Part shown: piece by piece, positions 1 through 64,000 of the stretch | How the letters are laid out: each line of letters begins with the position of its first letter | Position numbering within the stretch: the first letter of the stretch is position 1 | Assembly: GCF_003258705.1 (NCBI RefSeq) | Contig: NZ_CP029480.1 | Coordinates: 2,542,001-2,606,000 of the forward strand | Reading direction: 5' to 3' | Length of the DNA stretch: 64,000 nt | DNA from: Arcticibacterium luteifluviistationis | GTDB taxonomy: Bacteria > Bacteroidota > Bacteroidia > Cytophagales > Spirosomataceae | The notes under the pieces: generated by a model | Seen by the model: the letters and a program-made list of their open reading frames with translations, nothing else | What the model was told of the DNA's origin: nothing | Databases searched by the model: none | Program-made: the position numbers and the translations under genes

Positions 1-840
1 ATCATTTATAAACCAGCCAAAGTTACTCCGCAAGGTGCTGCTGTGGTTATTCCTGACTCTTATGGGCATGCGGCTTTTGATGTAACGGGTAGAAAGCCGC
101 TGGTACAAACCTTCAAACAAGTAGCGAATTCTGAAAGATTCACAATAGGCGTCAATCATTTCAAATCTAAAGGTTCAATTTCTCCTGATTCACAAAATGT
201 AGCACAAGGTGATGGTCAAGGAAACAATAACTACCTCAGAACTCATCAATCTCAAGATTTACTCAATTGGTTAGCCACAAACCCTACTGCAGCTACCAAT
301 ACCGACATATTACTTCTAGGTGACTTTAATGCTTATGCTTTAGAAGACCCATTGACATATTTAGAAAGTAATGGCTATGTAAATCAATCTCCCCACGAAG
401 AGCACTCCTATACATTTTCAGGCATGTGGGGGGCTTTAGATCATGCCTTTGCCAGCAGTTCTCTAAACGCTAAAGTAACAGGCAGCACCATCTGGAATAT
501 TAACGGAGCCGAGCCTACAATTTTAGATTATAACACAGAGAATAAATCTGTTACACAAATAGTTAATTACTACAATAATGATGCGTTTAGAGCTTCTGAC
601 CATGACCCAGTACTTATTGGTTTAAACCTTACTGGTACCCCATGTGTGACTGATGTTGTTTTAGAATCAAGCATAACACTTTCTCAAGTTGCAGGAAATA
701 GCATTGTAGGAAAAACAAACAATGCTATTACGGCAGGTCAATCCATTGTGTACGATGCTAGTAATTTTATATTACTAGAGCCAGGTTTTTCAACAAAATC
801 AGGCTCAGTTTTCGAAACTAAACTGGTCGGTTGTAATTAA
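1..840 (+). CDS. Secreted endonuclease/exonuclease/phosphatase-family nuclease, 3' part only
   Basis: The reading frame is open from base 1, so the gene starts upstream of the window and only about 280 C-terminal residues are seen. The visible part has hallmarks of the ExeM/NucH-type extracellular nuclease fold: VNHFKSKGS, LLLGDFNAY followed by DP, and near the end of the domain SDHDPVLIGL, which carries the catalytic Asp-His pair. The last ~65 residues (CVTDVVLESS to LVGCN) look like the 3-coathanger stack domain found at the C-terminus of many secreted Bacteroidota proteins, including the phrase ILLEPGFSTKSGSVFE. It probably hydrolyses extracellular DNA or phosphodiesters. Its stop overlaps the stop of the convergent RidA-like gene by a few bases. 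The family is clear; the exact substrate is inferred. Confidence 0.85.
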   Translation: MIYKPAKVTPQGAAVVIPDSYGHAAFDVTGRKPLVQTFKQVANSERFTIGVNHFKSKGSISPDSQNVAQGDGQGNNNYLRTHQSQDLLNWLATNPTAATNTDILLLGDFNAYALEDPLTYLESNGYVNQSPHEEHSYTFSGMWGALDHAFASSSLNAKVTGSTIWNINGAEPTILDYNTENKSVTQIVNYYNNDAFRASDHDPVLIGLNLTGTPCVTDVVLESSITLSQVAGNSIVGKTNNAITAGQSIVYDASNFILLEPGFSTKSGSVFETKLVGCN

Positions 841-1280
841 TTCAAAGCAGCCATACATTCTATTTCCACTTTAGCACCTAATGGTAAGCTGACTTCCATA
901 GCACTTCTGGCTGGTTTATTTTCTGGAAAATACTTGACGTACGCTCCACTCATAGCACCAAATTCTGAAATATCTGCCAACATGCAGGTACATTTAATTA
1001 CTTTCTCAATAGAAGAACCATTTGCTTCTAATATCGTTTTGATGTTTTCCATGGTCTGAACCGTTTCCGCCTCTATCCCACCTTCTACGATAGAACCATT
1101 CGGTAAAGCACCTATTTGACCAGAAACATACAAAATGTCACCATATTTCACCGCTTGCGAATAGGGTCTATTAAGTTTTGCAAATTCTTCTGTTTGTAAA
1201 TAGGTTAAACTTGGTTTTTCAGGACTTTCGCAAGACCACATAGATAGCACTAAACCAAGAACCACAATCAACTTTTTCAT
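837..1280 (-). CDS. RidA-family (YjgF/YER057c) protein with a lipoprotein signal
   Basis: 147 residues. After residue ~27 the protein is a complete RidA domain (KYGDILYVSGQIG, then RPARSAMEVSLPLGAKVEIE near the end, containing the conserved Arg and Glu). RidA enzymes hydrolyse reactive imine/enamine intermediates and are normally cytosolic. Here the N-terminus MKKLIVVLGLVLSMWSC is a lipoprotein signal with Cys17 as the likely lipidation site, so the protein should be exported and membrane anchored. It is the last gene of a three-gene minus-strand operon with a dipeptide epimerase (18 bp away) and a P1-family peptidase, which suggests work on products of peptide or D-amino-acid breakdown. Family certain; the physiological role is inferred. 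Confidence 0.88.
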   Translation of the reverse strand: MKKLIVVLGLVLSMWSCESPEKPSLTYLQTEEFAKLNRPYSQAVKYGDILYVSGQIGALPNGSIVEGGIEAETVQTMENIKTILEANGSSIEKVIKCTCMLADISEFGAMSGAYVKYFPENKPARSAMEVSLPLGAKVEIECMAALN

Positions 1281-1298
1281 TCTAAATATTCGTTTTAA

Positions 1299-2405
1299 TT
1301 AAATCACCACTTTTGTTAATTTCTCTAAATAATCTGCTTTGACCTTTACGCCTAAACCTATTTTATCACTCAGACTTACAAGGCCATTTTTTCCATAAGT
1401 TATTCCCTCCAAAACTGGGTCTTCCTCAAACATGAGTGGCGTGTCAAAGTCTATAAATTTCACTTGTGAACTAGTCATAGCTAAATGAGCAGATGCCGTA
1501 AAACCGATACGAGACTCTAAAAAACCTCCTATTTGGAGAGCTATATTAGCTTCTTCAGCTAATTTGATGATTTTAATAGCTTTATATAAACCTGAAGATT
1601 TACCCAATTTAATATTGATAGCATCACAAGCGTCCAAACCTATCAGCCTTTCCGCATCATGATGGTCTAAACAAGACTCATCTGCCATAATAGTTATAGG
1701 GCTTACTTTTTTGATTTTTGGCAAAGCCATAAACTCCCACCTCGGTATGGGTTCTTCACAGTGTTGAATATTATATGGTGCTAAGGCTTCTAGAGTTTCT
1801 ATGGCCTCTGGAACAGACCAACCCTGATTGGCATCTAACCGCAAAGGAATAGTTAAGCCAATACTTGCTCTAATAGCTTGTATTCGTTTGACATCTTCCT
1901 GACCATTTTTCCCCAGCTTCACTTTAATAACTTCAAAACCTCGCTCTTTAATTTCTAAAGCATCGGCCGCCATTTCATCGGCATCTCCTATGCTTACGGT
2001 ATAATCTGTTTTAAGTTCTCGCTTCTTTTCGGCACCCAAAAACTTATAAAGAGGAAGATTTGCCGCTTGAGCAGCAATATCATAAAGAGCGATATCAAAA
2101 GCACTTTTAATGCTCGTATTTCCATAAATGGTTTTATCCATTTGGACGGTACATTGGCCCAAGTCTAAGGGGTTTTTCCCCTTTAAAACTTTAGCTAAAT
2201 ACTGACCTACCACAAAGCAAGTTTCCATGCTTTCGCCATTTATTGGCAAAAATGGACTACACTCTCCAATGCCTTCTAAACCCGAGTTCGTGTATATTTT
2301 GACTATTATATTATCGGCATACTTCATTTCTCCCAAGGAGATAACAAAGGGCTTTTTAAGTTTTATTGGAGACTTGAAAATCTCAATCTTGCTTATCACC
2401 ATCAT
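1299..2405 (-). CDS. Dipeptide epimerase, enolase superfamily (L-Ala-D/L-Glu epimerase-like)
   Basis: 368 residues with the full muconate-lactonizing-enzyme subgroup layout: N-terminal capping domain, then a (beta/alpha)7-beta barrel with the KxK base (VIKVKLGKNG, near residue 160), metal ligands in RLDANQGW, HCEEPIPRW and IMADESC, and the second catalytic Lys in INIKLGKSSG. These features fit dipeptide epimerases, which invert the stereocentre of dipeptides such as L-Ala-D-Glu during peptidoglycan recycling. The start codon shares one base with the stop of the upstream P1 peptidase gene (TAATG), so the two are translationally coupled. No signal peptide is visible, so it acts in the cytoplasm. 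The exact dipeptide cannot be read from sequence. Confidence 0.88.
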   Translation of the reverse strand: MMVISKIEIFKSPIKLKKPFVISLGEMKYADNIIVKIYTNSGLEGIGECSPFLPINGESMETCFVVGQYLAKVLKGKNPLDLGQCTVQMDKTIYGNTSIKSAFDIALYDIAAQAANLPLYKFLGAEKKRELKTDYTVSIGDADEMAADALEIKERGFEVIKVKLGKNGQEDVKRIQAIRASIGLTIPLRLDANQGWSVPEAIETLEALAPYNIQHCEEPIPRWEFMALPKIKKVSPITIMADESCLDHHDAERLIGLDACDAINIKLGKSSGLYKAIKIIKLAEEANIALQIGGFLESRIGFTASAHLAMTSSQVKFIDFDTPLMFEEDPVLEGITYGKNGLVSLSDKIGLGVKVKADYLEKLTKVVI

Positions 2406-3526
2406 TATTCTTTTAAGCCTTCATGCTTTTTCATTATTTCCAAAACTTTATCTATTGGTAAAGCTTTGATTTCATGCCCATCTCTGCCAACCGTAGTTTC
2501 TGCTCCAAATAATGAATTATAAATTGCTTCCTGTGTAGCTTCAATAGTTGCAAGAAACAAAGGTGTCATGGCTCCATTTTTCAAAAAACTGTTTTGCATG
2601 ATGGGAGATTGACTATTATTTGAAATCAAATTTTCCTTTGCGGTGGAAACCGCTATCACATAATCTCCGCTACCGTTTGAGGCTATTCCTCCTGTTTTTG
2701 CTAAACCCATAATGGCCCTTTTAGCCATTCTTTCCAAATTTCTCGCATCCACAGGAGCATCTGTCATTACCACCATCATACAGGAGCCATCTACATCATA
2801 AGTATAAGCTCTTGGATAATTATCTAATTCTTTCGCTATTGGTACGCCATTAAGTTCAAAAACGCCACCAAAGTTGGTTTGAACCAAAACCCCTACTGTA
2901 TAACCACCGAGGTTTTCAGGAATAACTCTTGACGAGGTTCCTATTCCTCCTTTGTACTGGAAACAGACTGTTCCTGTGCCTGCACCCACATTTCCTTCCG
3001 CTACTTTGCCCGATTCTGCATTTTTTAATGCAGCCAGCACATGTTCTTCTTTTACATGCCTTCCTCTTATGTCATTTAGGTAGCCGTCATTGGTCTCTCC
3101 TACTACCGAATTAACCGAACCTACATTTTCGTTTCCTGGCTGCGTAATGGTATGTGTAATCAATGCCTCTGTAGCTGCCGCTACACTTAGGGTATTGGTA
3201 AGTATAATTGGTGTTTCAATATTACCTAATTCCTTTACTTGGCTATATCCTGCTAACTTTCCGTAACCATTTCCTATATAAATAGCAGCAGGTACTTTCC
3301 ATTGATAAACGCCTTTATCATGAGGCAAGATAGCCGTAACGCCCGTTCGTATGCTATCGCCAATAGAAAGCGTGGTATGCCCTACTTTAACACCAGCCAC
3401 ATCTGTTATGGCGTTGTGCTTACCAGGTTTTAAAACACCTACTTCAATGCCGTAATCTCTCAAACGAGGTTTCTGAGAAAACGTACTAATAGAGAACAGT
3501 AAAAATATAGGAATTAATAATCGCAT
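2405..3526 (-). CDS. P1 family peptidase (DmpA/BapA-like N-terminal-nucleophile aminopeptidase)
   Basis: 373 residues beginning with a cleavable signal peptide (MRLLIPIFLLFSISTFSQ), so it acts in the periplasm or outside. The DmpA fold is recognised from the N-terminal RDYGIEVGVLKPGKHNAITDVAGVKVGH, the SVVGETNDG segment and IASNGSGDY, where the Gly-Ser bond is the family's self-cleavage site and the Ser becomes the N-terminal nucleophile. Members are aminopeptidases, D-aminopeptidase/esterases or beta-peptidases. First gene of the operon with the epimerase (1-base overlap) and the exported RidA-like protein, so the operon probably salvages short or unusual peptides. No exact TAnnTTTG box precedes it; TACTTTG about 20 bases upstream is a near match. 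Confidence 0.9.
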   Translation of the reverse strand: MRLLIPIFLLFSISTFSQKPRLRDYGIEVGVLKPGKHNAITDVAGVKVGHTTLSIGDSIRTGVTAILPHDKGVYQWKVPAAIYIGNGYGKLAGYSQVKELGNIETPIILTNTLSVAAATEALITHTITQPGNENVGSVNSVVGETNDGYLNDIRGRHVKEEHVLAALKNAESGKVAEGNVGAGTGTVCFQYKGGIGTSSRVIPENLGGYTVGVLVQTNFGGVFELNGVPIAKELDNYPRAYTYDVDGSCMMVVMTDAPVDARNLERMAKRAIMGLAKTGGIASNGSGDYVIAVSTAKENLISNNSQSPIMQNSFLKNGAMTPLFLATIEATQEAIYNSLFGAETTVGRDGHEIKALPIDKVLEIMKKHEGLKE

Positions 3527-3663
3527 ATTAAGGAAATAATGTATCTAGACTCAAAGTAAGTCAGATTAGCTGCAATATCGTTTTACACCAAAGCAAATTT
3601 GGAATTTGCAGAAAACAGTCCAATAAAAAGTAGGAGTAATACAAAAGGGACAGAAGTAATAAA

Positions 3664-3700
3664 ATAAAAAATCGGCCTGGAAATGATATCCAAGCCGATT
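3664..3700 (-). terminator. Rho-independent terminator after the OmpA-family gene
   Basis: An 11-bp stem (3670-3680 with 3690-3700, one G-T wobble, 9-base loop) is followed in the minus direction by a T-rich run. It lies 36 bases past the stop of the PorE-like gene and should end that transcript before the next minus-strand operon. Confidence 0.8.
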
Positions 3701-3735
3701 CTAAACCTTAACCCTAAACTATGAAAAAATATATC

Positions 3736-6033
3736 TTAATCTTTTTTTACTGTTGGCTCATTTACGTTCAAAATCTTGAACTCTGTTCGCCTATTTAATT
3801 GATGTTTTCCCTCGCTGCAATCCACTCCATCACTACATCCATTTACTAACATGGCCTCACCATAACCGCTTGCTAAAAGTCTACCTTCTGATATTCCTCT
3901 TTTAGCTAAATAAGCTACCACAGCTTTTGCTCTGTTGTCAGATAAAGCCTGATTAAAATCAGTACCTGACCTGCTATCTGTATGAGACCTAATTTCAATT
4001 GCCATGTTTGGATACTTCTTTAAAATTGGTAGAAGAGTATTATCCAATTCCTTTCTGGCGTCTTTCCGAATCTCTGATTTACCGTAGTTATAGTAAATGT
4101 TTTCGATTCTAAATATATCACCTTCAGCAATCATGCCAAGATTCTGTTCGTAGGTAGTATTTTCCTTTCTTTTTGCCTTTACTTTACCTATTTGCTCCGT
4201 ATTTGTAGCATATTTTTCCTTAACAGCAGAAACTACGTATTTACCCTTCTTTATAGGCTGAAACTCATATCTACCATCTTTTCCTGTAATAACTGACTCT
4301 GTAGACTCGTCTCTAGTGTTAGTCAAAACCACCGTAGCACCAGCAATTGGCTCATTTGTCAATTCTGACCTAATTACTCCTTTTACTAGCGGTAATTTGG
4401 ATGCTATAAGGTTAATTTTAAGCTCTGCATTCCCTTCTTCAGTTATGTACATATTCTCATACCCTATAGAATTAGATTCGTAACCTTCCATGAAGGCATT
4501 AAAATTATAATCTAAGCCTGTACCCATGCAGATATTTATTTCTCCACTGCCATCGGTCTTATGTAATTCTTGATTTATACCATTTTTAATTAGCCTCACT
4601 TCTGCTCCAGGTAGCAACTCATTTGTATTTGCATCATATACCATAAGTTTAAGCTCACGGCACTTTCTGCCAAAGGCATAAATATCATCATCGGAGTAAC
4701 CTGTTTTTCTGTTAGAAGCAAAAAAACCAGAGTTTCTAGCACCGTCTGTAATCAAACTAAAATCGTCTTTTTCTGAATTTATTGGAGAACCTAAATTTTC
4801 AGGAAGTGAAACAGCTCTATCATTCTCTAATTCTACATAAAAAACATCCAAACCACCTAAACCTGCATGTCCGTCAGAAGCAAAGTAGATATTATCAAAC
4901 TCATCAATAAATGGAAACATTTCATTTCCTTCAGAGTTAATATCTCTTCCCATGTTTTTAGGATTACCCCAGTTCCCTCCATTATACTCTACCACATAAA
5001 TATCTGTCCCTCCATAACCACCCGGCATGTCAGAAACAAAATACAATTTCGTATTTCCCATGTTTAAAGATGGATGCCCGCAGGAATACTCATCAGAATC
5101 AAACGGAAGTTCATCTATATGATCCCATTTACTTCCGTCAAATTTGGCAGAATATAGCTTTAGCTTATTGATACCATCTTCACTCTTTTCTGTCTTATTT
5201 CCGATGTAATTATTTCTTGTAAAAATGACCTGTTTTTGGTCACTAAAGAAAGTTACCGGCCCTTCATGATATTTTGAATTCAGTTTTTTACTAAATCCCT
5301 CCAAACCTTCACTTAAGGCTGCAATAGACCCACCTTTACCACTTTTAGATAACGATGCCACCGTTTTACCTTTATAGTTTATAGATAATTTAGTGGTGTC
5401 AGGATATTCAAACAAATCCAAAAAGGGTGTTTGATTATTCATAAAAACACGCTTAATAAACTTATCTTCTTCCCTAGCCGAAACAAAAACTAAGCCCTTC
5501 CCAAAGTATACTGGACTAAAGTCTGCCTGACTTGAATTAATAGCGTCTAGGTATTTCACCTGATATAAGGATGAATCTCTTGCAAAAGTTGACCTATCCA
5601 TATAGGCTACCGTAAAATTCTTAGCTCTTAAGTCACTGCTTTGACGCTCTCCGTAAAGCGAATAATATTTCTGCGACTCTCTATATTTTGAATTACTAGC
5701 AAGAACCTGTGCGAAATTCAGGTACTCTTTGCTATCCAAAATACTTTCATGATTTTTAAAAAGAATTCTGTAGACCCTTTCAGCATTAGTATGGTCTTGA
5801 AGCTTCTTATAACAAAAAGCTAGTTTTGATAAACCTTCAGGAAGGTCTTCATCATCTGGTTTTGCACTTTCTACAAAACCCTCATAATTCTTAATGGCTT
5901 CCACATAGCTTAATCTCTCAAAATTACGGTTACCCGCTTTCAAGCTAGCCTGTGAAAATGACTGAAAAACTATTAGAGTAAAAAGGGTTAATAGTCCAGC
6001 ACATTTCTTCAACATGGACGTTCTTATATTCAT
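3736..6033 (-). CDS. OmpA-family outer-membrane protein with TPR, PD40 propeller and carboxypeptidase-regulatory domains (PorE-like)
   Basis: 765 residues. A signal peptide occupies roughly 1-27. Domains in order: TPR-like helical repeats (~30-150), a beta-propeller of PD40/WD40-like repeats (~165-470; FVSDMPGGYGGTDIYVVE, FASDGHAGLGGLDVFYVE, FASNRKTGYSDDDIYAFG), carboxypeptidase-regulatory-like beta-sandwiches (~475-640; PLVKGVIRSELTNEPIAGA), and an OmpA C-terminal peptidoglycan-binding domain (~645-755; IEIRSHTDSRSGTDFNQALS). This is the domain order described for PorE, a periplasmic component of the type IX secretion system that binds peptidoglycan. Bacteroidota genomes hold many paralogues of this kind and no porP/sprF gene sits beside it, so membership of the T9SS is plausible, not shown. 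A strong terminator follows. Confidence 0.85.
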   Translation of the reverse strand: MNIRTSMLKKCAGLLTLFTLIVFQSFSQASLKAGNRNFERLSYVEAIKNYEGFVESAKPDDEDLPEGLSKLAFCYKKLQDHTNAERVYRILFKNHESILDSKEYLNFAQVLASNSKYRESQKYYSLYGERQSSDLRAKNFTVAYMDRSTFARDSSLYQVKYLDAINSSQADFSPVYFGKGLVFVSAREEDKFIKRVFMNNQTPFLDLFEYPDTTKLSINYKGKTVASLSKSGKGGSIAALSEGLEGFSKKLNSKYHEGPVTFFSDQKQVIFTRNNYIGNKTEKSEDGINKLKLYSAKFDGSKWDHIDELPFDSDEYSCGHPSLNMGNTKLYFVSDMPGGYGGTDIYVVEYNGGNWGNPKNMGRDINSEGNEMFPFIDEFDNIYFASDGHAGLGGLDVFYVELENDRAVSLPENLGSPINSEKDDFSLITDGARNSGFFASNRKTGYSDDDIYAFGRKCRELKLMVYDANTNELLPGAEVRLIKNGINQELHKTDGSGEINICMGTGLDYNFNAFMEGYESNSIGYENMYITEEGNAELKINLIASKLPLVKGVIRSELTNEPIAGATVVLTNTRDESTESVITGKDGRYEFQPIKKGKYVVSAVKEKYATNTEQIGKVKAKRKENTTYEQNLGMIAEGDIFRIENIYYNYGKSEIRKDARKELDNTLLPILKKYPNMAIEIRSHTDSRSGTDFNQALSDNRAKAVVAYLAKRGISEGRLLASGYGEAMLVNGCSDGVDCSEGKHQLNRRTEFKILNVNEPTVKKD

Positions 6034-6121
6034 TTTCCTATTAGGATTTGCACATTTACTTTAAACCAAAAGCCGTGCCAAAATCCTAAACCAATAAGAA
6101 AACATTGAACTACGCCTACCT

Positions 6122-7453
6122 CTATTTCGGCGAATATGTTACTTCTAAAAGCTGAGAAGTACTTTTATCAATTTTAAAATTTTCTGAAATTCTATAACCT
6201 AGAAGCCAAACTATCTCCCTATCGGAACATAATACCATGACTTTCTCTTTCTCAGAAACAGGTACTTTTTCATCAATTAAGAAGTCAGAAACCTTCTTTT
6301 TCCCTTTCATACCAAAGGGTTGAAACACATCCCCTTTTTGCCATTTCCTGAGTTTGAGCGGGTAGTTTAATTTGGCAACATTTAGAAAAGCCTTTGTAGG
6401 TTTTATCAACTCTTCTTTAGAAGGTAAATCAGAAAATACTTTGAATTTTAAGTTTCCAAAGATACACTCGACATCTTCAGAATCATTTGGAATCTCAATG
6501 TCAAGCATTTCCGTCTTCTGACTTATCAAAGTCACAATCACCGTTTCACGGTCAATCAAGAGACGATGGCTGGCACTAAAAAACTGACTTCCACTTAAAC
6601 TCTCTTTTGATGCTAAAACAGATATCGTAGTATCATAATTAAAACCAAGTTCTTCCAGCCAAAACTCTACTAAAGTGGCTTTACTTTCATCAAAAAACAC
6701 ATCCGAAGCTATGCTTATACTATCCTCAGTAGTTTTTAAATAATCTCTTTTAAATACAAGCAGCTCATTTTTTATATAATCCAAAGCATTAGTAACCCGA
6801 GAGCTAGTATGATGAAAGTTCTCAACCACTTTTGGGTTAAGCTTTTCCAACAAAGGAATTACATGATGCCTAACATGATTCCTATTATACTTGTCAGAGG
6901 CATTAGAACTGTCCTCTCTCCAAGGAATCCCTTCCTGCTCCGCAAAAGCCTTAATATCATCTTTCTTAGCGAATAATAAGGGACGGATAACCCTATCAGT
7001 CTTTGGCAAAATCCCCTTCAATCCGCTCAGTCCAGTACCACGAGTCAAATTTAAAAGAGCGGTCTCCAGCGAATCCTGAGCATGATGTGCAGTAGCTATC
7101 CATTGAAGTTTATGCTTTTTTAATAAGCCTTCAAACCAAGTATACCTAAGGTCACGAGCAGCCATTTCCATAGAAATCTTTTGTTCTGCCGCATAACCTA
7201 AAGTGTCAAATTTTATCGTTTCAAACTTAATGCCTCGTTGACTACAATAAGCCTTTATTAACTCTTCATCACCATCAGAATGTTCCCCACGGAGTGAAAA
7301 GTTACAGTGAGCCACCACCACCTTATATTTGGTACCCTCAAAAAGACGTAACATGCACATAGAATCCACGCCTCCACTAACTGCGAGTAAAAGCCCATCA
7401 AATTCAGAAATTTTGATGGTGGTCTTAAGGTATGTTAAAAAGGGAATCTCCAT
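6122..7453 (-). CDS. tilS: tRNA(Ile)-lysidine synthetase
   Basis: 443 residues from the chosen ATG at 7453. The P-loop SGGVDS is at residues 26-31, followed by TAHHAQDSLETALLNLTRGTG, the ATP-pyrophosphatase core. The C-terminal part (KLRKWQKGDVFQPFGMKGKKKVSDFLID) is the TilS C-terminal domain. TilS converts cytidine 34 of the AUA-reading tRNA(Ile) to lysidine and is essential. The frame is open up to 7513, but starting there would put 20 non-conserved residues in front and run through the TAnnTTTG box at 7476-7483; the ATG at 7453 places MEIPFLTYL directly before the catalytic domain and leaves a leader of about 20 bases. It is divergent from the OstA-like gene. Confidence 0.93.
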   Translation of the reverse strand: MEIPFLTYLKTTIKISEFDGLLLAVSGGVDSMCMLRLFEGTKYKVVVAHCNFSLRGEHSDGDEELIKAYCSQRGIKFETIKFDTLGYAAEQKISMEMAARDLRYTWFEGLLKKHKLQWIATAHHAQDSLETALLNLTRGTGLSGLKGILPKTDRVIRPLLFAKKDDIKAFAEQEGIPWREDSSNASDKYNRNHVRHHVIPLLEKLNPKVVENFHHTSSRVTNALDYIKNELLVFKRDYLKTTEDSISIASDVFFDESKATLVEFWLEELGFNYDTTISVLASKESLSGSQFFSASHRLLIDRETVIVTLISQKTEMLDIEIPNDSEDVECIFGNLKFKVFSDLPSKEELIKPTKAFLNVAKLNYPLKLRKWQKGDVFQPFGMKGKKKVSDFLIDEKVPVSEKEKVMVLCSDREIVWLLGYRISENFKIDKSTSQLLEVTYSPK

Positions 7454-7475
7454 AGTTTTATAGGACGTAATGCCA

Positions 7476-7483
7476 CAAAAATA
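7476..7483 (-). promoter_or_regulatory. Bacteroidota -7 box for tilS
   Basis: TATTTTTG on the minus strand matches TAnnTTTG exactly and lies 22 bases before the chosen tilS start. It is nearly back to back with the box of the opposite gene. Confidence 0.6.
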
Positions 7484-7486
7484 CGC

Positions 7487-7494
7487 TAATTTTG
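7487..7494 (+). promoter_or_regulatory. Bacteroidota -7 box for the OstA-like gene
   Basis: TAATTTTG matches TAnnTTTG exactly. A possible TTG start codon at 7492 lies inside this box, so it cannot be in the transcript if the box is used; the start is therefore placed downstream, at 7522. Confidence 0.55.
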
Positions 7495-7521
7495 CGGAGC
7501 AATTTCTTAACAATTCTGTAC

Positions 7522-9309
7522 TTGAGATATATACTTTTTGTATTTGTATTCCTTAGCTCTAGCCCACTTTGGGCTCAGAAACCGCTAAACCCAGCTATTG
7601 ACAAAGGACCAAAGTCTACCATTCAACTTATCAAAGCTGACTCCTTAGTAGTAAATTCTGGGGAGAGTCAGAATAGGACTTTCTATGGTGATGTGCAGTT
7701 TTTACACCGTGGCGTTTACATGAATTGCCGAAAAGCTATTCATAATTCAGGAACTAATAATCTGGTAGCTTATGGTAAAATCAAGATCAACCAAGGAGAT
7801 ACATTGACCATAACTGGTGATACACTCTATTACGATGGTAACACAAGAATTGCCAAAATTCAAGGTAAAAGAGTCATTATGACCGATGATGAGATGACGC
7901 TAGAGTCTACCAAGATGAATTATAATCTTAATACCGACTTAGCTTACTATTCAGCCCCTGGTGTAATTCATCAAGACTCCATTCAGCTTAGTAGCAAAAC
8001 AGGTTACTATAACACTACCACCAAGATTTTCAATTATTTCGGTGATGTGGAAATACTTCACCCTGATTTTGTGCTTTGTACAGATTCCCTCGACTATAAT
8101 AGCATAACCAAAAGAGCTGACTTTATATCATACACTACCATAACCTCCCCAGACGGCGACCTCTCCGCTACAGAGGGCTACTATTATACTGATACCCGAA
8201 AGTCAAAATTCTACGGGCGTTCTTTAGTTGAAAATCAAGAATACACCTTAGAGGCCGATACCCTAAATTTTGACATGCTAACAGAAGAAGGCTTTGGTAT
8301 TGGCAATGTCGCTTTCTTTAGTAAAAAAGACAGTTTGTTTTTAAATGGAGATTTTGGAGAGAAAATAGCATCCCAAAGACTTACTAAAATGACAGGCAAC
8401 ACGCTAATGCGTTCTGTCACTGATGGCGATACATTGTATTTAAGAGCAGATTATATATATGCTTATCAGAATATTGACGACGTTGTCAAAAAAACAATAA
8501 CTATTGATAGTATTATAGTTACAGACAGTCTTTCTACAGATTCATTGCTAACTGTTTCCATAAACGATAGTATCTCACTTGAAGATATCCTACCGACCGT
8601 AACATTAGACCCTACATATATCGATAGTACCCAAAACATCGCCATTACAGACACTTCGACTATTACTTCGCCACAAGATTCTACTAAATCTGAAGTAAAC
8701 AAAATACAACTAATTATAGCCCATGGAGGCGTTAAAATTTATCGTAACGATTTTCAAGCAATTTGTGACTCACTCAATTACAACCTGGTAGACTCCATCA
8801 TTACTTTCATTAGAAAACCTATTATTTGGAGTGGAGATAGCCAATTAGAAGGTGATACCATTACAGCCAATATGGTCAATAATAAGATTAAGAATATGTT
8901 TCTTAATCAAAATAGCTTTGTGGTAGCCAAAGACTCCTCCGGTAACTTTAATCAAATTAAGGGTAGAGAAATATTAGCCTTCTTTGATAACGAAACTAGA
9001 ATTAAACAAGTAGATGTGGATGGCAATGGAGAAAGCATTTATTATGCTCTAGATGATTATAATAAACTCATAGGTTTAAATAGAGTTCAATGCGGTACAA
9101 TGCGATTGAACTTTATCGACAGAAAAGTAAAACGCATTTCTTTTATGGGAAGCCCTGAGTCAAAACTAATACCGCCATTTGAAATAAAAAGCGAGCAAAA
9201 AGAGCTCCCTAACTTTTCTTGGAAAATCGATACTAAACCTACAAAAGAACAGGTCATTGGCTCAAATTTTGCTGTATTTCCAGCGAGTGAAGAACCTAAA
9301 AAAGAGTAA
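7522..9309 (+). CDS. OstA/LptA-like lipopolysaccharide transport protein
   Basis: 595 residues from a TTG codon at 7522, giving MRYILFVFVFLSSSPLWAQ, a clean signal peptide. No ATG is available before the mature domain. The body is made of repeated beta-strand units typical of the OstA-like/LptA fold (YGDVQFLHRGVYMNCRKAIH, YGKIKINQGDTLTITGDTLYYDG, YFGDVEILHPDFVLCTDSLDYN), in which strands stack into a jelly roll that carries lipid A or LPS across the periplasm. Residues ~325-395 form a Ser/Thr/Asp-rich insertion without repeat character, followed by a further domain (GVKIYRNDFQAICDSLNYN). The length fits the long OstA-like proteins of Bacteroidota. TTG 7492 is the alternative start but lies in the promoter box. 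Confidence 0.85.
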   Translation: MRYILFVFVFLSSSPLWAQKPLNPAIDKGPKSTIQLIKADSLVVNSGESQNRTFYGDVQFLHRGVYMNCRKAIHNSGTNNLVAYGKIKINQGDTLTITGDTLYYDGNTRIAKIQGKRVIMTDDEMTLESTKMNYNLNTDLAYYSAPGVIHQDSIQLSSKTGYYNTTTKIFNYFGDVEILHPDFVLCTDSLDYNSITKRADFISYTTITSPDGDLSATEGYYYTDTRKSKFYGRSLVENQEYTLEADTLNFDMLTEEGFGIGNVAFFSKKDSLFLNGDFGEKIASQRLTKMTGNTLMRSVTDGDTLYLRADYIYAYQNIDDVVKKTITIDSIIVTDSLSTDSLLTVSINDSISLEDILPTVTLDPTYIDSTQNIAITDTSTITSPQDSTKSEVNKIQLIIAHGGVKIYRNDFQAICDSLNYNLVDSIITFIRKPIIWSGDSQLEGDTITANMVNNKIKNMFLNQNSFVVAKDSSGNFNQIKGREILAFFDNETRIKQVDVDGNGESIYYALDDYNKLIGLNRVQCGTMRLNFIDRKVKRISFMGSPESKLIPPFEIKSEQKELPNFSWKIDTKPTKEQVIGSNFAVFPASEEPKKE

Positions 9310-9420
9310 TCGAACTCCGTTATTCAGAATTTATTGTTAAAAAACCAAAAAAAACTAGTTAACGGACAACCTTTTCATTCTTTTCTACGTCTATAAGGGA
9401 AAGAAAGAGTTTTTTTTCTA

Positions 9421-9428
9421 TATTTTTG
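9421..9428 (+). promoter_or_regulatory. Bacteroidota -7 box for the T9SS cargo gene
   Basis: TATTTTTG, an exact TAnnTTTG, 42 bases before the ATG at 9471. The frame is open from a TTG at 9426, but that codon lies within the box. Confidence 0.6.
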
Positions 9429-9470
9429 TTAAAACAAATTTTACTGAATGATTTAAAGTTTACCACGGAA

Positions 9471-10049
9471 ATGCAAATGTCTAAATATATAAAACTGTTT
9501 TCCTTCGCGGCTTTGATGCTCGTAGCCTTTTTTGGCATGGCTCAAACTCAGGGTAGTCAGTCTAGACTGAACATCGGTAAAAACCCAAATCCAAGTAAAA
9601 TTACTACACAGCCAGTAAGTTCTTATATCAAAAAAGGTGAACTACCTTCTGAAATTTTTGTCAATAGCAATTCCGTAATTAACGAATTCTACAAAGACCT
9701 TTTACTTAGAAATACAAGTAAAGTAATTTCGCCTAAAGCTGTTTACGAAGCTGAAAGTATTAGCAAGGATAAATTATATGTAGATAACGAAATTTCAATT
9801 TCTAATATCTATCCAAATCCAGCTAATGATATTGCTTATTTGGATTACAGACTTGATAGTTCAAGAAAAACTGCCAAAGTATCATTCTATAATATTTTGG
9901 GCGGCCAAGTAGGTGACTTCAATTTAGAAACTTTTGAGAATAGACTTTCCGTTCAAACTAGAACCTGGGACAACGGTGTTTACTTTTATCAGTTAATTCT
10001 GGATGGAAAGAAAGTAGCCACTAAAAAACTACTAGTAAGACACAATTAA
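9471..10049 (+). CDS. Small secreted protein with type IX secretion (type A) sorting domain
   Basis: 192 residues from ATG 9471 (a second ATG at 9477 is equally possible). Signal peptide MSKYIKLFSFAALMLVAFFGMAQ, a low-complexity mid-section without a recognised domain, then a C-terminal ~80-residue sorting domain: ISISNIYPNPANDIAYLDY, VSFYNILGGQVGDF, WDNGVYFYQLILDGKKVATKKLLVRHN. This domain directs passage through the outer membrane by the T9SS and is cleaved afterwards, often with attachment to the cell surface. The mature part is only ~85 residues, so the protein may be a surface or matrix component. It sits between the OstA-like gene and bamD, each with its own promoter box. Confidence 0.85.
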   Translation: MQMSKYIKLFSFAALMLVAFFGMAQTQGSQSRLNIGKNPNPSKITTQPVSSYIKKGELPSEIFVNSNSVINEFYKDLLLRNTSKVISPKAVYEAESISKDKLYVDNEISISNIYPNPANDIAYLDYRLDSSRKTAKVSFYNILGGQVGDFNLETFENRLSVQTRTWDNGVYFYQLILDGKKVATKKLLVRHN

Positions 10050-10127
10050 TGTGTTAATTCTCCTTAAATCAACAAGCATACATAATTATTAAGAAGGGCA
10101 TGTCGTTCTACTCTCGAAGCCTTTTAT

Positions 10128-10135
10128 TACCTTTG
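10128..10135 (+). promoter_or_regulatory. Bacteroidota -7 box immediately before bamD
   Basis: TACCTTTG, an exact TAnnTTTG, ends only 4 bases before the bamD ATG at 10140. If used, the mRNA would have almost no leader. Confidence 0.45.
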
Positions 10136-10139
10136 CCGA

Positions 10140-11072
10140 ATGAATTCAAAACACCTCCTGAAGCCACTTTTTTTCCTAGTTGCTTTAGCTTTTTTCACTT
10201 CCTGTAACCGTGAGTTTACCCAGCTGCAAAAGTCTGGAACTACAGAAAGTAAATATGCTGCTGCCATTAAGTATTATAATGACGCAGATTACTTTCACGC
10301 CGGTTTACTTTTTGATGAAATCACTCCTTTACTTAAAGGAGACTCTACAGCCGAAAAGTCCCAGTTTTATAATGCCTACTGTAATTATTATCAAAGTCAG
10401 TATCAGTTAAGTTCGTATTTGTTCAAAACCTTTTATGCTACTTATGCCAATAGCCCTTATGCTGAGGAAGCTTTCTATATGTATGCTTACTCTATGTTTA
10501 AAGAGTCTCCTAAGTATAATCTTGACCAAGAAAGCACATTAACGGCTATAGATGCCTTGCAAACATTTATTAACACATTTCCTAAAAGTCAGTATGCGGA
10601 AAGCTGTACGCAAAACCTTATAGACTTAAGAGAGCGTTTAGAAAGAAAAGCATACGAAAAAGCAATACTCTATTATAACACTAGTGGTGTAACCATAGCT
10701 AATTATAAAGCAGCGGTAATTACTATTGATAACTTCCAAAGAGAGTTTCCTGATTCTAAATACAACGAAGAGTTAGCCTATACTCAAATTAAATCTCAAT
10801 TTGAATTAGCCGAGAATTCTTTTTTCAGAAGGCAGCATGAGCGTTATGAGAAAGCTATTAACTTTCATGAGAGTTTTGTAGATGATTACCCTTCTAGCAT
10901 GTACGGAAAAGAATTAGCTAAGATTTATGAAGAAGCTCAAAAAGACTTAGCCACTGTTATTAAGCAAGAGGAAAAAATAGAGGCTTTGAAAGCGGAAGCC
11001 GCAGAAAAGAGACAAAAGGCTGCTGAAGCCGCAAAGGAAGAAGCACTGCTTACTCCTAAATTAAATAAATAA
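10140..11072 (+). CDS. bamD: Outer membrane protein assembly factor BamD
   Basis: 310 residues. Lipoprotein signal MNSKHLLKPLFFLVALAFFTSC with lipobox Cys22. The body has five TPR-like repeats of the BamD/YfiO type (KYYNDADYFHAGLLFDEITPLL, YYQSQYQLSSYLFKTFYATYANSPYAEEAFYMYAYS split by short loops, and AIDALQTFINTFPKSQYAE). BamD is the essential lipoprotein partner of BamA in inserting beta-barrels into the outer membrane. The tail from ~270 (EEKIEALKAEAAEKRQKAAEAAKEE) is a charged helical extension, possibly a coiled coil. Next gene is rpoZ, 64 bases away, a pairing common in Bacteroidota. The start is fixed by the lipoprotein signal. Confidence 0.93.
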   Translation: MNSKHLLKPLFFLVALAFFTSCNREFTQLQKSGTTESKYAAAIKYYNDADYFHAGLLFDEITPLLKGDSTAEKSQFYNAYCNYYQSQYQLSSYLFKTFYATYANSPYAEEAFYMYAYSMFKESPKYNLDQESTLTAIDALQTFINTFPKSQYAESCTQNLIDLRERLERKAYEKAILYYNTSGVTIANYKAAVITIDNFQREFPDSKYNEELAYTQIKSQFELAENSFFRRQHERYEKAINFHESFVDDYPSSMYGKELAKIYEEAQKDLATVIKQEEKIEALKAEAAEKRQKAAEAAKEEALLTPKLNK

Positions 11073-11098
11073 TCAAAGAGCATTTACAATATATATTG

Positions 11099-11106
11099 TA
11101 TTTTTG
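11099..11106 (+). promoter_or_regulatory. Bacteroidota -7 box for rpoZ
   Basis: TATTTTTG, an exact TAnnTTTG, 30 bases before the rpoZ ATG in the bamD-rpoZ gap; rpoZ can therefore be transcribed apart from bamD. Confidence 0.6.
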
Positions 11107-11136
11107 CAATTCATTTCATAATTAAAGAAAAAGAAC

Positions 11137-11457
11137 ATGGCAGTTAATCCTTCAATAATTACAAGAGATACCGACAAAATAGCGGCCAAGACAGGAAATA
11201 TCTATAAGTCAGTTTTCATTGCTTCTCAAAGAGCAAGACAAATTGCTTTGAAGACCAAAGATGAATTAACTTCTAAATTGGCTGAATTTGCTTCGACTGT
11301 AGATAATCTTGAAGAAATATTTGAAAACAGAGAGCAAATTGAAATTTCAAAGTTCTACGAGCGTCAGCCTAAACCTACGAGTATGTCACTTGAAGAATTT
11401 GAAAACGACGAAGTAATTTATAGAGATAGAACACAAGATACTACGCCACAAGCATAG
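11137..11457 (+). CDS. rpoZ: DNA-directed RNA polymerase omega subunit (Bacteroidota type)
   Basis: 106 residues. NPSIITRDTDKIAAKTGNIY, SVFIASQRARQIALKTKDEL and the C-terminal FYERQPKPTSMSLEEFENDE are characteristic of the omega-like protein that follows bamD in Bacteroidota. Omega helps fold and hold the beta-prime subunit. In related genomes the next gene is usually coaBC; here a bidirectional terminator and then infC on the opposite strand follow instead. The family is recognised from pattern and context; omega itself is weakly conserved. Confidence 0.85.
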   Translation: MAVNPSIITRDTDKIAAKTGNIYKSVFIASQRARQIALKTKDELTSKLAEFASTVDNLEEIFENREQIEISKFYERQPKPTSMSLEEFENDEVIYRDRTQDTTPQA

Positions 11458-11482
11458 TCGTCTATTGCTGTCAGAAGACAAC

Positions 11483-11520
11483 AAAAAAAGCCTGCAATTC
11501 TAATGAATTGCAGGCTTTTT
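11483..11520. terminator. Bidirectional terminator after rpoZ
   Basis: Perfect 11-bp stem (11490-11500 with 11505-11515, loop TAAT) flanked by a run of seven A on the left and five T on the right, so it can stop transcription from both sides. It closes the bamD-rpoZ unit. Confidence 0.9.
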
Positions 11521-11586
11521 AATGTCCTATCTTTTATGATTACTCAATTACTACTCCTAAAATATTTTAAGCTAGTCTTTAGACAT

Positions 11587-11609
11587 AAAAAAAAGCCCGA
11601 AGGGCTTTT
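11587..11609 (-). terminator. Terminator just after infC
   Basis: Hairpin AAAAGCCC-GAA-GGGCTTTT directly after the infC stop, with a T run in the minus direction. It marks infC as the last gene of its transcript. Confidence 0.85.
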
Positions 11610-11611
11610 CT

Positions 11612-12169
11612 CTATTTCTTACCTGCTTTAGGTGCAATGATAATGGTTAATCTTTTACCTTCAAGTTTCGGCGGGGCTTCTGCTTTACCAAACTCCTCTA
11701 CCTCTTCTAGAAACCTTCCTATTAACTCGTAACCTCTATCTTTAAAAACTATCTGTCGTCCTACAAAGTGTACAAAGGCTTTAACCTTAGAACCCTCTTG
11801 AAGGAAATTTTGAGCGTGCTTCAACTTAAATTGGAAATCATGGTCATCAGTATTAGGACCGAACCTAATTTCCTTAATGACAGTTTTCTGTTGCTTAGCC
11901 TTAAGCTCTTTTTGCTTCTTTTTCTGCTCGTACTTGAACTTAGAGTAATCTAAAACTCTACAAACAGGGGGCTTTGAATTAGGTACAATCTCAATTAGGT
12001 CTAATCCCTGCTCTCTTGCTAGCTCTTTTGCTTTATCTATTGGATAAACGCCTTGCTCTATATTTTCACCCACTAACCTTACTTCCGGAACACGGATACG
12101 GTCATTTATGCGATGTAGGTCTTCTTGCCTTACAGGTCTTCTATAATTTTTCCTAAAGTGTTTTGCCAT
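11612..12169 (-). CDS. infC: Translation initiation factor IF-3
   Basis: 185 residues with both IF-3 domains: N-terminal RINDRIRVPEVRLVGENIEQGV and C-terminal KEIRFGPNTDDHDFQFKLKH to LTIIIAPKAGKK, joined by a Lys-rich linker helix (KYEQKKKQKELKAKQQK). IF-3 binds the 30S subunit, checks start codons and keeps ribosomal subunits apart. The ATG at 12169 gives a normal N-terminus with a short basic extension. A TAnnTTTG box at 12244-12251 in the thrS-infC gap gives it its own promoter. The usual partners rpmI and rplT are absent: a terminator follows at once. Confidence 0.96.
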   Translation of the reverse strand: MAKHFRKNYRRPVRQEDLHRINDRIRVPEVRLVGENIEQGVYPIDKAKELAREQGLDLIEIVPNSKPPVCRVLDYSKFKYEQKKKQKELKAKQQKTVIKEIRFGPNTDDHDFQFKLKHAQNFLQEGSKVKAFVHFVGRQIVFKDRGYELIGRFLEEVEEFGKAEAPPKLEGKRLTIIIAPKAGKK

Positions 12170-12243
12170 TCAGCAGTATATAATTGAGATTTAATATTTA
12201 AACGAAGAAACCCCTTGTTTCTTAATTGTTCTTTAAATTTTAC

Positions 12244-12251
12244 CAAAAGTA
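12244..12251 (-). promoter_or_regulatory. Bacteroidota -7 box for infC
   Basis: TACTTTTG on the minus strand, an exact TAnnTTTG, in the 91-bp gap after thrS, leaving a leader of about 70 bases before the infC ATG, long enough for post-transcriptional control. Confidence 0.5.
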
Positions 12252-12260
12252 GGCTTTGCG

Positions 12261-14210
12261 TTACTTTACACCAAACTTCGGAATATTTTTATTTATTTCT
12301 TTATTGGCGTAAGTTACAAATTCTTCAAAAGAAAACTGGCCAATATCACCCTCTCCTTTCTTTCTAACAGATACCTTACGCTCTTCTTGCTCCTTTTCTC
12401 CTACTATAAGCATTAAAGGAACTTTGTTCATTTCGGCATCACGGATTTTTCTTCCAATTTTCTCATCTCTGTGATCTACATACCCTCTAATGTCTTGCTC
12501 CTGCAAGTCAAGAAAAAGTTCATTGGCATAATCCTCATACTTTTCAGATATAGGTAAAATGGCAATTTGTTCAGGAGATAACCAAAGTGGGAAATTTCCA
12601 GCCGTATTTTCAATCAAAATAGCTATAAAACGCTCCATAGAACCAAATGGTGCTCTATGAATCATTACAGGTCGGTGTTTTTGGTTATCTGCACCAACAT
12701 ATTCTAATTCGAATCGATTAGGTAACTGATAATCTACTTGGATAGTTCCCAGTTGCCATTTTCTACCTAAGGCATCTTTCACCATAAAGTCTAGTTTAGG
12801 GCCATAAAAAGCTGCTTCCCCATACTCTATTACCGTATCAAGTCCTTTCTCAGCAGAGGCGTTTATAATGGCCTGTTCTGCCTTATCCCAGTCCTCATCA
12901 TTACCAATATACTTACTCCTATCTTCTTTACTTCTTAATGAAATTTGAGCACTGAAATCATCAAACCCTAAAGATTTGAAAACGTATAGTACAAGGTCAA
13001 TTACCTTTTTAAATTCATCTTCTACCTGATGGTTTGCACAGAAAATGTGGGCATCATCTTGTGTAAAACCTCTTACACGTGTTAAACCATGTAATTCGCC
13101 TGACTGCTCATATCTATATACCGTACCAAACTCTGCTAACCTTAAAGGCAAATCCTTATAACTTCTAGGCCTAGCTTTGTAAATTTCACAGTGATGAGGG
13201 CAGTTCATTGGCTTTAGCATAAACTCCTCTCCTTCTTCTGGTGTTTTGATAGGTTGGAATGAATCTTCCCCATATTTTTCCCAGTGACCTGAAGTTTCGT
13301 AAAGTTTTTTGCTACCAATATGCGGCGTCACTACAGGCAAGTACCCTGCTTTAAGCTGAGCTTTCTTTAAGAAATTCTCTAAACGCTCACGAAGCATCGC
13401 TCCTTTTGGCAACCATAATGGTAAACCTTTTCCTACTTTTTCTGAAAAAGCAAAGAGATCTAACTCCTGTCCTAATTTCCTATGGTCACGTTTTTTGGCT
13501 TCTTCCATCATGGTAAGGTATTCCTTAAGCTCACCTTGTTTAGGAAAAGTTATACCATAAATACGCGTCAATTGTTTGTTTGACTGGTCTCCTTTAAAAA
13601 AGGCACCTGCTACATTTGTAATTTTAGCAGCTTTTATAAACCCAGTATTCGGAATGTGCGGTCCTCTACATAAATCTGTAAAGTTTCCTTGAGTATAAAA
13701 CGTAATAGTGCCGTCTTCTAAGCCCTCTAAAAGGTCTAATTTATACTCGTCATCCTTTTCTTTGAAATAAGAAATTGCCTCAGCTTTTGACATAGGAATA
13801 CGCTCAAAGGTATTCTTCTGTCTAGCTAGTTCTATCATCTTAGCTTCTATCTTTCCAAAATCATTTGATGATATCGAATGCTCCCCTGTATCTACATCAT
13901 AATAGAATCCATTTTCTACAGGAGGCCCTATCCAAAACTTAATACCTGGATATAATGCTTCTAAAGCTTCTGCCATTAAGTGAGCAGAAGAGTGCCAAAA
14001 TGTAGATTTCCCGTCCGTATCTTTCCACGTCAAAAGCTGAACAGTAGCATCTTCATTAATGGGTCTATTAGAATCCCAAACTTCTCCATTTACTTTTGCA
14101 GAAAGTACGTTTCTGGCTAATCCCTCTGAAATTGAAAGAGCCACATCCATTGCAGACGCTCCCTTTTCAAACTCCTTTACACTCCCGTCTGGCAGCGAAA
14201 TCTTAATCAT
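12261..14210 (-). CDS. thrS: Threonyl-tRNA synthetase
   Basis: 649 residues, the normal length. Order: TGS domain (1-60), editing domain with [14 protein letters not shown] and [12 protein letters not shown], class II catalytic core with the zinc Cys in [13 protein letters not shown], motif 2 in [17 protein letters not shown] and TQDDAHIFC, motif 3 in [17 protein letters not shown], and the anticodon-binding domain ([25 protein letters not shown]). It charges tRNA(Thr). It lies 10 bp after a TPR lipoprotein gene and 91 bp before infC. The thrS-infC order is widely conserved. Confidence 0.97.
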
Positions 14211-14220
14211 AAATCTATTT

Positions 14221-15279
14221 TTATATATCCACCGAGCGATACACTCGCTCTACTAAACTTGTCATTCTATTATAGGAGGCCTCAAAATCTTTGTCTCCAG
14301 GGAAAACCCTTTGAGCTTTCAAGTACAATTCTTGTGCCTGTTTATATCGTTGTAGACGTTCTAAACAATATCCTGCACGAAGATAAATACTTTTTTTCTT
14401 TGAGGATTTATCTATTTCCAATTCCAATGTTTCAAAAGCCTTTGTAAAGTTTCCAAAATGTATGAAAATGTCAGCTATATCAGCGTTTACAAAGGAAGAC
14501 TCCGGAGAAATTTCCAAAATTTTACGGTAAACCCTTAAAGCACTATCCTGCTTACCTAAGCGTTCCATAATTTTACCTCTATTATGCCAAAGACCAATGT
14601 TGTTCTCTGCTCCTGCTTGCAAAAAACCTTTTTCTGTTATTTTAACAGCGGAGTCTAGTCTTCCAGTTTCCTTTAGGTATGCCTTCGCCAAATAGTCGTA
14701 AGACTCTGGATTTTCATCATCAAGTGTTAGGGCCTTATTTAGAATATTTAAAGCCAAGCTTAAACTATCTTTCTTCAAAAATAAGTTTCCTTTAACTCTT
14801 AAAGCCTCCGCATTTTGAGGCATCATCTTCACAGCCTCTTCAATGTACTGTGAAGCCAAGTTAAAGCTGTCGACTTCTAAATACAGTTTTGACAAATGAG
14901 TATAAAACAAAGGAGATTCAAAGCCGGATCCAGCAGCTATTTCTGCAGTCAAAATACTTTGCTCTACTTGATTAAGTTTTAACAGAATTTGAGATTTTAA
15001 AAAAGTAAGCTGCTGATTGTTTGGCTGTAAGCCACTAGCTTGCTCCACATCATTTAAAGCTTCTTTATATCTATTTAATTTAAATAGAATTTTCGATCTC
15101 TTAAATAAAGCTTCTCCTGCAATTGGATTATCCGCAATAATGCTATTTAAACGATCGAGACTAAGGCTGTCTTGATGAGCTATGCTCACTTCGCCAATCT
15201 CGGCCAAAGCGGTGCCATTCCTTTGGTTTTTGGCACAAGAAATGAATAATAAAACAGCAATGAGTGGAAGGAAACGCAA
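14221..15279 (-). CDS. TPR-repeat lipoprotein
   Basis: 352 residues. Lipoprotein signal [15 protein letters not shown] with Cys15 lipidated. The rest is about eight tetratricopeptide repeats (for example [60 protein letters not shown]), so it is a periplasmic or outer-membrane protein-protein scaffold. First gene of a transcript running into thrS (10 bp). The partner cannot be predicted. CAACTTTG upstream at 15302-15309 (minus) is one base from the TAnnTTTG consensus and may be its promoter. Confidence 0.82.
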
Positions 15280-15355
15280 TTCTATTCTTAAAAATGAACC
15301 ACAAAGTTGTGAATTTTTTGTGGCTGATTAAAGTAATTTCTAATAAGGTTTTTTA

Positions 15356-16936
15356 TTAACCTCCACTGGCAATCTTTGTTAGATAAATGGTCTTTCTTAT
15401 TTGAGTGAAACTAGCAGGCGTATCTTTCTTTTTCTTCCCAAAAAGTCCACGTCTTTTTTTTGTTTCAGTTTTAACTAAATTATCATTGACAGACATGGCC
15501 TCCATCTTGCTTTTACTCCCTTCTGCTATGAAATAGTTTCCATACCAAAACTGCACCTCAGAATATGAAGGCAGATAAGGCATGTTTTTAACACCCTTCT
15601 CTTCTTCAGAAAGCTTATAAAGCAGTGGCTTTGTACCAATATTGAAATTATTGGCAGCCAAATCTCCTTTTAAACAGTAAGAAACCGCTCCTCTTTCGTT
15701 ATAAGCCAAAGCTTGCTGTACTTGACCAGATAAATTATTAATGTCAATTCTGTTAGAAGTAATCAAATCGCCTTCTGGCGTCAATTCCATTACAAAGCCA
15801 GTAGGATAGTGATATCCTCTAAATACTTGCCTGGTGGTGCTATTTCCTCTTTGATTGTAATAGCCATACCTACTTCCATAACGGCTACGACCATATCCTC
15901 CACCATAAGGCGAGTTATAAGAATTATATGGGTCTTGCTCGGTTATTGACTGATACTGTGCTTTAAGAAAAACTCCTCCGAAAATGATACTTCCGTTTCC
16001 TTCTAGTGGCTTATTTGATAAAAAATTATAAGACTTAAGGATTTCTTGAATGTTTTCAACCGACAAACTTCTGTTTCCTTTAAGAAGCGATGTGAAAGAA
16101 TAAGTTTTCATGTCTCCCCTATCTGAAAGATTATAAACGTAAACGCCCTTATCTCCTATACTAGATTGATACGTTCCTAGAACAACTTTTTTGCCATTAC
16201 TTAATCTAACTAGCTTTCCGTCTAAAGGAAACTTTCCACCTTTTTGCTTAATCTCTGTTTTGAAAAGAACAGTACCTGTGGTATCTAAAATAGCGTGAGT
16301 AACAAATGCATCTTTGATAAACTCTCCTTTTTTCTTCTTTTCATTAGAATAGCCTTTTTGCTTTACGGACCAAAGGCTCTCTATTTGGTTCCTTTCTGGT
16401 AAATACTCAAACAAATTGACAGAAACGGAACCTAGAATGGTACTGTCTTCTTTAAGTTCGCCAATTTCCGTATTGAAATTATGTTCAAAAAATGCAGCCC
16501 CTTTGGCGTTAGCACCAGCCATTAAGACCTTATCGTTTAGAAAAACGTAATCTTGGTCTATAAAATATTCGCGAAGCTCAAAGCCATCTTGATTTACCTC
16601 ACCAGATGTTAAGTTAAACTGAAAAACTTGGTAATACATGCCACTAGTTTCAGAGAAAAGTAGGCTTATGCGGTCATTGGCAACAGTATAAGCTTTGGGC
16701 TCATCCTCGGCATCTAGAAAAACCTCTTTCTCCCATAGTTTTTCCAAATTCTTGTCAAACCTAAAAACAGCAGCCTTGGTAACATCCGTTTTTACAATGA
16801 GTATCAAGCCCTGCTCTTCTAAAGGGATAAGCATTTGCCAGGTAGGTCTTCCTAAAACCTCCACTTGAACGTTTTTCTCTAACTGAGCAAAAACAGTACT
16901 AGTAGACAGAAGCAAAAACAAAAAAAGATATTTCAT
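15356..16936 (-). CDS. Exported protein of unknown function with a Gly/Tyr/Arg-rich insert
   Basis: 526 residues from ATG 16936, chosen because it gives a standard signal peptide (MKYLFLFLLLSTSTVFAQ); the frame is open for nine more codons upstream. No known domain was recognised. The first ~300 residues have alternating beta-strand character, possibly propeller-like (QMLIPLEEQGLILIVKTDVT, VFRFDKNLEKLWEKEVFL). Residues ~335-365 form a low-complexity stretch (PYGGGYGRSRYGSRYGYYNQ) that interrupts the fold. The C-terminus is basic (KKRRGLFGKKKKDTP). It is the last gene of the VWA-nth-MOSC-EVE cluster, 41 bp after the EVE gene, but nothing links it to their roles. Confidence 0.7.
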   Translation of the reverse strand: MKYLFLFLLLSTSTVFAQLEKNVQVEVLGRPTWQMLIPLEEQGLILIVKTDVTKAAVFRFDKNLEKLWEKEVFLDAEDEPKAYTVANDRISLLFSETSGMYYQVFQFNLTSGEVNQDGFELREYFIDQDYVFLNDKVLMAGANAKGAAFFEHNFNTEIGELKEDSTILGSVSVNLFEYLPERNQIESLWSVKQKGYSNEKKKKGEFIKDAFVTHAILDTTGTVLFKTEIKQKGGKFPLDGKLVRLSNGKKVVLGTYQSSIGDKGVYVYNLSDRGDMKTYSFTSLLKGNRSLSVENIQEILKSYNFLSNKPLEGNGSIIFGGVFLKAQYQSITEQDPYNSYNSPYGGGYGRSRYGSRYGYYNQRGNSTTRQVFRGYHYPTGFVMELTPEGDLITSNRIDINNLSGQVQQALAYNERGAVSYCLKGDLAANNFNIGTKPLLYKLSEEEKGVKNMPYLPSYSEVQFWYGNYFIAEGSKSKMEAMSVNDNLVKTETKKRRGLFGKKKKDTPASFTQIRKTIYLTKIASGG

Positions 16937-16977
16937 AAAATGACAATCTGGTTTTTGAAGCAAACCCTGCTTTGTTA

Positions 16978-17385
16978 TTATTTTTCAGACTTTTCAATGA
17001 TGATGTGAAAGGCCTCTCTCGGCACTGGCTGAACAGACAAACGCTGCAGTTTTACCAATGCAATATCTTTCAAACGTTCATCTTCCTTAATTTCTTGTAA
17101 TGTAACCCCTCTTTGAAGTTTTTTTACGGGTTCCAAATCTACCACCACCCAGCGGTCGTCTTCTGTGGTAGGATCTTGATAAAACTCCTTCACCACTTTG
17201 GCTATGCCTACTACGTCTTTCCCTTTATTAGAATGATAAAAAAGAACAAGGTCATCTACCTTCATGTCTTTCATATGCTTTCTGGCTGCATAATTCCGAA
17301 CGCCATCCCAATGGTCGCGTCCTAAAGTCACAAAATCATCCCATGAATAAGTTTCGGGCTCTGTTTTTACTAACCAATAGTTCAT
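16978..17385 (-). CDS. EVE domain protein
   Basis: 135 residues covering a single EVE domain (PUA-like fold): NYWLVKTEPETYSWDDF, HWDGVRNYAARKHMKDMKVDD, LVLFYHSNKGKDVVGIAKVV. EVE domains bind modified bases in DNA or RNA. This short stand-alone form resembles human THYN1 and many bacterial single-domain proteins of unsettled function. It lies 30 bp after the MOSC gene and near nth, so a link with base damage is possible but unproven. Confidence 0.88.
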   Translation of the reverse strand: MNYWLVKTEPETYSWDDFVTLGRDHWDGVRNYAARKHMKDMKVDDLVLFYHSNKGKDVVGIAKVVKEFYQDPTTEDDRWVVVDLEPVKKLQRGVTLQEIKEDERLKDIALVKLQRLSVQPVPREAFHIIIEKSEK

Positions 17386-17415
17386 AATGTGTTATTTTAA
17401 AGTATCCCAATTAGC

Positions 17416-17898
17416 TTATTGATCTTGTAATACCGTCAGCGAATCTCCTATACTAATAATACCGTCTTCCAAAATTTCTGCTGTGATTCCTCCATGACCT
17501 CGCATGGCGTTATAGCCACCTTCACCTAAATTCTTTTCCATTCTGGAGCAGGGATGACAGTAACCCGTCATTTTCAACTTCGCTGTTCCTAATGTAAAAG
17601 TAAGGTCTTTAAGAGCCAAAAGGTTGGCTCCTGATATGACAATATTTCTACGGAGTTCCTGTGGATTGATAGATTCTAGTCCTAATATATCAGCAACCGC
17701 TTTAATATGCTCTGCCTGAATCAAGGTTACTTGTCGTTTCTTGTTTTTACCCTTGTAATGGTCATCTGTCAATCCATTTGATGCCGTAGCGGATATTTCA
17801 TTCACCTCTTTAAGAAGGCCTCCTCTTTCTGTTCTAATACCAATCCATTCTATCCTACCCGATTTTGGGAAGCTTCTCATCAACTGCTTTATGTCCAT
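17416..17898 (-). CDS. MOSC domain protein
   Basis: 160 residues, a single MOSC domain (molybdenum-cofactor sulfurase C-terminal type): GRIEWIGIRTERGGLLKEV at the start, then TLIQAEHIKAVADILG, NPQELRRNIVISGANL, and the Cys-containing GYCHPCSRMEKNLGEGGYNAM. Such proteins handle molybdenum cofactor or related N-hydroxylated substrates. Its 5' end overlaps nth by 44 bases, so they are co-transcribed. The start could also be the Met at 17880, still inside nth. Confidence 0.85.
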   Translation of the reverse strand: MDIKQLMRSFPKSGRIEWIGIRTERGGLLKEVNEISATASNGLTDDHYKGKNKKRQVTLIQAEHIKAVADILGLESINPQELRRNIVISGANLLALKDLTFTLGTAKLKMTGYCHPCSRMEKNLGEGGYNAMRGHGGITAEILEDGIISIGDSLTVLQDQ

Positions 17899-18541
17899 AT
17901 TTCTGAATCTTAGGGTATGATTTGCACAATGCCGTTATTCCGCAGGCCTCACACTTAGGAGTTCTGGCTAAGCAAGTATAACGACCGTGTAAGATTAACC
18001 AGTGATGTGCTTTAGGAATAATGTCGTCAGAGAATTCTTTGACCAATTCTTTTTCTACCGTCAAAGGTGTTTTGGCTTTTAAAGAAACCAAACCTAAACG
18101 ATGAGAAACTCGAAACACATGAGTATCTACTGCCATGGTGGGTAAATTATGTATAACCGAAGCTATTACATTGGCTGTTTTTCTTCCTACACCAGGTAGT
18201 TTAACCAACTCCTCTATAGTGCCAGGTACCACATCATTAAACTCGTCTATTAGCATTCTCCCTAAACCTACTAAATGCTTGGCCTTATTATTAGGATAAG
18301 AAATACTTCTAATAATTTGAAAAACGTCTTCCTGAGTGGCTGCCGCCAAAGCGTTTGCATTTGGATAAGCGTCAAAGAGGTAGGGTGTCACCATATTGAC
18401 CCGCTTGTCGGTACATTGTGCTGAAAGCACCACAGCCACTATTAATTCGAAAGGATTGGTGTATTGTAACTCGGTTTCAGGATTAGGCTGATGTTCCGAA
18501 AAATATTCAATAATACCTGCGTAGCGTTCTTTTTTGGTCAT
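17855..18541 (-). CDS. nth: Endonuclease III (bifunctional DNA N-glycosylase/AP lyase)
   Basis: 228 residues. Helix-hairpin-helix LVKLPGVGRKTANVIA with the catalytic Lys, the catalytic Asp in AVDTHVFRVSHRLG, and a C-terminal [4Fe-4S] loop with spacing C-x6-C-x2-C-x5-C (CLARTPKCEACGITALC). It removes oxidised pyrimidines and nicks the abasic site in base-excision repair. It is 21 bp after the VWA gene and overlaps the MOSC gene by 44 bases. The C-terminus runs about 15 residues past the cluster. Confidence 0.95.
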   Translation of the reverse strand: MTKKERYAGIIEYFSEHQPNPETELQYTNPFELIVAVVLSAQCTDKRVNMVTPYLFDAYPNANALAAATQEDVFQIIRSISYPNNKAKHLVGLGRMLIDEFNDVVPGTIEELVKLPGVGRKTANVIASVIHNLPTMAVDTHVFRVSHRLGLVSLKAKTPLTVEKELVKEFSDDIIPKAHHWLILHGRYTCLARTPKCEACGITALCKSYPKIQKYGHKAVDEKLPKIG

Positions 18542-18562
18542 TAAAAGTAAATCTTAGGGCGT

Positions 18563-19672
18563 TTATCTTACGTTTTTTCTTCTATTCTTCTCAAAGTCTT
18601 CCAATACAAAACCTCCAAGCCCATCTAAATTAGAATAGTAGGCTCTTCCATTGTTAACCTTGGTAAAATCTCTTACAAATTGCTTTAAATAAGGATCCGA
18701 AGCAATCATAAAAGTAGTAATAGGAATGTTAAGCCTTCTTGCCTGTGCAGCAATAGTAAGCGTCTTATTGACAATTTTACGGTCTAAGCCAAAAGCGTTT
18801 TTATAATAATTGATACCTTCTTTAAGACAGGTAGGTTTTCCATCAGTAATCATGAATACCTGCTTATTCTTGGTTTTCCTTCTTCTTAATAAGTCCATGG
18901 CTAGTTCAAGACCAGCTACTGTATTCGTATGGTATGGACCCACTTCTAAATAAGGAATGTCTTTTAGCTTAATGGTCCAGGCATCGTTTCCGAAAACTAT
19001 GATATCCAAATTGTCTTTAGGATAGCGTGTTTTGATAAGTTCCGCCATGGCCAGAGCCACTTTTTTTGCCGGAGTAATTCTATCTTCCCCATAAAGAATC
19101 ATGGAATGACTAATGTCAATCATTAATACAGTAGAGGTATTTAGATTGGTTTCCGTGTCAACCACTTCTAGATCTTTTTCCGTCAGTCTGAAATCATCTC
19201 CTAAACCACTATTGATTTGAGCATTTTTCAAACTCTCCGTCATACTGATTTGTTCCAGACTATCTCCAAACTGAAAAGGCCTTATATCACTACTTTTCTC
19301 TCCTCCCTGTCCAGGAAACTTTGACTTATGATTACCACCACCTTTGGTTCGTTTAAGCTTACCAAAAATCTCATCTAGGCTACGCTTCCTTATGCTTTGC
19401 TCGCTTTTAGGTGTCATGGTCATACCTCCACCACCTTCTTGCTCTTCTTCCTTTATATAACCGTTATCCTTTAAGTCTTGGATAAAGTCTGCCATGGCGT
19501 AGGTATCGTCCGTAATATTATACCGCCTATCTAGCTCATTCATATAATTAAGAGCCTCACTCACATCACCCGCAAAAATGAGAATTAGCTGCTGAAAGAT
19601 GTCAAGCAGTTTTTCAAAACTGGCTCCACCTTTCATGTCGGGTTTAAAATCTGTAAAATGAAATCCTTTCAT
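18563..19672 (-). CDS. VWA (von Willebrand factor A) domain protein, cytoplasmic
   Basis: 369 residues, no signal peptide. Residues ~1-100 are helical with an acidic Gly-rich stretch (KEEEQEGGGGMTMTPKSE). From ~175 there is a VWA domain with the MIDAS metal site DISHS (VLMIDISHSMILYG) and the third loop TDGKPT. This family of stand-alone VWA proteins usually works with a MoxR-type AAA ATPase encoded nearby; none lies in this window. First gene of the cluster with nth. Molecular function unknown. Confidence 0.85.
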   Translation of the reverse strand: MKGFHFTDFKPDMKGGASFEKLLDIFQQLILIFAGDVSEALNYMNELDRRYNITDDTYAMADFIQDLKDNGYIKEEEQEGGGGMTMTPKSEQSIRKRSLDEIFGKLKRTKGGGNHKSKFPGQGGEKSSDIRPFQFGDSLEQISMTESLKNAQINSGLGDDFRLTEKDLEVVDTETNLNTSTVLMIDISHSMILYGEDRITPAKKVALAMAELIKTRYPKDNLDIIVFGNDAWTIKLKDIPYLEVGPYHTNTVAGLELAMDLLRRRKTKNKQVFMITDGKPTCLKEGINYYKNAFGLDRKIVNKTLTIAAQARRLNIPITTFMIASDPYLKQFVRDFTKVNNGRAYYSNLDGLGGFVLEDFEKNRRKNVR

Positions 19673-20137
19673 AGTTCTATTAAAGGTACAATAAGAATGT
19701 ATAAGCTATCAATAAAACACAGCCCAATGCTTTTTGGTTTTCGTTCTTCGAATTTAACTTTAGATAATTTGACACAAATACTTTGAATGCAAATACTGCA
19801 ACCTCCATTTGAATCAGAAAATAGCTAGCTTCTAATGCGGAACAACAGCCAGTCTACTCCAAAGGGTATTATAATCAGTATTAATGCCTTGTATTATATA
19901 TAAAGTATTGATTAGCTATACTAACAGTGATTTTATCTCAGCTTAAGGTTGAAATCACTCTATTTTTGCCAATAATAAGCTTTTCTTCCTATACGCAAAA
20001 GCAATATAAGTCCTTTGAAAACACTCGTTAATATATATATACACCTCTGAATCATCTTTTTTCTCGAAAAAACTCCCGTTTATCGAAAACTCATGACCGT
20101 TTATCGAAAAACATGATGAATGCCCTCTTTCTCTATA
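19673..20137. other. Non-coding gap upstream of the small exported protein
   Basis: About 460 bases, AT-rich, between the start of the VWA gene and the promoter box at 20138. No convincing gene or RNA was seen. Two copies of CCGTTTATCGAAAA lie at about 20076-20089 and 20097-20110, with a partial copy (CTCGAAAA) just before; this direct repeat sits right upstream of the promoter and could be a regulator site. Confidence 0.4.
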
Positions 20138-20145
20138 TATCTTTG
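20138..20145 (+). promoter_or_regulatory. Bacteroidota -7 box for the 20.2-kb gene
   Basis: TATCTTTG, an exact TAnnTTTG, 57 bases before the ATG at 20203. It argues against the in-frame ATG at 20113, which lies upstream of the box. Confidence 0.6.
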
Positions 20146-20202
20146 AATTACCAAAGCAGCAGAGAAATACACAAACACTCTCAGCTGATAAAGAAAAGAA
20201 AT

Positions 20203-20709
20203 ATGAAAAAAGTATTATTGTTAGTTTCTGTTTTGATTTTCACTTCTAAGGCAGCTTTCTCTTTTGTTGACAATAAAGACTCTGATGCTGGAACAACTAA
20301 CATTAATACTGTAAGTGTTACTAACTTCTCTTTAAATAAATTGGGTTCTCAAGTTAAGGTATCTTGGTTTTCTACGGAGGGTAGCAATTTTGAATCAATC
20401 GTTTTAGAAAAAGCTGAAAATATTGAAGACTTCAAGTCTTTACAATCTTTTAGAAGTTTCAATTCTGAAAAAGCATTAAGATATATTTCGGTAGACATTA
20501 AGCCAGCTGTAGGACAAAACAACTACAGACTTAAGATAATAAACAAAGACGGAAGCGAAACTTACTCTGAAGTCATTTCAATAGGTGTTAGACCTGAAGT
20601 AACTAAAGAAGTAGCTCCTGCTCCAGTTAAAAGAAAAGTTCAAAATAATAAATACGGTTTAGACACTTTGAATTTATTCAGCTCTAATCAAATTATTAAC
20701 GCTGCATAA
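20203..20709 (+). CDS. Small exported protein with a fibronectin-III-like domain
   Basis: 168 residues from ATG 20203, chosen because it gives a signal peptide (MKKVLLLVSVLIFTSKAAFS) and lies downstream of the promoter box. Residues ~38-130 resemble the beta-sandwich that precedes the sorting domain in many secreted Bacteroidota proteins: VTNFSLNKLGSQVKVSWFST, then LEKAENIEDFKSLQSF and NNYRLKIINKDGSETYSEVI. No T9SS sorting domain follows; the tail is short and basic (APVKRKVQNNKYG). It could be a truncated relative of such proteins or a small periplasmic protein. A 12-copy tandem array begins 9 bp after its stop. Confidence 0.75.
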   Translation: MKKVLLLVSVLIFTSKAAFSFVDNKDSDAGTTNINTVSVTNFSLNKLGSQVKVSWFSTEGSNFESIVLEKAENIEDFKSLQSFRSFNSEKALRYISVDIKPAVGQNNYRLKIINKDGSETYSEVISIGVRPEVTKEVAPAPVKRKVQNNKYGLDTLNLFSSNQIINAA

Positions 20710-20717
20710 GTCTTTAG

Positions 20718-21076
20718 TACTCGCTCGCTAGAATGCTTACTTAGAATTACTCGCTCGCTAGAATACTTACTTAGAATTACTCGCTCGCTAGAATGCTTAC
20801 TTAGAATTACTCGCTCGCTAGAATGCTTACTTAGAATTACTCGCTCGCTAGAATGCTTACTTAGAATTACTCGCTCGCTAGAATGCTTACTTAGAATTAC
20901 TCGCTCGCTAGAATACTTACTTAGAATTACTCGCTCGCTAGAATACTTACTTAGAATTACTCGCTCGCTAGAAGGCTTATTTAGAATTACCGCTCGCTAG
21001 AATACTTACTTAGAATTACTCGCTCGCTAGAATGCTTACTTAGATTACTTGCTCGCTCGCTAGAATGCTTACTTAG
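20718..21076. repeat. Tandem array, 12 copies of a 30-bp unit
   Basis: Unit begins TACTCGCTCGCTAGAATGCT and continues for ten more bases. Nine copies of exactly 30 bp run from 20718 to 20987, then copies of 29, 29 and about 31 bp end at 21076. The copies are almost identical; copies 2, 7, 8 and 10 have A in place of G within AATGCTT, and copy 9 has two other changes. One frame on each strand lacks stops within the unit, but the 29-bp copies break it and no start precedes it, so coding is unlikely. It fills the gap between two convergent genes. Confidence 0.95.
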
Positions 21077-21114
21077 CCATTAGAAAGGAACAATGAAGCT
21101 AAAAAGAGTTTCCT

Positions 21115-21810
21115 CTATTTTAGAATATTAAGTTTTTCTAAAAATTCTGATTTAGTTCTTCTGCTGATAGGAATTTCTCTACCACCTGCTATTAGATTAT
21201 TGTCATCTACATCCTTTACCTTATTTAGATTGACAAGAAAAGAACGATGGACTCTAAAAAAGGCATCGCCCAATTTCTCTCCCAAGCTCTTCATGGTAGC
21301 ATGCACTATATGAACATTTGATTTAGTATAAATCTTAACATAGTCGCTAAGATTCTCTACATACGTAATATCATCTATTGCAAGCCTAATGTGTTTCTTA
21401 TCTGATTTGATAAAAATGTCATTATCTGCAGTTTCATTTTCTTTAGGATTGTGTCTCTCTAAAGACATCACTTTTGTCACAGCTGAATTAAATCTATCTA
21501 AGTTGATAGGTTTCAAAATGTAATCAACAATATCATGCTGATAAGCTTCAAAAGCATAGGCTGAGCTAGAGGTAGTCATAATAACAGAAGGCGGATTAGC
21601 CAACCTCTTTAATAAATCAAAACCATTAAGCTCTCCCATTTCTACATCAAGCCATATCAGGTCAACGTTTATGGTTTCTAAAAAAACTAGAGCATCCTCT
21701 GCAGACTCAAAGGACTGCAAATGCTCTAAAGATTCATGCTTTACGCACAAATGCTCCAGCATTTTTCTAGCTAAGATATCATCTTCTACTACAATACTTC
21801 TTAATTTCAC
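21115..21810 (-). CDS. LytTR-family response regulator
   Basis: 231 residues. Receiver domain at 1-120 with the acidic pair D10/D11, phospho-acceptor D55 (IWLDVEMGELNGFDLL) and the conserved Lys in DYILKPINLDRF. LytTR DNA-binding domain at ~130-230 (IRLAIDDITYVENLSDYVKI, FFRVHRSFLVNLNKV). Such regulators are normally paired with a LytS-type histidine kinase; none is adjacent, so this is an orphan. It is preceded by the S9 peptidase on the same strand (45 bp away). Targets unknown. Confidence 0.92.
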   Translation of the reverse strand: MKLRSIVVEDDILARKMLEHLCVKHESLEHLQSFESAEDALVFLETINVDLIWLDVEMGELNGFDLLKRLANPPSVIMTTSSSAYAFEAYQHDIVDYILKPINLDRFNSAVTKVMSLERHNPKENETADNDIFIKSDKKHIRLAIDDITYVENLSDYVKIYTKSNVHIVHATMKSLGEKLGDAFFRVHRSFLVNLNKVKDVDDNNLIAGGREIPISRRTKSEFLEKLNILK

Positions 21811-21855
21811 TTCATGGGCTTTTTAAGTTAGTCGTGTTTATAGGCCTGACTAAAT

Positions 21856-23991
21856 TTAGTTTTCTTCCAAAGCTAATAAAAAAGCATATCTCAATGCAAC
21901 ATCATGCAAATAATCAAACCTTCCAGAAGCTCCTCCATGTCCAAAATCCATGTTGGTTTTTAATAGCACTACATTATCATCAGTTTTTAAGTCTCTCAGT
22001 TTGGCAACCCATTTAGCTGGCTCAAAATATTGGACCTGAGAATCATGTAAACCTGTGGTTACTAACAAATTCGGATAGTCCTTTGCCTCTATATTTTCAT
22101 AAGGCGAATAACTCTTCATATACTCGTAAGCTTCTTTCTCATTTGGGTTACCCCACTCATCATACTCATTAGTAGTTAAAGGAATGTCTTCATCTAACAT
22201 GGTATTGACCACATCTACAAAAGGAACATCGGCGATTAAGCCTTTGTACAAATCTGGAGCCAAATTAGCCACAGCACCCATTAATAAACCTCCAGCAGAA
22301 CCTCCGTTGGCATAAAGATGCTCTGAAGAAGTATAACCCTCGGCAATAAGGAATTTACCACAATCAATGAAATCATTAAAGGTATTCATCTTTTTCATCA
22401 GTTTCCCGTCAAGGTACCAATGCCTTCCCATTTCTTGTCCTCCTCTAATATGAGCTATGGCAAAAGCAAAACCTCTATCTAAAAGACTTAAACGACTGCT
22501 GCTAAAAGATGCATCCATGCTGTATCCATATGAACCATAAGCATATTCTAGCACAGGAGATTTGCCATTCTTTTCAAAGCCTTTTTTATAGACTATTGAG
22601 ATAGGCACCTTTACACCATCTCTGGCTGTGGCATAAAGCCTTTCTGTAACATATTCTGACTTATCATAGCCTCCTAAAACCTCTTGCTCCTTAAGTAAAG
22701 TTTTATCTCTACTATCCATATCATAATCAAAAACAGAGCTTGGCGTAATCATAGAGGTATATCTGTACCTCAGTAGATTGGTATCAAAGTTTCTGTTTCC
22801 TGCCAAACCAGCATCATAAGTGGCTTCATCAAAAGAAATAAGGTGCCCTTTTCCCGTACTAAGGTTTTGAACATTTAACTCCGTCAAACCGTTTTTACGC
22901 TGCTGAATGACCAAATAGTTTTTAAACTCATCAATCCCTTCTATCAATACTGCCGTATCATGAGCTTTATAAGATTTCCAGTTTTCTTTGGTGGTAGCCG
23001 TAAGTGGCGATTCCATCAATTTGAAATTTTCGGCACCATCTGCATTTGTTCTAATAATGAAACGGTCTTCTAGTGCTGCCACGTCATAAAGCACATCTTT
23101 GACCCTCGGTTGAAATACTTTAAAATCGCCATTTGCCTCATTGGCATTAATAAATCTAGCCTCCGACGAGGTAGTAGCCATGGAGTAAATCCAAATCCAC
23201 TCGCTGTTTTTGCTTTTATAAACTCCTATGTAGTTTGACTTGTCTTTCTCTTCGTAAACCAGTTTGTCTTTTGACACTTCAGTACCTAGCTTATGGCTCA
23301 TTATCTTTTCAGAAAGAAGCGTTATCGGATTTTTTGAAGTATAAAATATAGTAGAATTATCATTTGCCCAAACTGGATCCCCTTCGGTATTGGCTATCTT
23401 ATCTTTAAGAATTTCACCAGTTTGCAAGTTTTTAATATATATGGTGTACTCTCTTCTTGATATTTCGTCTACTCCATAAGCCAACAGTTTATTATCTTCA
23501 CTAATACTCATACCGGTGGCTGAGAAATAGGCTTTGCCTTCTGCCATAGCGTCTACATCTAACAAGATTTCTTCGGGAGCTTCCATGCTTCCCTTCCTGC
23601 GGCAATATTTATAGTACTCTTTACCTTCTTCTGTTCTAGAATAATAGTAATAGCCATTTTTAAGGTAAGGCACACTTTCATCCTTCTCTTTTATTCTGCC
23701 TTTCATTTCATTGAAAAGCTCTGTTTGAAGGGCTTCCGTTTTGCCCATCTTAGTTTTCAAATAGGCATTTTCTGCTTCCAAATAGTCTACTACATTCTGG
23801 CTATCAGGCCCTTTTCCAAAATAATCATACATCCAGTAATAAGGGTCGGCCACCGAATCGCCATGAATAGTTCTAATATGTTCTTTTTTCTCTGCTATTG
23901 GAGCTTTGGCGTCAGGCCATTGATAAGACATTTTTTCAGATTTTGGTGTACAAGCCGTTAAAACGGCAAAAATAAGGATTAGGTTCTTCAT
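21856..23991 (-). CDS. S9 family peptidase (oligopeptidase B-like), lipoprotein
   Basis: 711 residues. Lipoprotein signal MKNLILIFAVLTAC (Cys14). N-terminal beta-propeller domain (~70-420), then the alpha/beta-hydrolase domain with the nucleophile in NGGSAGGLLMGAVANL (near residue 565), Asp in LLVTTGLHDSQVQYFEPAKW (near 645) and His in NMDFGHGGASGRFD (near 685). YASYGYSM-type and RGGQEMGRHWY segments are typical of oligopeptidase B, which cuts short peptides after basic residues. The lipid anchor puts it in the periplasm or outer membrane. Transcribed ahead of the LytTR gene. Confidence 0.93.
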   Translation of the reverse strand: MKNLILIFAVLTACTPKSEKMSYQWPDAKAPIAEKKEHIRTIHGDSVADPYYWMYDYFGKGPDSQNVVDYLEAENAYLKTKMGKTEALQTELFNEMKGRIKEKDESVPYLKNGYYYYSRTEEGKEYYKYCRRKGSMEAPEEILLDVDAMAEGKAYFSATGMSISEDNKLLAYGVDEISRREYTIYIKNLQTGEILKDKIANTEGDPVWANDNSTIFYTSKNPITLLSEKIMSHKLGTEVSKDKLVYEEKDKSNYIGVYKSKNSEWIWIYSMATTSSEARFINANEANGDFKVFQPRVKDVLYDVAALEDRFIIRTNADGAENFKLMESPLTATTKENWKSYKAHDTAVLIEGIDEFKNYLVIQQRKNGLTELNVQNLSTGKGHLISFDEATYDAGLAGNRNFDTNLLRYRYTSMITPSSVFDYDMDSRDKTLLKEQEVLGGYDKSEYVTERLYATARDGVKVPISIVYKKGFEKNGKSPVLEYAYGSYGYSMDASFSSSRLSLLDRGFAFAIAHIRGGQEMGRHWYLDGKLMKKMNTFNDFIDCGKFLIAEGYTSSEHLYANGGSAGGLLMGAVANLAPDLYKGLIADVPFVDVVNTMLDEDIPLTTNEYDEWGNPNEKEAYEYMKSYSPYENIEAKDYPNLLVTTGLHDSQVQYFEPAKWVAKLRDLKTDDNVVLLKTNMDFGHGGASGRFDYLHDVALRYAFLLALEEN

Positions 23992-24118
23992 GGGCTTAAG
24001 ATTAAAAGGTGTTTAGTCTTTAACGGTCTTCAAATATAAGCCAAGAAAAAGGTTTTTTATGCTCAAAGTATTGGCGAAATTGCCTTCGTTTTCTCAAACG
24101 CTACAATTTTAAGATTAA

Positions 24119-24820
24119 ATGATAGTCATTACTCCGGTAAAAAACTCCTTAGAAACAACTAAAAAGACTATTCAGCATATCTCTCAGGCTGAAGGGAATT
24201 TTGACTATTTTATTTTTAATGATTTTAGTAATGAAGAGACCACCACATTTTTAGAAGAAAACAGCAAAAAGCTTAACTATCAACATCTAAACCTTGCGGA
24301 AATAGTTACAACGCCATCTCCTAACTATATAACAGTTTTGCGAATGGCTCAAAAAATGGCTTTAGCAAAGAACACACATTTACTTTTGATAGAGTCTGAT
24401 GTGCTAATAGAAAAGAAAACTATTTCTGAGTTAGCTAAATTGGCTGAAAGCTTAGAAAACCCTGGAATGATTGGCTCTGTTACTGTTGACACAAATGGTG
24501 CTATTAACTTTCCTTATAAACACATCAAAAAGAGTGATGGGGACTTATTTGTCACTAAAAGAAGTCTGAGTTTTTGCTGTACGCTGCTTACCAATAAGTT
24601 TCTAGAGGCTTATGACTTTGAGACCTTAAATCCTGAAAAAGATTGGTTTGATGTGAGCATCACAAAAATGTCAAGACAGCTAGGCTTTCAAAACTACCTT
24701 TCTAATGCACTTCCAGTAGTACACCTACCCCACTCCAGCAGGCCATGGAAAAATGAGAAATACTCTAATCCGCTGAAGTATTATTTTAAAAAGTACTTTT
24801 TAGGAAGAGATAAGATATAA
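24119..24820 (+). CDS. Family 2-like glycosyltransferase
   Basis: 233 residues, GT-A fold: MIVITPVKNSLETTKKTIQH, FDYFIFNDFSNEETTTFL, and the metal-binding DxD-like site in LLLIESDVLIEKKT. There are no membrane segments. It is shorter than most GT2 enzymes and ends RPWKNEKYSNPLKYYFKKYF, a basic tail. Substrate unknown; probably surface polysaccharide or glycan. It is alone on the plus strand, divergent from the S9 peptidase and convergent with the next hydrolase (7-base gap between stops). Confidence 0.8.
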   Translation: MIVITPVKNSLETTKKTIQHISQAEGNFDYFIFNDFSNEETTTFLEENSKKLNYQHLNLAEIVTTPSPNYITVLRMAQKMALAKNTHLLLIESDVLIEKKTISELAKLAESLENPGMIGSVTVDTNGAINFPYKHIKKSDGDLFVTKRSLSFCCTLLTNKFLEAYDFETLNPEKDWFDVSITKMSRQLGFQNYLSNALPVVHLPHSSRPWKNEKYSNPLKYYFKKYFLGRDKI

Positions 24821-24827
24821 CTGCACC

Positions 24828-25709
24828 TCACTCCTTCTTATACTGAAGTAACCAATCATAAATATTAAGGTTAAATGGGCTATAACTTATCCCCGTCTCA
24901 CCAAATTGATTGCCATAAGTTCTAGTCCAAGCGTCATGACCTGCATTATCAAATACAGTTACTTTAGCTATTACTGCAGGGCTATTTCTATTAATTTCAT
25001 CTACCATCATTACAGAACCATAATTATTTATTGGTTCCACTGTTTGGTCTTTCGCTCCATGAAAGGCCCATATTGGCGTATTGGTCAAATTTGAAACGAT
25101 GGAAGCTTCACCCCGAGCACTAATTGGGATTATAGCAGCGGCATGACTCTCATCTCCTTTTTCGCCCACGTAATACCAACAACCTCCACCTCCAAGGCTT
25201 AAGCCAGTCAAATAAATTCGTTTGGTATTTATATTATATTTTCCAATTATGTAATCAATAAAGGAATGAATATCAGCGGAAGCCCAATACTGACCTTCTA
25301 ACTGAGGAGAGGCCACTATAAACGGAAAAGATGGATTCCATTGATTCTGTTCTATTAATGCGGGAGGGCCGTGTTCTTTAACCACATTTAAATCTGTACC
25401 AATTTCATTTGTCAACTGGCGAGGGCCCCAACCATGTAAAAAAATCAAAAGTGGATAACCTTGCCCCTCCTCCTGATATCCCCCAGGTGTATAAACCATG
25501 TGAGCATAAATAGCCTCTGTCTTATTTAGAAGATAGCCTTTATGGACTCCTCCAGTGTCTTTAGGTAAACCAACTAAATCAGATGAATCAATCTTAGTAC
25601 TGGGGACAAAAACTTCCTCCGTGAGCCTATTTTTCACTACCGTTTCTGATTCCTTTTTACAAGAAAACAAGAGTATAAAACAGACTAGGCTGATAAATGA
25701 ATTATTCAT
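24828..25709 (-). CDS. Alpha/beta hydrolase lipoprotein (esterase/PHB-depolymerase-like)
   Basis: 293 residues. Lipoprotein signal MNNSFISLVCFILLFSC (Cys17). Serine nucleophile elbow G-L-S-L-G in RIYLTGLSLGGGGCWYY, preceded by LLIFLHGWGPRQLT, the oxyanion region. Likely Asp in WAFHGAKDQTVEPINN and His in TVFDNAGHDAWTRTYG. The layout resembles secreted carbohydrate esterases and dienelactone-hydrolase relatives that remove acyl groups from polysaccharides. Substrate is not readable from sequence. Monocistronic. Confidence 0.82.
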   Translation of the reverse strand: MNNSFISLVCFILLFSCKKESETVVKNRLTEEVFVPSTKIDSSDLVGLPKDTGGVHKGYLLNKTEAIYAHMVYTPGGYQEEGQGYPLLIFLHGWGPRQLTNEIGTDLNVVKEHGPPALIEQNQWNPSFPFIVASPQLEGQYWASADIHSFIDYIIGKYNINTKRIYLTGLSLGGGGCWYYVGEKGDESHAAAIIPISARGEASIVSNLTNTPIWAFHGAKDQTVEPINNYGSVMMVDEINRNSPAVIAKVTVFDNAGHDAWTRTYGNQFGETGISYSPFNLNIYDWLLQYKKE

Positions 25710-25880
25710 AAGGCGAATAGTTTTAAAGCTTAAACTATGACACTGTAATTTACTTAAAAGCTTTTAAGTCTTTTATCATCTTAACATTAGGCTGAAAAAC
25801 ACCGGCCAATTAATTCGTGTTTTTTCAAAACTACCGCTAAATAAGACCTATTTGCCTTTCTTTATAATCAAGCCTTAAAG

Positions 25881-26164
25881 ATGAAAAGAATAGCATTCGT
25901 ATTTTTTCTTTTAGTCCGTAAGTATAAATATAGAAGTCGGAATCTCTAGTTCTAGAAAGAAAGACTAGCAGACTAAAAGCAGACGACAGGAACACCTTGA
26001 AAGTTAAAGTAGTGAGTAATACTTACACTGTATGGTTAAACGGAAAAGAAGTAATGAATTATACCCCTGAAGACATCCCTGAAAGTGGCCCAGTAGGCAT
26101 TCAGCTACACCATAAAAATGAAATGGGGATGAATTATAAAAGCATAAAATTCGCTGAGATTTAA
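25881..26164 (+). pseudogene. DUF1080 (3-keto-disaccharide hydrolase-like) pseudogene with internal deletion
   Basis: The first part at 25881 encodes a signal-peptide start, MKRIAFVFFLLV, which runs out of frame at a TAG near 25949. In another frame from about 25934 to the TAA at 26162 lies the C-terminal end of a DUF1080/LamG-type domain: NTLKVKVVSNTYTVWLNGKE, then VGIQLHHKNEMGMNYKSIKF. Both ends of one gene remain and the ~150-200 residue middle is lost, with the two ends in different frames. DUF1080 proteins are secreted sugar-active proteins. No function is expected. Confidence 0.75.
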
Positions 26165-26258
26165 ATTTCCCTCAAAACTAATTATCTTAAAACCACCTCA
26201 TTTGGGGTATCTTTACTCATTAAATACCGCATAATTACTAATCAAAAGATAGCCATCA

Positions 26259-27788
26259 ATGAACAACATCCTCAGAATTCTAAAGTTTGTAGGTTTCGGT
26301 TTACTCTCCGTAATATTTATCTTCTTTTGCTTTGTCTTTTTCCCGCTTCCTTCTATAGATTTTGATAAGAAAGCCTATGACAACCTACTTATAGAAAACA
26401 TCAACATTATTGATGTAGAAAACGACACACTATTGCAAAACCATTATGTGCTGATTTCAATTAGCACCATAAAAAGTATATCTGCCATTCCTATTTCTCA
26501 TGATTTAAAAAACCTCCACATTATAAATGGCAAGGATAAACACCTTATTCCAGCACTTTGGGACATGCACGCTCATTTGATTAAACAATCTCCAAATAGT
26601 GCCTATCCAGAATACGTAATAAATGGAATAATGCATTTAAGAGATATGAGAGGTGCTTATGATAACAAAGACCCTTTTGCCTCTACACCAGAAAGAATTA
26701 ACAAATGGAATCAGATGGTTCACGCTAATGAACTCTTGGGTCCTAAAGTTCATAGCCTTCCTAGTTTCGCAGTAAAGGGTCCTAGTTCTATGTTTGACGG
26801 CTCTCCAGAATTCTTTAACTGCTCCAATGAAACAGAGGCTCAAGAACTAGTCAATTATTTTAACACGCAGAAAATCAACCTAATCAAAACCTATAATAAC
26901 ATTCCTCGTGAGGCATTTTTCACTCTTATGAAAGAGGCACAGTTAGCTGGAATTGATGTGGCAGGCCATAAACCTGTTAGAGTTAGTACAGTGGAAGCTA
27001 GTAATGCAGGCATCAAAAGTTTGGAGCACGCAAGGTTCTTACTGTGGGATAGCTTTAAAGGTTCTGATGAATTAAGAAATGATGAAAATCCAAAACGACG
27101 TGACAATACAGCACTGAGAAAGAAAATGCTTGCGGAGCATAACACATTGATGCTGCATGAAAACCTAGAGGCAATGAAAGCTAATCATACATTTTACTGC
27201 CCCACGCACCTCACTAGAAAGTCTGATGCCTTTGCCGATGATTCAACATTTAGGGCAAGATATGATAATGTAAACCCCATTTTACGTTTTTTATCATTTG
27301 AAGATTTGGATGCCACTATACAAGAAGACACCAGTTCACTAGGAAGGCTGGTTTATAAAAAATTCTACTTAAAAGGACTAGAAATAACTAAAACAGCGAA
27401 TAAAAAAGGAGTTAAGATACTTGCAGGAGCCGACCTTCCTGAATTACCAGGAAGCTCATTGATTGATGAGCTTCAAGAACTTTCAGCCGCAGGACTTTCT
27501 GGCTTTGATGTTTTGAAAACAGCTACGCTCTACCCTGCAGAGTACTTTAAGGTTCAAGATAAACTTGGTACTGTAAGCGAAAACAAAACTGCTGACCTGG
27601 TAATCCTATCTAAAAACCCACTCGATAAAGCTTCTAATTTAAAATCTATAGATGGAATAATTTATAATGGACGCTATATCAATATTGATAATATAAATCA
27701 GATTAAGGAGAAAGTATATTCTCGTAACCAAAGCTGGAGCATGTCTGCCAAATTGATTTGGGACATAATTTTATATATGACTAAATAA
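26259..27788 (+). CDS. Membrane-anchored amidohydrolase-family protein
   Basis: 509 residues. An N-terminal transmembrane segment (FVGFGLLSVIFIFFCFVFFP) anchors it. The amidohydrolase barrel follows: the metal-binding HxH in LIPALWDMHAHLIK, further His in GIDVAGHKPVRVS and SLEHARFLLW, the Asp in KILAGADLPELPGSSL, and the typical closing segment LGTVSENKTADLVILSKNPL. This subgroup includes prolidase-like and imidazolonepropionase-like hydrolases. Substrate unknown. It begins 94 bases after the decayed DUF1080 gene. Confidence 0.85.
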   Translation: MNNILRILKFVGFGLLSVIFIFFCFVFFPLPSIDFDKKAYDNLLIENINIIDVENDTLLQNHYVLISISTIKSISAIPISHDLKNLHIINGKDKHLIPALWDMHAHLIKQSPNSAYPEYVINGIMHLRDMRGAYDNKDPFASTPERINKWNQMVHANELLGPKVHSLPSFAVKGPSSMFDGSPEFFNCSNETEAQELVNYFNTQKINLIKTYNNIPREAFFTLMKEAQLAGIDVAGHKPVRVSTVEASNAGIKSLEHARFLLWDSFKGSDELRNDENPKRRDNTALRKKMLAEHNTLMLHENLEAMKANHTFYCPTHLTRKSDAFADDSTFRARYDNVNPILRFLSFEDLDATIQEDTSSLGRLVYKKFYLKGLEITKTANKKGVKILAGADLPELPGSSLIDELQELSAAGLSGFDVLKTATLYPAEYFKVQDKLGTVSENKTADLVILSKNPLDKASNLKSIDGIIYNGRYINIDNINQIKEKVYSRNQSWSMSAKLIWDIILYMTK

Positions 27789-27835
27789 TGCTTCGTCTTA
27801 AATTATCATGGTGGAAGTAAGACTACTATTCAATC

Positions 27836-27975
27836 CTTCTCTCAGCCGGTGCAGCAATCGTGAATCCTTTATAATCCAGCATTACAAAACCAAGTCTCCC
27901 AATTTATCTGCCAAAAAGAGGACGGTTTTATTCGCTATAAGTTCCTAAAAGGGAACGTACAGAAAAGGCTACACT
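27836..27975 (-). pseudogene. Possible remnant of a gene's 3' end
   Basis: On the minus strand, two adjacent frames give protein-like pieces: NKTVLFLADKLGDLVL followed by a stop, and, continuing in the next frame, FVMLDYKGFTIAAPAERRIE with its own stop at 27836. Together they look like the frameshifted C-terminus of one protein. No family was recognised. It lies between the amidohydrolase and DUF6807 genes in a stretch that otherwise holds nothing. Weak evidence. Confidence 0.25.
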
Positions 27976-28039
27976 GCTATGTAGAATTCATAAAAAATCG
28001 CTTTATTTACTATCATTGTACATAATCAACCCTAGAACC

Positions 28040-29122
28040 ATGAAAACTATGAATCGAATACTTGTCTGTTGTCAAACTGGATTTTCAATTTTAATGCTCT
28101 TGATAGTCGTTTGTGGCTGCAGTGTCAATAAAAAGAATGTATCAGGTTTAATAACATTGGTTAACAATGAAACCGAGAAAAAGGTAGATGTTTTGATTGA
28201 TAAAAATCTGTTTACCTCCTATTTATATTCTGATGACATTTCGGTGCTTAAAAAAACTACCCTTTATCCAATTATTGCCGCAAACGGCCAGACTGTTACG
28301 CGTGGATACCCACTGAATACCCGCCCAAATGAAAGAACAGATCACCCACATCACATTGGAGCTTGGTTTAATTTTGGAGATGTAAACGGCCTTGACTTTT
28401 GGGGCAATTCCGATGAAATTAAAACCCCAAAAGAAAAGCTAGGTACCATTCGGCATGAAAAAATAGTCGCTTTAGAAAATGGAGAGCAAAAAGCTTCTAT
28501 GGATGTGCAAGCCAATTGGCTAAAACCAGATGGCTCTGTGCTATTGAAAGAAGAAACCAAATTTGTTTTCTATGCAGAGAATGGCAAAAGAATTATTGAT
28601 AGAGTTACCACCTTAAAGGCTCAAAGCGAGATGGTTTCATTTAATGATACCAAAGAGGGTATGTTTGCCATAAGAACAGCGAGGGAACTGGAACACCCAA
28701 GCGATAGTCCAGTTAACTTAAGTGACGAAAATGGCCATAAAACTACGGTAAAGGTGGTAAACAATACTGGTGTGAGTGGAAATTATATGAGTAGCGAGGG
28801 AATTGAAGGAGCCGATGTTTGGGGAACAAGAGCCAAATGGATGGCACTTTCTGGAACTATAAATAAGGAAGATGTTACGCTTGTCATTATGGATGGTCCA
28901 CAGAATATGGGCTACCCTACCTATTGGCACGCCCGTAGTTATGGTTTATTTTCCGCTAATCCGTTTGGGCAAAAAGCATTTACAGACGGTAAAGAGGCAT
29001 CCATGAATTTTTCGCTAAAACCGAATTCCTCTGTTACATTCACTTATCGGATAGAAATATTGAATGGTAATTATAGTAGGGAACGGTTGGAGAGCGAATA
29101 CCAAAAATTCGTTAATGATTAG
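28040..29122 (+). CDS. DUF6807/PmoA-family lipoprotein
   Basis: 360 residues from ATG 28040 (the frame is open to a TTG at 28016; ATG 28049 is also possible). Lipoprotein signal ends in LLIVVCGC. Signature phrases of the DUF6807 family are present: TDHPHHIGAWFNFGDVNGLD, FWGNSDEI and YWHARSYGLFSANPFG. These are secreted beta-sandwich proteins common in polysaccharide-degrading Bacteroidota and are labelled PmoA in databases although they have nothing to do with methane oxidation. Function unknown, probably carbohydrate related. A palindromic element starts 34 bp after its stop. Confidence 0.85.
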   Translation: MKTMNRILVCCQTGFSILMLLIVVCGCSVNKKNVSGLITLVNNETEKKVDVLIDKNLFTSYLYSDDISVLKKTTLYPIIAANGQTVTRGYPLNTRPNERTDHPHHIGAWFNFGDVNGLDFWGNSDEIKTPKEKLGTIRHEKIVALENGEQKASMDVQANWLKPDGSVLLKEETKFVFYAENGKRIIDRVTTLKAQSEMVSFNDTKEGMFAIRTARELEHPSDSPVNLSDENGHKTTVKVVNNTGVSGNYMSSEGIEGADVWGTRAKWMALSGTINKEDVTLVIMDGPQNMGYPTYWHARSYGLFSANPFGQKAFTDGKEASMNFSLKPNSSVTFTYRIEILNGNYSRERLESEYQKFVND

Positions 29123-29155
29123 AAGTACTTATATGTATCCATACAATCGCAATCA

Positions 29156-29332
29156 GCTCTTTGAGGTCTTTTTGACCTCGATTAGTGTTCCTCTGCTTTT
29201 AGACCGATTGCTGAAAACTTTATCCCTTTTTTAGAATCTATTTTCAAACCTGAACTTATAAGTAGAGTTAAGACATGTAGAGGTCTGAAGACCCATAGCT
29301 GAATTCCACGAGATCAAAAAGACCTTGCGGAG
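29156..29332. repeat. Palindromic element, copy 1 (177 bp)
   Basis: Starts GCTCT and ends GCGGAG. Each end has two small hairpins: GGTCTTTTTGACC on the left with GATCAAAAAGACC on the right, and TTTTAGACCG on the left with GGTCTGAAGACC on the right. The ends also pair with each other as a long imperfect inverted repeat. The central ~70 bp are clearly related to copy 2. It lies just past the DUF6807 stop. Confidence 0.85.
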
Positions 29333-29536
29333 ATGGGGATAAAAAAGGATTTCCCAGCAGTTCAAAACCGCTTTTCGAGGTGGTTTTGGCTTTCATAAAA
29401 AAGCAAATTGCTTAAACTTACCATAAAAATACCATTCACTCCTCCAGAATTGCTCATGTTAAGAACGTTCCAAAATTAAGTTTATCTTATGGATATACTG
29501 GCTCATTACTTCTGTATCAAACTAGAGAAAACTTTT

Positions 29537-29544
29537 TATCTTTG
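29537..29544 (+). promoter_or_regulatory. Bacteroidota -7 box for the 69-aa gene
   Basis: TATCTTTG, an exact TAnnTTTG, 23 bases before ATG 29567. It supports this short gene being expressed. Confidence 0.5.
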
Positions 29545-29566
29545 TTCCTAAAACAAAACAAAATGC

Positions 29567-29776
29567 ATGGAGAACTATTTTCTAAAAACTGTTAAGGATG
29601 GGTATTGTATTTTTACTACTTCTATACCTGGACAATCCTTTTCATTTAAGAAAGGTGCTTTGAAATCGGGCTTAAGTTTTGCTCATAACTCAAGGGAAAG
29701 TATTGAAGATTTGGAAAAAATGGTATTTATACCTTTTGTAGAATGGGTGTCGGAAAAATACCCCGAATTAATTTAA
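29567..29776 (+). CDS. Small orphan protein, 69 residues
   Basis: Begins MENYFLKTVKDGYCIFTTSI and ends VEWVSEKYPELI. No signal peptide, membrane segment or known family was recognised. A consensus promoter box and normal amino-acid composition suggest a real gene. The N-terminal half looks like beta-strands, the C-terminal half a helix (SIEDLEKMVFIPFVEWV). It sits between copies 1 and 2 of the palindromic element. Confidence 0.5.
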   Translation: MENYFLKTVKDGYCIFTTSIPGQSFSFKKGALKSGLSFAHNSRESIEDLEKMVFIPFVEWVSEKYPELI

Positions 29777-29870
29777 TAGGACATAAAATCAATCTTTCAA
29801 ACGGCTCAATCTCGAGTAGTTTTTTTGAATTTAAACACTAAGGAATGACTGTGACTTAATACTTGACATT

Positions 29871-29985
29871 GTTGAGAACCATCTTCTATTTACAACTTTG
29901 AAAGCAATTCTCAACTAATGGGGTTACATCATTAATAGACATCATCTTCAATTTAGAAATTGAAAGCCCACATTTTATTCTCAAC
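29871..29985. repeat. Two imperfect 45-bp units; possible CRISPR remnant
   Basis: Unit A (29871-29915) has perfect 8-bp terminal inverted repeats, GTTGAGAA and TTCTCAAC. Unit B (about 29940-29985) shares ATCTTC-ATTTA, TTGAAAGC and the same TTCTCAAC end but has lost its left end and has an insertion. The two are separated by about 25 bases. Length, inverted-repeat ends and the TTGAAAGC core are like type II-C CRISPR repeats of Bacteroidota as I recall them. No cas gene lies in the window, so at most this is a vestige. Confidence 0.35.
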
Positions 29986-30016
29986 AAAGCATTATTTAAT
30001 TTAGCAAACAGTATAA

Positions 30017-30197
30017 GCTCCGTTCTTTGGGGTCTTTTTGACCTCAAAGTAGTGTTCCTCGGACTTATACCGATTGTGAAAATTTAATCCTTTATAGATT
30101 CTATTTCCAAATCTGAACTTAATAGGTAGATCTAAGGCATGTACCGGTCTGAAGACCGACAACTGAGTTCCTCGAGGTCAAAAAAGCCTTGCGGAGC
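30017..30197. repeat. Palindromic element, copy 2 (181 bp)
   Basis: Best conserved outer ends: GCTCCG at the left and GCGGAGC at the right are inverted repeats. Inner hairpins GGTCTTTTTGACC and CGGTCTGAAGACCG are both self-complementary. The spacer resembles that of copy 1 over most of its length. It ends 14 bases before the ATG of the 160-aa gene, so it may carry or disrupt that gene's leader. Confidence 0.88.
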
Positions 30198-30211
30198 GGA
30201 CTTAAACAATA

Positions 30212-30694
30212 ATGAAGATGAATAAACTAAAATGGTCAGATCCAGTTCACATAGTTACCTCTTTTGCCGGTGCCAAAAATACAACAGCAAAGTCTGAACT
30301 AGGAATCTTTAGTATAGAGATACCGCGTGATATCTTCAAGGATAGCCTATTGCGTCTAGATGGGCGTATTGTTTGTTATGTATCAGGAGAAACCATTGCG
30401 AAAAGTACGGCACAAGAAATGGTAGACCACATAGGAAAATACCACTGGACAATTAGCGATAACCCGAAGGTAGAAAATCAATATCTTCAAACAGAATTTG
30501 GAGAGATGGAATTGAGACCAGAAGTAAAACCAGACATCTTTCCTAAAACAATAAAATATAGTATCTATTTAAAAGGGAAACCTATATTAAGATATGCAGA
30601 TGACGTAGAAATAGTTAAATTTAAGGCAGAAATACATTTAGAGAAAATTAAGAGAGCAGCAAACTATTTAGAGCTCCTTAAAGGAAATAAATAA
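30212..30694 (+). CDS. Orphan protein of 160 residues
   Basis: MKMNKLKWSDPVHIVTSFAG at the start, a second Met at residue 3. No signal peptide, membrane segment or known family was recognised. The sequence has mixed alpha/beta character (IFSIEIPRDIFKDSLLRLDG, KTIKYSIYLKGKPILRYADD) and a Lys-rich C-terminal helix (KFKAEIHLEKIKRAANYLEL). It lies between copies 2 and 3 of the palindromic element, and no TAnnTTTG box was seen before it outside copy 2. Probably a real gene, with no assignable function. Confidence 0.6.
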   Translation: MKMNKLKWSDPVHIVTSFAGAKNTTAKSELGIFSIEIPRDIFKDSLLRLDGRIVCYVSGETIAKSTAQEMVDHIGKYHWTISDNPKVENQYLQTEFGEMELRPEVKPDIFPKTIKYSIYLKGKPILRYADDVEIVKFKAEIHLEKIKRAANYLELLKGNK

Positions 30695-30904
30695 ACACTA
30701 AATTCCACTTTCAAAGGCAATATAACCATCTGGAAAACCTTAGAGAAGCCATCTTTACCATGATAACAAAAGCCAAGTGAGAACCAAATTAAAAAAAAGA
30801 AGAAAAGATGCGAAACTTTCGAAAAGTATATGAGAGAGGCTAGGTCAAATCTTTATTGAGAGTTTGCTCTGAGTTGTTATAAAAATAATTAATAAGCCTA
30901 CACA

Positions 30905-31081
30905 GCTCTTAGAGTTTTTTTTTTGACCTCGAAGTAGTGTTTGTCCGTCTTCAGACCGATTGTAATAAATCTTGTCCCAATGAAGAATCTCTTGTTTATT
31001 TTAAGCTTAGCATATGTGAGGACTTGTACCGGTTGAAGACCGATAAATGAATTCCACGAGGTCAAAAAGACCTCGCGGAGC
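30905..31081. repeat. Palindromic element, copy 3 (177 bp)
   Basis: Starts GCTCT, ends GCGGAGC. Inner hairpins CGTCTTCAGACCG at the left and CGGTTGAAGACCG at the right; ACGAGGTCAAAAAGACCTCG near the right end is itself a near-perfect palindrome. The centre has diverged most from the other copies. It lies 26 bases past the stop of the minus-strand cytochrome/FG-GAP gene. The 210 bases to its left (30695-30904) hold nothing recognisable. Confidence 0.85.
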
Positions 31082-31107
31082 CATGAAAGAACATTACCCA
31101 GCACATT

Positions 31108-32730
31108 TTACTTCAAGGTATTTTCTAAAACTATGACGGACGGACTTTCAGTCAGCCATTTTTTACTGAGTCCGGTGGTATCGCCTTGGGCAAGAAACTG
31201 AACATTAGAACCCAGTGCTATGTCAATATCACCATCGCCATCAATGTCTTCGGCATCCATAACCATCCATCTTCCTTTAGATGCTTCAGGAAATGAAAGG
31301 GCATTAAACCTTAAATTTCCTTTGTTTTCTAAATACACAAAGCTCTCCTGAGGATTATCAAGATAATCTGGAAAATAAGAAATTGATGCGATATCTAAAT
31401 CACCGTCTTGGTCATAATCTCTAGGTATGGCTTTATAAGCACCATTTTGATGATAGAAATAGCTTTGAAGAAAATTGAATTTCCCATCATTTAGAAAAAT
31501 ATATACCCCATGATATGCCTTTAGAATTGGCGTTTTGTCAGCATTATCTCCACATACATACATGATATCATCATAACCGTCATTATTAAAATCTGCCAGC
31601 TCCATATATTGTGAACCATTTAGTGGTAGAAAAGACAGCAGCCTTTTTTCCTTGAACTTGCCATTACCTTGGTTTTCATAATAGAAAATACCTTCATCTC
31701 CTTGGCCCATCAGTGCAAATATATCGTTCAAGCCATCTCCATTAGAATCTTTAATAATTGCTTTTATGGCACCTGGTTTATTATTTAAAATTCTAGCTTC
31801 ATACGTGTCATTCCCTTTATTTTCATACCAAACGAGCTTCCCTGTTAAATCGCCAAATTCACAGGCTACGATATCCTCAAGACCATCATCATTCAGGTCA
31901 CCGTATTCCATGGAGACGGGACGTTGTAAGTTGGAAATTAGTGGAGTGCTATGGTCGTTTTTGTTGAAATCAATTTTCTGAACGGCACCATGACTCAAAT
32001 CATTTGGATAAAAGTTTCTGCCTATGGTAGCTAAATATGCTGCACCTAATTCTTCTCGGTAATGAACAGGAGTATGCTCCAAGGGAATAGTCCGTTGGTG
32101 TGCTAATTTTGTATCCAGAAAAGTTAACACGTTTCTCCTCTTTTTTCCATCGCCAAAAACTAGTCCTCTACTCTCAGGTAATATTTTAACCAACACAGTA
32201 ATCGCAGGGCGATTGGCAAAGTTTGCTTCTTTGTACTTAAAGTGTTTTAAACCGATTTTTATAGGATTATTGCGACTCGGCGTCTCATCAGCATGTGGTG
32301 CATTTTCCGTGTAATAGGAAACTATTTTATCCCAATCTTCTTTAGCAAGGACAGCTTTTTCAGGAAAAACATGTGCTTTCTCAATGATTGCTCTGTTTTC
32401 CGGTGGTCCAAAAATATTGTCGGGTTGCTTGGTTCCTTTGTAAATACCCAACCTATGCCCCATGGCAGGAAGTACATCTTCCGTCCAAATAGTTTTTGAC
32501 AAGAAGCTGGGAGCGACAAAAGCATGGCAACTGCTGCAGTGTATCTCTGCCAATTCCTTTCCAGAAAAACCTGTTGGGGCTATTTCAGTTCCAGGCTTCT
32601 CTGTCTCATCTTCGTCATTTACACAAGAAAAAAACAAAGGCATAAAAGCAATGATTAAGACTAAGTGCCTTTTAAAACCTGTTTTAAGACTTATTTTATT
32701 TCCTGCCATATTATTCATGAATTTTGACAT
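31108..32730 (-). CDS. Lipoprotein with a cytochrome c domain and FG-GAP/VCBS repeats
   Basis: 540 residues from Met 32730; Met5 and Met8 are alternative starts. Lipoprotein signal ending in MPLFFSC (Cys36). Heme-binding CSSCH (Cys65, Cys68, His69) with a possible Met ligand in LPAMGHRLG. From ~190 onward come FG-GAP/VCBS repeats with calcium-binding loops: YGDLNDDGLEDIVACE, DSNGDGLNDIFALM, DFNNDGYDDIMYVC, DYDQDGDLDIASIS, DIDGDGDIDIALGS. This fits an outer-membrane or periplasmic beta-propeller fused to an electron carrier, a type found in many Bacteroidota. Substrate or partner unknown. Confidence 0.85.
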   Translation of the reverse strand: MSKFMNNMAGNKISLKTGFKRHLVLIIAFMPLFFSCVNDEDETEKPGTEIAPTGFSGKELAEIHCSSCHAFVAPSFLSKTIWTEDVLPAMGHRLGIYKGTKQPDNIFGPPENRAIIEKAHVFPEKAVLAKEDWDKIVSYYTENAPHADETPSRNNPIKIGLKHFKYKEANFANRPAITVLVKILPESRGLVFGDGKKRRNVLTFLDTKLAHQRTIPLEHTPVHYREELGAAYLATIGRNFYPNDLSHGAVQKIDFNKNDHSTPLISNLQRPVSMEYGDLNDDGLEDIVACEFGDLTGKLVWYENKGNDTYEARILNNKPGAIKAIIKDSNGDGLNDIFALMGQGDEGIFYYENQGNGKFKEKRLLSFLPLNGSQYMELADFNNDGYDDIMYVCGDNADKTPILKAYHGVYIFLNDGKFNFLQSYFYHQNGAYKAIPRDYDQDGDLDIASISYFPDYLDNPQESFVYLENKGNLRFNALSFPEASKGRWMVMDAEDIDGDGDIDIALGSNVQFLAQGDTTGLSKKWLTESPSVIVLENTLK

Positions 32731-32795
32731 GAAAATGTTTGAACGAGTTTGTTGAGAATAAGCTCTAAAAATAGAGAAACTAAAGCTGTTTATAT

Positions 32796-32824
32796 AAAAA
32801 AACCACCTTTGAGGGTGGTTTTTA
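32796..32824 (-). terminator. Terminator after the carbonic anhydrase gene
   Basis: Stem of A-rich AACCACC pairing with GGTGGTT, loop of about five bases, T run in the minus direction. It lies 50 bases past the carbonic anhydrase stop and separates it from the cytochrome/FG-GAP gene. Confidence 0.8.
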
Positions 32825-32874
32825 AATTAATAATCCGAGCAAGTCACCTGCTTTAAGTGTTCAGTATTTTACTT

Positions 32875-33504
32875 CTACTCGTAAAACACCACTTCTCCAG
32901 TATTAATATCATACATGGCACCTACTATTTTAATCTCGCCATTGGATTCCATTTCCGCTAATACCGGACTATCTTTCCTTATATTCTCAATAGTTAGCAG
33001 TACATTTTTCGCAGATACATTATCTACAAACTCCATATTTTTTGAGTTACGCTGGCTTGCATCTTTCGGCTCAACTATGGCCTCTACCGCAGGTTTTATT
33101 TTAGCTAACATACCTGTTAGATTACCAAGTTTAGCATCATCACATGCTCCTTTTATGGCACCGCAAGCTGTATGTCCTAATACCACTACTAGCTTAGTTC
33201 CGGCCAGTTTACAACCAAACTCCATACTACCGAGTATATCAGGATTGACAAAATTACCAGCGATACGTATGCTGAAAATATCTCCTAAACCCTGGTCAAA
33301 AACCAGCTCAGCAGAAACTCTTGAATCAATGCAGCTTAGGATAGTGGCAAACGGAAATTGACCGTCACTCGTATCATTTACCTGCTCTAGTAAGTTTCTA
33401 TTTGCTTTTAAATTGTTTTGAAACCTACCATTTCCTTCTTTAAGGTAGTCCAATGACTTTTGAGGCGTCATGGTAGCCTGTGTCTCTTTCGTATGTGCCT
33501 TCAT
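32875..33504 (-). CDS. Beta-class carbonic anhydrase
   Basis: 209 residues, no signal peptide. Zinc ligands and the catalytic dyad are visible: Cys58, Asp60 and Arg62 in LSCIDSRVSAELVFDQG, and His111/Cys114 in LGHTACGAIKGACD. It interconverts CO2 and bicarbonate. It is 10 bp downstream of the SulP gene, so they form one transcript; the pair fits bicarbonate uptake coupled to rapid equilibration with CO2, as in other SulP-carbonic anhydrase pairs and fusions. Confidence 0.95.
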   Translation of the reverse strand: MKAHTKETQATMTPQKSLDYLKEGNGRFQNNLKANRNLLEQVNDTSDGQFPFATILSCIDSRVSAELVFDQGLGDIFSIRIAGNFVNPDILGSMEFGCKLAGTKLVVVLGHTACGAIKGACDDAKLGNLTGMLAKIKPAVEAIVEPKDASQRNSKNMEFVDNVSAKNVLLTIENIRKDSPVLAEMESNGEIKIVGAMYDINTGEVVFYE

Positions 33505-33514
33505 ATTATTTTAA

Positions 33515-35119
33515 TTATTTTATGCTCTTTTTATTACCTGGTTTTCTTCTAGACGTATAAAGATCCATAAAGCTTGAAGGATTTTCAATAGTCCCTTTTG
33601 TTTGAACTAACTCAATTGTTATATCTCTTTCTTTTGCTTTAATAATAAAATCTTCTAATATCTCTACGATATCATAGTCTAGGTACTTAGTTTGTTTAAC
33701 ATTTAGTTCTAAATGCGAATTGCGAGGTATATGTTCCAGTTCATGCAGTATAGCTCCTTTGTTAAAAAAAGTAACTTCTTCTGCAAAAGTCATCTTGATT
33801 TTTTCACCTTTATTGTTTTCTTCTTTATGTAAGAAATGTGAATTTTGGTAGCTTTTATAAAGGATAACGATAACACCAACGGCTAAACCTAAACCGATAC
33901 CGAAAAGCAAATCTGTAAATACTATTCCAGCCAGAGTTACTACAAAAGGCACGAATTGATTCCAACCTAGATTATACATTTGTTTAAACAAGGCAGGCTT
34001 AGCGAGTTTATACCCTACCACCAAAAGTATGGCAGCTAACACTGAGAGCGGAATCATGTTTAGCAGTCCAGGGATGATTATTACAGATATAAGTAATAAA
34101 AAACCATGAAGAATAGCCGACATTTTGGTTCTTCCTCCAGATTGAATGTTGGCAGAACTACGCACAATCACCTGAGTTATAGGCAATCCACCAATTAAAC
34201 CAGATATAATATTTCCTGTACCTTGAGCCAAAAGCTCTCTGTTCGTAGGTGTTACATTTTTGTGTGGGTCTAATTTGTCCGTAGCTTCCACACTTAATAG
34301 CGTTTCTATACTTGCCACAAGAGCAATGGTAAACGCAACCACCCAAATCTGATGGTCCATAATGGCGGAAAAGTTTGGAAAACTAAATTGCCCTAAAAAT
34401 GAAGCCGCATCCTTAGGAATTGGAACACTTACCATGTGTTTTCCTCCTATAGAGAATATTTCGCTACCTTTAGTTAAAACATAAAAGAGAATACCTGCCG
34501 CTACAGCTACAAACGGACCGGGTATTGTTTGAAATATTTTAGCTTTTTTACTTAGAACGCCATCCCAAAAGATTAGAATAAATAAACTTATAACACCCAC
34601 TAAAGCAGCTCCAGGATGTATATTACCCAGCATGGTAAATAGTTCTGAAAAGGTGTTACCACCGTCAATTTCAAAAAACTCAAGGTCCCAAGCCGAAGCT
34701 TCGTCATATCCGAAGAAATTAGGAATTTGCTTTAGAATGATGATGATACCAATTCCTGTAAGCATTCCTTTAATAACGGATGAAGGGAAATAATGCCCTA
34801 TTACACCTGCTTTAAGGAAACCAAATATTAATTGAATTACACCACCAAGAACTACCGCCACCAGAAAATTCTCGTAACCGCCTAAGCTACCAATAGCTGT
34901 AAGCACTATAGCAGCTAATCCGGCGGCTGGCCCACTTACTCCTAGTTTGGAACCACTCAGACCACCTACCACTATACCACCTACTATACCAGCGATAAGA
35001 CCAGAGAAAAGAGGAGCCCCACTGGCAAGTGCTATGCCAAGACAAAGCGGTAGAGCTACAAAAAACACGACCACACTTGATGGTAAATCGCTTTTTAAGT
35101 TTGAGAAAAGATTCTTCAT
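33515..35119 (-). CDS. SulP-family anion (probably bicarbonate) transporter
   Basis: 534 residues from ATG 35119. The frame is open for 115 more codons upstream, but those cross the promoter and operator region and are not conserved in type; MKNLFSNLKSDLPSSVVVFF is a normal SulP start. Membrane domain at ~12-400 with about 12-14 segments (VVFFVALPLCLGIALASGAP, KLGVSGPAAGLAAIVLTAIG). A C-terminal STAS domain follows (KMTFAEEVTFFNKGAIL, DIVEILEDFIIKAKERDITI). SulP proteins carry sulfate, bicarbonate or other anions; co-transcription with carbonic anhydrase favours bicarbonate. Confidence 0.92.
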   Translation of the reverse strand: MKNLFSNLKSDLPSSVVVFFVALPLCLGIALASGAPLFSGLIAGIVGGIVVGGLSGSKLGVSGPAAGLAAIVLTAIGSLGGYENFLVAVVLGGVIQLIFGFLKAGVIGHYFPSSVIKGMLTGIGIIIILKQIPNFFGYDEASAWDLEFFEIDGGNTFSELFTMLGNIHPGAALVGVISLFILIFWDGVLSKKAKIFQTIPGPFVAVAAGILFYVLTKGSEIFSIGGKHMVSVPIPKDAASFLGQFSFPNFSAIMDHQIWVVAFTIALVASIETLLSVEATDKLDPHKNVTPTNRELLAQGTGNIISGLIGGLPITQVIVRSSANIQSGGRTKMSAILHGFLLLISVIIIPGLLNMIPLSVLAAILLVVGYKLAKPALFKQMYNLGWNQFVPFVVTLAGIVFTDLLFGIGLGLAVGVIVILYKSYQNSHFLHKEENNKGEKIKMTFAEEVTFFNKGAILHELEHIPRNSHLELNVKQTKYLDYDIVEILEDFIIKAKERDITIELVQTKGTIENPSSFMDLYTSRRKPGNKKSIK

Positions 35120-35146
35120 TTTTATAAAGTTTGATAAAAACCTCCA

Positions 35147-35154
35147 CAAATATA
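35147..35154 (-). promoter_or_regulatory. Bacteroidota -7 box for the SulP-carbonic anhydrase operon
   Basis: TATATTTG on the minus strand, an exact TAnnTTTG, about 28 bases before the SulP ATG. Confidence 0.6.
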
Positions 35155-35156
35155 AT

Positions 35157-35201
35157 AACACTATATTAAAAGATAGTAATACTACTAAAAATGATAGTGT
35201 T
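35157..35201. promoter_or_regulatory. Candidate operator between the SulP and TetR genes
   Basis: Inverted repeat AACACTAT (35157-35164) and ATAGTGTT (35194-35201), with the 11-bp palindrome TAGTAATACTA at 35174-35184 near its centre. The arms sit just upstream of each divergent -7 box (35147-35154 and 35210-35217), where a bound TetR dimer would block polymerase. Inferred from position and symmetry. Confidence 0.5.
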
Positions 35202-35209
35202 TTTATTAT

Positions 35210-35217
35210 TAGATTTG
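35210..35217 (+). promoter_or_regulatory. Bacteroidota -7 box for the TetR gene
   Basis: TAGATTTG, an exact TAnnTTTG, 46 bases before ATG 35264. Confidence 0.6.
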
Positions 35218-35263
35218 CAATCTCAAAAAAAAGAACCTTAATCTTTTTTTGAAATGCAATAGA

Positions 35264-35941
35264 ATGAGCGTAGAAATAAAAATATCGTTGAATGAGGGCT
35301 TGTACCTCAAAGAACCTCAGGACTCTAAACTTGGAAGAAATATCATACAATATAGTATAGTAATGATAGAAGAGTTTGGTTTTGAGTCTTTTACTTTTAA
35401 GAAATTGGCTCAAAAGATAAACTCCACAGAGGCTTCTATTTATCGATATTTTGAGAATAAGCACCTCCTCTTAATCTATCTGGTTAATTGGTACTGGGAG
35501 TGGGTAAGTTATCTTATAAGTATAAACACGCTTAACATAGATGACCCTAGAAAAAGATTAAAGATCATAATCCATTCCTTTGTTTCTGCTTTCAAAGAAA
35601 ACCCCAATGTAGAATATGTGAATGAAAGCAAACTGCATAACATTGTAATTTCCGAAGGTGTGAAAGCTTATCGTACTAAAGAGGTGGATGAGGAAAACTC
35701 AAAAGGTTTTTTTAGTGGTTATAAAAACTTAACAAATACGGTTTCACAGGTAATCTCGGAGATTAACCCAAACTTCAAATACCCTTTAGCATTAGCCGCG
35801 AACCTGTTTGAGATGTCCAACGACCACATTTATTTTGCCAATCACCTTCCGAGACTTACAGATATCTCTGTTCAAGAAAATGATTTCCATGAGGTGGAAA
35901 CCATGATGAATTACTTTGCGGAGAAATTGCTAGCCGAATAG
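35264..35941 (+). CDS. TetR/AcrR-family regulator
   Basis: 225 residues from ATG 35264 (a TTG at 35249 is in frame but less likely). The helix-turn-helix spans ~30-75: GFESFTFKKLAQKINSTEAS then IYRYFENKHLLLIYLV. The ligand-binding half has no recognised family. It is divergent from the SulP-carbonic anhydrase operon with a candidate operator between, so it most likely regulates that operon and itself. The signal could be an anion or a metabolite. Convergent with the sulfatase gene. Confidence 0.88.
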   Translation: MSVEIKISLNEGLYLKEPQDSKLGRNIIQYSIVMIEEFGFESFTFKKLAQKINSTEASIYRYFENKHLLLIYLVNWYWEWVSYLISINTLNIDDPRKRLKIIIHSFVSAFKENPNVEYVNESKLHNIVISEGVKAYRTKEVDEENSKGFFSGYKNLTNTVSQVISEINPNFKYPLALAANLFEMSNDHIYFANHLPRLTDISVQENDFHEVETMMNYFAEKLLAE

Positions 35942-35986
35942 ATTTTGGTAAAAAAACATAAATCCACTAGTCAAAAAATACTTAAA

Positions 35987-37516
35987 CTAATCTCCTAAGG
36001 CTGCCATCTTAAATTTATTTATTGCTGGCACCGTATGCTCTTTAATAAAAATAGCCTCCATTTCCTTTATTATTTCAGGATGTTCCGCCGCAATATTATG
36101 CTGTTCGGTTAGGTCCGTTTTAAGATTATATAATTCAATAGCCAAATTGCCTCCTTTAATATCTTGCCTAATTGCTTTCCAATCACCCTTTCTTATGGCT
36201 TGTTGTCCTTTATATTCAGGAAATTCCCAGTATAAATAGTCATGCTCTGGCGGATTGGCTTCGCCCAAAAGTGCTGGTAAAAAACTTAAGCCATCTGATT
36301 GTTTTGGAGCTTCAACATTTAGAATATCGGCTATGGTAGCCATGACATCATAGAAAACTGAAATATGATCTGACACTGTCCCTGCTTTAATATGACCTGG
36401 CCATGAAGCCACCATTGGCACTCTGATTCCTCCTTCATATACAAAACCTTTTCCCCTCCCGTACTGCGGTTCAAATGGTTGTGCACTTTCAAAATACTCA
36501 GGATTAACTCCACCTGTATAGGTCGGTCCGTTGTCACTAGTAAAAATAATCAATGTGTTTTCATACGTTCCTTCCTCTTTTAAAGTGGCTACAATTTCGC
36601 CAACTTGCTCATCTAAATAAGAAATCATGGCCGCATACGTAGCATTCGGTGTCCTATTAGGGTAGTACGAATTACCAGTATAAGGCTCTTCATTGCCAAA
36701 TTTCTCTTGATAGTACTTAACCCATTTTTCTTTGGCCTGTAATGGTACATGAGGCACTGGGCTGGCATAGTATAAGAAAAACGGCGTATCCTTATTTTCT
36801 ATTATAAACTTTAAAGCTTCCTGATGCATAATATCTGGAGCATAATCATTCAATGTAAAGTCCGTATATGATTTTGGGTCATTAGCGTCAGCTCCTTCCG
36901 CTAGATTTGAATTCAGTGGTACAATCTTGTTATTTAAGACAAGCTTCTCTCTGTTTTTCCATAAGTGTGGTGGATAATAGGTATGTGCCATTCTCTGGCA
37001 ATTATATCCACAAAACATATCAAAGCCCTTGGTATTTGGAATACTGTTAGTTAGTGGTGCCCCTAAACCCCATTTCCCCACTATTCCGGTGGCATAACCG
37101 TTCTCTTTAAGTAGCTGAGCAATTGTAGATATACTGTCAGGAAGAGGACGTTGACCTTCTAAATTCGGATTGGCAGCCATAGAATCTAGATTCCAAACTG
37201 CCCCTCTACTCGCCCACTCATCGTTCCCTCTTATGGGAGCATGCCCAGTATGCATTCCCGTTAAAAGCATACACCTAGCAGGAGCACAAACTGGTGCCCC
37301 AGAATAGTGTTGCGTAAACTTGATTCCATTCTTGGCTAAAGCGTCGATATTTGGCGTTTCAATTAATTTTTGACCATAAACACCTAATTCTCCATAACCA
37401 AGATCATCAGCAAGAATATAAATGATGTTGGGTCTATCCAAGGAAGTAGATCCATCCTTTGTACAAGCAAAGACAGAAAATAAAAAAAGTACTAGAAAAG
37501 GTTTAATAGTCTTCAT
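35987..37516 (-). CDS. Sulfatase (arylsulfatase type), lipoprotein
   Basis: 509 residues. Lipoprotein signal MKTIKPFLVLFLFSVFAC (Cys18). Metal-binding Asp37/Asp38 in NIIYILADDLGYGELG. The sulfatase signature CAPAR starts at Cys77 (PVCAPARCMLLTG), the residue matured to formylglycine. Further conserved parts: GIVGKWGLG, FFLYYASPVPHVPLQ, IIFTSDNGPT. It removes sulfate esters from sulfated polysaccharides or aromatic sulfates outside the cytoplasm. The Cys type needs a maturation enzyme (FGE or anSME); the SUMF1-domain protein at 53.2 kb lacks the expected cysteines. Monocistronic. Confidence 0.93.
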   Translation of the reverse strand: MKTIKPFLVLFLFSVFACTKDGSTSLDRPNIIYILADDLGYGELGVYGQKLIETPNIDALAKNGIKFTQHYSGAPVCAPARCMLLTGMHTGHAPIRGNDEWASRGAVWNLDSMAANPNLEGQRPLPDSISTIAQLLKENGYATGIVGKWGLGAPLTNSIPNTKGFDMFCGYNCQRMAHTYYPPHLWKNREKLVLNNKIVPLNSNLAEGADANDPKSYTDFTLNDYAPDIMHQEALKFIIENKDTPFFLYYASPVPHVPLQAKEKWVKYYQEKFGNEEPYTGNSYYPNRTPNATYAAMISYLDEQVGEIVATLKEEGTYENTLIIFTSDNGPTYTGGVNPEYFESAQPFEPQYGRGKGFVYEGGIRVPMVASWPGHIKAGTVSDHISVFYDVMATIADILNVEAPKQSDGLSFLPALLGEANPPEHDYLYWEFPEYKGQQAIRKGDWKAIRQDIKGGNLAIELYNLKTDLTEQHNIAAEHPEIIKEMEAIFIKEHTVPAINKFKMAALGD

Positions 37517-37943
37517 GTTGGGTTAATAAAGTAATAATGGTCCATTTTTAGCGACCTTCTAAAAAATAGAGAATACACCAAGTGAGCTATAAATGTAGGT
37601 ACAAAAATAGAATTGATGAATAAGAATAAACTGACAAACTGTAAAGCCAGAGAATCCCAAAACACCTTTATAGGTTTAAGTAAAAATTGGTAACTACTCG
37701 GCTCAATTCAGTCCAGTTTGATAAAATGCTGTAACTAAGCTTATTCAAAACCCGCTCAAAACATAGCCTGATATTATCAACATCATAAATATTTTTTATC
37801 ATGGAATCATTATACTTTTTTTTTCAAAAAAACCTTATCCCCACAATAGCCTAATCCGTCTAAAGACTAGTATTCCTTATAGTTATTTTACTGTTTTCCT
37901 GTGAAATATTGCTAATTTCAATCTACTTATTCAACCCTAATAC
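37517..37943. other. Non-coding gap between the sulfatase and the sugar operon
   Basis: 427 bases, AT-rich, separating divergent genes. No gene, clear hairpin or exact TAnnTTTG box was recognised, although promoters for both sides must lie here or nearby. Confidence 0.5.
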
Positions 37944-38636
37944 ATGAAACCTATAGTACAAATCTCCTTAGATCTTACAAACATTGACGAAGCCCTAGAA
38001 ACTGCGGCCATGGCCATGCGGGCTGGTGTAGATTGGCTAGAAGCCGGCACACCCCTAATTTTAGCCGAAGGTTTACACGGTGTAAGAAAACTTCGAGAAG
38101 CTTTTCCAAATATACCCATCGTGGCAGATTTAAAGACTATGGATGGAGGCTATTTGGAAGCAGAAATGATGGCAAAAGCTGGAGCCACACACGTGGTAGT
38201 GATGGCCAGAGCCCATGAAGAAACCATTAAAGTAGTAGTGCAAGCCGGTAAAGACTATGGCGTAAAAGTCATGGGCGATAATCTTGGTTGCCCAGATATG
38301 GTGGCAGGAGCTAAATGGTTGGAAGACCTAGGCTGTGATTTTGTAATTCATCACATTGGTTATGATGAACGCCGAGGCATTGCAGCCAGTGGCAGAAGAA
38401 TGCCCAACCCATTAGACCAATTAAAAGAAGTGGTGAATGCCGTAAATATACCTGTGCAGGCCGTGGGCGGCTTATCATTAGAGCAGGCCATCCAATGCCC
38501 TGCTTTTGGTGCTCCACTAGTAGTTTTGGGTGCTCCCTTAACCATTGATGCAGATTCTTTCAAAACCGCCGAAGGAGACTTAGAAAGCTCTTTAAGGCTT
38601 ATTTGCGAAAAAATACATGCCTACGGCAACGTTTAA
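37944..38636 (+). CDS. HUMPS-family decarboxylase/synthase (3-hexulose-6-phosphate synthase or 3-keto-L-gulonate-6-phosphate decarboxylase-like)
   Basis: 230 residues, a TIM barrel of the OMP-decarboxylase suprafamily. The magnesium-binding Asp-x-Lys-x-x-Asp is in IVADLKTMDGGYLEAEMMAK; VDWLEAGTPLILAEG and VQAVGGLSLEQA complete the site. Members either decarboxylate 3-keto-L-gulonate 6-phosphate or condense formaldehyde with ribulose 5-phosphate. No 6-phospho-3-hexuloisomerase follows, which argues against a formaldehyde pathway; the dehydrogenase and isomerase neighbours point to sugar-acid breakdown. First gene of a four-gene operon, 41 bp before the MDR gene. Confidence 0.82.
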   Translation: MKPIVQISLDLTNIDEALETAAMAMRAGVDWLEAGTPLILAEGLHGVRKLREAFPNIPIVADLKTMDGGYLEAEMMAKAGATHVVVMARAHEETIKVVVQAGKDYGVKVMGDNLGCPDMVAGAKWLEDLGCDFVIHHIGYDERRGIAASGRRMPNPLDQLKEVVNAVNIPVQAVGGLSLEQAIQCPAFGAPLVVLGAPLTIDADSFKTAEGDLESSLRLICEKIHAYGNV

Positions 38637-38677
38637 AATCCTTTGAATTATACAATCCTATTGAAAATACAAAACCT

Positions 38678-39703
38678 ATGAACTCTATTGCAGTTGTTAA
38701 TTATTCTTCCAAAAAAGGAAGTGTTGAAATAAGAGAAGTACCTAAACCTATCATTGGCGAAGACGATGTGTTATTAGAAGTGGCAAACGTTGGTGTTTGT
38801 GGCAGTGATTTACACCAATGGACGGCAGACCATAGCTGGCATGTTAACTATCCGGTGGTTTTAGGACATGAATTTGGTGGGCATATCATAGAAGTAGGTA
38901 AAAGAGTGAAAGGCTGGGAAGAAGGAGCCCGAGTGGTAAGTGAAACCGCCGCCATTATCAATCCAACTAGCCCGCTATCCAGACAAGGCCTTTATAACCT
39001 AGACCCAGACCGAAAAGGTTTTGGCTATGGTGTAAATGGAGCCATGACAAAATATGTCAAAGTACCCGCTAGGTGCCTACACGTAGTGCCTGACAACTTA
39101 CCTTTTGAACAAGCCTGTTTGACAGAACCATGCTCGGTAGCTTATAGTGCTGTAGTAATGAACTCCAACATACGCCCAGGTGATCGTGTAGTGGTTTTAG
39201 GACCAGGCACTATCGGTATTCTTTGTGCAGCCATGGCACAGCTTTGTGGTGCAGATGTAGCTTTGGTAGGTTTGCCAGGAGATGTGAAAAGACTGGAAAT
39301 AGCTAAGCAATATGGCTTTGATACTATTATAGGTGACGCTTTACCATGGGCCACTGCGGCAGATGGACTAGGAGCAGATGTAATTATTGATGCCGCTGGA
39401 GTAAGTGCAACGTTAAAAATCGCAATGGATTTGGTTCGCCCAAATGGACAGATTACGAAAGTAGGTTGGGGACCACAGCCATTGAATTTTTCTATAGACC
39501 CATTGGTGCAGAAAAATGTTAGGCTGCAAGGAAGCTTTAGTCACAACTGGCCTATCTGGGAGAAGGTTTTGGCTCTTTTGACCAGCGGTAAGTTAGACGT
39601 AAAGCCTATCATAGGCGGAGTATGGACTACCTCAAATTGGCATGAAGCCTTTGAGCAAATGCACAGTGGAGCTGTTATCAAAAGTGTTTTAAAACCAGAT
39701 TAA
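38678..39703 (+). CDS. Zinc-dependent MDR-family sugar/polyol dehydrogenase
   Basis: 341 residues from ATG 38678; an upstream ATG at 38603 would add 25 residues overlapping the HUMPS gene. Catalytic zinc motif GVCGSDLHQW and GHEFGGHIIEVG, with the later zinc Glu in LTEPCSVAY. NAD-binding Rossmann motif in VVVLGPGTIGILCAAMA. The loop that carries four structural-zinc cysteines in many relatives is here AAIINPTSPLSRQGLYNLDP, without Cys, so the structural zinc is absent. It probably oxidises a secondary hydroxyl of a sugar or sugar acid. Ends 4 bp before the SDR gene. Confidence 0.87.
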   Translation: MNSIAVVNYSSKKGSVEIREVPKPIIGEDDVLLEVANVGVCGSDLHQWTADHSWHVNYPVVLGHEFGGHIIEVGKRVKGWEEGARVVSETAAIINPTSPLSRQGLYNLDPDRKGFGYGVNGAMTKYVKVPARCLHVVPDNLPFEQACLTEPCSVAYSAVVMNSNIRPGDRVVVLGPGTIGILCAAMAQLCGADVALVGLPGDVKRLEIAKQYGFDTIIGDALPWATAADGLGADVIIDAAGVSATLKIAMDLVRPNGQITKVGWGPQPLNFSIDPLVQKNVRLQGSFSHNWPIWEKVLALLTSGKLDVKPIIGGVWTTSNWHEAFEQMHSGAVIKSVLKPD

Positions 39704-39707
39704 GCTT

Positions 39708-40502
39708 ATGCGTTTAGCGAACAAAGTAATTTTAATAACTGGTGGCTACACGGGTATTGGCAAGGCTATTGCCCAAAAAGCAGTAAAAGAAGGTGCCAAG
39801 GTTTTGGTAAATGGTCTAGACGAAAAGTTTGGTCTAGAACTAGTTAAAGATTTAGGGACAGAAAACGCCACGAATCTAACTATAGACATCACAAAAAAAG
39901 AAGCACCCAAACTACTGATTGAACACGTCATTCAAAAATTTGGAAAACTGGATTGCATCGTAAATAATGCCGCCCAAATTGTATCTTCAACCATACAAAA
40001 CACCCATTCTGAATTCCTTATTGATATTCTTAAAACCAATACCGTAGCCCCTCTAGCTATAATTCGAGAGGCTTTACCCTATCTTGAAAAAACAAAAGGC
40101 TGTGTTTTAAACATAGGCTCTATCAATGCATGGGGTGGTGAACCGGATTTATTGGCCTACAGTATTTCAAAAGGTGCATTGATGACCATGACTAGGAATT
40201 TAGGCGACAGCCTTTTTAGAGAAAATGGCGTCCGTGTTAATCAAATTAATCCAGGTTGGGTATTAACAGAAAACGAACAGAATAAGAAAAAGGCGGAAGG
40301 CATGAAAGATGATTGGTATAAAGATATACCAGCAATTTTTGCCCCTGCAAAACGTCTTTTTTCTCCGGAAGAAATAGCGGCTGCCGCTACTTTTTTGCTT
40401 TCCAACGAATGTGGCCCCATCAGTGCTCAAGTAATCGATTTAGAACAATTCCCTTTAATAGGGCGTAATCTTCCTAAAAACTGGCAAGGTTCGCATAATT
40501 AA
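39708..40502 (+). CDS. SDR-family sugar dehydrogenase
   Basis: 264 residues, classical SDR. Cofactor motif TGGYTGIG, NNAAQ, catalytic Ser in GSINAWGG and Tyr-x-x-x-Lys in LLAYSISKGALMTM. The tail (VIDLEQFPLIGRNLPKNWQ) is longer than usual. Tightly packed between the MDR gene (4 bp) and the TIM-barrel gene (12 bp), it probably performs a second redox step on the same sugar. Confidence 0.9.
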   Translation: MRLANKVILITGGYTGIGKAIAQKAVKEGAKVLVNGLDEKFGLELVKDLGTENATNLTIDITKKEAPKLLIEHVIQKFGKLDCIVNNAAQIVSSTIQNTHSEFLIDILKTNTVAPLAIIREALPYLEKTKGCVLNIGSINAWGGEPDLLAYSISKGALMTMTRNLGDSLFRENGVRVNQINPGWVLTENEQNKKKAEGMKDDWYKDIPAIFAPAKRLFSPEEIAAAATFLLSNECGPISAQVIDLEQFPLIGRNLPKNWQGSHN

Positions 40503-40514
40503 AACTCAATATCA

Positions 40515-41408
40515 ATGCCCAAATTAGCTGTATTTCCTAAAGCATATATGCAAGAACTCTGTAAAGATGGTACCATGAAGGTATCAGAATGGATAGAGTT
40601 AGCTGCCAAATTAGAGATAGATGGTATAGAATGGTACGCAGGTTTTCTTGAAATGGCGGATCCCGATAACTGGCCAAAATTCAGACAGCAAGTAGAAAGC
40701 CACGGCAAAGTGATTCCCATGCTTTGCTGCTCACCAGACTTCACACATCCAGATAAAGCATTTCGTGATAAGGAAGTAGCAAAACAAAAAAGCTGGATAG
40801 AAATGACCCATGTGCTAGGCGGTCAATATTGCCGAGTTTTATCTGGTCAGCGAAGGCCTCAACTTTCCATGGAAGAGGGCATTAGCTTTGCAGCCGAATG
40901 TATAGAGGCATGCTTACCATTGGCAGAAAAGCATGGCATTACCCTAATTCTAGAAAATCATTATAAAGATGACTTCTGGGAGTATCCAGAATTTGCTCAA
41001 CAAATGGATGTTTTCTGTGCATTAGTTGACCGCATAAAACACCCAAACTTTGGTGTTAATTATGACCCTAGTAACACCTTTTTAGCAGGAGAAGAACCAT
41101 TAGATTTATTGTACCGTGTGTCTGACCGTGTGGTAACCATGCATGCTAGTGACAGGTATTTAATAGAAGGTACCATAGAAGATTTACGAAAAGAAGAAGG
41201 CGGTGCTCTAGGCTACGCCAAAAGATTAAGACATGGAGAAATAGGAAAAGGACTTAATGACTATGATGCCATTTTTACAGAACTAAAACGTGTAGGATTT
41301 GATGGTTGGATAAGCATTGAAGACGGTGTAGATGGCATGGACCAATTAGCCAGAAGTGTTAGCTTTTTGCGTAAGAAAATAAAATCTTATTGGCCTGACT
41401 TTGTTTAA
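40515..41408 (+). CDS. Sugar phosphate isomerase/epimerase family protein (xylose isomerase-like TIM barrel)
   Basis: 297 residues. Members use a divalent metal held by Glu/His/Asp: the Glu in ITLILENHYKDDFW, Asp in FGVNYDPSNTFLAG, His in VVTMHASDRYL and Glu in GWISIEDGVDGMDQ are all visible. The family covers epimerases and isomerases such as tagatose 3-epimerase and inosose isomerase. Last gene of the sugar operon. A long hairpin follows at 41445-41483. Confidence 0.88.
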   Translation: MPKLAVFPKAYMQELCKDGTMKVSEWIELAAKLEIDGIEWYAGFLEMADPDNWPKFRQQVESHGKVIPMLCCSPDFTHPDKAFRDKEVAKQKSWIEMTHVLGGQYCRVLSGQRRPQLSMEEGISFAAECIEACLPLAEKHGITLILENHYKDDFWEYPEFAQQMDVFCALVDRIKHPNFGVNYDPSNTFLAGEEPLDLLYRVSDRVVTMHASDRYLIEGTIEDLRKEEGGALGYAKRLRHGEIGKGLNDYDAIFTELKRVGFDGWISIEDGVDGMDQLARSVSFLRKKIKSYWPDFV

Positions 41409-41444
41409 GTTACACAGTTAGACCCATCCCCTCCTCTATTCATA

Positions 41445-41483
41445 ATATCGTTCCAAAGGAATTCATTCACTTTGGAACGATAT
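41445..41483. promoter_or_regulatory. Long hairpin between the sugar operon and fadH
   Basis: Perfect 14-bp inverted repeat, ATATCGTTCCAAAG and CTTTGGAACGATAT, with an 11-base loop. No T run follows, so it is not a classic terminator; it may still end the operon, or be a regulator site. Further GTTCCAAC and GGAACG words follow within 80 bases. Confidence 0.5.
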
Positions 41484-41654
41484 GTTATGTTTCTAAAGGC
41501 GTTCCAACCCACCTCTTCCAACATTTTCCATATCTCTCGATATGCCAACAGAGGAACGCGAAGTCAATATACAAAGCCTTCATTAAATCAAAATTGTCAT
41601 AAAAATTCAAAGAATAATATGATTATTTAGCTCCTTTTGAAATCTTCTTGCTAA

Positions 41655-43715
<2,061 letters not shown>

Positions 43716-43743
43716 GCTTATAAATTTCACTAATCTTAAAATG

Positions 43744-43773
43744 AAAGACTCCTTCAAAAAGGAGTCTTTTTTT
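43744..43773 (+). terminator. Terminator after fadH
   Basis: Perfect stem AAAGACTCCTT and AAGGAGTCTTT with a 4-base loop, followed by a T run in the plus direction, 28 bases past the fadH stop. Confidence 0.92.
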
Positions 43774-44036
43774 GTTCTAATGGTAAAGCACCAATCGGCA
43801 TCGTTAGTAATATTTAGCCACTAAAGGTTATTCAAATTAAGACAGGGAGCCGTAAACTACAGCATGTAAAAAGCCTCTGTATTCTGAGGTAAAAGTAAAA
43901 CTTGCAGACGGTGCTTTATCGATAATTATGAAAATGCATGAGATAACCTCTATCTCAAGAGGTTATTCCTGTACACTTGTGATGTACCACATGGCAATAG
44001 GAGACAAATGGAGATTACGAAAGAAGTAATCCAGCT
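43774..44036. other. Non-coding gap with one hairpin
   Basis: Holds no recognised gene. ATAACCTCT (43943-43951) and AGAGGTTAT (43958-43966) form a perfect 9-bp hairpin with a 6-base loop, about 70 bases past the stop of the Lacal_2735 gene on the minus strand. There is no T run, so its role is uncertain. Confidence 0.4.
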
Positions 44037-44213
44037 TTACGCCCTAGTGTTGGCTATATTATCCATTTTTTTTAGCACCTCTTCCGCTTCCATAAATTTA
44101 GCGTCACTCATTCTTCTGTTAGAACGAGAAAGGTTTCTTGCTTCCTCTAACAATGACATGTATTTGCCATAGAGTTTTTCTTCTTCCGTTTTCTTCTTAA
44201 AAAAACTAAACAT
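44037..44213 (-). CDS. Lacal_2735-family small protein, 58 residues
   Basis: A short gene easily missed. It starts MFSFFKKKTEEEKLYGKYMS and continues with LLEEARNLSRSNRRMSDAKF, ending EEVLKKMDNIANTRA. This pattern (basic FFKKK start, then two amphipathic helices rich in Glu and Lys) is that of the Lacal_2735 family of small cytoplasmic proteins widespread in Bacteroidota. Function unknown. Its ATG is 4 bp after the stop of the SDR gene at 44218, so the two are co-transcribed. Confidence 0.85.
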   Translation of the reverse strand: MFSFFKKKTEEEKLYGKYMSLLEEARNLSRSNRRMSDAKFMEAEEVLKKMDNIANTRA

Positions 44214-44217
44214 ACTA

Positions 44218-44913
44218 TTAAAATTTAATGGCAGACAAACCGCCGTCTATGTGTAAAATTTGACCAGTGATCCAACTGGATTTATCACTCAATAAAAATG
44301 CAGCAGCTTCTGTAATATCATCTACCGACCCTATTCTTCTCATAGGGTTTTTCTCTGCCTGAGCGTCCTTTTTAGCCTCCGAATTTATTAGTCTATCGCT
44401 CAATGGCGTTTCTGTTAGAGAAGGAGCAATAGCGTTAACTCTTATAATAGGAGCCAACTCCGCCGCTAAAGCTCTTGTCAAACCTTCCAAAGCTCCTTTT
44501 GAAGCTGAAATTTGACTATGAAAACTAAAACCTTGCTGCACCGCTATAGTAGAAAAAAACAATACGGAAGCGTTCTTTGACTTTTTGAGATTAGGCAAAA
44601 TCGATTTGAGAATTTCTGTAGCTCCCACTACCTGAAGCTTATAATCTTCTATCAAGTCTTCCGCACTAAATCGACTAAAAGGTTTCAGATTAATACTACC
44701 AGGACAATAAACAAAACCATCAAGACTTTCGGGAAGGAAATCAATGGGAAGGACACCATTTAAGACATCTAATTTTTGATAAGAAACATTACCAAAATTG
44801 GCTTTCTCATTAGTATTGAAAGTACTGTAAACCTTATGACCTTCCTTGCTAAGTTTTTCAACTAAGGCAAGCCCAATACCCGAAGAACCTCCTACCACAA
44901 GAAAATTTGACAT
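44218..44913 (-). CDS. Atypical SDR-family protein lacking the catalytic Tyr
   Basis: 231 residues with a normal SDR cofactor site (VVGGSSGIGLALVEKL) and the C-terminal ITGQILHIDGG. At the active site the usual Tyr-x-x-x-Lys reads Ile135-Ser-Ala-Ser-Lys139 (FHSQISASKGALEGL); the Ser in FFSTIAVQQG is present. Either another residue takes the acid role or the protein is not a conventional oxidoreductase. Co-transcribed with the Lacal_2735 gene. The substrate is unknown. Confidence 0.87.
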   Translation of the reverse strand: MSNFLVVGGSSGIGLALVEKLSKEGHKVYSTFNTNEKANFGNVSYQKLDVLNGVLPIDFLPESLDGFVYCPGSINLKPFSRFSAEDLIEDYKLQVVGATEILKSILPNLKKSKNASVLFFSTIAVQQGFSFHSQISASKGALEGLTRALAAELAPIIRVNAIAPSLTETPLSDRLINSEAKKDAQAEKNPMRRIGSVDDITEAAAFLLSDKSSWITGQILHIDGGLSAIKF

Positions 44914-45078
44914 AAACTATTTTTGTTTAATCAAATGTACTATTTATTAAACAATATATAATCTATGCGAGTGATTTATTTAATCAATTTCCAAAAAAAG
45001 CAGATTGGTCGATATCATTTTTTACTTCTTAGATGAATATATTTCCGCAGCCAATACTTAAAATGAAAAACACAAGCA

Positions 45079-45446
45079 ATGAATGTGACAGTAAAAGTAA
45101 ATTTCATTCTCTTTAGAAACGAGACTGATGAACAAGGTACAATAAGGTGATATTACACCTTAGACACGGAGCGGTCAAACGTGCTGTTTTTACCAACCGC
45201 CTAGACAGTGGTGTATCCAATTACCAAAAAAAGTATACTATACGGAGCAACTGCAGAAAGTCTAAAAAAATGCGATGGTGAGTTTATAGCTTACATAGAA
45301 ACCATAAATAACACCATGACAGACCCTGTAATGTCAGGAAATCTTATTTATACTCAGAGCTAAGCTGGGGAGCCAAGTTTAAATCCATGCTAAAGCCAGT
45401 GAAGCAAGAATGCGTGCTAGACTTCTCTGAAATTGATGAAATATAA
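45079..45446 (+). pseudogene. Decayed gene of unknown family
   Basis: In one frame from ATG 45079 come MNVTVKVNFILFRNETDEQG, a stop, YYTLDTERSNVLFLPTA, a stop, then TVVYPITKKSILYGATAESL and LKKCDGEFIAYIETINNTMT up to a third stop at 45361. The next frame carries on with SWGAKFKSMLKPVKQECVLD and FSEIDEI to a TAA at 45444. Continuity of protein-like sequence across two stops and one frameshift indicates a dead gene. The family was not recognised. The rest of the 44914-45503 gap holds nothing clear. Confidence 0.45.
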
Positions 45447-45503
45447 GACGCTATATTAAATGTTTATTTAACAATATAAAGCTTTTGACACCATGGAGTT
45501 TCG

Positions 45504-46697
45504 TTAGGCATTTGCCAACTCACTCACGGCGTTCCAGGCCATTAAGCCCATTCCTATTTCAATAGCGTTTTCGTCCACATTAAACGTAGGAGTGTGTACG
45601 CCAGAAACTATTCCTTTGGCCTCATTTCTCGTTCCTAATCTATAGAAACAAGAGTCCACCACTTGTGAGTAAAACGCGAAATCTTCCCCTGCCATCCAAA
45701 GGTCAAGGTCTACCACGTTTTCTTTACCCATATAAGTCTCAGCTGCTTTTCTAATCTTTCTAGTCAACTCGGGATTGTTTTCTAAGTAAGGATATCCTCT
45801 GATAACTTCAAATTGACAAGTAGCTCCCATAGATTCTGCCATAGTTTCTGCCATTTTTTTGATGAGTCCTAGGCCTTTTTCACGCCATTCTTCATTCATA
45901 TTTCTAAACGTGCCGTCAATCTTCACTTCGTTAGGAATGACATTGGTAGCACCAAGACCTACTATTTTACCAAAGGTCAAAACAGAAGGATTGGTAGGTT
46001 TTCTGTTTCTAGAGACTATCTGCTGTAAAGCAACAATAATGTGCGAAGCCACTAAAATAGGATCAATGCATTGATCGGGAGCTGCTCCATGCCCACCTTG
46101 ACCTTTCACTGTCAAATAAATTTCATCTGTGCTGGCCATATACATGCCCTCTCTGAAACCTATTTTCCCTACAGGAATATTTGGAGCTACATGCTGCCCG
46201 AGCATACCATCAGGTCTTGGATTTTCTAAAACTCCCTCTTTTATCATGATGGAAGCTCCACCTGGTGCTTTTTCTTCTGCAGGTTGAAAAACCAATTTGA
46301 CAGTTCCTTCAAATTCGTCTTTTATAGCCGTCAATATCTTAGCCGTTCCTAATAAAGAAGTAGTATGTACATCATGCCCACAAGCATGCATCACACCCTC
46401 ATTTTTAGATTTATAAGAAATATCGTTTGCTTCAAAAATCGGTAAAGCGTCCATGTCAGCTCTTAAAGCTACTACCTTTTTTGTTGGGTTTTTACCCTCA
46501 ATAAGTGCCACCACACCTGTACCTGCAATTCCATGCTCAGGTTTCAAACCCATTTCCTTCAATTTGCTGACCACAAAAGCAGATGTTTCATGCTCATGAA
46601 AAGACAGCTCAGGATTTGCGTGTAAATGCCTTCTAATGGCTACTGAGTCTTGAAATTGGTCGGCGGCTAAACCTTTTATTTTATCTATCAGATTCAT
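45504..46697 (-). CDS. M20-family amidohydrolase (N-acyl amino acid/hippurate hydrolase type)
   Basis: 397 residues. The start of the peptidase domain is IRRHLHANPELSFHEHETSA; metal ligands lie in VMHACGHDVHTTSLLG and VFQPAEEKAPGGASIM, and in the C-terminal WMAGEDFAFYSQ; the dimerisation domain is between (GQGGHGAAPDQCIDPI). This subgroup cleaves N-acyl amino acids such as hippurate or N-acetyl amino acids. No signal peptide, so cytoplasmic. Preceded by an exact TAnnTTTG box. Confidence 0.92.
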   Translation of the reverse strand: MNLIDKIKGLAADQFQDSVAIRRHLHANPELSFHEHETSAFVVSKLKEMGLKPEHGIAGTGVVALIEGKNPTKKVVALRADMDALPIFEANDISYKSKNEGVMHACGHDVHTTSLLGTAKILTAIKDEFEGTVKLVFQPAEEKAPGGASIMIKEGVLENPRPDGMLGQHVAPNIPVGKIGFREGMYMASTDEIYLTVKGQGGHGAAPDQCIDPILVASHIIVALQQIVSRNRKPTNPSVLTFGKIVGLGATNVIPNEVKIDGTFRNMNEEWREKGLGLIKKMAETMAESMGATCQFEVIRGYPYLENNPELTRKIRKAAETYMGKENVVDLDLWMAGEDFAFYSQVVDSCFYRLGTRNEAKGIVSGVHTPTFNVDENAIEIGMGLMAWNAVSELANA

Positions 46698-46717
46698 ATC
46701 ACTTATTTATTGCTACA

Positions 46718-46725
46718 CAAAACTA
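46718..46725 (-). promoter_or_regulatory. Bacteroidota -7 box for the M20 gene
   Basis: TAGTTTTG on the minus strand, an exact TAnnTTTG, 21 bases before the ATG at 46697. Confidence 0.6.
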
Positions 46726-46816
46726 CTCGTTTTAAATCTCCTCTACCAGAATCAATTGCAGTATTCTTAGCTAAAAAAACTTCGATTTACTTTCTTTGCT
46801 ATAATTTAGTGTTTCA

Positions 46817-48694
46817 ATGATAGTATTTGTAATGGGTGTTAGCGGCTGTGGAAAATCTACAGTTGGAGATATGTTGGCTAAAGAATTAAACGTTCCATTT
46901 TATGATGGTGATGATTTTCATCCACAAGTTAACATCAATAAAATGAGCGAGGGTATTCCCTTAAATGATGATGACCGACAAGGATGGTTAGAATCAATGA
47001 ATAAAAAGGCTTTAGCAGCAAAAGAAGGTGCAGTCTTTGCTTGTTCCGCTCTCAAAGAAAAATACAGAGAAATCTTATTCAAAAACACTGGTAACGATGC
47101 ATACTTGATTTATTTAGAAGGTTCTTTTGAACTTATAGATGCACGTATGCAGGCTAGAAAAGACCATTTCATGCCACCAGACTTATTAAAATCTCAATTT
47201 GCAACACTCGAAGTTCCAAATTATGGACTTCATATTTCTATTGACCAAAACCCTGAAAACATCTTAAAAGACATCACAAATCAAATGGAAAAACCTACAC
47301 AAGAATTCGGACTAGTGGGATTAGGCGTAATGGGAAAAAGCCTTGCTAGAAATCTCGCAAACCATGGTTTTAACTTAGCTCTTTATAATCGTTATGCAAA
47401 AGGCAGCGAAGAGAAAGTGGCAGAAAGGTTCATAAATGAGTTTGATGAACTGAAAACTGCGAAAGGTTTTGAAGACATGCGAGGTTTTGTACAATCACTA
47501 GAAAAACCAAGAAGGGTTTTCTTAATGGTGAATGCCGGTAAAGTAACAGATTACGTTATTAGTGAGCTTTCTGAATTGCTTGATGAAGGTGACGTTATTA
47601 TTGACGGAGGAAACTCTCACTTTACTAATACAGAAAGACGTGGTGCTGAATTAGCCGAAAAAGGAATTCAGTTTATTGGTACAGGTGTTTCAGGTGGTGA
47701 AGAAGGTGCATTAAAAGGGCCATCTATCATGCCTAGTGGTGATAAAACTGCCTATGACAAAATTGCTCCTTACTTAGAAGCTATTGCTGCAAAAGACAAA
47801 AACGGAAAAGGCTGCTGTACTTATGTAGGAAAAGGTGGCTCAGGCCATTACATAAAAATGGTACATAACGGTATTGAATATGCCGAAATGCAACTATTGG
47901 CAGAGGTGTTTGCCATACTCAGATATAATAATGGTTTATCACCAAATGTAATTTCAACAATTCTTGAAGAATGGAATAAGGGAGTGCTCAGCAGTTATCT
48001 GCTAGAAATCACCTACAAACTTCTTAAGAAGAAAGAAGGTGATAAATACATGGTAGATATTATTCTAGACCAAGCTGGTAATAAAGGTACAGGCAGCTGG
48101 ACCACAGAATCAATGGCAACTTTAGGTATTCCGGCCACTATGATTTCTTCCGCTTTATTTGCTAGGTATATTTCTGCTTTTAGAACCAAGAGAACAGAAT
48201 TGACTGCCAAGTTTGACTTCAAAATTGAAAATCAGTCAACAACCGAAGTGGAGGATTTGAAAAAGGCTTATTTACTGGCAAGGCTTGTTAATCATCAGCA
48301 AGGTTTTGAACTAATAGCAGAAGCTTCTTCAAGATACGAATGGGGTTTAAACCTTTCTGAAATTGCTAGAATTTGGACGAATGGCTGTATTATTCGGTCG
48401 GGATTAATGGAGACTTTGATAGATACTTTAAAGAATAGTACTTCGCTCCTACTGTCAGAGAATAAGGAAAAACTAAGCTCGGAACTTCAGGCCTTAAGAA
48501 ATATAGCTACAGTGGGCATTAATTCAGGTATTTCGATGCCTTGTCACTTATCTGCTTTAGATTATTTAAATGCCAATTTATATAATCACCCTACGGCAAA
48601 TATTATTCAAGCTCAGCGTGATTTCTTTGGTGCTCATACTTATAAACGTGTAGATGCTGCTAATGGTAAGTCTTACCATACTATTTGGGAGTAG
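46817..48694 (+). CDS. Fusion of gluconokinase and 6-phosphogluconate dehydrogenase
   Basis: 625 residues. Residues ~1-155 are a complete gluconokinase of the GntK type: P-loop MGVSGCGKSTVG, DGDDFHP, ACSALKEKYREIL and the DHFMPPDLLKSQFATLE end. After a short linker (NQMEKPTQEFG) residues ~163-625 are a full decarboxylating 6-phosphogluconate dehydrogenase: GLVGLGVMGKSLARNLANHG, GVSGGEEGALKGPSIMPSG, GSGHYIKMVHNGIEYAEMQL and LDQAGNKGTGSWTTESM. One polypeptide would convert gluconate to 6-phosphogluconate and then to ribulose 5-phosphate, CO2 and NADPH. No frameshift between the halves; each half has normal length. No neighbouring gluconate transporter. Confidence 0.93.
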   Translation: MIVFVMGVSGCGKSTVGDMLAKELNVPFYDGDDFHPQVNINKMSEGIPLNDDDRQGWLESMNKKALAAKEGAVFACSALKEKYREILFKNTGNDAYLIYLEGSFELIDARMQARKDHFMPPDLLKSQFATLEVPNYGLHISIDQNPENILKDITNQMEKPTQEFGLVGLGVMGKSLARNLANHGFNLALYNRYAKGSEEKVAERFINEFDELKTAKGFEDMRGFVQSLEKPRRVFLMVNAGKVTDYVISELSELLDEGDVIIDGGNSHFTNTERRGAELAEKGIQFIGTGVSGGEEGALKGPSIMPSGDKTAYDKIAPYLEAIAAKDKNGKGCCTYVGKGGSGHYIKMVHNGIEYAEMQLLAEVFAILRYNNGLSPNVISTILEEWNKGVLSSYLLEITYKLLKKKEGDKYMVDIILDQAGNKGTGSWTTESMATLGIPATMISSALFARYISAFRTKRTELTAKFDFKIENQSTTEVEDLKKAYLLARLVNHQQGFELIAEASSRYEWGLNLSEIARIWTNGCIIRSGLMETLIDTLKNSTSLLLSENKEKLSSELQALRNIATVGINSGISMPCHLSALDYLNANLYNHPTANIIQAQRDFFGAHTYKRVDAANGKSYHTIWE

Positions 48695-48695
48695 C

Positions 48696-49121
48696 TTATC
48701 TTAGATGTTTGGATAGTTTAGCTTTAAGGTGTGCTGGTAGGTAGAAACCTTCAATCTTTTCCAACTCATTTCCCTTTGAGTCGGTTACAATTAATGTTGG
48801 AAAAGATTTAACACCATATTTTCCGCTTGCTTCCAAACCGTCAAAGGAATCAGCATCTAGTTTATACATACTATAATTCCTTTTTATAAAAGAATCTAAA
48901 ACAGGATCTGAATAGGTTTCGCTTTCCATTCTTATACACGGAGCACACCAGCTAGCCCAAAAATCAATAAGTATTGGCTTTTGCTTTAGTTGCCCCTCCA
49001 AAATTATATCATCAATTCCCCCTTTATAAAGACTTATTTGATTTTTAACTTTTACCGGTGACTTTACTGTACAGCCAATAAAGAAAAACAACATCGAAAA
49101 AGTTATAAGTATATATTTCAT
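48696..49121 (-). CDS. Thioredoxin-fold lipoprotein
   Basis: 141 residues. Lipoprotein signal MKYILITFSMLFFFIGC (Cys17). Thioredoxin fold with active site Cys-Ala-Pro-Cys in LIDFWASWCAPCIRMESE and the cis-Pro in VKSFPTLIVTDSKG. The CAPC pair is unusual compared with CGPC and fits the DsbD C-terminal/thioredoxin_7-like group. It should reduce or relay electrons to periplasmic disulfides. Convergent with the gluconokinase fusion (1-base gap). Confidence 0.88.
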   Translation of the reverse strand: MKYILITFSMLFFFIGCTVKSPVKVKNQISLYKGGIDDIILEGQLKQKPILIDFWASWCAPCIRMESETYSDPVLDSFIKRNYSMYKLDADSFDGLEASGKYGVKSFPTLIVTDSKGNELEKIEGFYLPAHLKAKLSKHLR

Positions 49122-49153
49122 AGAGGTAAATTTGGGCGATATTTATGTATTAA

Positions 49154-49174
49154 AAAAGGGGACAAGCCCCTTTT
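49154..49174 (-). terminator. Terminator after the repeat protein gene
   Basis: AAAAGGGG and CCCCTTTT with a 5-base loop, extended by T in the minus direction, 28 bases past the stop at 49202. Confidence 0.75.
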
Positions 49175-49201
49175 CTAACGATTCATATTTGTAATTCTTA
49201 C

Positions 49202-51394
49202 TTAGTAAGCTACTCCAAGAGATTTTAACGTCTCTAAATTCAAGTTTCCTTGAGGAAGTTTCTTATCTAATTGATACTTAAGAAGAGCAGCTTTTGTCTG
49301 TCTTCCAAAAACATTATCAATAGGACCTGGATTGTAACCCTTATCTCTAAGTGCTATTTGAATAGACCTGATTCTATCTGTTGTAATTTTTGATTGGCAT
49401 AATACTTCTACCCAGTCATTATATTCGATTTCACTCGATAAACTCGCGAAACTATATGCATCAAATTCTGCATCAATCTTAGACTCTCTACTACTTGCCG
49501 GAGTTTTCACTACCGTTTTACTAATATTAGTAAACACAGCTGGAATTGTTATTTCATTTGAAGAAGCAATCTTATCAACTGACTGTCTGGTTATAGTCGT
49601 GAAAGTTGCAGGAATTGCCACTTCTCTAGTAGTTGGCTGCTTATCAATCAGGTATTTTGTAACCGTTGCATATTCGGCAGGTACATCAAGACTAGTGACT
49701 CTTGCACCACAGCCATTGTTATTAGTCGCTACTGCGTTTGAACCATCAAGGTTTCCTAAATTATCTTTACAGTTATACTTTTTAACTGTTCTAAACTGAG
49801 CAGGTACTTCTAGCTCTCTGGTACTTGCGGGCTTAACTAATACCGTTCTACTTTTTGCTACATATTCAGCAGGTATTACTACTTCGCGAACTGTAGCTTC
49901 GGTTGCTAAAACATCCACACTGTAAGTTTGATACTTTTCAGCAATTGCGTTTGTTGCCACTGAAGCAGACTTGTCAAGCACCTGACGAGTTATAGTTTCA
50001 TAAACTGCAGGAACTGTGTACTCCTTAACCTCAGCATCTTTTACTAATACTGTTTTAGTTACTGAAGTATACTGTGCCGTGTTAACACCATTCTTAAATG
50101 CACTAGCACCAGAAAGTGAACCCTTTGCATTATCTGTATAACCATCAAAAACAGCTCTGCTTACTGTTCTATAAACAGCTGGAATTTCTTTCTCAACTAC
50201 GCTGGCTGGTGTAGCAAGAACCGTTCTTGTGATTGTCTTTGTTTGAGCTGGAGATGTAGTTTCCGAAACACTCGCTGCTTTTTTCAACACCTTTTTAGTG
50301 ATTGTCTTATAAACCGCTGGTACTTCCACTAAACAAATAATACTACAATCATCAGGATTTGCAGAAAGACATGATGGGTCTTTTCCTTGCTCATATTTTG
50401 TGAAAGAATCTTTCACTTTAACTCTTTCTGTTACAGTTTCATAAACTGCTGGTGTACTTCTAAGGTTTTTGATAGCTTCTCTTATTACAACCGTTTCCGT
50501 CTCCGTTTTATAAGTAGCAGGTATTACTACATATGTCTTACTAGCCGCCTTTACTAAAAATTGTTCTGTAACAGTTTTATACTTTGGCAATTTGGCTCCA
50601 CTTACACTAGGTGCTGCATCTCTAGTTTTAAAACTTTGTTTTTCAGTTTTAAACTGAGCTGGAATAACTTCATATTTAACGTATGAAGGTTTCACCATAA
50701 TTCTTTCCGTTTCTGTTTTAAAACTTACGTTATTATCAGCATTTAGAACGCTGTAACCTTGATTAGTAAGAAACCTTCTTGTTTCCTTCTTATAGGTAGC
50801 AGGCACTACTTCTAATCTTTTACTGGCCTCTTTTACTAATACATTTTCAGTAATAGTTTCAAAAGTTGCAGGGATTACCTCAATAGTCTTGTAGGCTTCT
50901 TTTACCAGCTTAGTTTCTTCAATAGGTGTGAAACATGGCTCATTAAGTTCTCTTGCATTAAGAGCTCTACCGTTTACACTTTCGCCAGCACATGAAAGAA
51001 TTGAAAAACTCTTATAAGCTGGAGAAGACATATAACGCTCCGTAGCTGTTTTATAAGTACCAGAATTAGGAACCAACTCTACTCTATTAGCAGCGTCTCT
51101 GGTCATAAAACTTTCTTGAGTACTTTTAAAAACTGGCTGATTAACGCTAAATCTTGAACTCGCTTCTTTCACAAGAACAGAAATACTTTCAGTATCCAGT
51201 GAAGCGGGAATCACTTGAAAAGCATTAGCTTCTTCTTTTGCAGTAAATCGCTGTGTTTCTTCATCAAAAACCATTGGTTTTAAACATTTTGCGTAACATT
51301 TACCAGGAATGGCATTGGGAGGTAAATCTGTTTGGCCAAAAGAATAAGAGACCGTCAGAAATAATGCACTAAGGCTTAGTACTATTTTTTTCAT
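49202..51394 (-). CDS. Large exported repeat protein with C-terminal peptidoglycan-binding domain
   Basis: 730 residues from ATG 51394 (12 more codons open upstream). Signal peptide MKKIVLSLSALFLTVSYSFG. Next is PPNAIPGKCYAKCLKPMVFD, a Cys-containing lead-in seen in other Bacteroidota envelope proteins. Then roughly twenty degenerate repeats of 25-30 residues, each of the form valine/isoleucine-Pro-Ala-x-Tyr/Phe-x-Thr-x-Thr, followed by VLVKxA (examples: IPATYKTETETVVIREA, VPAVYETITRQVLDKSA, IPAEYVAKSRTVLVKPA). Three repeats carry longer Cys- or Gly/Asn-rich loops. The last ~65 residues are a PG_binding_1 domain (SIQIALRDKGYNPGPIDNVF, GRQTKAALLKYQLDKKL). It probably spans the periplasm, tied to peptidoglycan. 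Function unknown. Confidence 0.85.
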   Translation of the reverse strand: MKKIVLSLSALFLTVSYSFGQTDLPPNAIPGKCYAKCLKPMVFDEETQRFTAKEEANAFQVIPASLDTESISVLVKEASSRFSVNQPVFKSTQESFMTRDAANRVELVPNSGTYKTATERYMSSPAYKSFSILSCAGESVNGRALNARELNEPCFTPIEETKLVKEAYKTIEVIPATFETITENVLVKEASKRLEVVPATYKKETRRFLTNQGYSVLNADNNVSFKTETERIMVKPSYVKYEVIPAQFKTEKQSFKTRDAAPSVSGAKLPKYKTVTEQFLVKAASKTYVVIPATYKTETETVVIREAIKNLRSTPAVYETVTERVKVKDSFTKYEQGKDPSCLSANPDDCSIICLVEVPAVYKTITKKVLKKAASVSETTSPAQTKTITRTVLATPASVVEKEIPAVYRTVSRAVFDGYTDNAKGSLSGASAFKNGVNTAQYTSVTKTVLVKDAEVKEYTVPAVYETITRQVLDKSASVATNAIAEKYQTYSVDVLATEATVREVVIPAEYVAKSRTVLVKPASTRELEVPAQFRTVKKYNCKDNLGNLDGSNAVATNNNGCGARVTSLDVPAEYATVTKYLIDKQPTTREVAIPATFTTITRQSVDKIASSNEITIPAVFTNISKTVVKTPASSRESKIDAEFDAYSFASLSSEIEYNDWVEVLCQSKITTDRIRSIQIALRDKGYNPGPIDNVFGRQTKAALLKYQLDKKLPQGNLNLETLKSLGVAY

Positions 51395-51776
51395 ATTAAA
51401 GGGGTTTTTTAAGTAATTAAGAGACCTCATACATATCGTGTATGCTAGCGTCTCATACTTAAGACTATATGTAGACCAAAGGTCACATGTACATCTACCA
51501 ATTCCCCTAGAACGTCGAATTTATATATACATAATGCAATTATTTATTTAAATACTTATAGCAATTTCTCTCAAAATAGTAGCATTGTGATAAAGATTAT
51601 TACTTCTTTACTATTCCTATAATCTAGGTCAATTGTCTTAAACAGCAGATTCCAACAATTTTTTGCTATTTAAAATCACTCGTAAAAAGAAAAAATTCAA
51701 GGCTTATTAAAATAAATTTCAATAAACCTTGAATTCTATAAGTCAGGTCAACACTAATCTAAAATGTTTACCCTTA
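51395..51776. other. Non-coding gap upstream of the repeat-protein gene, with a hairpin
   Basis: About 380 AT-rich bases. In the leader of the repeat-protein gene, GAGAC (51421-51425), CATAC (51428-51432), GTATG (51440-51444) and GTCTC (51450-51454) form a two-part stem around a 7-base loop. No exact TAnnTTTG box was found. The remaining ~320 bases hold nothing recognisable. Confidence 0.45.
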
Positions 51777-53090
51777 TTAAACTGCCTTAAATTTCCCAGG
51801 AACCGGAATCGGATAGAATCCGTCAGCATCTGGCAATGACTTAGGCATAGAATCCCAAGTAAAGCTTTCTGGTGCCAAAGAAATTTCAGATTTAAGAGCT
51901 TCTTCCATAGTGATTTTTTGACCAGAATAAGTCGCCATTCTACCTAAAATAGAAGTCATGGTACTCATAGCACCATTAACAGCATCATTTACAGGAATAT
52001 TATTGACAATATTATGGAAAAGAACATCATGCTCTACTTGATAAGGATTCTTATCTTCTCTCCCTCTATGTCTCCAAAGGCTATTACCCTTTAGATCCAT
52101 TATTTTGCCTTCAGTAGCACGTCCCTTAGTACCTACTAGGTGCTCTGAAACATTAGCTACTGTACCAGGTTGGTGACGGCATTGGCTATCCAATATCATT
52201 CCATCGGCATATTCAAATTGAACCACATGGTGGTCAAAAATCTCACCATATTCTTTGCCTTTTCTTACTTCTCTTCCGCCAATACCGATAGCTTCTGTAG
52301 GATATCCTCCTTTAAACCAGTTGATAACATCAATATTGTGAATATGCTGCTCAGAGATATGGTCTCCACATAACCACACGAAATAATACCAGTTTCTCAT
52401 TTGGTACTCCATTTCGGTCATGCTGTCTTCACGTTTTTTGACCCAAACACCATCATTATTCCAGTAACATCTTGCCGATACTATATCGCCAATCATCCCT
52501 TGGTCTATTACTCTTTTATGAGTTTCTAAGTAAGATTTTTGATAATGTCTTTGAAGACCTACTACTACCTTAAGGTCTTTCTTTTTGGCTGCTTCAGCAG
52601 CATCCAAAACTCTTCTAATTCCTGGAGCATCTGTAGCTACAGGCTTTTCCATAAATACGTGCTTGTTCTGACGAACAGCCTCTTCAAAATGGATAGGTCT
52701 AAAACCCGGAGGTGTAGTCAATATTACTACATCTGCTAGTGCAATTGCTTTTTTATAAGCATCAAAACCAACAAACTTATTTTCTTCAGGTACTTGTACT
52801 CTACCAGCTACTTCACCTTCTAAAGCCCTACCAGATGTTAATTTTTTATAGCAATCATCTAATCTATCGCGGAAAGCATCTGCCATGGCAACCAACTTTA
52901 CATTTTCTTTAACAGACAATGCTTGGAATGCCGCACCAGAACCTCTACCTCCACAGCCTATAAGAGCCACTTTAACTTCGTCAGCTCCACTATAAAAGGC
53001 AGATGACATTAATGGATTCGCAATTAGGGCGGTTCCGCCCGCAAACATAGCAGAGTTTTTAATAAAGGCTCTACGATTTAAATCTTTCAT
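51777..53090 (-). CDS. Exported Gfo/Idh/MocA-family oxidoreductase
   Basis: 437 residues. A Tat-like N-terminus, NRRAFIKNSAMFAGGTALIA, suggests export with the bound cofactor. NAD(P)-binding Rossmann motif VALIGCGGRGSGAAFQAL; the conserved Lys in EKPVATDAPGIRR (MEKPV) and the second domain with HQVEHDVLF-like and GRATEGKIMDLKGNS segments. Such proteins act on sugars or sugar derivatives in the periplasm. It follows the SUMF1-domain gene by 94 bases on the same strand. Substrate unknown. Confidence 0.9.
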   Translation of the reverse strand: MKDLNRRAFIKNSAMFAGGTALIANPLMSSAFYSGADEVKVALIGCGGRGSGAAFQALSVKENVKLVAMADAFRDRLDDCYKKLTSGRALEGEVAGRVQVPEENKFVGFDAYKKAIALADVVILTTPPGFRPIHFEEAVRQNKHVFMEKPVATDAPGIRRVLDAAEAAKKKDLKVVVGLQRHYQKSYLETHKRVIDQGMIGDIVSARCYWNNDGVWVKKREDSMTEMEYQMRNWYYFVWLCGDHISEQHIHNIDVINWFKGGYPTEAIGIGGREVRKGKEYGEIFDHHVVQFEYADGMILDSQCRHQPGTVANVSEHLVGTKGRATEGKIMDLKGNSLWRHRGREDKNPYQVEHDVLFHNIVNNIPVNDAVNGAMSTMTSILGRMATYSGQKITMEEALKSEISLAPESFTWDSMPKSLPDADGFYPIPVPGKFKAV

Positions 53091-53184
53091 TATTTCAAAG
53101 GGTTTTTAAATGGTTGAATAATTAAAACTAAAGAAAAGAGGCGATAAAAGGAAAATTACTAGTCGAACCGCCACTTTTTAATGA

Positions 53185-54132
53185 CTATTTGTCCTTAGGA
53201 GGGGGAGCAAAATACTTTTGAATCTCTGCTTTTGATGGTTGTACGGCTGGCCTCACCAATCTGAATCCTAAAAACGGAGCATCTGTTAGCCACCAATCGG
53301 ACTTTGGTATTTGAGGATCCGTTCTCTTTAATCTTTCAGTAGAACCTGTCCTTGCTGCCGAACGAAGTGCATCTGCATCATCGTCCCAGTTTCCACCTTT
53401 TATAGTATGGGGATATAACGTAGTAGGTTCAAAATAAGGGTCTTTTACACCATTTTTAAGCTCTGAATGAAGATTGCCCTTATATTGGTCTGACGTCCAC
53501 TCTGACACATTGCCATACATGTCGTAAAGTCCCCATTCGTTTGGCTTCTTCTCTCCTACCAAAGCATAAGCTCCGTCAGAATTGGCATAAGACCAAGCAT
53601 AATCATCTAGCTGACTGACATCATCTCCAAAGTGCCAAGCCGTGGTACTTCCTGCTCTTGCAGCATATTCCCATTCGGCTTCTGTTGGCAAACGATAAAA
53701 TACACCTGTTTTTTTATAAAGCCACTCGCAAAAAGACCTTGCGGCATACTGCGTTACATTACAAACGGGAAATCCTCCATTTTTACCTTGACCAAAAGAC
53801 ATCTCCACATAAGGTTTGGTAGGCCTTGAGATACCATCAAGTACCAAATTCTTGTCAATTTCTAATTCACTGTTTTGATAAATCAAATACAAATCCCAAG
53901 TGGTTTCATATTTCGCCATCCAAAAAGGACTTACTTCCACTTTAACTTGCGGACCTTCATTTTCCTTTCTTAGTGACTCACTTTCTGGGCTTCCAAACAA
54001 AAACTCCCCACCGGGTATGGCAAGCATATCAAAACCTTCATGTGTGTTAGGTATTTCTTGATGATAATCTTCTATATCCTTCTGATTTGTAGTTAGCGTA
54101 AAAAGCAGGATAAAACTTAAAATAATTTTCAT
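53185..54132 (-). CDS. SUMF1/formylglycine-generating-enzyme-like protein, exported, without the catalytic cysteines
   Basis: 315 residues with a signal peptide (MKIILSFILLFTLTTNQ). The FGE-sulfatase fold is clear: IPGGEFLFGSPESESLRKEN, FWMAKYETTWDLYLIY, YRLPTEAEWEYAARAG, LYDMYGNVSEWTSDQY, GFRLVRP. In true FGE, two cysteines follow the RVxRGGS motif; here the matching stretch is IKGGNWDDDADALRSAARTG, without Cys. So the copper-dependent oxidation is unlikely and the domain probably binds another ligand, as in many SUMF1 paralogues. Its ATG abuts the rnhB stop directly. Followed by the Gfo/Idh/MocA gene. Confidence 0.87.
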   Translation of the reverse strand: MKIILSFILLFTLTTNQKDIEDYHQEIPNTHEGFDMLAIPGGEFLFGSPESESLRKENEGPQVKVEVSPFWMAKYETTWDLYLIYQNSELEIDKNLVLDGISRPTKPYVEMSFGQGKNGGFPVCNVTQYAARSFCEWLYKKTGVFYRLPTEAEWEYAARAGSTTAWHFGDDVSQLDDYAWSYANSDGAYALVGEKKPNEWGLYDMYGNVSEWTSDQYKGNLHSELKNGVKDPYFEPTTLYPHTIKGGNWDDDADALRSAARTGSTERLKRTDPQIPKSDWWLTDAPFLGFRLVRPAVQPSKAEIQKYFAPPPKDK

Positions 54133-54729
54133 TTATATTTTTTCAATTTCGGGTTTCAATAGTCTAAAAGTCATTCTGTGCAAATAGGTTACACCATGCT
54201 CTTTGATGGCTGCTCTATGCTTTATGGTAGGATAACCTGCATTAGTTTCCCATCCATATTGCGGAAATTCTTGTGCATAGCTATCCATCAGTTTATCTCT
54301 ATATGTTTTCGCTAAAATACTAGCAGCCGCTATGCTTTGGTATTTTCCATCACCTTTTATAATGCAAGTATGCGGAATAGATAAATAAGGAACAAATCTA
54401 TTTCCGTCCACCAAAAGATGTTCTGGCTTTATAGAAAGAAGTTTTGTGGCCTTATGCATAGCTAAAATACTGGCTTGCAAAATATTAATTTCGTCAATCT
54501 CTGTTTGAGAACAAATACCGACAGCATAAGCCAAAGCATCTTTTTTTATTATTTCTGCCATACGTTCACGATCTTTCTTGCCAATCTGCTTAGAATCGTT
54601 AAGCTCTAAATTGTCATAATCTTTTGGCATTATCACGGCAGCAGCCACTACTGGACCTGCTAAACAGCCTCTTCCGGCTTCGTCTAATCCTGCTTCTATA
54701 CAGTCTTTATTAAAATAGGGTTTAAGCAT
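54133..54729 (-). CDS. rnhB: Ribonuclease HII
   Basis: 198 residues. Catalytic acids: Asp and Glu in AGLDEAGRGCLAGPVVAAAV, Asp in LLVDGNRF; further conserved KGDGKYQSIAAASILAKTYRD and GYPTIKHRAAIKEHG. It cleaves RNA in RNA/DNA hybrids and at single ribonucleotides. Cytoplasmic, normal length. First gene in a transcript that runs into the SUMF1-domain gene with no gap. Confidence 0.96.
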   Translation of the reverse strand: MLKPYFNKDCIEAGLDEAGRGCLAGPVVAAAVIMPKDYDNLELNDSKQIGKKDRERMAEIIKKDALAYAVGICSQTEIDEINILQASILAMHKATKLLSIKPEHLLVDGNRFVPYLSIPHTCIIKGDGKYQSIAAASILAKTYRDKLMDSYAQEFPQYGWETNAGYPTIKHRAAIKEHGVTYLHRMTFRLLKPEIEKI

Positions 54730-54753
54730 GTATGCAAGTTAGATAAAGAACAC

Positions 54754-54784
54754 AAAAAAAGCAGCCCCTTTTCAGAGACTGCTT
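54754..54784 (-). terminator. Terminator after gltD
   Basis: 9-bp stem with two G-T wobbles (AGCAGTCTC against GGGGCTGCT on the minus strand), 6-base loop, then seven T. It ends the gltBD transcript 27 bases past the gltD stop and before rnhB. Confidence 0.85.
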
Positions 54785-54810
54785 CAATATATTTTGAGAT
54801 AATTAATTAT

Positions 54811-56325
54811 CTATACGCCTAAGTAAGATGGAGAAATCATAGAAACTGCTTTAGCTTCTAAGAAAGACTCACCCATAAGGTATTGGTCTACCGCACGAGC
54901 AGCTTCACGCCCCTCTGAAATAGCCCATACTACCAAAGATTGACCTCTTCTCATATCACCTGCTGCAAAGACTTTTTCATTGCTTGTTTGATATTTAGGA
55001 GCATTAATATTTCCTCTTTGATCGTACTCTATTCCTAAGTCATTTAATAAGCCTTCTTGCTGAGGATGTAAGAAACCAGCTGCCAATAAAGCGATTTCAC
55101 AAGGCACTTCTTTTTCTGTACCAGGAATTTCCTTCATGGTCATTCTGCCATTGTCTTTAACCCATTCAATATTTACCAATTTCAGAGCCTTAAGGTTTCC
55201 GTTTCCGTCGCCTACAAACTCTTTAGTATTTATTTCCCAACCTCTGTCACAGCCTTCTTTATGCGAAGTACTGGTACGAAGCTGCATAGGCCACATAGGC
55301 CATGGCGTGCTTTCTGCTCTCTCTTTAGGAGGCATTGGCATAATCTCTACTTGATAAATAGCTTTAGCTCCATGACGGTTAGACGTTCCTACGCAGTCAG
55401 AACCTGTATCACCACCACCAATAACCACTACACTTTTATCTTTAGCAGACAAATCGCCGTTTTGATATTTGGCACCTTGATGGTCTACAGAAAAGTCAAC
55501 TTTGATACCCTTAGTATCTGCTACTCTTTTATTCTGTTGACTTAAAAACTCCATTGCAAAATGAACTCCTTTAAGCTCTCTTCCTGGAATATTCAAATCT
55601 CTAGGAACAGTAGAACCTCCGGTCAAAACTACTGCATCAAAATCTCTTTCTAATTGCTCCGCAGTTATATCAACACCAACATTTGTATTGGTTTTGAAAA
55701 TAACTCCCTCTTCTTCCATCACCGCAATTCTACGGTCAATGATATCTTTATTCAATTTGAAGTCAGGAATACCATATCTAACTAAACCACCTATTTGGTC
55801 TGCTCTTTCAAACAAAGTAACGGTATGACCAGCTTTATTAAGCTGAGCTGAAGTTGCCATTCCGGCAGGGCCTGAACCCACAACAGCTATATTCTTCCCA
55901 GTTCTTACGGCAGGAGGACTAGCTACTACCCACCCCTTTTCATAAGCTCTTTCAATAATTGATTTCTCAATATACTCAATCGCTACAGGAGGTTTGTTAA
56001 TACCTAACACACAAGATGACTCACAAGGTGCAGGACAAATTCTCCCCGTAAATTCTGGGAAGTTATTTGTACTTGCTAATATTTCGTAGGCCTGTTTCCA
56101 GTTTTCTTCATAAACGGCGTCGTTAAACTCAGGAATTATATTCCCAAGCGGACAGCCATTATGACAAAAAGGTATTCCACAGTCCATACATCTAGCGGCC
56201 TGTTCTGTAGTTTGCTCTTTGCTATATTTTTGTTCTACCTCTTGGTAGTCCTTTTTACGTTCTTCTACACTTCTATACTTCGAAGCTTCTCTTTCAAATT
56301 CTAAAAAACCTGTAGGTTTTCCCAT
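54811..56325 (-). CDS. gltD: Glutamate synthase small subunit
   Basis: 504 residues. N-terminal iron-sulfur cysteines in CMDCGIPFCHNGCPLGN and CPAPCESSCVLG, then the FAD site AVVGSGPAGMATSAQLNKAG and the NADPH site VVIGGGDTGSDCVGTSNRHG. It takes electrons from NAD(P)H and passes them to the large subunit for glutamate formation from glutamine and 2-oxoglutarate. It is 37 bp after gltB in the same operon and ends at the terminator at 54754. Confidence 0.97.
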   Translation of the reverse strand: MGKPTGFLEFEREASKYRSVEERKKDYQEVEQKYSKEQTTEQAARCMDCGIPFCHNGCPLGNIIPEFNDAVYEENWKQAYEILASTNNFPEFTGRICPAPCESSCVLGINKPPVAIEYIEKSIIERAYEKGWVVASPPAVRTGKNIAVVGSGPAGMATSAQLNKAGHTVTLFERADQIGGLVRYGIPDFKLNKDIIDRRIAVMEEEGVIFKTNTNVGVDITAEQLERDFDAVVLTGGSTVPRDLNIPGRELKGVHFAMEFLSQQNKRVADTKGIKVDFSVDHQGAKYQNGDLSAKDKSVVVIGGGDTGSDCVGTSNRHGAKAIYQVEIMPMPPKERAESTPWPMWPMQLRTSTSHKEGCDRGWEINTKEFVGDGNGNLKALKLVNIEWVKDNGRMTMKEIPGTEKEVPCEIALLAAGFLHPQQEGLLNDLGIEYDQRGNINAPKYQTSNEKVFAAGDMRRGQSLVVWAISEGREAARAVDQYLMGESFLEAKAVSMISPSYLGV

Positions 56326-56362
56326 TTTATCGTCGTTGTACTAATGTTCTAAATTGATTTCC

Positions 56363-59300
56363 TTATGCCGCTTTTGAAGCTTCCTTTTCACTTCTTTCAG
56401 CTAAAATACGCTTATAATCTGTTGGGTAAACCTTTACGAAGTTCTTAAATTCTTCATTCAGATTATCCAAAATAGATTTAGCCACTTCGCTTCCAGTAGC
56501 ATTCAAATGCTTTGTAATCATACCTTCTAATAAGGCTTCATCATCTTTAGTAAGACCTTCAAGGTCTACCATTTCTTTATTACACTTGGCATCAAAAACC
56601 TTTTCTTTATCATACACGTAGGCTATTCCACCGCTCATTCCAGCAGCAAAGTTCCCACCTGTTGGCCCTAAAACTATAACCGTTCCACCAGTCATATACT
56701 CACAGCCGTGGTCACCAATACCCTCTACCACTACTCTAGCACCAGAGTTTCTTACCGCAAAACGCTCACCAGCTAAACCATTAATAAAGGCTTCGCCAGA
56801 AGTAGCACCGTAGAAAGAAACATTACCTACTGCCATGTTTTCAGAAGCTTTGAAAGTCGCTTTTCTGTCTGGATAAACGATAAGCTCAGCTCCACAAAGA
56901 CCTTTACCGAAGTAATCATTTGAATCTCCTTCGAGTTCTAATTTCAAACCTTTGGTAGAGAATGCTCCGAAAGACTGTCCTGAAGTACCTCTATATTTGA
57001 AGTGAATGGTGCCTGCTGGCAAACCATCTCCTTTGTAAATCTTAGATATTTCATGCGATAACATCGCACCAATAGTTCTATCAAGGTTATTGACCGTGTA
57101 TTCTGCTGATACAGCTTCTCCTTTCTCAAGGGCTGGCTTCGCATCTCTAATCATTTGCCTATCTAAAACCATAGATATACCATGGTCTTGCTCTTCTTGC
57201 TTATACTCCGCTACTTCCGCAGCTATAGGCTCTTTATATAGAATTTTAGAAAAATCTAAATCTTTATACTTCCAATGCTTAATATCAGGACGTTTTTCTA
57301 GTTTTTGTACTTGACCAACCATTTCGTTGACCGTTCTGAAACCTAGTTCAGCCATTATCTCACGCATCTCCATGGCTAAGTACTTAAACATGTTTACCAC
57401 ATGCTCAGGCTTACCACTGAATAAAGCTCTTAACTCTTTTCGTTGCGTTGCAATTCCTACTGGACAGGTATTCAAATGACATTTTCTCATCAAAATACAA
57501 CCTGCCGCTACTAATGCTGCTGTGGCTACTCCAAATTCTTCTGCACCCAATAAGGCAGCTATTGCTAAATCTCTTCCTGTTCTTAATTGACCATCTGCCT
57601 GAACCACAATTCTACCTCTCAACTTGTTTTTGACAAGTGTTTGATGTGTTTCTGCTAAACCAAGCTCCCAAGGAAGACCAGCATGTCTTAATGAAGATAA
57701 TGGAGATGCTCCAGTACCACCATCATAACCTGCTATCAATACCACATCTGAGTGAGCTTTTGCTACACCCGTAGCAATAGTACCAACACCAGCCTCAGAA
57801 ACTAATTTCACAGAAATACGAGCTTCTTCGTTGGCGTTTTTAAGGTCATAAATCAATTGAGCTAAATCCTCAATAGAGTAGATATCATGGTGAGGTGGAG
57901 GAGAAATAAGTCCTACACCTGGAGTACTGTGTCTAGTACGTCCAATCCAATCATCTACTTTATGACCAGGAAGCTGTCCACCTTCACCAGGCTTAGCTCC
58001 TTGAGCCATTTTTATTTGAATCTCTTTGGCATTTGATAGGTAGTAACTTGTTACACCAAATCTACCTGAAGCCACCTGCTTGATATTGGAGGACATGCTG
58101 TCTCCATTTTCAAGTGGCGTATATCTTGATTCATCTTCTCCACCCTCACCAGAGTTAGAACGAGCACCTATACGGTTCATCGCAATAGCTAGTGTAGTGT
58201 GAGCTTCCCAAGAAATAGAACCAAATGACATCGCTCCAGTAGCAAATCGTTTGAATATTTCTTCTACCGGCTCAACTTCGTCAATAGAAATTGACTCCGA
58301 CTGTTTAAAACGCATCAAACCACGAAGCGTCAAGGCTTCCTTAGATTGGTCGTTTATTAGCTTAGAGTATTTCTTAAATAATTTGTAACCAGCATCTAAG
58401 TCTTTGTCGCCAAGTTTAGTAGACTGCTGAAGAAGGTGAATTGATTCTGGATTAAACATGTGTTTTTCACCACGCTGCTTCCACTGATAAACACCACCCA
58501 CTTCTAATCTTTTAACAGAGTCTTGCTCTACATTAGGATAGGCCACACGGTGTCTAACAATTACCTCTTTGGCTATATCATTAATACCTAGACCACCGAT
58601 TCTTGAAACAGTACCGGTGAAGTATTTGTCAACAACAGTTTTATTTAAACCTAAACATTCGAAAATCTGAGCTCCTTGATAAGACTGAAGCGTAGAAATT
58701 CCCATTTTAGAGAAAATCTTCAACAGTTCTTTGTCAACAGCTTTGATATAGTTTTTGTAAAGTTCTTTATCTGTAAAGTCTCCGTCTATTTGACGCGAAG
58801 CATTCATTTTGGTCAATGTTTCGAAAGCCAAGTATGAACATATTGCAGAAGCTCCAAAACCTATCAAGGCTGCATAATGATGTGTTTCCCAAACATCCGC
58901 TGCCTCCACTACAATACTCGCCTTACCCCTCAACCCTTTACGAATTAAGTGATGGTGAATAGCCGAAGTAGCTAATAATGAAGGAATAGCTGCGTGCTCT
59001 GAATCTACTGCCCTATCAGATAGAACAAGAATTTCAAAACCGTCTCTGATGGCATCTTCCGCATAGCGGCAAATTCTTTCAATAGCGAAAGCTAAGGCTT
59101 GCCCATGATCATCAGAACTGGTATAAAAATAGGTGTTGATAGTCTTTGCTTGGAAACCATCCTGATCAACAAAGCGAAGTTTATCAAACTCTTTTGGCGT
59201 TAAAACCGGCTGCTGAAGTTGCACCTGACGACAATGTCTAGGTGATTCTGTCAAAATATTATCTGCAGTACCTACAAATGATATCAAAGACATAATAGAA

Positions 59301-60916
59301 CGCTCTCTGATAGAATCAATAGGTGGGTTTGTAACCTGAGCAAACAATTGCTTAAAGTAAGAAGACAGGTGCTGGCTTTGACTAGATAAAACAGCCAAAG
59401 GAATATCTATCCCCATAGAGCCAATAGCTTCTTTACCTAAAGATGCCATAGGTCCTAATATCATTCTCAAATCTTCCGAAGAATAACCCGCGGTAATTTG
59501 TCTTTTGATAAGTTTCTCTGGACTATAATGCGTATATGGACGAATTGATTTAGGAAGCATTTTGATATTAATCTTATGCTTGTCTATCCATTCACCGTAA
59601 GGTTTTCTTGAACAAATATCTGCTTTAAGTTCTTCATCAGGAATAATTCTTCCTTGCTCCATGTCAACCACAAACATTCTTCCTGGCTGAAGACGGCCTT
59701 TTGAAACTACTGTAGACTGGTCAATATCTAATACACCAGCTTCAGATGCCATTACTACCGTATCATCATTAAGAACCCAGTACCTAGAAGGTCTTAGACC
59801 GTTTCTATCTAACGTAGCCCCTACCATTTTACCATCAGTAAATGAAATAGAAGCTGGGCCATCCCATGGTTCCATGATGGTAGCATGATACTCGTAGAAT
59901 GCTTTTCTAACAGGGTCCATGGCTTCGTTACCATCCCATGCTTCTGGCACCATCATCATCATAACATGAGGAAGAGACCTTCCTGAAAGATAAAGCAGCT
60001 CAATGGCGTTATCTAGCATGGCTGAATCCGAATTACCTTTATCACAGATCGGCATTATCATCTCCATTTCTTCTTTGGTGAAGAATTCAGAGTAGAAAGA
60101 CTTTTCTGCTGCTCTAATCCAGTTTACGTTACCTTTTACAGTATTTATCTCTCCATTATGAGCGATAAACCTAAATGGCTGAGCCAATTTCCACGAAGGG
60201 AAAGTATTAGTAGAGAAACGAGAGTGTACAATGGCAAAAGCCGATACTACTCTAGAATCCTGCAAATCAGGGAAATAATATTTTAATTGGTCTGTAGTTA
60301 ACTGACCTTTATAAGAGATAGTACGACAAGACAAACTTGAAACATAGAAAGTTTGACTTACGCCTTTTACCGAGTCTCTAATTACGGCTGAAGCAAATTG
60401 TCTTAAAACGTATAACTTACGTTCAAAAGCTAAATCATCTTCCAGATCCTCAGGTATTTTAATAAACACCTGCTCCACCCATGGCTCTACTTTAAGAGAG
60501 CCTTCTCCTAAAGTATCATTAAGGGTAGGCACTTTTCTATATCCAAGCAGTTCAAAACCAAGCTCTTCAATTTTTCTATTAAAGATTTCGCGACACTCTT
60601 CTCTTGCTATTTCTTGATAAGGAAAGAAAATTTGCCCAACACCATACTCTCCAGAAGCTGGTAATTTAAAGCCTTTATTTCTGCACTCACTTACAAAAAA
60701 TTCATGGGGAATTTGCAACAACAAACCCGCTCCGTCACCCGTATTAGGGTCACAACCGCAGGCTCCTCGGTGGTCCATTCTTTCTAGCATCTGAATGGCA
60801 TCTGTTACAATACCATGTGATTTACGGCCTTTTAAATGAGCTCGGAAACCTATTCCGCAAGCGTCATGCTCAAACTCACTGCTGTAAAGACCCAAGTTTT
60901 CTTCTGTTTCAATCAT
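56363..60916 (-). CDS. gltB: Glutamate synthase large subunit
   Basis: 1517 residues. Residues 1-19 are a pro-peptide; Cys20 in EHDACGIGFRAHLKG is the glutaminase nucleophile exposed after cleavage. Next come the central domain, the FMN-binding synthase barrel (GEGGEDESRY, KPGEGGQLPGHKV, GYDGGTGASPLSSLRHAG), the [3Fe-4S] cysteines with spacing C-x5-C-x4-C (CILMRKCHLNTCPVGIATQ), and the C-terminal beta-helix with repeated Gly motifs (GAELIVYPD, GEAFINGLAGERFAVRNSG). With gltD it forms the main ammonia-assimilation route with glutamine synthetase. The promoter was not found by an exact box. Confidence 0.97.
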   Translation of the reverse strand: MIETEENLGLYSSEFEHDACGIGFRAHLKGRKSHGIVTDAIQMLERMDHRGACGCDPNTGDGAGLLLQIPHEFFVSECRNKGFKLPASGEYGVGQIFFPYQEIAREECREIFNRKIEELGFELLGYRKVPTLNDTLGEGSLKVEPWVEQVFIKIPEDLEDDLAFERKLYVLRQFASAVIRDSVKGVSQTFYVSSLSCRTISYKGQLTTDQLKYYFPDLQDSRVVSAFAIVHSRFSTNTFPSWKLAQPFRFIAHNGEINTVKGNVNWIRAAEKSFYSEFFTKEEMEMIMPICDKGNSDSAMLDNAIELLYLSGRSLPHVMMMMVPEAWDGNEAMDPVRKAFYEYHATIMEPWDGPASISFTDGKMVGATLDRNGLRPSRYWVLNDDTVVMASEAGVLDIDQSTVVSKGRLQPGRMFVVDMEQGRIIPDEELKADICSRKPYGEWIDKHKINIKMLPKSIRPYTHYSPEKLIKRQITAGYSSEDLRMILGPMASLGKEAIGSMGIDIPLAVLSSQSQHLSSYFKQLFAQVTNPPIDSIRERSIMSLISFVGTADNILTESPRHCRQVQLQQPVLTPKEFDKLRFVDQDGFQAKTINTYFYTSSDDHGQALAFAIERICRYAEDAIRDGFEILVLSDRAVDSEHAAIPSLLATSAIHHHLIRKGLRGKASIVVEAADVWETHHYAALIGFGASAICSYLAFETLTKMNASRQIDGDFTDKELYKNYIKAVDKELLKIFSKMGISTLQSYQGAQIFECLGLNKTVVDKYFTGTVSRIGGLGINDIAKEVIVRHRVAYPNVEQDSVKRLEVGGVYQWKQRGEKHMFNPESIHLLQQSTKLGDKDLDAGYKLFKKYSKLINDQSKEALTLRGLMRFKQSESISIDEVEPVEEIFKRFATGAMSFGSISWEAHTTLAIAMNRIGARSNSGEGGEDESRYTPLENGDSMSSNIKQVASGRFGVTSYYLSNAKEIQIKMAQGAKPGEGGQLPGHKVDDWIGRTRHSTPGVGLISPPPHHDIYSIEDLAQLIYDLKNANEEARISVKLVSEAGVGTIATGVAKAHSDVVLIAGYDGGTGASPLSSLRHAGLPWELGLAETHQTLVKNKLRGRIVVQADGQLRTGRDLAIAALLGAEEFGVATAALVAAGCILMRKCHLNTCPVGIATQRKELRALFSGKPEHVVNMFKYLAMEMREIMAELGFRTVNEMVGQVQKLEKRPDIKHWKYKDLDFSKILYKEPIAAEVAEYKQEEQDHGISMVLDRQMIRDAKPALEKGEAVSAEYTVNNLDRTIGAMLSHEISKIYKGDGLPAGTIHFKYRGTSGQSFGAFSTKGLKLELEGDSNDYFGKGLCGAELIVYPDRKATFKASENMAVGNVSFYGATSGEAFINGLAGERFAVRNSGARVVVEGIGDHGCEYMTGGTVIVLGPTGGNFAAGMSGGIAYVYDKEKVFDAKCNKEMVDLEGLTKDDEALLEGMITKHLNATGSEVAKSILDNLNEEFKNFVKVYPTDYKRILAERSEKEASKAA

Positions 60917-61238
60917 TCCTTCTAGTACTCCTGTTATAATAAATGTATTTCGAGAAACTGCTTTGTAATAGCTTTTAGATATGTTTCCCTTGTTAGAGCT
61001 AAAACAGTGGTTATATTTCTAGCTCTGTCTTGCAATATAATAACAAAAAAAGTTGAGATTGTCAGGAGAACTCCAATTTTAGTATTCCACCCTTAATAAA
61101 ACATCTTAATGTAAATTTAACATTGAAATAATCCAATTTACACAGTCTCTAAGCGTAACTTTCTCTTGTATTATCAGATATCTACCCTCATTTTCATTGA
61201 TTATGTCAGCAAAAACATAACAATTGCAGCCTTTAAAG
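60917..61238. other. Non-coding leader/promoter region upstream of gltB
   Basis: About 320 AT-rich bases between gltB and the end of the cys operon. The gltB promoter should lie here, but no exact TAnnTTTG box was found. TTATTATATTGC on the minus strand near 61030 is a partial match. No gene or RNA was recognised. Confidence 0.4.
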
Positions 61239-61239
61239 C

Positions 61240-61273
61240 AAAAAAAGAGGTAAACAATTATGCTTACCTCTTA
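61240..61273 (-). terminator. Terminator of the cysH-cysD-cysN operon
   Basis: Perfect 9-bp stem AAGAGGTAA (61245-61253) and TTACCTCTT (61264-61272), 10-base loop, T run in the minus direction, 24 bases past the cysN stop. Confidence 0.88.
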
Positions 61274-61296
61274 AATATTGACTATAACAAGCCCTG

Positions 61297-62553
61297 TTAC
61301 ATTACAAAACCTAAACCTGCTGTTGTGTTTGACATTGGGTCTATGAGTATAAATGCTCCGTTAGAAGGATTCTCTTTATAAGTATCGGCGAATATTTCAC
61401 CTGCTGTTTTCAAATTAACAACACCAATTTCATTCAACTTGATGTCTGTTCGTTCATCTGACTCTACTAAATGCTGTACATCTAATACTGAATCAATAGA
61501 AATTGACTTTGCTTTTTGCGTATTAACACCATGCTGAAGAATGTATGTTTTGCCCGCTGAAAGCGGCGTGCTATCCATCCAACAAACTGTAGCTTTTAAA
61601 GCTTTTTTGCCTTCAGGCACTACATTAGAGCGTGTTAACATATTTCCACGACTAATATCAATATCAGTATCTAAAGTAATTACCACAGAATCTCCAGCAA
61701 TAGCCTTACTTAAACCTGTATCAAACTTCTGAATACTTTTTATGGTAGAACTTTGCCCACTAGGTAAAGCAGTAACTTCATCTCCTACCTCAAATTCTCC
61801 ACTGCTTATCCTTCCTGCATAGCCTCTGTAATCATGGTATTCTTCCGTTTTAGGTCTTACCACATACTGAACACCCATTCTGGCAGGAATAGCATCTGCA
61901 CCAGTTCTTACTTGCTTATTTTCGATGCTCTCCAAAATATTCAGTAATGAACCGCCATCATACCAAGCCATTTTATCTGACTTTGTGGTAATGTTATCTC
62001 CATATAAAGAAGATAATGGAATAAACGTAATTTTTTGACCTTCAAAACCTGCCTTTCCTACTGTGGTTTCAAAATCCTTTTTGATGGCTTCAAAGCTATC
62101 TTGAGAATAATCTACCAAGTCCATTTTATTAACGGCAACTATTACGTTTTCAATTCTTAACAATTGACTGATGTAATAATGTCTTTTGGTTTGCTCTGAA
62201 ATACCGTTTCTAGAATCTATAAGAATAATAGAAACTGAAGCATTACTAGCACCTGTAATCATGTTACGCGTGTACTCGAAATGACCAGGAGTATCTGCAA
62301 TAATATACTTACGTGTAGGTGTATTAAAGTAAATGTGAGCTACGTCAATAGTAATTCCTTGCTCACGCTCAGCTATTAAACCATCCGTTAATAAAGAAAG
62401 ATCAGTAAAGTCTAAACCTTTTCTTTTAGATGCCGTCTCTAGGGCCTCTATTTTATCCTTTGTAATAGACTTTGTTTCGTAAAGTAAACGGCCTATCAGC
62501 GTACTCTTACCATCATCTACCGAACCTGCCGTTGCTATCTTTAAAATATCCAT
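61297..62553 (-). CDS. cysN: Sulfate adenylyltransferase subunit 1 (GTPase)
   Basis: 418 residues. EF-Tu-like GTPase: P-loop AGSVDDGKSTLIGRLLYE, DTPGHFEYTRNM, NKMD in VAVNKMDLVDYS, then two beta-barrel domains (GYAGRISSGEFEVGDEVTAL and the VVPEGKKALKATVCWMDSTP end). It uses GTP hydrolysis to drive the CysD reaction, sulfate + ATP to adenosine 5'-phosphosulfate (APS). It lacks a fused APS kinase. Third gene of the cys operon, 89 bp after cysD. Confidence 0.95.
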   Translation of the reverse strand: MDILKIATAGSVDDGKSTLIGRLLYETKSITKDKIEALETASKRKGLDFTDLSLLTDGLIAEREQGITIDVAHIYFNTPTRKYIIADTPGHFEYTRNMITGASNASVSIILIDSRNGISEQTKRHYYISQLLRIENVIVAVNKMDLVDYSQDSFEAIKKDFETTVGKAGFEGQKITFIPLSSLYGDNITTKSDKMAWYDGGSLLNILESIENKQVRTGADAIPARMGVQYVVRPKTEEYHDYRGYAGRISSGEFEVGDEVTALPSGQSSTIKSIQKFDTGLSKAIAGDSVVITLDTDIDISRGNMLTRSNVVPEGKKALKATVCWMDSTPLSAGKTYILQHGVNTQKAKSISIDSVLDVQHLVESDERTDIKLNEIGVVNLKTAGEIFADTYKENPSNGAFILIDPMSNTTAGLGFVM

Positions 62554-62642
62554 TTGTTTCTTCTTAGTAATCTTGTGTGAGCTCCTTATAGAATTGTCCC
62601 ACTTTTGAATTTTGAGTTAATTGATTGTCGCTCGGACAGTCA

Positions 62643-63554
62643 TTAAAAATAACCTTGTTGCTTACGTTTCTCCATAGCTGCCTCAGAACGTTTGTCGTCT
62701 ATTCTGGCACCTCTTTCTGAAATTTCTGCACTTAAGATTTCATCTATAATAGAATCAATGTTATCTGCGGTAGACTTTACGGCTGCTGTACAGCTCATGT
62801 CACCCAAAGTTCTAAATCTTACAGAGTCTTCGTAAACCTCCTCGTCGTCAGATTTATTAACAAACTCAGACTCAGACCAGATTAAACCATCTCTGTCAAA
62901 TACTCTTCTTTTGTGAGCAAAGTATACAGAAGGTATTTCAATCTTCTCTTCTTTAATATAATTCCAAACGTCTAATTCTGTCCAGTTAGAAATAGGGAAA
63001 ACTCTTACATTTTCTCCCATGTCAATCTTTCCATTCAGCATATCAAACATTTCTGGCCTCTGCTTCTTAGCATCCCATTGACCGAAATCATCTCTTACGG
63101 AGAAGATTCTTTCTTTGGCTCTCGCTTTTTCTTCATCTCTTCTAGCACCACCCATACAGGCGTCATACTTCCCGTTTTCAATAGCCTCTAACAGCGTTAC
63201 TGTTTGAAGAGAATTTCTACTGGCATATTTACCCGTTTCTTCTTTTACTTTTCCTTCGTCAATTGACTGCTGAACGCTACCAATCTGAAGGTCTAGCCCA
63301 AGTTCTGCCACTAGTTTATCTCTAAACTCAATGGTTTCAGGAAAGTTATGTCCTGTATCAACATGTAAAAGTGGGAATGGAATTTTACCTGGATAAAAAG
63401 CTTTTTGAGCTAATCTAACAAGGGTAATAGAGTCTTTTCCACAAGAAAAAAGTAATACAGGCTTCTCAAACTGAGCAGCCACTTCTCTCATGATATAAAT
63501 TGCCTCGTCTTCCAATTGTCTAGGAAAACTCCTATTGCTATCTTCTAAAATCAT
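62643..63554 (-). CDS. cysD: Sulfate adenylyltransferase subunit 2
   Basis: 303 residues. ATP-pyrophosphatase fold with the PP-loop in VLLFSCGKDSITLVRLAQKA, then PLLHVDTGHNFPETIEFRDK, ACMGGARRDEEKARAKERIF and the C-terminal RGARIDDKRSEAAMEKRKQQ. With CysN it makes APS. It begins 47 bp after the APS reductase gene. Length matches the family. Confidence 0.96.
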   Translation of the reverse strand: MILEDSNRSFPRQLEDEAIYIMREVAAQFEKPVLLFSCGKDSITLVRLAQKAFYPGKIPFPLLHVDTGHNFPETIEFRDKLVAELGLDLQIGSVQQSIDEGKVKEETGKYASRNSLQTVTLLEAIENGKYDACMGGARRDEEKARAKERIFSVRDDFGQWDAKKQRPEMFDMLNGKIDMGENVRVFPISNWTELDVWNYIKEEKIEIPSVYFAHKRRVFDRDGLIWSESEFVNKSDDEEVYEDSVRFRTLGDMSCTAAVKSTADNIDSIIDEILSAEISERGARIDDKRSEAAMEKRKQQGYF

Positions 63555-63601
63555 TATACTATCTGTACTATTAAAACTAAATTCTTTATCAAAAACACAT
63601 G

Positions 63602-64000
63602 CTATTTAACTGCATGTAAACCACATTCTTTTTGAGACTCTTCCCAGTACCATCTACCGGCTCTAGGATGCTCCCCTTCTACTATAGCTCTGGTACATGG
63701 ACCACAGCCGATACTTACAAAACCTTTTTTATGAAGACTGTTTTGAGGTACTTTATTTTCTTTCAAATAATCCTCCATTTGTTCAAATGACCAATCTATT
63801 AAAGGATTGAACTTATGCACCTGATTGCCTTCATCCCACTCCCACATTTTCATGTCATTCCTATTTTCAGATTGGTCGGCTCTTAATCCCGTAATCCAAA
63901 CATCAGCATCTTTTAAGGCACGTTTAAGTGGAGCTATCTTCCTGATAAAACAACATTCCTTTCTATCCTCCACAGAGTTGAAGAAGCTATTGAAACCTTT
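63602..64000 (-). CDS. cysH: APS reductase (CysH type with [4Fe-4S] motif), partial
   Basis: The frame is open to the window end, so the N-terminal part lies beyond. About 132 C-terminal residues are visible: ECCFIRKIAPLKRALKDADV, GLRADQSENR, VPQNSLHKKGFVSIGCGPCTRA and the tail ECGLHAVK with the catalytic Cys. The CC and CxxC pairs ([4Fe-4S] ligands) mark the APS-using class. Such enzymes reduce APS to sulfite with thioredoxin or glutaredoxin. First visible gene of the cysH-cysD-cysN operon. The internal ATG at 63973 is not a start. Confidence 0.93.
   Translation of the reverse strand, partial: KGFNSFFNSVEDRKECCFIRKIAPLKRALKDADVWITGLRADQSENRNDMKMWEWDEGNQVHKFNPLIDWSFEQMEDYLKENKVPQNSLHKKGFVSIGCGPCTRAIVEGEHPRAGRWYWEESQKECGLHAVK

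Follow-up and report, generated by a model that had tools for sequence, protein, structure and literature searches.

The window, that is, the whole 64,000-nucleotide stretch of Arcticibacterium luteifluviistationis DNA analyzed here, contains three elements of ~180 nt at 29154-29335, 30020-30199 and 30903-31083, all in one common orientation. In a blastn comparison inside the window, the elements match nothing but one another, with 81% identity between elements 1 and 2 (E 3e-40) and 73% identity between element 3 and either of the others (E 2e-18 with element 1, E 6e-18 with element 2). The three ~180-bp copies in 1.9 kb reported in the initial annotation are thus real. That annotation had copy 2 start at 30017; the homology begins at ~30020 instead, because the GCTCC at 30017-30021 does not form the end of the alignment. 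Each element is built as an inverted pair of ~55-60-nt units flanking a 60-63-nt center, and the features of the locus are as follows (R1 is a covariance model of the unit):

29154..29212, minus strand: element 1, left REP unit, large hairpin outward (R1 51.6 bits)
29213..29274, no strand: element 1, center, homologous to the element 2 center (global alignment, 0/2000 shuffles)
29275..29335, plus strand: element 1, right REP unit, hairpins partly decayed (R1 63.3 bits; DNA fold not above shuffles)
29567..29776, plus strand: 69-aa orphan ORF lying between elements 1 and 2, outside the repeat (no Pfam/NCBIfam match)
30020..30078, minus strand: element 2, left REP unit (R1 52.6 bits)
30079..30138, no strand: element 2, center, homologous to the element 1 center (global alignment)
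30139..30199, plus strand: element 2, right REP unit (R1 63.2 bits)
30212..30694, plus strand: orphan ORF of 160 aa, start 15 nt past element 2, outside the repeat (no Pfam match; NCBIfam none above cut-off)
30903..30964, minus strand: element 3, left REP unit, large hairpin broken by a T/A run (R1 55.7 bits)
30965..31023, no strand: element 3, center, marginal homology to the other centers (p 0.01 and 0.07)
31024..31083, plus strand: element 3, right REP unit, best preserved (R1 70.7 bits; twin DNA hairpin fold, z -4.2)

In each element the 60-nt left and right arms are inverted repeats with 39-41 identical columns (shuffles as good, 0/1000), and RNA folding of each element beats that of its shuffles (z -3.2 to -4.4). 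The inverted ends with two sub-hairpins apiece that were originally described are borne out by this analysis: every arm of the three elements carries a small and a large hairpin, with the large hairpin facing outward. Two half-units, the right one of element 1 and the left one of element 3, are decayed, and their DNA fold is no better than that of shuffles. The centers had been called related in all three copies, and this holds for elements 1 and 2; the similarity of the element 3 center to the other two is marginal only.

Element 1 begins 34 nt past the stop of a DUF6807 gene and element 3 ends 27 nt from the stop of a convergent FG-GAP gene, placing two of the three copies directly after gene stops, as first noted; element 2 sits shortly ahead of a gene start, not behind a stop. 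A search for homologs of the 160-aa orphan ORF in 149 other genomes of its family found none, and an Rfam scan of the window gave no match. The absence of a transposase or RAYT gene from the window held up in two ways: no transposase-like gene is among the ORFs listed for 24-36 kb, and a genome-wide PF01797 search gave no match inside the window. The row is evenly spaced (864 and 884 nt), and it represents a real cluster, because three pairs inside 1.93 kb have a probability of 0.00045 in a simulation of ~20 random insertions. We rejected tandem duplication of a larger segment as its origin, since the repeats span the elements alone and not their flanks; in this check one of the three pairwise comparisons was informative, and the other two merely matched overlapping query stretches. 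The copies differ by 19-27%, which suggests that the row is old.

Each unit comprises a small hairpin of the CGGTC-TGAA-GACCG type and a large hairpin (CCACGAGGTC-AAAAA-GACCTCGCGG) with a foot ending in GAGC. Across 19 aligned units of this genome, 25 double-sided changes preserve pairing compared to 8.6 in shuffles (0/500), a count that is inflated by kinship among the unit copies. Slid structures do worse in this covariation test than the two proposed helices. Reading down the unit list, 5'-NNGCT(C) opens most units at the foot of the large hairpin, and we consider the conserved GCTC/GAGC at this position the leading candidate guide or cleavage motif. Counted at any position, the motif GT[AG]G is present on one strand in 22 of 53 units, compared to a shuffle mean of 18, and on the other in 9 of 53 (mean 16); it was not found consistently at the hairpin foot on either strand of these 53 units. 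Units at C1:2101659 (L259:1660-1740), C1:1290634 (L217:3135-3235) and C1:1099926-1100026 carry an extra palindromic insert of 20-40 nt in the large-hairpin loop, for example TCTGCCGACAGGCAGGCC, a second small repeat nested in the REP unit.

Using R1, whose first version was built by hand from this genome, together with blastn, we located 27 units (E <= 0.003) in the 5.38-Mb genome, distributed over 14 places; six of the units belong to the window array. At the places inspected, the units fall in gaps between larger ORFs, and units elsewhere in the genome adjoin ordinary long genes. Full pairs at the array's spacing occur only in the window and beside one RAYT gene (C1:2102400-2102636). The object dispersed through the genome is the half-unit of ~55-60 nt, and the full 180-bp pair is not; with this qualification, the initial proposal of a dispersed, probably non-autonomous BIME/REP-type element is supported. 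The check suggested with that proposal, a search for dispersed copies and a RAYT elsewhere, came out positive, with a modest number of units and three RAYT genes flanked by them.

Two other repeats were seen near units. A different palindromic repeat, CTCAGAGTCTCCGTCAGGGACTCTGAGC plus ~75 nt downstream, lies at C1:1289.8-1291.5 kb in two long copies and one shorter one (L217:2307-2411, 3688-3792 and 3898-3952), interleaved with REP units and small orphan ORFs. At C1:2841176 and 2842035 (L060, L062), ~859 bp apart, the same three small ORFs (60, 73 and 76 aa) recur; by eye, a possible RelE-type toxin-antitoxin pair seems to have been duplicated in tandem here, and each copy contains a weak REP-like unit.

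The PF01797 matches in the genome include three genes distinct from the IS200 copies. All three are intact ORFs of 199-204 aa that score 100-105 bits to NF047646 REP_Tyr_transpos (cut-off 80), and each is flanked by units of the array's family. At the first locus the gene lies between units at C1:850640(-) and 851342(+), at the second the gene (C1:2101783-2102379) lies between a unit at C1:2101659(-) and units at 2102400(-) and 2102577(+), and at the third a unit at C1:1109707 stands beside the gene at 1108998-1109597. The motifs are NHLH/NHIH, FWQ or FWR, and YIHMNP. In an alignment of 39 relatives, the HUH histidines (NHxH) and the tyrosine of YIHMNP are invariant, and the relatives grade into YIHNNP and YIHQNP forms. 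A PDB sequence search with the RAYT found nothing; a later fold search with an AlphaFold2 model of one RAYT (mean pLDDT 87.6) returned as its best match 4er8 (E 1.1e-8), the E. coli RAYT bound to a REP hairpin, followed by IS200/IS605 transposases. DNA beside a RAYT gene showed no significant similarity to the element centers, and we rejected a deletion remnant of such DNA as their source. Elsewhere, at C1:4876290-4878479 (L031, L032), an ORF for a group II intron-like reverse transcriptase appears by eye to separate the two halves of a split IS200-type Y1 transposase gene.

A genome scan with one RAYT identified 58 loci in Flavobacterium, Maribacter, Arenibacter, Chryseobacterium, Hymenobacter, Rufibacter and others. 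Units found with R1 adjoin RAYT genes at ~25 loci of other genomes; weak matches among these lean on the model, because it was built by hand from this genome. Around RAYT genes of other species, 14 of 15 loci have their nearest upstream unit reversed, and 16 of 19 have their nearest downstream unit in forward orientation, the same inverted geometry as in this genome. As a control, 117 kb of non-RAYT loci from related genomes contained no units. A wider model, R2, found units in 24 of 222 genomes of the family. Among 59 related genomes, a RAYT relative is present in four of the five that bear units, yet also in many without them, so we rejected simple co-presence: the two are not tightly linked over this set. 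One genome, G019, has units and no RAYT match at E 1e-10.

In another genus, G024:C18 carries a row of 155-157-nt pairs that are 97-100% identical to one another. It consists of four copies and a fifth cut by the contig end, with three complete pairs plus partial copies; start spacings are ~690, 850 and 680 nt, and different small orphan ORFs lie in between. A second short repeat, ACATAAGCCGAACTTATGGAACATTTCGCTGAATAGGA, follows a pair in this row and recurs 507 nt on (L213:2280-2317 and 2787-2824). Unit clusters also occur in G080, G021 and G114.

Overall, we are confident in reading the elements as REPINs (BIMEs), in which a two-hairpin REP of Bacteroidota type, lacking a GT[AG]G foot, is arranged in inverted pairs; the cognate RAYTs, apparently of subclass 2.6, have their genes at other loci of this genome. 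We observed directly the structure of the elements, the scattered copies between genes, the RAYT genes with adjoining units in the same inverted arrangement, and the persistence of this association in other Bacteroidota. A short palindromic unit, dispersed extragenic copies, inverted doublets and a cognate RAYT flanked by units are the hallmarks of REPs and REPINs, and all are found here; the GT[AG]G at the 5' hairpin foot of canonical REPs is missing. The RAYTs have a predicted HUH/Y1 fold closest to TnpA_REP, going by the NF047646 score above cut-off and the best match to 4er8. We conclude that this is a known kind of repeat (REP/REPIN/BIME) in a well-documented new example, and not a new element type. 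The 27 units are far fewer than the hundreds typical of REPs.

According to PMC6006769 (2018), subclass 2.6 is found mainly in Bacteroidetes, with motifs NH[LIV]H, WQ and YIH[QN]NP and a length of ~179 aa, and its genes lie next to "atypical" secondary structures that lack GT[AG]G and recur elsewhere in the genome. The RAYTs and repeats described here appear to fit subclass 2.6 (equivalent to group 5), judged by motifs, missing GT[AG]G foot and phylum, with the subclass itself assigned by motifs only. The likeness extends to a RAYT of ~180-200 aa with NHxH, W and YIHxNP, to GT[AG]G-free flanking structures and to copies elsewhere, although YIHMNP is not exactly the YIH[QN]NP of that subclass. 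Where that account speaks only of "atypical" and "weaker" structures, we find a defined 55-60-nt twin hairpin, a conserved GCTC foot and 180-bp pairs; some of the twin-hairpin detail may already be on record in the paper's supplementary REP table.

The REPINs of Pseudomonas fluorescens SBW25 (PMC3116915) likewise form inverted intergenic doublets, with clusters beside RAYT genes and singlets as remnants, but are short, of GTAG type and present in hundreds per genome, whereas here there are two hairpins per unit, longer centers and ~27 units. With the E. coli TnpA_REP/REP/BIME system (4er8) the elements share a predicted HUH/Y1 fold, a hairpin substrate and inverted pairs; the structural-alignment identity is 18%, and the units here have neither the GTAG foot nor a bulge-type hairpin. 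TIRtrons with "double palindromic" TIRs (PMC3733652) also place tyrosine transposase genes between long, partly self-complementary inverted repeats, and their repeats, like the units here, also occur as single, dimeric or grouped copies. We liken the two by description and not by sequence, and most listed TIRYTs (20 of 26, according to PMC6006769) belong to subclass 2.1.

RAYTs of E. coli and Stenotrophomonas cut single-stranded REP hairpins in vitro (PMC8266576), and in the REPIN model doublets are the replicating unit and singlets are remnants (PMC3116915). By analogy, we infer that the pairs are mobilized by a RAYT, and the elements were probably moved by one encoded elsewhere in the genome and flanked by the same repeats. 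A pair would fold when the DNA is single-stranded, for instance at a replication fork, and the RAYT, to judge from its HUH fold and from other RAYTs, would bind the hairpins. Recognition would take place at the large hairpins and cleavage near the large-hairpin foot, with GCTC/GAGC as a candidate guide; the pair could then leave, and circularize or insert elsewhere. Units standing alone would be what is left of former pairs, and the local row of three would result from repeated local insertion or copying that is now old. In this genome there is no sign of recent movement, because the copies are divergent.

We weighed the REPIN reading against three others. Local regulatory hairpins, chiefly bidirectional terminators or mRNA 3'-end stabilizers of the neighboring genes and retained for that role, would account for the 34- and 27-nt distances of elements 1 and 3 from gene stops and for the terminator-like stem-loops with T runs called within all three elements. 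We consider this explanation unlikely: element 2 lies just before a gene start, several hairpins in the array are decayed, and in different genera RAYT genes are bordered by units in a constant arrangement, which is unexpected of terminators. Elements 1 and 3 may still serve their neighbors as terminators, in a secondary rather than exclusive role. A classical MITE, derived from a DDE-transposase insertion sequence and bounded by terminal inverted repeats, would share the ~180-bp size, the inverted ends, the AT-rich center and the lack of coding capacity, and yet is extremely improbable: both ends form self-complementary twin hairpins, ends are also found singly, no target-site duplication was visible by eye around the three copies, and the gene that these ends flank encodes an HUH/Y1 RAYT and not a DDE enzyme.

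The same orientation, the even spacing and the orphan ORFs between copies, along with the similar row in G024:C18 with its different small orphan ORFs, could also be read as a gene-cassette array, integron or RAYT-driven equivalent, in which the elements are recombination sites and the orphan ORFs cassettes. Against this, a simple motif and pairing test for an attC-like site (RYYYAAC ... GTTRRRY, paired L boxes) found none in the array, L213 or L217, units elsewhere in the genome lie next to ordinary long genes, and there is no evidence of moving spacers; we consider such an array very unlikely. A search through protein families of the spacer ORFs for support of the cassette idea returned orphans only, with other units beside ordinary genes, and was set aside. 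We give an equally small chance to REPIN-delimited gene cassettes, in which a RAYT would move or exchange short gene-bearing segments bounded by folded single-strand sites in the window and G024:C18 rows (pairs every 680-880 nt). If true, these would work much like an integron while relying on an HUH enzyme.

Most of what is known about REPs and RAYTs comes from Proteobacteria whose REPs are of the GTAG type, and the Bacteroidota branch, subclass 2.6, has previously been on record only with "atypical" repeats. The present case adds a clearly delimited unit, a covariance model usable in more than one genus, GCTC/GAGC as a candidate guide motif and matched RAYT/REP pairs, and recognition and cleavage in subclass 2.6 therefore become directly testable.

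The start-to-start spacing of clustered units in the same orientation is repeatedly ~680-880 nt, in the window (29332-30017 and 30199-30902) and at unrelated loci (L213, L241, L242 and L245). A similar distance (~700 nt) separates the units on either side of a RAYT gene.
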